A stretch of 23,774 nucleotides of DNA from the IMG/VR virus record IMGVR_UViG_3300027704_000158, positions 1 to 23,774 of that record; one strand, 5' to 3'. A program made the position numbers and the translations under genes. This DNA comes from a virus. The notes beneath the pieces were generated by a model, which was given only the letters and a program-made list of their open reading frames with translations, had not been told where the DNA came from and ran no database searches. Shown piece after piece: positions 1 to 23,774 of the stretch. Position 1 is the first letter of the stretch; the number at the start of each line of letters is the position of its first letter.

Positions 1-1190
1 CTGCACACAGAGCATTGATACTAAGACGGTCAATGCCAGAGCTTAGAGAGCTAATAGATAAAAGTAGAGAATTATACCCTAGAGCCTTTCCGGGCTGTAA
101 GTATAAAGAAGTTGAAAAACTTTGGAGCTTCCCTAGTGGAGCCAAAGTAGAGTTCGGCTTCTTAGAGCGGGATGCCGATGTGTACAGGTATCAAGGCCAA
201 GCCTATTCTTGGATTGGTTTTGACGAGATAACTCATTTACCTACTGAGTTTGGATGGAACTATCTCGCTTCCCGCCTAAGAACGACCGATCCTGAAATTG
301 AAACCTATATGCGCTGCACAGCCAACCCCGGTGGTGTAGGTGCAACTTGGGTAAAGAAAAGATATATTGATCCTCACCCGCCCAATGAAACCTTCACAGG
401 AACAGACAGACTATCCAGAAAGTTTATTCCTGCTAGGCTAGAAGACAATCCTTACTTAGCTTACGATGGTCGCTATGAAGAAATGCTCAAGGCATTACCG
501 CCTACTCAACGTAAACAACTACTTGAGGGTAACTGGGATGTCAACGAAGGAGCAGCATTTACTGAGTTTGATCTAGATGTTCATGTCATTACCCCCTTTG
601 CCATACCTATTTCTTGGGATCGGGTAAAAGGTATTGACTATGGCTATGCCTCTGAAAGCGCCTGTATATGGGCTACTGTTGATCCGACAGACGGGACTCT
701 AATTGTTTATAGAGAATTATACCGAAAAGGCTTGACAGGCGTGGATTTAGGCGCTATAATAACACAGATGGAACTAGAAGACCCTTATTCTGTTCAAGGA
801 GTACTAGACACAGCAGCATGGGCTAAGACAGGTACAACAGGCCCAACTGTCGGAGAGTCTTTAGTACGAGCAGGACACAAGCTGCGACCAGCAGATAAGA
901 ATAGAATACAGGGCAAAATACAAATCCACGAATATTTGAAAGTTCAGCAAAGCGGTAGGCCACGATTACAAATCCTAAATACATGCCCTAACCTGATACG
1001 CGAACTACAAAGTATTCCTCTGGATAAAATAAATCCAGAAGATGTAAATACACATGCGCCAGACCACGCTTATGATGCTCTGCGCTACTTAATAATGTCT
1101 AGGCCACGAATGCAAGATGCCTTTAGTAGAATAAGGAATCTCCATATGGAACAGGCTTACACTCCCGCTGATAGCGACTTTGGCTATTAG
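1..1190 (+). CDS. terL: Phage terminase large subunit (5' end missing)
   Basis: ATP-driven DNA-packaging motor with a nuclease that cuts the genome at head filling. The reading frame is open to the left edge, so the start and the Walker A motif lie outside the window; the TTG at 15 is only the first possible internal start. Numbering from that TTG, a Walker B-like WIGFDE is at 67-71 and a CTANPGG coupling motif at 101-107. The RNase H-like nuclease follows: GIDYG with Asp208, VLD with Asp265 and DHAYDALRY with Asp354, i.e. the three-acidic-residue set typical of TerL. The protein ends with a short polar tail, TPADSDFGY. Position before the portal fits a packaging module. Recognition rests on motif order and is strong; only the N-terminal ATPase part is unseen. 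Confidence 0.95.
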   Translation, partial: AHRALILRRSMPELRELIDKSRELYPRAFPGCKYKEVEKLWSFPSGAKVEFGFLERDADVYRYQGQAYSWIGFDEITHLPTEFGWNYLASRLRTTDPEIETYMRCTANPGGVGATWVKKRYIDPHPPNETFTGTDRLSRKFIPARLEDNPYLAYDGRYEEMLKALPPTQRKQLLEGNWDVNEGAAFTEFDLDVHVITPFAIPISWDRVKGIDYGYASESACIWATVDPTDGTLIVYRELYRKGLTGVDLGAIITQMELEDPYSVQGVLDTAAWAKTGTTGPTVGESLVRAGHKLRPADKNRIQGKIQIHEYLKVQQSGRPRLQILNTCPNLIRELQSIPLDKINPEDVNTHAPDHAYDALRYLIMSRPRMQDAFSRIRNLHMEQAYTPADSDFGY

Positions 1191-1784
1191 TAAAAAGGAA
1201 AAATTATGGCCTTCTCTCAAATTGCTAGAAAAGTTATTAGAGTAACACCTGTTCTCACAACTGCTCAATATGCAGATAATGATATATTATTTGGCACAAC
1301 AGAAATACCTTTAGCAGTTAGTGGAACTGGAGAATGTTCTAAGCTAGTATCTGCTATGATTGTATCTAAAGATAGTGAAGTGTTTGATGGAGAGTTGTTT
1401 TTTGCTCAAACAAATCAAGCTGTAGGTTCTGCAAACGCTGCAAGAAATGTATCTGATGCTGATTTTGCAGCTTGTAAAGTAACTGGTACTTTAACACTTG
1501 ATGGCTCTGCTGATGACTATGTTTATGGTGGCGGCAGAATTTCTAGGTTTGATGTAAATCTAGAAGGAGCTGGTGCAACTGACGGCGACCTTATAGCTAA
1601 ATCAAGATTCCCTATTTTGTTGCAAGCAGAACCTGATAGTAGAAGTGTTTTTTGTTTTATGTTTCTTTCAGGAACAGATGTAACGCCTACTTTAGCAGTA
1701 GGTGATATAGAGCTAATTCTCGGCATAGAGTATTAGTAGTACCCGCAGCACCCCGGCTAATAGCAATTTTGCCTATTAGTAAAA
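1161..1784 (+). repeat. Imperfect 35-bp direct repeat flanking the 1206-1736 gene
   Basis: Copy A (1161-1195) covers the last codons and stop of the terminase gene plus five bases. Copy B (1750-1784) lies after the next gene. They match at 29 of 35 positions. Read in the equivalent frame, copy B encodes TPANSNFAY-stop against TPADSDFGY-stop in the terminase. Both copies can fold into a short stem ending at the TAG (ATAGC with GCTAT in A; AATAG with CTATT in B). The repeat brackets exactly one gene, which suggests duplication or insertion at the end of the terminase gene; a conserved RNA hairpin is the alternative. Confidence 0.7.
1206..1736 (+). CDS. Unidentified virion-like protein, 176 aa
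   Basis: I do not recognise this family. The ATG at 1206 follows an AAGGA box at 1195-1199. The product is acidic, rich in Gly, Ala, Ser, Thr and Val, has no signal peptide or membrane segment, and its alternating hydrophobic pattern suggests beta structure, as in small capsid decoration or head-completion proteins. It sits between terminase and portal and is bracketed by the 35-bp repeat, which marks it as a possible later insertion. A structural role is inferred from location and composition only. Confidence 0.75.
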   Translation: MAFSQIARKVIRVTPVLTTAQYADNDILFGTTEIPLAVSGTGECSKLVSAMIVSKDSEVFDGELFFAQTNQAVGSANAARNVSDADFAACKVTGTLTLDGSADDYVYGGGRISRFDVNLEGAGATDGDLIAKSRFPILLQAEPDSRSVFCFMFLSGTDVTPTLAVGDIELILGIEY

Positions 1785-1796
1785 TAATTTTATAAT
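1769..1796 (+). promoter_or_regulatory. Candidate sigma70-like promoter
   Basis: TTGCCT at 1769-1774 and a perfect TATAAT at 1791-1796 are separated by 16 bp, in an AT-rich gap upstream of the gene starting at 1815. The -10 is consensus and the -35 matches 4 of 6. In an AT-rich genome such matches arise by chance, so this is tentative. It would drive the 1815-2405 gene and, if the terminator at 2429-2459 leaks, the portal operon. Confidence 0.35.
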
Positions 1797-1814
1797 TTAA
1801 ACGAGGAAACACCC

Positions 1815-2405
1815 ATGACAGCAGTAAATATTAGAGATACAGGTCGTAACTCAGCTAAGACAGTTGATGTTCGTGATCTTGCAGATAGGATGGAAACCAC
1901 CAATCCTGATCAAGAAGTAACAACTACTAATGAAGTATCAGTAACAACAGGAACTATTGCTGTTACAGATGATACCAATACCATCGTAACAATAGCCCAG
2001 CCTGCTGGAACTGTTCTTATGAATCTAATTGCATATGCCGCTGGTAATATTGTAACGGCTGGATCAAGCGGTAACGATCTAGACATCTCTATTGGAACAG
2101 CTTCGGCAGGCGCACAACTTCTTGCAGCTACAGCACTTCTAGATGACGGTGGCGCTGCTGTAACTTGGACAGCTAATGTTCCTCTTTATATTATTGAGAA
2201 CGCACACGGTAAAGCAGCTAATCAATTTGCTACTACAGGAGTTGGCCCTAAAGGTGGCCCAGCTACTACAGAGGCAGTTGTGATTGCAGGAGCTTTGTAT
2301 AGTGCAGCCGCTAGAAATATCTTCGTTACTCTGCGACCAATTGGAGCCGACCTAGCAACTGCTGCTACAACGGTTACTTATATTGCACAGTTCCAAGAAC
2401 TTTAA
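1815..2405 (+). CDS. Unidentified virion-like protein, 196 aa
   Basis: Not recognised with certainty. The ATG at 1815 follows GAGGA at 1803-1807. The first ~45 residues are polar and charged, and the rest is Ala/Thr/Val/Gly-rich with alternating hydrophobics, suggesting a beta-sandwich. No membrane segment or catalytic motif is visible. Size, composition and position beside the portal suit a capsid decoration or minor head protein. It has its own candidate promoter upstream and a terminator downstream, so it could be expressed as a separate, abundant unit. Confidence 0.78.
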   Translation: MTAVNIRDTGRNSAKTVDVRDLADRMETTNPDQEVTTTNEVSVTTGTIAVTDDTNTIVTIAQPAGTVLMNLIAYAAGNIVTAGSSGNDLDISIGTASAGAQLLAATALLDDGGAAVTWTANVPLYIIENAHGKAANQFATTGVGPKGGPATTEAVVIAGALYSAAARNIFVTLRPIGADLATAATTVTYIAQFQEL

Positions 2406-2428
2406 TTTAGTCTAAGTATTAATTATGG

Positions 2429-2459
2429 ACGCTGCCGTGTGGTGGCGTTTATGATTTTT
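2429..2459 (+). terminator. Candidate intrinsic terminator upstream of the portal gene
   Basis: ACGCTGCC at 2429-2436 pairs with GGTGGCGT at 2441-2448 (eight pairs, two of them G-T) around a GTGT loop, followed by TTATGATTTTT. It is the only GC-rich patch in this gap. The T run is interrupted, so termination is probably partial, and read-through would feed the portal gene. Confidence 0.55.
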
Positions 2460-2470
2460 AAGGTTTAAAT

Positions 2471-4660
2471 ATGGCAGAAAAAGAAAACAGTTTAATACAG
2501 AACGCTGATGGTCTTTATTTTCAATCAGAAGAAAATGAAGAAGGTATGTCTTTAAATCTTGAAGATGACCTAAACAATAAACTAGCGGGTCTTATAGAAG
2601 ACAGATTTTCAACTGCCGAAAGAGCAAGAGATGCAGATGAAGAAAGGTGGATGACTGCCTATCACAACTATCGTGGTCTATACGCTAAGAATGTTAAATT
2701 TAGAGAATCTGAAAAATCTAGAGTCTTTGTAAAAGTAACTAAAACAAAAGTTTTAGCAGCCTTTGGTCAGTTAGTAGATGTTATATTTGGAGGCAATAAA
2801 TTTCCTATTGGTGTATCTGAAACTAGAGTACCAGAAGGCTCACCAGAAATTGCTCACTTAGATATAAATAATCCTGTACCCGGAATTGAAACCAGCCAAG
2901 AAGCGGCTGTAGAAAAAGAAATTGAAAGTCCATTTGATGTAGGGTTTGATGGTGATGGAAGAGTATTAAAAGCTGGAGCTACTTACAGCTCTAGTAAATT
3001 TGAAGGCCCACTAGATGTACAAGCAGCAGACTCCTTAATAGAAGGCCCGTCAGCTAATCCTCAAGCTCCTGAAATGAAACCTGCTCAAAAAGCAGCAAGG
3101 AGAATGGAAAAACTTATACATGATCAAATAGAAGAATCTAATGGTGCTAGTGAAATAAGAAATTCTTTATTTGAAGCAGCTCTCTTTGGAACAGGTATTG
3201 TAAAAGGCCCATTTAATTTTAATAAAACTTTAAATAGATGGACTGAAGAAGATGGAGAACGTGTATACAATCCAATAGAGGTGCGTGTACCGCGTATTGA
3301 ATTTGTAAGCATTTGGGATTTCTTTCCAGACCCTAACGCTACAAATATAAATGAATGTGAATTTGTTATACATAGACATAAATTAAATCGTTCACAATTT
3401 AGAAGCCTATCAAAGCTGCCTTATTTTAAAAAAGATCAAATACGACAGTGTTTGGAAATGGGGCCAAACTATGTAGAGAAAGATTATGAAGCTGAATTAA
3501 AAGATGATGACAGTGCATATGAAAATAGTTCAGGTAAATATGAAGTACTAGAATATTGGGGCATCATGGATGCTGAGTATGCTAGAGAAGTAGGTATGGA
3601 AATAGATGATAGTGTAGATGATTTGGACGAACTACAAATCAACGCTTGGATTTCAAATGGTAAAGTACTAAGAGCTGTAGTTAATCCTTTTGCTCCGCAT
3701 AGAATCCCTTATCATGCTTTCTCTTATGAAAAAAATCCTTACAGTTTTTTTGGTATTGGTGTTGCTGAGAACATGGATGACTCTCAGAAGATTATGAACG
3801 GTCACGCTAGAATGGCTATAGACAACTTAGCTCTATCGGGTTCACTAGTCTTTGACGTAGACGAGACTGCCCTTGTTGGTGGTCAAACAATGGAAATATT
3901 TCCGGGTAAAGTATTCCGAAGACAAGCAGGAATGCCGGGAACAGCCATCAATGGCTTAAAGTTTCCTAATACATCTACAGAAAACATGATGATGTTTGAT
4001 AAGTTCAGGCAGCTTGCAGACGAACAAACAGGCATACCAAGCTACTCACACGGACAAACTGGCGTTCAAAGCATGACAAGAACAGCTTCAGGTATGTCTA
4101 TGTTACTGGGAGCAGCATCATTGAATGTAAAGACAGTCATTAAAAATCTTGATGACTTTCTTTTAAAACCTCTAGGTGAAGCATACTTCCAATGGAACAT
4201 GCAATTCTTAGAAAGCAAGTTAGGAGTAGAAGGCGATTTAGAAGTTAAGGCTACTGGCACAGCAAGCCTGATGCAAAAAGAAGTAAGAAGCCAACGGCTA
4301 ACTACTTTCCTTCAGAGCATTCAGAATCCCGCTATTGCTCCCTTTGTTAAAATCAACAAACTTATTGGGGAGCTTGCGTACTCGCTTGATCTTGATCCTG
4401 ATGAGATACTTAACGATCCAGAAGAAGCCGCTATTATGGCTCAAATTATAGGAATGCAAAATAATGCTGGACAAACAAATGGCGAAGCGTCTATCAATCC
4501 TAACCAGCAACAAGGAAGTATGGGAGGCATTCAAGGAACACCTCAACAGCCTCCGAACCTTGGAGTTACGGGTACTGGTGACGGCAACATCGGAACCGGA
4601 GCTGTACCGCAGTCAGGGGAAGATCAATTCTCTGGAACGCCTAGAGGGGCTGAAGGATGA
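2471..4660 (+). CDS. Portal (head-tail connector) protein, 729 aa
   Basis: Forms the ring at the capsid vertex through which DNA enters and leaves. The ATG at 2471 follows AAGG at 2460-2463. Residues 40-110 contain a helical, Trp/Tyr-rich segment (ERWMTAYHNYRGLY near 58-71). An acidic, low-complexity stretch at about 120-200 looks like an insertion. The core at 200-660 includes FFGIGVAENMDDSQK and a Met/Thr-rich DEQTGIP...MTRTASGM segment typical of the portals of marine short-tailed phages. The last ~55 residues are Gly/Gln/Pro-rich and probably disordered. Its length, about that of P22-type portals, and its place between terminase and scaffold/capsid support the call. Its stop overlaps the start of the next small gene by ATGA. 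Confidence 0.9.
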   Translation: MAEKENSLIQNADGLYFQSEENEEGMSLNLEDDLNNKLAGLIEDRFSTAERARDADEERWMTAYHNYRGLYAKNVKFRESEKSRVFVKVTKTKVLAAFGQLVDVIFGGNKFPIGVSETRVPEGSPEIAHLDINNPVPGIETSQEAAVEKEIESPFDVGFDGDGRVLKAGATYSSSKFEGPLDVQAADSLIEGPSANPQAPEMKPAQKAARRMEKLIHDQIEESNGASEIRNSLFEAALFGTGIVKGPFNFNKTLNRWTEEDGERVYNPIEVRVPRIEFVSIWDFFPDPNATNINECEFVIHRHKLNRSQFRSLSKLPYFKKDQIRQCLEMGPNYVEKDYEAELKDDDSAYENSSGKYEVLEYWGIMDAEYAREVGMEIDDSVDDLDELQINAWISNGKVLRAVVNPFAPHRIPYHAFSYEKNPYSFFGIGVAENMDDSQKIMNGHARMAIDNLALSGSLVFDVDETALVGGQTMEIFPGKVFRRQAGMPGTAINGLKFPNTSTENMMMFDKFRQLADEQTGIPSYSHGQTGVQSMTRTASGMSMLLGAASLNVKTVIKNLDDFLLKPLGEAYFQWNMQFLESKLGVEGDLEVKATGTASLMQKEVRSQRLTTFLQSIQNPAIAPFVKINKLIGELAYSLDLDPDEILNDPEEAAIMAQIIGMQNNAGQTNGEASINPNQQQGSMGGIQGTPQQPPNLGVTGTGDGNIGTGAVPQSGEDQFSGTPRGAEG

Positions 4661-4800
4661 AGTTGAAGAAGCTAAAGGAAGAAGTACCTAAGTATGAAGG
4701 TAAGTTCTGGTCTTACCCCCGAAGAAAATTTGTGGGTTATGAACAGTGGATAAAGGAGGCAGATGATAGTGGCTACAAAGAAAAAATCCAAAGTAAATGA
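4657..4800 (+). CDS. Small basic protein, 47 aa
   Basis: Short ORF beginning at an ATG that overlaps the portal stop (ATGA, 4657-4660), as in translational coupling. It starts MKLKKLKEEVPKYEGKFW and is rich in Lys, Glu and aromatics. It ends inside the next gene, overlapping it by about 32 bp in another frame. Unknown function. The coupling and the otherwise empty gap between portal and next gene argue that it is real; its size keeps confidence moderate. Confidence 0.5.
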   Translation: MKLKKLKEEVPKYEGKFWSYPRRKFVGYEQWIKEADDSGYKEKIQSK

Positions 4801-4951
4801 GGCAGGTAACTATACTCAGCCTACTATGCGTAAAAGACTTTTTAATAAAATAAAATCAGGTAGTTCAGGAGGAGACGCTGGGCAATGGTCTGCTCGTAAA
4901 GCACAGATGTTAGCTAAACAATATAAAGCCGCAGGTGGTGGCTACAAATAA
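4769..4951 (+). CDS. Small basic virion-associated-type protein, 60 aa
   Basis: Lys-rich protein beginning (M)ATKKKSKVNEAGNY and ending GQWSARKAQMLAKQYKAAGG plus GYK. Small proteins of this pattern are frequent near portal and capsid genes of marine phages; function unknown. GTG at 4769 is preferred because AGGAGG at 4754-4759 lies 9 bases upstream; the alternative ATG at 4763 is only 3 bases from it. The Lys content suggests nucleic-acid contact or an internal virion role, but that is inference. Confidence 0.75.
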   Translation: MATKKKSKVNEAGNYTQPTMRKRLFNKIKSGSSGGDAGQWSARKAQMLAKQYKAAGGGYK

Positions 4952-4964
4952 AGAGGAATTAATT

Positions 4965-5123
4965 ATGCCAATGGGAAAAGGAACATACGGATCAAAAGTT
5001 GGAAGACCAGCAGAAAAGAAGAAAAAAATGATGGGTGGTAAAATGCCTAAGAAAAAAATGATGGACGGCGGTAAAATGGGTATGAAGTATTCAATGGGTG
5101 GTACAGTTACTAAACCTAATTAA
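4965..5123 (+). CDS. Small Lys/Met/Gly-rich protein with repeated GG-K-M motifs, 52 aa
   Basis: The ATG at 4965 follows AGAGGA at 4952-4957. The protein is low-complexity: MMGGKM at 25-30 region, then MMDGGKM and SMGGTV, each preceded by lysines. A longer in-frame start at 4935 would overlap the previous gene and lacks its own ribosome binding site. The same GG-[KS]-M motif recurs in the 335-aa protein downstream, which suggests a shared partner or processing signal. Function unknown. Confidence 0.75.
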   Translation: MPMGKGTYGSKVGRPAEKKKKMMGGKMPKKKMMDGGKMGMKYSMGGTVTKPN

Positions 5124-5125
5124 TC

Positions 5126-5371
5126 ATGGCTTTAAAAAAATCACAGAAAAGTTTAAAGGCTTGGACAAAGCAAAAGTGGACAACCAAGTCTGGTAAGCCT
5201 AGTGCTAAAACAGGCGAAAGGTATTTGCCAGAAAAAGCAATAGCTTCTCTATCTAATAGTGAGTATGCAGCCACAACTAAAAAGAAAAGAGAAGATACTA
5301 AAAAAGGTAAGCAACATTCTAAGCAACCTAAAAAAGTAGCTAAGAAAACTAAACCTTACAGGAATGCATAA
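5126..5371 (+). CDS. Small highly basic protein, 81 aa
   Basis: Starts two bases after the previous stop. It reads MALKKSQKSLKAWTKQKW followed by a TGERYLPEKAI segment and a very Lys-rich tail. I recognise the pattern as a small conserved protein found in many marine phages and some other large viruses, without an established function. No membrane segment is present. The high charge suggests binding to packaged DNA or RNA; this is inference. No clear ribosome binding site, so it is probably translated by coupling. Confidence 0.8.
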   Translation: MALKKSQKSLKAWTKQKWTTKSGKPSAKTGERYLPEKAIASLSNSEYAATTKKKREDTKKGKQHSKQPKKVAKKTKPYRNA

Positions 5372-5372
5372 T

Positions 5373-5537
5373 ATGAAAGGCGTTAAACATTACAAAAGAA
5401 ATGGAACTTTGTTTACAGGTAATTCACACAAGATGGCTGACGGTACTTTGCACACTGGAAAAAGTCATACTAAAACTAGTGTAAAGTTATTTCATTTAAA
5501 AGACTTGTCTGCTACGGCAAAAAAGAAAGCTAAATAA
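5373..5537 (+). CDS. Small basic His/Lys-rich protein, 54 aa
   Basis: Begins at the ATG one base after the preceding TAA and ends at TAA 5535-5537. It contains two similar segments, NGTLFTGNSHKM and DGTLHTGKSHTK, a short internal duplication of a G-T-L-[FH]-T-G-[NK]-S-H pattern, then LFHLKDLSATAKKKAK. It fills what would otherwise be a 180-base gap, in the same style as its neighbours. Function unknown; likely a virion accessory protein. Confidence 0.7.
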   Translation: MKGVKHYKRNGTLFTGNSHKMADGTLHTGKSHTKTSVKLFHLKDLSATAKKKAK

Positions 5538-5550
5538 AAGGTAGTAAATA

Positions 5551-6558
5551 ATGGATAAACCAAATCGCGAAGAAAAAATGATGGGTGGTTCTATGCTATC
5601 TACTCCTGAAAGAGAAATGTATGGAAAAGGATCGTTAGTAAAAAAACTTATAGCAATTCTTAAACCACTTAAAGCAGGCCAAAAACAAAGTCAAGCTGGT
5701 ACTAGAGGGCAAGCAGTCCATAATAAAGATGTAGCAACAGGAATTGTTGTTGCTGGGGGTTTAGGTTATCTTGCTAATTCAGATGAGGGTATGGCACTTT
5801 TAGAAGCTGCTGATGCTGGCGAAATAGATGCTGAAATAAAAGAACCGGATGAAAGAATTAACCCTAACGATTTTCCTACTTATCAAAAAAATACTGATTC
5901 TGCTTCTGCTTTTCAAAATGCTTTTGGAGAAGCTAGAGAAGCAAGAGCAGATACTTTTGAATTTGAAGGTAGAACATATTTAGCAGATTTACCTGTTACT
6001 AAAAAAGCTGAAGGTGGCTCTATGAAAAGAGATGCTTATCAAGAAGGTGGCTCTATGTTAGTACCTCCTGAAATGACAGATATGCCAGTAGATACATACC
6101 CAAATATACCGCCAGAAGAAATGGCAGCAGTAGAAGCTTCACAACTTCCAGATGCAGAAGTGGAAGATAATTATATAGATTTTGTAATGACTGAAGCTTT
6201 AGAACAAGAAGAGCAATCTTATTTAATGAATGCTTTAGAGTCTGATCCACAACTTAGTATGATATTTGATAAGGTTGTTGATACAGCAGCAGAATTTTCG
6301 GGAGACGGGCCAGTTGACGGCCCCGGAGATGGTACTTCAGATTCAATACCTGCTAGATTATCTGCAGGTGAATTTGTAGTCACTAAAAAAGCCACTGATC
6401 AAATAGGTGCGGGGTCGCTTCAAAGTATGATGGACGAAGCTGAACGTGCCTATGATGGTGGTTTAATGAAGAAAAACAAAGCAGATGAAGAAGATAATAT
6501 AAAAGAATCAATGTTATCTTCTAATCAAATGCCGAGTTTAAATATAAGTAAACGATAA
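5551..6558 (+). CDS. Acidic virion-associated protein with GG-S-M motifs, 335 aa
   Basis: The ATG at 5551 follows AAAGG at 5538-5542. The N-terminus carries MMGGSM, as in the 52-aa neighbour; two more motifs, AEGGSM and QEGGSM, occur near residues 153-168, and DGGLM near 306. A short Gly/Ala-rich hydrophobic patch near 65-78 (GIVVAGGLGYLA) could be a weak membrane or packing segment. Residues ~255-290 contain PGDGTSDSIPARLSAGEFVV, a pattern I associate with various marine phage structural proteins. The middle is strongly acidic. It lies just before the scaffold. A minor head or scaffold-associated role is plausible but not shown. Confidence 0.75.
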   Translation: MDKPNREEKMMGGSMLSTPEREMYGKGSLVKKLIAILKPLKAGQKQSQAGTRGQAVHNKDVATGIVVAGGLGYLANSDEGMALLEAADAGEIDAEIKEPDERINPNDFPTYQKNTDSASAFQNAFGEAREARADTFEFEGRTYLADLPVTKKAEGGSMKRDAYQEGGSMLVPPEMTDMPVDTYPNIPPEEMAAVEASQLPDAEVEDNYIDFVMTEALEQEEQSYLMNALESDPQLSMIFDKVVDTAAEFSGDGPVDGPGDGTSDSIPARLSAGEFVVTKKATDQIGAGSLQSMMDEAERAYDGGLMKKNKADEEDNIKESMLSSNQMPSLNISKR

Positions 6559-6652
6559 CGGCGACCTTGACGTAAAAGCCCCGTACTGAATTATTTGCAA
6601 GTAATTTATTGTTATGGCTACCTTTTAAACAACAAGCCCCGTGGAGAAAAGT

Positions 6653-7495
6653 ATGGCTGATCAACAAATGGAAGAACAAGTACCTAACCTTTATAACGCA
6701 AAGAAAAGTTGGCACACACCAGATAAACCATCAAAAGGTGACGCAGATGGTTTGTTTTATGAAACCCAACAATCAGTGCAGGCCACTTCTACTGATGAAG
6801 AATCAGATGGAACCCCTGACACTAAGCCTAAAGGTGCAAATTATAAAAAAAGATATGACGATTTAAAAAAGCATTATGACCAAAGAGTTTCTCAATTCAA
6901 ACAAAAGGAACAAGAACTTTTAGCAGACGCAGCCTCTAAAGCTCCTGCATATAAAGCTCCAAAGTCTTTAGAAGAATTAGAGAAGTTCAAGGCATCAAAT
7001 CCAGATTTGTATGAAACTGTAGAATCTGTCGCTCATATGCAAAGTGAAAGTCAAACTCAAGAGTTACGCGAACAACTATCGGTTATCCAACAGCGTGAAA
7101 CTGATCTCTTAAAACGAGAAGCGGAGTCCGAACTCAAGAGAAAGCATCCTGATTTTGAAGATATAAGGGGTGATGATGATTTTCACAACTGGGCGAAAGA
7201 ACAACCAGAAGCAATACAACAGTGGGTTTATGCTAATAATAATGATGCTAGTTTAGCTAGTCGTGCTATTGATCTTTATAAAATGGAAAAGGGTGCTAAT
7301 CAGCCGAAACAACAAAAGTCTAGACAGAAAGAAGCTGGCAACGCCGCTGATATGGTGTCAACCAAAACAACGGCTGTAGATGCTAAAGCTCCTAAAATCT
7401 GGACACAACGGGAAATCCAGAGGATGTCTCTCAATGATTTTGATAAATACTCAGACGAGATTAATCAAGCATTAGAAGAGGGCAGAATCCGGTAA
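6653..7495 (+). CDS. Capsid assembly scaffolding protein, 280 aa
   Basis: Transient internal protein that guides procapsid assembly. Polar and charged throughout, with a strongly helical Lys/Glu/Gln-rich middle (NYKKRYDDLKKHYDQRVSQF, then EQELL and a second coiled-coil-like part at 115-160) and a basic segment before a C-terminal helix. This composition directly upstream of the capsid gene is typical of podovirus scaffolds. ATG 6653 is chosen because GGAG at 6643-6646 lies 6 bases upstream; the in-frame GTG at 6641 would contain that site. The 94-base gap before it has an AT-rich stem (6589-6606) and a 9-bp repeat, AAGCCCCGT (6576-6584, 6634-6642), and no clear promoter. Confidence 0.85.
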   Translation: MADQQMEEQVPNLYNAKKSWHTPDKPSKGDADGLFYETQQSVQATSTDEESDGTPDTKPKGANYKKRYDDLKKHYDQRVSQFKQKEQELLADAASKAPAYKAPKSLEELEKFKASNPDLYETVESVAHMQSESQTQELREQLSVIQQRETDLLKREAESELKRKHPDFEDIRGDDDFHNWAKEQPEAIQQWVYANNNDASLASRAIDLYKMEKGANQPKQQKSRQKEAGNAADMVSTKTTAVDAKAPKIWTQREIQRMSLNDFDKYSDEINQALEEGRIR

Positions 7496-7522
7496 AATTG
7501 TTTTTTATTTGGAGATATAATC

Positions 7523-8512
7523 ATGGCTTATAATGCATCAGACCAGTTTTTTGAACAGAGTACTGACACCAATGGTAACTTTGGTAACTCAGTAGCTGGA
7601 CAAACTAACTCATACTTTTTACCAGCAGTCTATTCTAAACAAGTTCTAAACTTTTTTAGGAAGTCTTCAGTTGCGGAAGCAATTACGAATACTGACTATG
7701 CTGGTGAAATTGCAGCATACGGTGATTCTGTAAGGATCATCAAAGAACCAGAAATTACTGTCTACACTTACGAAAGGGGTGCAGACATTACGCAAACTAA
7801 GTTGACTGACCAAGAAGTAAATCTTGTCGTTGACACAGCTAATGCTTTCAAATTCATTGTAGACGATATTGAATCTAACATGTCTCATGTTAATTTCAGA
7901 GAAGCTGCAACATCTGCCGCTGCTTATGCACTGAAAGATGCTTTTGATGAAGGTGTTATTGCGACTATGCTTGCGGGTGTATCAGCATCTAGCCCCAATC
8001 ATATTCTTGGTTCTGATAGTGCAACTGACCTTGCAGCAGGAACTTTTGACGGTACAGGTAATTTGGATATTGGCTTTGGCAGCTCAGAGCATGATCCTAT
8101 TGATGTACTATCCCATATGTCTCGCCTACTGGATGAATCTAATGTTCCAGAAGAGGGCCGTTGGTTCCTAGCTAATCCTGAATTTTATGAGATACTTGTT
8201 CAAAGTTCTTCTAAACTTCTTTCAGTGGATTACAATGCAGGTCAAGGGTCAATTCGTAACGGACTAGTTTCATCTGGTAAGTTGCGTGGCTTTGACATGT
8301 ATAAGACTAACAACATTGCTGCAGCATCAAACGCTGCTGGTCGTGTTCTTGCTGGTCACATGTCTGCTACAGCGACAGCTCAGACTATTACTAGTACTGA
8401 AGTGTTGCGTGATCCTGATAGCTTCGGTGACATTGTACGAGGACTCCATGTATATGGTTCCAAAGTACTACGTCCTGATGCGTTAGTTTCTGCCTTCTAT
8501 GGCGTTGACTAG
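7523..8512 (+). CDS. Major capsid protein (HK97 fold, T7-like), 329 aa
   Basis: Main shell protein. The ATG at 7523 follows GGAG at 7511-7514. The N-terminal arm is followed by a VLNFFRKSSVAEA helix, GDSVRI near 67-72 and a region at 101-150 with VDTANAFKFIVDDIESNM then a long Ala-rich helix; this pattern matches the corresponding part of T7 gp10-type capsid proteins. Length is normal for the group. It follows the scaffold and is followed at once by a strong intrinsic terminator, consistent with high, separately limited expression. Codon use is more C/G-ending than in the AT-rich genes around it, in keeping with a highly expressed gene. Confidence 0.93.
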   Translation: MAYNASDQFFEQSTDTNGNFGNSVAGQTNSYFLPAVYSKQVLNFFRKSSVAEAITNTDYAGEIAAYGDSVRIIKEPEITVYTYERGADITQTKLTDQEVNLVVDTANAFKFIVDDIESNMSHVNFREAATSAAAYALKDAFDEGVIATMLAGVSASSPNHILGSDSATDLAAGTFDGTGNLDIGFGSSEHDPIDVLSHMSRLLDESNVPEEGRWFLANPEFYEILVQSSSKLLSVDYNAGQGSIRNGLVSSGKLRGFDMYKTNNIAAASNAAGRVLAGHMSATATAQTITSTEVLRDPDSFGDIVRGLHVYGSKVLRPDALVSAFYGVD

Positions 8513-8525
8513 TTAGTTTAAGTTT

Positions 8526-8556
8526 GGGGGCTGTAAAAAGCCTCCTTACTTTTTTT
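8526..8556 (+). terminator. Strong intrinsic terminator after the capsid gene
   Basis: GGGGGCT at 8526-8532 pairs with AGCCTCC at 8539-8545 (seven pairs, one G-T) around GTAAAA, followed by TTAC and seven T (8550-8556). It lies between the capsid stop and the next ribosome binding site (AAAGGAG, 8562-8568 region). Its place matches the terminator found after the capsid gene in T7. Confidence 0.88.
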
Positions 8557-8574
8557 GTTTTAAAGGAGCAAAGA

Positions 8575-8727
8575 ATGCCTCAAATCGGAACAGATGCCCA
8601 GCCAGTAATGCTTAATAGTAAAAAGAGAGGCAAAACTTTAGGTCTTGCAGGTTCTTTCTTTGAGCGTGAACGAAAGAAAAAGTATGATGAAAACTACGAC
8701 AGAATTTTTAAAAAGAAAGATAAATAA
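8575..8727 (+). CDS. Small basic protein, 50 aa
   Basis: ATG 8575 is chosen because AAAGGAG ends about seven bases upstream; an earlier in-frame start at 8524 would lie inside the terminator stem. The product begins MPQIGTDAQPVMLNSKKRGK and has a charged helical tail rich in Lys, Arg, Glu and Asp (FFERERKKKYDENYD). Function unknown. Its place between capsid and tail-tube genes suggests a minor head or connector component. Confidence 0.75.
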   Translation: MPQIGTDAQPVMLNSKKRGKTLGLAGSFFERERKKKYDENYDRIFKKKDK

Positions 8728-8729
8728 TT

Positions 8730-9500
8730 ATGGCTACTACCTTCTTAGAGTTAACAAATGAACTGTTGCGTGAGCTGAATGAAATTGTTGTTACGGCTTC
8801 AAATTTCTCTAGTGCTGTAGGAATACAAGCACACGCTAAAGATTGTATAAATAGAGCATACTTAGATATAGTAAATGAAGAACCAAAATGGCCCTTCTTA
8901 TCTACAGGAGAAAGTGGGGCTACTGATCCAATGTTTGGAAATGTTGTTGTTCAAACTACAGCAGCAACTAGGTGGTATGAATTAAAAGCAGCAAGTTCCA
9001 GTATAGTAAATGATTATGGTGCTATAGATTGGAATAATTTTTATATTACAACTGTAGGTGTTAGTGGCGAAACAGCACCTTATGTGTCTAGAAATTTAAA
9101 TTTTATAAGCACAGAAAAGTGGAAAGACTTTAGACGTACACAAGAAAATGCTGATGATGCTGATCAAGCAGTAGGTGGGACACCTCAATTTGTTATTAGA
9201 AGTCCTGATTCTAGAAAATTTGGATTAAGCCCAATACCAGATAAAGTATATAAAGTTTGGTTCTTTGCTTATGACTTACCTACACAGTTAGATGCTCATG
9301 GTGACGCAATTGTTTTTCCTGATGTGTATAAAACTGTTATATTATCTAAGGCTAGATATTACACACATCAATTTAAAGATAATCCTCAAATGGCAGTCTT
9401 TGCTTTAGATGATTATAAGAAAGGATTAAAAAGCATGAGAGAAAATCTACTGCACCCAACGCCTACAGTTATGTCTGATGATAGAATTAGGTTTATTTAA
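8730..9500 (+). CDS. Tail tubular protein A-like head-tail adaptor, 256 aa
   Basis: Resembles the T7 gp11-type adaptor that joins portal to tail nozzle. Residues 5-57 hold a helical region (ELTNELLRELNEIVV, then GIQAHAKDCINRAYLDI and a WPF motif) that I associate with this family in marine podoviruses. A beta-rich middle and a C-terminal helical part (YYTHQFKDNPQMAVFALDDY) follow. Size is slightly larger than T7 gp11. It starts two bases after the preceding stop with no clear ribosome binding site, so coupling is likely. Its partner is the next gene. Confidence 0.82.
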   Translation: MATTFLELTNELLRELNEIVVTASNFSSAVGIQAHAKDCINRAYLDIVNEEPKWPFLSTGESGATDPMFGNVVVQTTAATRWYELKAASSSIVNDYGAIDWNNFYITTVGVSGETAPYVSRNLNFISTEKWKDFRRTQENADDADQAVGGTPQFVIRSPDSRKFGLSPIPDKVYKVWFFAYDLPTQLDAHGDAIVFPDVYKTVILSKARYYTHQFKDNPQMAVFALDDYKKGLKSMRENLLHPTPTVMSDDRIRFI

Positions 9501-9502
9501 TT

Positions 9503-11116
9503 ATGCAAGCATTTGGTTTATCTTGTCAAGGCGGTTTAAATACTAATCTAAATCAATTTCAAATGTTAGAACAGCCCGGTTTTGCTACCGAACTAGAAAA
9601 CTTTGAAGTTGATCCTGATGGTGGGTATAGAAGAATAAATGGCTATACGCAATTTGGTGGTAGTGACGCTGTAAATCCCAATGGCTCTAATGGTATATTA
9701 GGGCTTTTTGTGTATGCGGATGGCCTAATTGCTTGTTCAGGAACTAATATTTATTTTAGTTTAGATGGAGAAAGTTGGTTACAAATAAATAAAGCTAGTG
9801 TAGCTGGCGGTGGTGACAATTACAGTACATTTAATGGACGTAGTACGGCAGCAAGAACATCCCAAGCCCAAGCTACTTTTGCTGTATTTGAAGGAAACAG
9901 TGTATATGGTGAATTAATTATTACTGATAAAGGTTCAGGTGCTAAACCTGCTCTTTTCAAAATGACAGGTACAGGAGCATTAACTAATAGAACTTATTTT
10001 TATGAAGAGATTACAGTCTCAGGTACTGTCTTTCCTAAATTCTGTGTTGTGCATGATAAACATTTAGTAGTCGCTGGTGCAGCCACAGCACTTAACACAA
10101 TATTTTATAGCGGTACAAGTGACATAAATAGTTTTACTAGTAGTGGTTCAGGAAGTATTGCGTTAGATGATCAAGTAGTAGGGATAAAAAGTTTCCGCGC
10201 TGATTTAATTATATTTTGTAAAAATAGTATTTATAAGTTATCAAATATAAATGATGCTGATACTATAGCTATTACACCTATAACAAAGAACGTAGGTTGC
10301 TTAGACGGACACAGTATCCAAGAGATAGGCGGCGATCTATTATTCTTGAGTCCTGATGGTTTTCGTTTAGTTGCAGGTACAGATAGAATTGGTGACGTAG
10401 AGTTAGGCTCTGTGTCACGGCAAATTCAATCTGTAGTATCTACAGTAGCAAAATCTATAGGCTCATTTACTATTAGTAGTGCAGTACTAAGAAGTAAATC
10501 ACAGTATAGATTTTTTTATAGCGCACCAACAGGAACTACTTCTACATCTAAAGGTATAATTGGAACTATAACTCCTAATGGTTTTGAGTGGTCTGAAACT
10601 ATAGGTATACAAGCACAAGGTTTTGCATCAGGATTTGATTTTTCAAATATAGAACAAATATATCATGGTGATAGTGCAGGTTATGTTTATAACCATAATA
10701 AAGGTAACTCTTTTAATCCCGCAGGTGTGACTACAAATGTAGATGCTAGATATAAAACACCTAATTTAGATTTTGGAGATGCGGGTACACTTAAATCTTT
10801 ACACTACGCAAAAATATCTTTTACACCTGAAGGGGCAATACAACCTAATTTAAAAGTTTCATATGATTTTGATTCTTTAGATAGGCTACAACCGCCTTTG
10901 TATGCCTTAGATGAAATACCAACTCCAGCAGTATTTGGAAGTGTTGCTTCTCTTTTTGGAAGTTCTGTATTTGGTTCATCAGGTGATCCAATGGTTAGAA
11001 CAGCCGTTCAAGGCAGTGGACATAATATTGCTTTTAAAATATTCAGTCAGGATACTAAAGCACCTTATTCAATAAACGGTTTCTATGTAGATTATAGACC
11101 TTCCGGTAGGAGATAA
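9503..11116 (+). CDS. Tail tubular protein B-like nozzle protein, 537 aa
   Basis: Candidate for the tail nozzle below the adaptor (T7 gp12 role). It begins MQAFGLSCQGGLNTNLNQF and then LENFEVDPDGGYRRINGY, the opening typical of podovirus nozzle or stabilisation proteins that define a beta-propeller. The body is beta-rich with Gly turns and repeated hydrophobic strands, e.g. LLFLSPDGFRLVAG. Shorter than T7 gp12. It follows the adaptor by two bases and precedes the fibre by five, as expected for a tail operon. Assignment rests on the start motif and synteny. Confidence 0.75.
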   Translation: MQAFGLSCQGGLNTNLNQFQMLEQPGFATELENFEVDPDGGYRRINGYTQFGGSDAVNPNGSNGILGLFVYADGLIACSGTNIYFSLDGESWLQINKASVAGGGDNYSTFNGRSTAARTSQAQATFAVFEGNSVYGELIITDKGSGAKPALFKMTGTGALTNRTYFYEEITVSGTVFPKFCVVHDKHLVVAGAATALNTIFYSGTSDINSFTSSGSGSIALDDQVVGIKSFRADLIIFCKNSIYKLSNINDADTIAITPITKNVGCLDGHSIQEIGGDLLFLSPDGFRLVAGTDRIGDVELGSVSRQIQSVVSTVAKSIGSFTISSAVLRSKSQYRFFYSAPTGTTSTSKGIIGTITPNGFEWSETIGIQAQGFASGFDFSNIEQIYHGDSAGYVYNHNKGNSFNPAGVTTNVDARYKTPNLDFGDAGTLKSLHYAKISFTPEGAIQPNLKVSYDFDSLDRLQPPLYALDEIPTPAVFGSVASLFGSSVFGSSGDPMVRTAVQGSGHNIAFKIFSQDTKAPYSINGFYVDYRPSGRR

Positions 11117-11121
11117 CAAAA

Positions 11122-13920
11122 ATGGCTACAAGTTATGTAAGACAAAGCAGTTTCGCAGATGGCGATACAATTACTGCTGCGTTATTTAATGAAGAATTTA
11201 ACCGTCTCCTAACTGCTTTTTCATATGCGTCTAGTGGAACTACAGGTCATAGGCACGATGGCACATCAGGAGAAGGCGGTAATATTCACACTATAGGTGA
11301 TCAAGATTTTTTAAATAAAATATTGACCACAGGTAATACTTGGGAGTTCTATGTAGAAGTTTCTAGTGCCGCTGCAAAACAAATGGTCTTGCAAGATGGC
11401 GCACTAGTACCTAACGCTGACAGCGATTTAGACTTAGGAACAAGTAGTAAATATTTTAAAAATGCCTTTATAGATAGTATTACAACTACAGGTAATGTTG
11501 GGGTAGGTGGAAATCTTACTGTTACAGGAACAACTACTTTCAATGGCGGTACAATTACACTAGGTGATGCCGCTGCTGATAATGTAGTTTTTGGAGCTAA
11601 TGTTGATTCACATATTATACCTGACGATGACGATACTTTTGACTTAGGTTCTGCAAGCCAACAATGGCGTAATGTATATGTTGACGGTACAGTGTTTGCA
11701 GATGTTTTAGATTTAGCAGGTACAGCTATTACTTCTACGGCTGCTGAACTTAACATCCTAGATGGCGTAACAAGCACCGCAGCAGAACTTAATATTCTTG
11801 ATGGTGTCACAAGTACCGCAGCAGAACTTAATATCTTAGATGGCGTAACAAGCACCGCAGCAGAACTTAATATTCTTGATGGTGTAACTAGTACCGCAGC
11901 AGAACTTAATATTTTAGATGGTGTTACAAGCACAGCAGCGGAGCTTAACGCTTTAGATGGTATTACAGCAGTTGTAGGAGAGCTAAACGCTCTTGATATT
12001 GGTTCAACAGCAATAGGAACCGCCGTAGCTTCTAAAGCAGTTATCTTAGACGCTAACAAAGATTATACTGGAATAAGAAATCTTACTATAGCAGGCGATC
12101 TTACTATTAGTGGTGACGATCTAGTAATGGCAACAAACACAGCAGGCCATATTTTAGTAGCAGATGGCACTAATTTTAATCCTGTTGCTGTAGGAGATTT
12201 AACAGAAATTAGTACTGCTGCGGATGATGATGTTTTGTTAGCAGTTGATACATCTGGTGGCGGTCTTAAAAGAGTTACTAGATCAGCTATCATTGCAGGT
12301 ACTGGTTCAAGTGGAGACTTATCTAATGTAGTAGAAGATACTAGTCCTCAATTGGGCGGTAACTTAGACATGAACGGTGCAGATATTGTTACTACTTCAA
12401 ATGCAACTCTTGATCTAGCTCCTAATGGAACAGGTACAGTTGTAGTTAGAGGAAATACTAACTCAGGTGCAGTAGTATTTAATTGTGAAAGTAATAGTCA
12501 TGGTCAAAAAGTATTTGGGCAACCACACTCTGCAAGTGTTACCAACACTTTAATGTTACCCGCAGGTGCTAATTCAACATTACTATCTCGTGTATCTGTA
12601 GACACGTTGACAAATAAAACTTTAACATCTCCTAAAATTAATGAAAATGTAGCAGTTACTTCAACAGCTACCGAAATTAATCTTCTTGATGGTGTTACAA
12701 GTACTACTGCTGAACTTAACATTCTTGACGGTGTAACAAGTACTGCTGCCGAATTAAATATTCTTGATGGTGTTACAAGCACCGCAGCAGAACTTAATAT
12801 TCTTGACGGTGTTACAAGTACCGCAGCAGAACTTAATGCTTTAGACGGAATTACAGCAGTTGTAGGAGAACTCAACGCTCTTGATATTGGCTCAACTGCA
12901 GTAGGAACGGCAGTAGCTTCTAAAGCAGTTATTTTAGATTCTAATAAAGACTACACAGGTATACGCAACTTTACTATTTCTGGCGAACTAGATGCAGCTA
13001 CCTTAGACATTAGTGGAGCAATAGACGTTGCAGGTAATTCTGTTTTAGCTTCTGTTGATGTTACAGGTGTAGCTACAGCCGCTACCTTTGAACCAGATGG
13101 TGATACTTCTGCAGGTGATAATGCTGCAATAGGTTACGCTGCTGCTGACGGTCTTGTTCTTACAGGGCAGGGTAGTACAGGCGATATAACTATTAGAAAC
13201 GATGCTGATGCATTAGTTGCTCATGTACCAACAGGTACAAATGGTGTTACTTTTGCAGGTGATGTTATAGTTCCTGATGGTGATTTAATATTGGGTAGCA
13301 CTGCTGTTACAAGTACGGCTGCTGAGTTAAATATTCTTGATGGTGTCACAGCAACAGCAACAGAGTTAAATTTAATAGATGGTGTTACAAGCACTACAGC
13401 AGAGTTAAATATTCTTGATGGTGTTACAAGCACTGCAGCAGAGTTAAATATCCTTGATGGTGTTACAAGCACTGCAACAGAACTTAATCTTCTTGATGGT
13501 GTGACAAGCACTACAGCAGAACTTAATATTCTTGATGGAGTTACTAGTACCGCAGCAGAGCTTAATATTCTTGATGGGCTTACTGATGTAGGTTTTAAAA
13601 ACATACCTCAGAATAGTAAAAGTGCTGCTTATACGTTAGTTCTTGCAGACTCCGGTAAACATATATTTCACCCCGTAGGTGATAATAACGCTAGAACTTT
13701 TACTATACCAGCAAACGGTTCAGTTGCTTACCCTGTTGGAACAGCTATTACATTTATTAACATGGCAGTAGCTGATGTGACTATTGCAATTACAAGTGAT
13801 ACAATGTATTTATCTTCTGCTGGAACAACTGGTTCACGTACACTAGCCCAGTTTGGTTCCGCAACAGCAGTAAAAATAATAGCAACTTCATGGTTAATCT
13901 CTGGGAGCGGTTTAACATGA
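11122..13920 (+). CDS. Tail fibre protein with 13-residue repeats, 932 aa
   Basis: Likely receptor-binding or spacer fibre. The ATG at 11122 follows AGGAG at 11108-11112. N-terminal ~75 residues (SFADGDTITAALFNEEFNRL, then GHRHDG) resemble virion-anchoring parts of phage fibres. Next come beta-rich segments (GNLTVTG, FDLGSASQQWRNVYVDG) and three blocks of a T-S-T-A-A-E-L-N-I-L-D-G-V repeat at residues ~204-293, 513-589 and 730-820. The C-terminal ~105 residues (SGKHIFHP, RTFTIPANGSV, TSWLISGSGLT) form a domain common at the ends of marine phage fibres. The last codon overlaps the next gene by ATGA. Frame is intact through all repeats. Confidence 0.9.
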   Translation: MATSYVRQSSFADGDTITAALFNEEFNRLLTAFSYASSGTTGHRHDGTSGEGGNIHTIGDQDFLNKILTTGNTWEFYVEVSSAAAKQMVLQDGALVPNADSDLDLGTSSKYFKNAFIDSITTTGNVGVGGNLTVTGTTTFNGGTITLGDAAADNVVFGANVDSHIIPDDDDTFDLGSASQQWRNVYVDGTVFADVLDLAGTAITSTAAELNILDGVTSTAAELNILDGVTSTAAELNILDGVTSTAAELNILDGVTSTAAELNILDGVTSTAAELNALDGITAVVGELNALDIGSTAIGTAVASKAVILDANKDYTGIRNLTIAGDLTISGDDLVMATNTAGHILVADGTNFNPVAVGDLTEISTAADDDVLLAVDTSGGGLKRVTRSAIIAGTGSSGDLSNVVEDTSPQLGGNLDMNGADIVTTSNATLDLAPNGTGTVVVRGNTNSGAVVFNCESNSHGQKVFGQPHSASVTNTLMLPAGANSTLLSRVSVDTLTNKTLTSPKINENVAVTSTATEINLLDGVTSTTAELNILDGVTSTAAELNILDGVTSTAAELNILDGVTSTAAELNALDGITAVVGELNALDIGSTAVGTAVASKAVILDSNKDYTGIRNFTISGELDAATLDISGAIDVAGNSVLASVDVTGVATAATFEPDGDTSAGDNAAIGYAAADGLVLTGQGSTGDITIRNDADALVAHVPTGTNGVTFAGDVIVPDGDLILGSTAVTSTAAELNILDGVTATATELNLIDGVTSTTAELNILDGVTSTAAELNILDGVTSTATELNLLDGVTSTTAELNILDGVTSTAAELNILDGLTDVGFKNIPQNSKSAAYTLVLADSGKHIFHPVGDNNARTFTIPANGSVAYPVGTAITFINMAVADVTIAITSDTMYLSSAGTTGSRTLAQFGSATAVKIIATSWLISGSGLT
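11731..12000 (+). repeat. Fibre repeat block 1 (39-bp units)
   Basis: Six in-frame 39-bp units (11731-11964) plus a degenerate 36-bp unit (11965-12000). Five units encode TSTAAELNILDGV, the sixth NALDGI. Units 2 and 4 are almost identical and alternate with units 3 and 5, hinting at a 78-bp higher-order duplication. Confidence 0.95.
11926..12978 (+). repeat. 165-bp duplicated fibre module (two copies)
   Basis: Copy 1 is 11926-12090 and copy 2 is 12814-12978. Their 55-residue products differ at only three positions (I/V, A/S, L/F), while the DNA carries many synonymous differences. Each copy ends a block of 13-residue repeats, so the unit 'repeat block + module' was duplicated within the fibre, and not recently. 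Confidence 0.88.
12658..12888 (+). repeat. Fibre repeat block 2 (39-bp units)
   Basis: Five 39-bp units (12658-12852) plus the degenerate 36-bp unit (12853-12888). Unit order is TATEINLLDGV, TTAELNILDGV, two TAAELNILDGV and a NALDGI unit. Confidence 0.95.
13309..13581 (+). repeat. Fibre repeat block 3 (39-bp units)
   Basis: Seven consecutive 39-bp units ending in ILDGL. A-A-E, T-A-E and A-T-E variants recur in a partly periodic order (units 3-4 and 6-7 match in type), again suggesting multi-unit duplication. Confidence 0.95.
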
Positions 13921-15047
13921 GTGGTATTTTACAATCACTTTTTGCAAACATGCGTTCGTTTGGCGCAGCTTCAATTGAGGGCCAATTATGGAGCTGGGGG
14001 CCGGGTACTGATGGAAGATCAGGTATTGGGTCTACTGCTAGTAAATCATCTCCAGTACAAGTAGGATCGGATGAAGATTGGCTTGAAGGAGCAGGTGGGG
14101 TATATCATGGAATATTTCCAAATAGTCTTGGTAAAATGTATTCTTTTGGTAGAAATGCAAATCGTCAGTTAGGACTAGGGCATAATAATCATAAATCAAA
14201 CCCAACACAAATAGGATCATTAACTACGTGGTTACAAGTTACAGCGGGTTATTACTTTTCAGCGGCTATTAAAACTGATGGTACGCTCTGGGCATGGGGA
14301 CAAAACGATAATGGGCAAGTAGGCAATGGTACTACCACTCAGAAATCTGTTCCAGTACAAATAGGTTCAGCAACTAATTGGGCGCAAATGCAAGCAGGTG
14401 GATTCCACAATGCTGCTATTAATACTGATGGGCAACTTTACACTTGGGGTGTTGCTGGGGGTCTTGGAAATGGCGATGGCGAAGGCTCAGATAGAACTGC
14501 TCCGGCAATAGTAGGAGATTTAACTAATTGGGCGCAAGTATCAGGAGGTGGCGCCAGCACTGATGCTTTTTGTATAGCTGTTAAAACTGATAATACTTTA
14601 TGGGCATGGGGATTTGGTGCTAATGGAAAATTAGGTACTGGTAATACTACTAATAGGTTTTCTCCAGTACAAGTAGGCTCTCTTACTAATTGGCTTAGAG
14701 TATCATCAAGTAACGCACATACGATTGCTCTTAAAACTGATGGTACGCTCTGGGCATGGGGGGCCAACAGTTCCTATCGTTTAGGTGATGGAAGTAATAC
14801 TAATAGATCATCTCCAGTACAAATAGGTTCAGCAACTACGTGGGAAAAGATAGCAGCATATGCGTTTAATAGTCAAGCTATTGAAAGCGGTAAAATGTAT
14901 GCGTGGGGATATGGAGGTTTGGGAGGTAATGGACAAGGCAACACTTCAGATCAAAGCGCACCAGTACAAGTAGGCTCACTTACTACTTGGACAGGAATAG
15001 TAAACAACAGTTATGGTTACTCATTACATGGGATAAAAAGTAGTTAA
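13917..15047 (+). CDS. RCC1-like seven-bladed beta-propeller protein, 376 aa
   Basis: Seven repeats of the RCC1 type, each with [LM]-[WY]-[ASTF]-[WF]-G followed by a Gly-rich turn: LWSWG, MYSFG, LWAWG, LYTWG, LWAWG, LWAWG, MYAWG. Between them are SPVQVGS-like loops and TDG turns, giving a full propeller with almost nothing else. No signal peptide or membrane segment. ATG 13917 overlaps the fibre stop (ATGA) and has GGGAG at 13903-13907; an in-frame ATG at 13890 lies further inside the fibre gene. In bacteria and phages such propellers occur in surface and adhesion proteins. After a fibre gene, a receptor-binding tip or fibre accessory is the best guess. Domain call secure, role inferred. Confidence 0.85.
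   Translation: MSGILQSLFANMRSFGAASIEGQLWSWGPGTDGRSGIGSTASKSSPVQVGSDEDWLEGAGGVYHGIFPNSLGKMYSFGRNANRQLGLGHNNHKSNPTQIGSLTTWLQVTAGYYFSAAIKTDGTLWAWGQNDNGQVGNGTTTQKSVPVQIGSATNWAQMQAGGFHNAAINTDGQLYTWGVAGGLGNGDGEGSDRTAPAIVGDLTNWAQVSGGGASTDAFCIAVKTDNTLWAWGFGANGKLGTGNTTNRFSPVQVGSLTNWLRVSSSNAHTIALKTDGTLWAWGANSSYRLGDGSNTNRSSPVQIGSATTWEKIAAYAFNSQAIESGKMYAWGYGGLGGNGQGNTSDQSAPVQVGSLTTWTGIVNNSYGYSLHGIKSS
14269..14761 (+). repeat. Pair of perfect 31-bp repeats in the propeller gene
   Basis: Identical 31-bp sequences at 14269-14299 and 14731-14761 encode KTDGTLWAWG in blades 3 and 6. Blade 5 encodes a near-identical peptide with different codons, so the DNA identity is not forced by the protein and points to recent gene conversion or duplication. 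Confidence 0.85.
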
Positions 15048-15048
15048 T

Positions 15049-16818
15049 ATGAATAAACAATTACATTTTTTATCAGGTGTACCACGTTCAGGTTCTACTG
15101 TGTTGTCTGCTATTCTTAATCAAAATAAACAAACCCATGTTTCTGCTACATCAGGTTTAATATTTGCATTAAATGGAATGGCTACTACATGGAACACTAC
15201 AGGTTTGCTTTCGTCAAATGAGAAAAATTATGAATTATTAGTTAAATCTATGACCGCTGTTGTTAATGAGTTTTACGCAGATTATGATCATTCAATTATT
15301 ATAGATAAAAGTCGTGGTTGGCCTATACCATTAATTATGGAAATTATGGAAAAAGTTTTAGGGAATAAGCCTAAGATTATTGCTACTGTACGCTCAGTAC
15401 CTGACTGCATGGCTTCTTTTGTAAGAATTGCAAAGCCTGAAAATCTTGATGATTTTATATATTCTGACAGGTTATCAGGTTATTTAAAAAGGTCATATCT
15501 TTCTTTACAAGCAGGTTATAATTCTAATCCTGATTGTTTTTGTTTGATTGAGTACGAAGATTTAATTGCTAATCCAAAATTACAGCTTGACCGCATACAT
15601 GCTTTTCTTGAGTTAGATGATTTTGAATACGACTTGACTAATATTGATGGTACTAGTCTTCAAGAAAATGATAAAGAAGTACATGGTTATGCTGGAATGC
15701 ATGACATCCAGCCTTTCCTTGCCAAACAACACAACGAAGACCCACGAGACGTATTAAAGCACCACTACAGCATGTTCTGTCAGCCTGAGTTCTGGCTAGA
15801 CACGCCTCGCACAGTGCCTGAGCTACGCGACCTAGACTTTCAGTTATCCGCGTCTAAGATGGGTAACTTTGCAGAGGGGTGGCGGTTAGCTCAGAAGATT
15901 AAAAAAGAAGAACCAAACAATCACCGAGCAGCTTTTAATCGTGGATGGTATGTACTACGTCAAGGAAAGATACAGGAAGGTTATCAGTTAATGGATCGTG
16001 GACGTATTGAAGGAATATTTGGAGCGCCACTTCCTAACTCACCTGCACCTCCGTGGGACGGAAAATCTAAAGGCACAGTGCTACTTCATTTAGAAGGCGG
16101 TCTTGGCGATCAGATACACCAAGTACGCTATGCCAAACACATTGCTGCTAGAGGCTGTAAGGTTATTGTGTCTTGCTCGGCTCCTTTGACAACACTATTC
16201 ATAGACGTAGAAGGCGTAAGCGCAGTTGTTCAGGATTTTGCCTGCCACGGCGTTTACCACAATTTCTATGTGCAAGGTATGTCGGTTATTGTGCCACTTG
16301 GGTTTGAGTTAGAAGACCTAACAGGCGAAGCCTATATTACTAAGCCTAAAACTATTAAAGGTTTCCGTAAACGCATTGGTCTTAGATGGCTAGGGAGTCT
16401 AGAGTTTGAAGATGTACATCACAGAAAGTTTCCGCATGACCTTATGTTTGATGCCCTGAAAGACGTTGATGCGGAGTTTATCTCATTACAGCGCGATGAA
16501 GGTGCAGAGGCTTGTCCTAGCTGGGTTAAGCAAGTGCCATTAGATTCTTGGGAAGATACCCGACAGGCTGCGGCCTCGTGTGATTTGGTCATATCCTCCT
16601 GCACTTCAGTCAGCCACTTAGCGGCTGCAATGGGCGTTGAGACTTGGACGATTATTCCGATCATGCCTTACTTTTTTTATGCACAGGAGGGCGATACTTG
16701 TCCCTACTATGATACAATGAAATTGTTTAGACAGAAAAAGTTTAATAATTGGGAAGAACCTTTTAACACTATTAAAGAGCGTCTACATAAAAAAACAGTA
16801 TTAAGGAGAGTTGTATGA
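15049..16818 (+). CDS. Sulfotransferase / TPR / GT9-like glycosyltransferase fusion, 589 aa
   Basis: Residues 1-~250 look like a PAPS-dependent sulfotransferase: LSGVPRSGSTVL at 8-19 is the 5'-phosphosulfate loop, ATVRSVPDCMASF at 112-124 carries the Arg and Ser of the 3'-phosphate site, and FCLIEYEDLIANP at 164-176 follows. Residues ~262-315 resemble a TPR pair. Residues ~340-560 resemble GT9/heptosyltransferase-type enzymes found behind TPRs: LLHLEGGLGDQIHQVRYA at 345-362 and DLVISSCTSVSHLAAAMG at 512-529. The enzyme would transfer sulfate and sugar to an unknown acceptor, perhaps host surface glycan or virion. It starts one base after the propeller stop, and its stop overlaps the next start. 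Base composition rises sharply at about residue 217. Confidence 0.8.
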   Translation: MNKQLHFLSGVPRSGSTVLSAILNQNKQTHVSATSGLIFALNGMATTWNTTGLLSSNEKNYELLVKSMTAVVNEFYADYDHSIIIDKSRGWPIPLIMEIMEKVLGNKPKIIATVRSVPDCMASFVRIAKPENLDDFIYSDRLSGYLKRSYLSLQAGYNSNPDCFCLIEYEDLIANPKLQLDRIHAFLELDDFEYDLTNIDGTSLQENDKEVHGYAGMHDIQPFLAKQHNEDPRDVLKHHYSMFCQPEFWLDTPRTVPELRDLDFQLSASKMGNFAEGWRLAQKIKKEEPNNHRAAFNRGWYVLRQGKIQEGYQLMDRGRIEGIFGAPLPNSPAPPWDGKSKGTVLLHLEGGLGDQIHQVRYAKHIAARGCKVIVSCSAPLTTLFIDVEGVSAVVQDFACHGVYHNFYVQGMSVIVPLGFELEDLTGEAYITKPKTIKGFRKRIGLRWLGSLEFEDVHHRKFPHDLMFDALKDVDAEFISLQRDEGAEACPSWVKQVPLDSWEDTRQAAASCDLVISSCTSVSHLAAAMGVETWTIIPIMPYFFYAQEGDTCPYYDTMKLFRQKKFNNWEEPFNTIKERLHKKTVLRRVV

Positions 16819-17207
16819 GTCATTTTGTACGGGTTGTAAATGATGCAGTAACCCAAGTTTGGGACACACAACCCCCTTCTGGAGAAGAAGGCTGGAGAGA
16901 TGCTGTTGAAGTACATCCTGATATTACAGATAAACGACAGGTATATACAGGGCATACATTTGACCTCACTACTGATCCCGTTCAAATTGTTTATAATATT
17001 GAAAACATTTCTGTAGACGATAGAAAAATAGATGCAATTTTAGAAGCTAAAGGAATTTACCAAGAAGTAGTTATAGCACAAACTAAACTTGAATTAAAAG
17101 ATGGGTCTGGTAATCCATCACTAATTAGCACAGCTAAAGATGTAAAAGATGCAAGTATTACAGCCATAAATAATTGCACTACTCATGATGAACTAGACGA
17201 TCTTTAG
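16815..17207 (+). CDS. Small protein resembling tail-fibre assembly/chaperone types, 130 aa
   Basis: The ATG overlaps the previous stop (ATGA-type, 16815-16818), with AAGGAGAG at 16803-16810. It opens MSHFVRVVNDAVTQVWDT, then GWRDAVEV and HTFDLTTDPVQIVYNIE. Short proteins with this N-terminal beta pattern and a helical C-terminus follow fibre genes in many marine phages and recall tail-fibre assembly proteins. No catalytic motif or membrane segment. Role inferred from position; other possibilities are a small tail component. Confidence 0.7.
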   Translation: MSHFVRVVNDAVTQVWDTQPPSGEEGWRDAVEVHPDITDKRQVYTGHTFDLTTDPVQIVYNIENISVDDRKIDAILEAKGIYQEVVIAQTKLELKDGSGNPSLISTAKDVKDASITAINNCTTHDELDDL

Positions 17208-17214
17208 GATGACT

Positions 17215-17406
17215 ATGGATGATAATAATGTAATAACATTGCCGATTAAAAATTCTGATCTTCTATTAGCGAATGCATCAGAAGAACTAAGTGCATGTGT
17301 TATAAAATGTTCAGAAGATGGACTACCTCTAGAGTCCCTAATAGGTCTTTTAGACATTTTTAAAACTAGCCTGACTCTTGAATTAATAAACCCAGAAGAG
17401 GACTAA
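17215..17406 (+). CDS. Small acidic protein, 63 aa
   Basis: Unrecognised. It begins MDDNNVITLPIKNSDLL and has an amphipathic helical middle with two Cys (ACVIKC). ATG 17215 is preferred because AGGA at 17206-17209 gives usable spacing; an in-frame ATG at 17209 would overlap that site. It lies eight bases after the previous gene and one base before the next, within the operon. No domain is visible. Confidence 0.65.
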   Translation: MDDNNVITLPIKNSDLLLANASEELSACVIKCSEDGLPLESLIGLLDIFKTSLTLELINPEED

Positions 17407-17407
17407 C

Positions 17408-17686
17408 ATGGCAACTAAAAAGATAGACAAAAAGAAAATGGCTTGTAATAAACCCAAGCGTACACCTAGCCACGCTAAAAAATCCCATGTGGTTAAAGCA
17501 TGTGCAAACGGTAAACAAAAAGTAATACGTTTTGGAGAGCAAGGAGCAAGCACAGCAGGCAAACCAAAAGCAGGTGAGTCTGCAAAGATGAAAGCAAAGA
17601 GAAAGAGTTTTAAAGCTCGGCATGGTAAAAATATTTCTAAGGGTAAGATGAGTGCTGCTTATTGGGCTGATAAGGTTAAATGGTAA
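17408..17686 (+). CDS. Small conserved highly basic protein, 92 aa
   Basis: Lys/Arg-rich with a characteristic C-terminal half: KVIRFGEQGASTAGKPKAGE, then KMKAKRKSFKARH and MSAAYWADKVKW. I recognise this as a small conserved protein of many marine phages without a proven function. No hydrophobic segment. A nucleic-acid-binding or virion-internal role is suggested by charge alone. It is the only strongly basic gene between the adsorption cassette and the membrane-protein trio. Confidence 0.85.
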   Translation: MATKKIDKKKMACNKPKRTPSHAKKSHVVKACANGKQKVIRFGEQGASTAGKPKAGESAKMKAKRKSFKARHGKNISKGKMSAAYWADKVKW

Positions 17687-17691
17687 TTAAA

Positions 17692-17931
17692 ATGACTGAA
17701 GCAGAAATAAAATTAGTTATACAGCAGGCCGCTAAAGAAGGTGCAAAACAAGCACTGAAAGAAGTAGGTCTTTCAGATATAGACGCGCCTAACGATGTCA
17801 GAGAATTAAGAAGCTTACTAGATACTTGGAGAGCTACTAAACAAACAGTAGGCCATACAATAGCCAGAGCCGTTACAACAGCAATTTTAACTGCACTAGC
17901 TATAGGTATTTACATGGGATGGGAAAAATAA
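17692..17931 (+). CDS. Small membrane protein with one TM helix, 79 aa
   Basis: A charged N-terminal helix (MTEAEIKLVIQQAAKEGAKQ), a middle segment VRELRSLLDTWRATKQT and one hydrophobic helix at about 58-76 (AVTTAILTALAIGIYMGW). The pattern resembles DUF6127-type small phage membrane proteins. An alternative start at 17680 adds MVIK and overlaps the previous gene; AAGG at 17672-17675 suits neither start perfectly. Its last base is the first base of the next gene's start. It may belong to the lysis set with the next two genes. Confidence 0.75.
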   Translation: MTEAEIKLVIQQAAKEGAKQALKEVGLSDIDAPNDVRELRSLLDTWRATKQTVGHTIARAVTTAILTALAIGIYMGWEK

Positions 17932-18074
17932 TGTTAAACTTTTTAGATAAACTAAAAGCACTTGTTATTAAAACTAAAGAAAAACTTAGAGAGCCTGTAA
18001 CCGCACCAAGGCGTGAACTTATATCTATAGGTATTGGTCTTATAATCTTATTGGCTATAGCTTACATATTATGA
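17931..18074 (+). CDS. Very small membrane protein, 47 aa
   Basis: The ATG at 17931 shares its A with the previous TAA, and the TGA at 18072-18074 overlaps the next ATG (ATGA). It starts MLNFLDKLKALVIKTKEKLR, a basic amphipathic part, and ends with one hydrophobic helix at 30-47 (LISIGIGLIILLAIAYIL). Overlap at both ends makes a chance ORF unlikely. It could be a holin accessory, antiholin or small spanin-like piece; there is no lipobox, so an o-spanin is unlikely. Confidence 0.7.
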   Translation: MLNFLDKLKALVIKTKEKLREPVTAPRRELISIGIGLIILLAIAYIL

Positions 18075-18481
18075 TGTTAAATTTTATTAATAGTTTAGTA
18101 GGGCCAATCTCAACTTTGCTGGATAAAAGCATAGCGGATAAAGACCTGCGTGAAAAGCTTAGTCACGAAATTGCAACTATGGCTGAGAGGCATAGTCAAG
18201 AACAGGTCATGGCACAGATTGCAGTCAACCAAGAAGAAGCAAAAAATAATAGTCTTTTTGTATCTGGATGGCGCCCGGCCGTGGGATGGACTTGTTGTCT
18301 GGGGCTTGCGGGGAATTTTATTTTAATTCCTATGGGTAATTTTGTAATGACTTTAGCAGGATCAGATGTACTTATACCATTGATTGATGTCTCAACTATG
18401 ATGCCAGTATTGCTTGGTATGCTCGGCTTAGGTTCCATGAGAACAGTAGAAAAAATCCGTAAAGTAGAAAGGAATAAATAG
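18071..18481 (+). CDS. Holin-like protein of the GTA three-TM type, 136 aa
   Basis: Probable inner-membrane holin for lysis. A soluble helical N-terminus (LLDKSIADKDLREKLSHEIA, then a Glu/Gln-rich helix) is followed by SGWRPAVGW at 65-73 and hydrophobic segments at ~70-95 and ~106-121, ending GMLGLGSMRTVEKIRK. The GWRPAVGW...LLGLG-RT-EK pattern is that of the gene-transfer-agent holin family. Start is ATG 18071 or the next codon, coupled to the 47-aa gene. No endolysin is present in the window, so it must lie elsewhere if lysis is canonical. Confidence 0.82.
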   Translation: MMLNFINSLVGPISTLLDKSIADKDLREKLSHEIATMAERHSQEQVMAQIAVNQEEAKNNSLFVSGWRPAVGWTCCLGLAGNFILIPMGNFVMTLAGSDVLIPLIDVSTMMPVLLGMLGLGSMRTVEKIRKVERNK

Positions 18482-18489
18482 GAATTATT

Positions 18490-18900
18490 ATGGCTAAGAA
18501 AAGAGCAAGGGCGCAAAAGAAAAGAAAAGACTATCGTAAGGGTGGTCGTGTTGGCTATAATGGGGTAGAGGGTATTGGAGGCACAGTAGGAACAATAGAG
18601 CCTGATGTGCCACCAGTGACAACTGCTCCACCAGCAACAACTACTCCACCAGCAGCAAACGTCCCAAATCAAGCTTACACTCAATCTGATCTTGATACTG
18701 CTGTAGCTGGTCTTAATGCAGGTACTATAAGTGCTGCCGACCTTGCAACTCAATATGGCGTAACTGAAGACTATGTAAATACTAATTTAAAAACAATAAA
18801 TGCAGACACTAGTGCCTCTATTGCTGCTATACCTGCTGATGGTGACTATAGCGAAGCTGAAACACAACAAGTTCAAGATGCTATTGTTCAGGAGCAGTAA
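18490..18900 (+). CDS. N-terminal part of a probable frameshifted internal virion protein, 136 aa
   Basis: The ATG at 18490 follows AGGA at 18480-18483. It begins with a very basic MAKKRARAQKKRKDYRKGGR, then a Pro/Thr linker (~36-56), then a helical segment with AADLATQYGVTEDYVNTNLK. It stops at TAA 18898-18900. The next frame (-1) is open from 18861 and continues with AADQ-like text, ADQAAAQFGVRADQV, a second version of the same segment, leading into the 934-aa ORF. A single -1 shift would give one protein of 1,115 residues. Taken alone it looks truncated. Confidence 0.7.
   Translation: MAKKRARAQKKRKDYRKGGRVGYNGVEGIGGTVGTIEPDVPPVTTAPPATTTPPAANVPNQAYTQSDLDTAVAGLNAGTISAADLATQYGVTEDYVNTNLKTINADTSASIAAIPADGDYSEAETQQVQDAIVQEQ
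18861..18900 (+). other. Probable -1 frameshift site
   Basis: Frame of the 18490 gene closes at 18900, while the frame of the large downstream gene is open from just after a TGA at 18858-18860, so a join must occur in these 40 bases. Between here and ATG 19032 the downstream frame has no ATG, GTG or TTG but encodes sensible, neighbour-like protein. I see no canonical X-XXY-YYZ slippery heptamer; loss of one T at GTTCAGG (near 18887) would explain it. Confidence 0.65.
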
Positions 18901-19031
18901 CAGCAGATCAAGCAGCCGCACAATTTGGAGTCAGAGCAGACCAAGTAACGCAGGAAATAAGAAGACGAGAAGCGGTACAGACAGGACAACCAATCGGAAG
19001 AACTCCTCTTGAACCCGGACAAGTTCAAGAT

Positions 19032-21836
19032 ATGCAGTATACATATGCAGATTCATTAGCTCGTGATCCTTATGCTGCCACTACAACTACTGATCCTGTT
19101 ACTGGAGAAACAACTAAAACTCCTTATGAATTCCGTAACATGGACGCAGAAAAAGCTGCCGCTGAAGCCGCTGCTGCCGAAGCCGCTGCCCGCGCTGCCG
19201 CTGCTAAAGCCGCTGCTGATGCTGCTAATACTGCTACTGAAGTTACTTCTGCTGAAAATACAGCTACATTAAATGCTGCTGATGATGTACAACTATCTAA
19301 CGTAGATGTTGCAACTAAACCTTGGGTAACAGATAACCCCGCTACAACAGTAGATGAATCACAAGCTGCGGGTGCGTTTATTCAAGACTATGATCGCGTA
19401 GACCCTGCTTTATTATTTGATGATAGAGCAAGTGTAGATATAGATGATTCAGCTACAGGGACAGTTACGCCAGATAGCGATGTAGAAGTACTAGATGCTT
19501 ATGTAGATATTACACCTCCTACAGCCGTACCCGCACCTACATTTAGAGCCGCAAAAGCAGCTCTTTCAAAAGCCGCAAAAGCAGGTGTAGTGTCTCCTGC
19601 TAATTATAATGCTTTCTTAGCAGATATTCTTAACAGTCCTCAATTTGCTACAGACTTAAATCGTCCACCAGTTACAGTAGACGAAATACGCGCACTAACT
19701 GCGAATACAAAAGCCGCACAATTTAGTCTTAACCAAGCTAAAAGCGGTCTTGCTAAAAGAACTACTGATGTAGTTATAAGCGATAGTTCTTTTATAGACA
19801 AAGTAAATCTTAGAGAAGATGTTAATTTGTCAGCCACACCAGATGCTGAAAAACAAACTAGATCAGAACTTACAAGCGTTGCTGCAGATAGTGAAGCTGC
19901 TAAGATTACAGATACTATAGGCTATGATGCTTATCAACGTAGAGCAATCACAGGTATAACAGCGCAAGATGCTGCAATTAAATTTACGGCTGAAACAGCA
20001 GGTATTAATTCTAGCCTTGCTCAATCTATAGTTCAAGACCCTGCAAAAGTTACTGCTCAAATAGACAATGAGCCGCCTGAAGTAATTGCAGCAATAGCCG
20101 CGCTTCCTCCAGAGGCTCTAGTATCCTCACAAATGGAAACACTATTAGCGGGGATGGAGTCAGGCACTATACCCACATGGGCTAAACCTGCTGTTGATTC
20201 TATTAATCAAAGACTTGCTCAAAGAGGCATGGATGTTTCTACAGTAGGAAGAGATGCGCTTTTTAATGCTGTTATACAAAGTGCTTTACCTATTGCACAA
20301 AGCAATGCACAAGCATTACAAGCTAGAGCAGCACAGAACCTATCTAATGAGCAACAAGCTAATCTTCAAAGAGCGCAAACAGAAGCTAATAGAAGGTCAA
20401 ACAATCTGGCTAACAGGCAAACTGCTGAATCGCAGACTGCTCAGTTCTCGCAGAATTTAAAAGTTCTTCAAAGTCAATTCACACAAGAGAGAGATACTTT
20501 ATCTTTCCAACAGCAACAAGAACAAAGATTAACTAATTTACAAAACCAACAAAGAACTGCTGAACTTAATGCACAAAATGAAAATGCTTCTGTAGCTCAG
20601 AATTTAGGCAATAGACAGCAAATAGAATTAGCTAATTTAGAAATACAGAATCAGTCTGCACAACAAAACATGACGGCTGTAAACCAAGAGCGTCTTGCTG
20701 AGATGCAAGTAGCTGCTGATTTTATATCTAAGAATGCTGCTTTTGATCAGCAAATGAAGACAGCTAATCTTAGTAATGAACAGCAAATGAGGTTGGCAAA
20801 TTTAACTTCGCGGAATCAAGCAGGTTCAGAAAATCTAACTACAGCCCAGCAAACAGAGTTAGCTAACCTGAACGCTAGGATGCAAACAAATTTGACATCT
20901 GGTAATATTGCAGCACAACTAGGCACAGCATTATTAAGTGCAGATCAACAAAAGGCCGTAGAGAATGCTGCTATGGTGGCTCGTATAGATTTAAATAAAT
21001 TTTCTGATGCTCAACAAGTAGAAATAGCAAACAGTAAGTTTATGCAAAGTATTTCATTAGCTGATTTTAATGCTAGACAACAGGGCATAATGCAAGACGC
21101 TACTGCACTTGCAGGATTAGATATGGCAGCAGCAGACCAAAGAACTAAGTTAGCTGTTACTCAAGCTCAGAATTTTTTACAAAGAGATATGACTGATTTA
21201 AGTAATCAACAACAAGCATTAATACTAGACACACAAGTAGAACAGCAAAGATTATTATCTAATCAAGCGTCTACAAATGTAGCCAGACAATTTAATGCAA
21301 CATCTGATAACCAAGTAAATCAGTTTAATGAAAGTCTAGCTTCTCAAATTGAACAGTTTAATGCTGCACAAGGTAATGCTATGTCGCAGTTTAATGCCGC
21401 TGAAAAAAATAGAGTATCCGCTATAAACGCTGGGAATGCTATAGATGTAAATAAATTTAATAACCAGATAGATGTACAAGTTGATACGTTTAACGAACAA
21501 CAAGATTTACAAAGAGATCAATGGAATACTGCTAATGCTCAAGCTATAGAACAATCAAATGTACAGTGGCGTAGACAAGCAAATACTATTAATACAGCAG
21601 CTCAGAATGCTACTAACCAAGAAAATGCTGCTAAAGCTTTTCAGATTTCAGCAGCCGATCAGAATTTTATGTGGCAAGAATTAAGAGACGAAGCTGCATA
21701 TTTAAGACAGGCTTATGAAAATGATGAGCAAAGAGCCACTACGTTATATGCTACTGCTATCTCTAATGATGTAGCTGGTACAGGCGCAACAGGTATAAAA
21801 CCTATAGTTGATATTGTTAAAACTATTATTACATAA
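19032..21836 (+). CDS. Long Gln/Asn/Ala-rich helical internal virion-type protein, 934 aa
   Basis: The first ATG in frame is 19032, with no good ribosome binding site, and open coding frame extends back to 18861, so the true product is probably a fusion with the 18490 gene. Residues ~37-68 are an Ala/Glu tract. Residues ~70-430 are mixed, with helical Ala-rich parts. Residues 435-874 form an uninterrupted series of 11-residue units (20334-21653), Gln/Asn-rich with Asn at the second place of most units. No membrane segment or enzyme motif is visible. Its size and place downstream of tail genes suit an ejected internal core protein of podoviruses; a stalk or tape-like rod is an alternative. Confidence 0.75.
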   Translation: MQYTYADSLARDPYAATTTTDPVTGETTKTPYEFRNMDAEKAAAEAAAAEAAARAAAAKAAADAANTATEVTSAENTATLNAADDVQLSNVDVATKPWVTDNPATTVDESQAAGAFIQDYDRVDPALLFDDRASVDIDDSATGTVTPDSDVEVLDAYVDITPPTAVPAPTFRAAKAALSKAAKAGVVSPANYNAFLADILNSPQFATDLNRPPVTVDEIRALTANTKAAQFSLNQAKSGLAKRTTDVVISDSSFIDKVNLREDVNLSATPDAEKQTRSELTSVAADSEAAKITDTIGYDAYQRRAITGITAQDAAIKFTAETAGINSSLAQSIVQDPAKVTAQIDNEPPEVIAAIAALPPEALVSSQMETLLAGMESGTIPTWAKPAVDSINQRLAQRGMDVSTVGRDALFNAVIQSALPIAQSNAQALQARAAQNLSNEQQANLQRAQTEANRRSNNLANRQTAESQTAQFSQNLKVLQSQFTQERDTLSFQQQQEQRLTNLQNQQRTAELNAQNENASVAQNLGNRQQIELANLEIQNQSAQQNMTAVNQERLAEMQVAADFISKNAAFDQQMKTANLSNEQQMRLANLTSRNQAGSENLTTAQQTELANLNARMQTNLTSGNIAAQLGTALLSADQQKAVENAAMVARIDLNKFSDAQQVEIANSKFMQSISLADFNARQQGIMQDATALAGLDMAAADQRTKLAVTQAQNFLQRDMTDLSNQQQALILDTQVEQQRLLSNQASTNVARQFNATSDNQVNQFNESLASQIEQFNAAQGNAMSQFNAAEKNRVSAINAGNAIDVNKFNNQIDVQVDTFNEQQDLQRDQWNTANAQAIEQSNVQWRRQANTINTAAQNATNQENAAKAFQISAADQNFMWQELRDEAAYLRQAYENDEQRATTLYATAISNDVAGTGATGIKPIVDIVKTIIT
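20334..21653 (+). repeat. About forty in-register 11-residue (33-bp) repeats
   Basis: Cutting the protein every 11 residues from 20334 gives units such as ANLSNEQQMRL, ENLTTAQQTEL, FNAAQGNAMSQ and FNEQQDLQRDQ. Asn occupies position 2 in 26 of the first 40 units, a hydrophobic residue often position 3 or 1, and another lies near positions 9-11. The register does not slip once in 1,320 bp. DNA units are strongly diverged, so the period is kept at protein level. Confidence 0.85.
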
Positions 21837-21853
21837 GTACACAGGAGAATTAA

Positions 21854-23101
21854 ATGGGCTTTTTTAAAAAAATATTTAGGGGCGTTAAAAAGGTCTTTAA
21901 AAAGATTGGCAAGGGCATTAAAAAAGTAGCTATGAAAGTTGGTAAGTTCATGGACAAGATAGGTATTGTCGGTCAGATAGCTCTTATGTTTATACCGCTT
22001 GGGCCAATATTGGGTGGCTTATTAAAAGGCGTGGGCGGTATAGCTGCAAGAGCTTTAACAGCTATGGGGCCAATAGGCGCACAAATACTTAAAGGCGCAC
22101 AGTTTGTAATAGGTAAGGCAGGTAAATTTGTTACTACAGCTAAGAATGCTTTTGGTACTGTGACTGAAGGAGTAAGCAAATTTGTTAGCGAGTTCACTAA
22201 AACTGGTTTAAACAAGATAGGCTTTGACGCTACTAAGTTTGGATTTAAAGCAGGTGGCGGTCTTGACACATGGGTTCAGTCTGGTAGTAATTCTTTTGGA
22301 GAAGCTTGGGGAAAAGTTACAACAAACATAACTGAGAATGCAGGTAAAATTCTAGACCCCTTTAAGTCTAAAATAACAGCAGGCGCAAACACAACATTAG
22401 AAAGTATTTCAGACAGTGCCTTCCATTCTGTAGAAGACATTCAAAGAATGAATCCAACAATAAAAGATTGGGGCAGCATTGATGGGCGAACTATTAATTT
22501 AGATATGGATAATATAACGCAATATACAGGTACTGATTTTGTTGGGGATTTAAAAACTAGTGCAGCTATAGATTATGGAATGTTACCTGAGTCGGTCACA
22601 GGTAATGTTACTCCAAATAGAGCAGCACAGTTATTAAAAGATAAAGTACCTATACCTACATCTGACAGCTTAATGGGTTTTCAAAATCAATTGCCTGCTG
22701 CACAAAAACTTGGTTTAGTTGGCAGTGAGCCTACTCTTCAAGATTACACAAACTACAGTACAGCAACAGCAACAGCAACAAAAGATAGATTAGCTGCTGA
22801 ACTAGGCGAAGGATTTTTTGATTCAGCAACAGGCTCGGCTGCAAAAGGTGTTGCTACAAGCGTAGGCACAACACTACTTACAGATGCAGCACGAAACGCA
22901 ATAGCTGGTGATCCTCCTGAAGCTCCTGAATATGGTTATGTTATCAATGCAGGAGATACACTTGTACAGGGCGCAGGCGCAGCAGTAGATTATGGAATAG
23001 GCGGGGGCTTTGCTTTACAGTCTTCAAGTCCCGCAACAGGTTTATACGATGGCAGAAATACATATGCTGAATCTTTAAAAGCATATTACAATCTAGCTTA
23101 A
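21854..23101 (+). CDS. Cationic amphipathic, membrane-active-looking virion protein, 415 aa
   Basis: The ATG at 21854 follows AGGAG at 21843-21847. The first 35 residues contain twelve Lys and one Arg spaced as amphipathic helices (MGFFKKIFRGVKKVFKKIGK), followed by a hydrophobic stretch at 36-62 and more Gly/Ala-rich helix to ~90. The rest is soluble, Gly/Thr/Ala-rich, without a catalytic motif that I can name. Segment 188-216 (EDIQRMNPTIKDW, then IDGRTINL) vaguely recalls a LysM end. A protein that inserts into the host membrane during DNA ejection is a reasonable guess, given the neighbouring core-type genes; unproven. Confidence 0.72.
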   Translation: MGFFKKIFRGVKKVFKKIGKGIKKVAMKVGKFMDKIGIVGQIALMFIPLGPILGGLLKGVGGIAARALTAMGPIGAQILKGAQFVIGKAGKFVTTAKNAFGTVTEGVSKFVSEFTKTGLNKIGFDATKFGFKAGGGLDTWVQSGSNSFGEAWGKVTTNITENAGKILDPFKSKITAGANTTLESISDSAFHSVEDIQRMNPTIKDWGSIDGRTINLDMDNITQYTGTDFVGDLKTSAAIDYGMLPESVTGNVTPNRAAQLLKDKVPIPTSDSLMGFQNQLPAAQKLGLVGSEPTLQDYTNYSTATATATKDRLAAELGEGFFDSATGSAAKGVATSVGTTLLTDAARNAIAGDPPEAPEYGYVINAGDTLVQGAGAAVDYGIGGGFALQSSSPATGLYDGRNTYAESLKAYYNLA

Positions 23102-23113
23102 AGGAGCTTTACG

Positions 23114-23689
23114 ATGGCAATAGAACAAGACACGCCTATAGATTCTAGGATTTCTTTAACTAGATCAATTCCGGGTCAAGGTTTAACAAACGACCCTGAT
23201 GATCCTTATCCGTGGGAAAAGCCTCCTGAGTTTACAGATTTAAGTGAGGCTGGTGTTTATCTAGTAAATCTTTTAGCAGAGGAAGAAAACTATGGGCCTA
23301 TAATGGACACGATAGCCGATGGAACTCCTTTAATGGATTTGACACAGGGCATACTATTTAAAGGTTTTACAGAGGGTAAATGGAATCCTGACTTAATGAT
23401 GATATTGGCAGAGCCTTTATGTTATATATTATTAGCTCTTTGTGAAAGGGCAAATATAGAGCCTATCATTTATAAAGAAGAAGATGATGACGCAGAAGCA
23501 GACAACCAATTATTTAATGTTGATGTCAACAGGGATAAAATTAAAAGTCTTTCAAAATCTCCAATACCTTCTGGTGCTTTGCCCGAAGAAGTCATGGCTC
23601 AAATTGAAAATGCAGAACTGCCAAGTTTATTAGAACAACCAAAACAAATTGTTGAAGAAGATAATAGTAGCCTACTAGGAAGGAATTAG
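23114..23689 (+). CDS. Unidentified acidic virion-module protein, 191 aa
   Basis: The ATG at 23114 follows AAGGAG at 23101-23106. N-terminus: SIPGQGLTNDPDDPYPWEKP, then a helical domain (AGVYLVNLLAEEENYGPIMD; MMILAEPLCYILLALCERAN). The hydrophobic part of that domain looks like buried helix rather than a clear membrane span. The C-terminal third is acidic and probably disordered. I have seen the Pro/Trp-rich opening in marine phage structural proteins but know no function. Confidence 0.75.
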   Translation: MAIEQDTPIDSRISLTRSIPGQGLTNDPDDPYPWEKPPEFTDLSEAGVYLVNLLAEEENYGPIMDTIADGTPLMDLTQGILFKGFTEGKWNPDLMMILAEPLCYILLALCERANIEPIIYKEEDDDAEADNQLFNVDVNRDKIKSLSKSPIPSGALPEEVMAQIENAELPSLLEQPKQIVEEDNSSLLGRN

Positions 23690-23691
23690 TC

Positions 23692-23774
23692 ATGAGTAAA
23701 GCATCAGAACTAGGTAGCAGCCTATTAGCCTCTAAACAGCGTAGAGATGACAGCTTCCGTAAAGACCGCGAAAA
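23692..23774 (+). CDS. Start of a further gene, cut by the window edge
   Basis: ATG 23692 lies two bases after the previous stop, with AGGAAGGA at 23677-23684. The visible 27 codons encode a basic, helical start, MSKASELGSSLLASKQRRDD, still open at the right edge. It is probably another internal-virion or tail protein by context, but too little is visible to say. Confidence 0.65.
   Translation, partial: MSKASELGSSLLASKQRRDDSFRKDRE

Follow-up and report, generated by a model that had tools for sequence, protein, structure and literature searches.

A Repeated Terminase Tail in the TerL–Portal Slot of an HMO-2011-Type Phage and Its Possible Second Use as a Leader Hairpin

Introduction

Phage late operons take up accessory genes by insertion (morons), as part of the general mosaicism of phage genomes, and translational leader hairpins are known for phage structural genes. 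Gene gain in these operons is frequent, and insertion at a place where the neighbouring genes share sequence is seldom visible.

The HMO-2011-type phages are characterized in PMC9038755 by a DNA polymerase with a partial DnaJ domain. The window analysed here, a stand-alone virus record of 23,774 nucleotides, shares the TerL–portal–capsid order of the HMO-2011-type marine podophages. Its terminase large subunit (TerL) is 47–49% identical to those of HMO-2011 and CRP-1 and 69–73% identical to those of HTVC103P, HTVC104P and HTVC115P, and this related TerL lies in one module with portal and major head proteins identified by their PHROGs. HTVC115P and HTVC103P carry three small ORFs in the TerL–portal slot, unlike the window, where the following features are found:

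3–1190, + strand: TerL, its 5´ end cut by the window (phrog_979, E 9.4e-44; 73% identity to the TerL of Pelagibacter phage HTVC115P)
1160–1195, + strand: copy 1 of the repeat, comprising the last nine TerL codons, the stop and 5 nt; stem arms at 1167–1175 and 1183–1191
1191–1205, + strand: gap between TerL and gene X, holding the AGGA-type ribosome site of X, as read from the sequence
1206–1736, + strand: gene X, 176 aa, an orphan and inserted gene with no PHROG, Pfam or NCBIfam match
1749–1784, + strand: copy 2, a non-coding homologue of the TerL tail; stem arms at 1756–1763 and 1773–1780
1769–1796, + strand: sigma-70-like promoter match, TTGCCT-16-TATAAT, the regional count of such matches being within chance
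1780–1814, + strand: AT-rich conserved leader 5´ of gene D, with a CGAGG ribosome site at 1802–1806
1815–2405, + strand: gene D, 196 aa, a predicted beta-sandwich virion protein (structure model), possibly a capsid cement or decoration protein
2471–4660, + strand: portal protein (phrog_332, E 5.5e-83; phrog_1216, E 6.9e-38)

The Repeat at the TerL End

A repeat search of the window paired positions 1160–1195 with 1749–1784, two segments of 36 nt that are identical at 30/36 sites (83%) with a spacing of 589. Copy 1 encodes the TerL C-terminus, TPADSDFGY and stop, and copy 2, translated in the old TerL frame, gives TPANSNFAY and stop; each copy folds into a stem. An earlier sequence-only reading had described a terminase tail that reappears after the gene at 1206–1736, still reads TPANSNFAY-stop and makes a small stem in both copies. 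All of this is borne out, except that the extent given there (35 bp, 29/35 matches) is better stated as 36 nt from position 1160.

That two AT-rich intergenic ends resemble each other by chance is scarcely credible. Without gaps, the TerL 3´ end and the X–D intergenic region share at best 30 matches over a 36-mer, against a maximum of 23 and a mean of 17.7 in 300 dinucleotide shuffles of that region, which exclude this explanation, and the match is common to relatives and structured there. Across the whole window, 39 diagonals reach a 36-mer match of at least 28; apart from the 1160/1749 pair, all of them fall within repeats at 11.7–13.7 kb or 14.0–15.0 kb. These are dense internal direct repeats (28–36/36 matches) within the stretches 11122–13920 and 13890–15047, whose proteins are probably repetitive and fibre-like.

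Gene X and the TerL–Portal Slot

In HMO-2011/HTVC115P-like phages, the interval between TerL and portal is a slot that virion genes enter and leave. In the relatives it holds nothing, D, X followed by D, X alone or other small ORFs; among 137 non-redundant junctions, 76 have D without X, 7 have both, 2 have X without D and 52 have neither. The slot opens with a different short ORF, beginning ATGAAAA(AA)AGA and distinct from X and D, in L007, L008, L013, L017, L025, L046, L048 and L049.

Gene X was found at 11 loci among viral contigs, with no relative in the genome contigs searched. A search of 50,697 phage records gave no match to X or D, and the relatives of both come from IMG/VR contigs. 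No relatedness between X and D could be detected, and the structure model of X (pLDDT 37.8) was not confident and was not used. As is typical of accessory genes, X is absent from the same place in close relatives (L375, L001, L004). No terminator-like site was found 3´ of X, and promoter-like matches are at chance level; with no promoter and terminator of its own detected, X is not filed as a moron in the strict sense. A target-site duplication of the transposon style, with a short exact repeat, was rejected, as X matches no transposase or integrase family and is found at other places that have no such repeats, for example in L090 and L091 and 5´ of TerL in L089. In L089 the X relative (549–1076) lies 5´ of the TerL gene, not after it, directly before another ORF whose product we take to resemble the small terminase subunit.

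Gene D as a Probable Shell Protein

The model of gene D (pLDDT 70.5) is a beta-sandwich. Its nearest solved folds include the phage-capsid chains 7eel_H, 7dn2_1, 7dou_4 and 8h89_J among unrelated sandwiches, with a Foldseek match to 7eel_H (E 3.1e-3) and fold alignments to 7dn2_1 (Z 7.8, rmsd 3.6 over 117 residues) and 8h89_J (Z 6.8). The 7dou_4 entry is titled cement protein, and the other three are, on our reading of their entries, presumably cement subunits as well. Phage capsid cement proteins are trimers with a beta-sandwich fold that attach to the capsid. The predicted fold of D aligns with the cement proteins of KHP30/KHP40, Pam1 and GP4, with Z below 8, tied with unrelated beta-sandwiches such as furin, and with no sequence similarity between D and the cement proteins. 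The GP4 capsid is the subject of PMC9698820. From the model, D would weakly resemble capsid cement proteins and is probably a shell protein.

In L112, L114, L119, L124, L153 and L158 the C-terminal part of D is joined to quite different N-terminal segments, which gives D the appearance of a modular virion protein whose anchors can be exchanged.

The Leader of Gene D

Copy 2 is not just the mark of an insertion. It makes up the first half of the leader of gene D, which consists of a hairpin, an AT-rich spacer and the CGAGG ribosome site. In the window, TAAAATAATTTTATAATTTAAACGAGG stands 3´ of copy 2, ahead of the D start, and a covariance model of the leader matches positions 1743–1806 with 81.3 bits. 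The leader core is present at 43/83 D-bearing junctions, at frequencies that are not population estimates since many leader-bearing loci were fetched by leader patterns; the D genes of the other 40/83 have no leader. It was found at 0/54 junctions without D, and at 4/9 X junctions, being absent from 5/9. These counts indicate that the leader goes with D and not with X. Of 80 loci retrieved through TerL alone, five (L001, L004, L005, L057 and L072) carry the leader according to the covariance model, each time ahead of a D gene. The model was run on 95, 100, 97 and 32 sources; L193 is in alignment A2 and was left out of alignment A5 and of the model, and L086–L088 were left out of both.

Two leader states occur. 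In one, the TerL tail abuts the leader (L001, L004, L169, L245 and others); in the other, the leader lies 3´ of an intact, different TerL stop and has a non-coding hairpin (L072, L057 and L362 types). Second copies are also found where X is missing, at 17 junctions with a leader 3´ of an intact TerL, one of them (L193/L304) having the leader but no stem. The second copy is therefore not specific to X, and 5/9 X junctions have none, which does not support the sequence-only reading where it traced the second copy to the entry of the gene, with duplication of its target.

A TerL tree was built from 138 TerL bodies, each trimmed of its final 60 nt, using only TerLs of full window length above 78% identity, so that L086 and L090 lie outside it. 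The tree requires at least nine leader-state changes, versus a shuffled mean of 36; the leader is thus clustered yet repeatedly gained or lost. Two TerL clades carry the L057-type leader with its D, and the node that joins them covers 110/138 leaves (node support 0.74), which shows that leader and D move together.

The 65-nt leader of the window is 85–88% identical to the single-copy leaders of L301, L001, L169 and L262, 79% to that of L362, 55–60% to those of L235/L240/L085 and about 40% to leaderless D loci. Past its first 150 nt, the D body is 76–86% identical to the D alleles of L009, L104, L235, L240, L085 and L096, and these alleles belong to phages with other leaders or none; the D of L375 reaches only 50–70%. 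Versus L086, nucleotide identity is 88% for X and 86% for D, and 73% for TerL and 72% for the portal. These contrasts indicate that X and D are foreign, and that the leader belongs to the resident type or comes from one closely related to it. Leader, X and D have thus moved among TerL backgrounds.

A literature search, in sources available in part, found nothing on this leader. A genome-wide phage promoter or repeated element was rejected, since a scan of the window that allowed up to three mismatches gave a single occurrence of the core AGTAAAATAATTTTATAA. In L292, L307, L330 and L331 the core TAGTAAAATAAT is also found at a different gene end, shortly 5´ of a GGAGG site. L381, L383, L384, L386, L388, L391 and other contigs carry an unrelated element, CGGCTAATAG-loop-CTATTAG followed by ATATAAATAACTT, with a varied loop; its recurrence makes it possibly another conserved hairpin.

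Single-Copy Relatives and Opposite Coding Signatures

The sequence-only reading had predicted that relatives without the gene at 1206–1736 would carry a single tail, and such relatives exist. Aligned to L001 by BLASTN, the window yields two blocks (3–1195 and 1750–4700 in the window) whose L001 counterparts, 1997–3189 and 3155–6107, overlap on a single tail (3155–3189). In the TerL tree, the five window-group sequences form a clade (support 1.00) with L375 as its sister (support 1.00). L375 has the TerL tail, the leader and gene D directly, in single copy and without X; it is 89.5% identical to the window over TerL, 86.6% over the 433 nt of portal available and 69% over 370 nt of D. The absence of X from both single-copy relatives agrees with the earlier proposal of an extra gene at the terminase end. 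Before-state (L375), after-state (window group) and parallel cases are thus all available.

Copy 1 differs from the 30-nt tail of L375 at 3/30 sites, all synonymous, with TPADSDFGY kept; copy 2 also differs at 3/30 sites, all of them protein-changing in the old frame, and the two copies differ from each other by six changes. Three synonymous changes in the coding copy versus three protein-changing ones in the non-coding copy make a clean contrast, the outcome expected if an L375-like tail was doubled and constraint was then divided between the copies. On these signatures, an L375-like single copy would have been doubled, copy 1 staying code and copy 2 turning non-coding.

The tail peptide ending in FGY is common to TerLs with and without the leader, so its coding sense is native to TerL, and the non-coding hairpins of the window and L362 types align with the TerL tail through the loop. 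We infer that the leader hairpins probably derive from the TerL tail and not the reverse, the short-loop types leaving some doubt.

Conservation and Possible Function of the Hairpin

The full 7-bp tail stem is present in 20/20 TerL tails that abut the leader and in 4/4 window-group tails; it is present in 0/91 tails without leader and in 0/17 with the leader further 3´. It has been lost from L002, L003 and L006, which are nested in the single-copy clade and have no D. In a model-fitted alignment, which has 33 distinct rows and leans towards structure, 99.2% of stem cells are paired versus 2–49% with the partner slid. The covariation sought in the stem was found in part: one pair of this alignment changed on both sides, from A-U to C-G, in three rows, probably as one inherited event, and at three pairs a change on one side leaves the pairing intact, while alignment A5 contains no such double change. 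Among the non-coding leaders, 14 match the pattern C[CT][CT]CG before the stem, a list that accordingly leaves out L193 and L086–L088; in these 14 the arms stay paired and the loop ranges from 2 to 10 nt. With such variable arm spacing, a strict operator for a dimeric protein is unlikely.

In L193 the spacer is kept and the stem absent, and in L086–L088 the stem is degenerate (covariance model matches of 23–24 bits); the stem is therefore not essential for D. Relative to shuffled sequence, the folding energy of copy 2 in the window is ordinary (z -0.52), and that of the L072, L362, L363 and L377 types is more favourable (z about -2.3 to -2.8). Pairing of CTTCG with CGAGG is possible in 11/11 non-coding leader rows other than the window group; the three rows of that group and all 15 coding rows instead contain CCCCG, able to pair with CGAGG at 4/5 positions. 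Masking of the ribosome site through such pairing would be only an option. No intrinsic terminator (GC-rich stem and T run) was called at 1160–1195 or 1749–1784, and the two Rfam 15 matches within 1000–2500 are far below the gathering score, with none overlapping the repeats. A functional RNA element, the second option of the sequence-only reading, is probably also right in part, copy 2 belonging to the D leader, and the two options would join in a duplicated segment with two jobs.

Proposed History and Alternative Explanations

The account that we consider moderately probable, read from the sequence, is that a segment of about 30 nt had two jobs, that it was doubled when X entered between them, that the copies then split the jobs and that the hairpin sets the output of D. 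In the single-copy state, the last nine TerL codons would double as the hairpin of the D leader, so that one segment would both end TerL and form a stem-loop about 35 nt 5´ of the D start. In the window lineage, recombination would have brought X in between the two functions, TerL end and leader, of one segment, which would therefore have had to be present twice. The doubling would thus coincide with the entry of X. Copy 1 would have been kept under TerL coding constraint and copy 2 as the D leader hairpin, free of that constraint, and a foreign allele would also have taken the place of the D body. Together, the hairpin and the AT-rich spacer would set the translation or stability of the D message, adjusting how much D is made from a message shared with TerL; for example, uncoupling from TerL could allow D, as a high-copy shell protein, to be produced in surplus.

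Copy 2 might instead have come from outside, with X, leader and D (or leader and D) imported from another phage whose D leader hairpin derived from a TerL tail, and landing beside a TerL with a similar hairpin tail. This we regard as unlikely, if by no means negligible: the X–D order recurs in L086–L088, leader and D are found on TerL backgrounds as distant as those of the L057 type, and copy 2 shares GCTAATAGCAATT with L362. Copy 2 is also similarly close to the tails of L262 (26/30), L362 (27/30) and the resident-type L301/L375 (26/30), so an import could have occurred. However, the leader of the window is nearer to the single-copy class than to L362 or to the L085-type X–D loci (57%), and copy 2 is just three changes from the L375 tail.

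The role of the stem is also disputable. Leader and D might have been copied with whatever TerL tail lay 5´, the stem persisting by common descent as an inert leftover; its loss from L193 and L086–L088, where the leader spacer is kept or recognisable, would fit, as would the stem pairs, most of which are either invariant or changed on just one side. We nevertheless find this rather doubtful, because the full stem is kept in every abutting tail over two distant TerL clades and missing from the three nested leaderless members, and because the arms stay paired around changing loops in the pattern-fitting leaders, L193 and L086–L088 being outside the pattern. It is quite improbable that the element is a promoter for D with an incidental stem: TTGCCT-16-TATAAT matches the consensus at 10/12 positions, but four such matches occur in the region versus 3.7 expected by shuffling, and the -10-like hexamer reads AATAAC in leaders of the L072 type and is lacking from L305 and L339. 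Returning to the two-job segment, its leader would predict the way in which an abundant group of marine phages may control how much of a capsid-shell protein is made.

Comparison with Known Systems

As a tentative generalisation, DNA of dual use, coding for the TerL C-terminus and forming an RNA hairpin that controls the next virion gene, might serve as a portable joint of expression and homology that travels with the gene and is doubled where another gene intervenes, the copies then splitting the jobs. Like morons and other accessory insertions, the locus has one extra gene between two conserved genes, missing at that place in close relatives; unlike morons, X has no detected promoter and terminator pair, and the flanking repeat would be a dual-use leader instead of a neutral joint. 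Like translational leader hairpins, a stem-loop and an AT-rich stretch stand 5´ of the ribosome site of a probable high-copy virion gene; unlike them, the element matches no Rfam family, and in the single-copy state its stem is coded by the end of the upstream gene.
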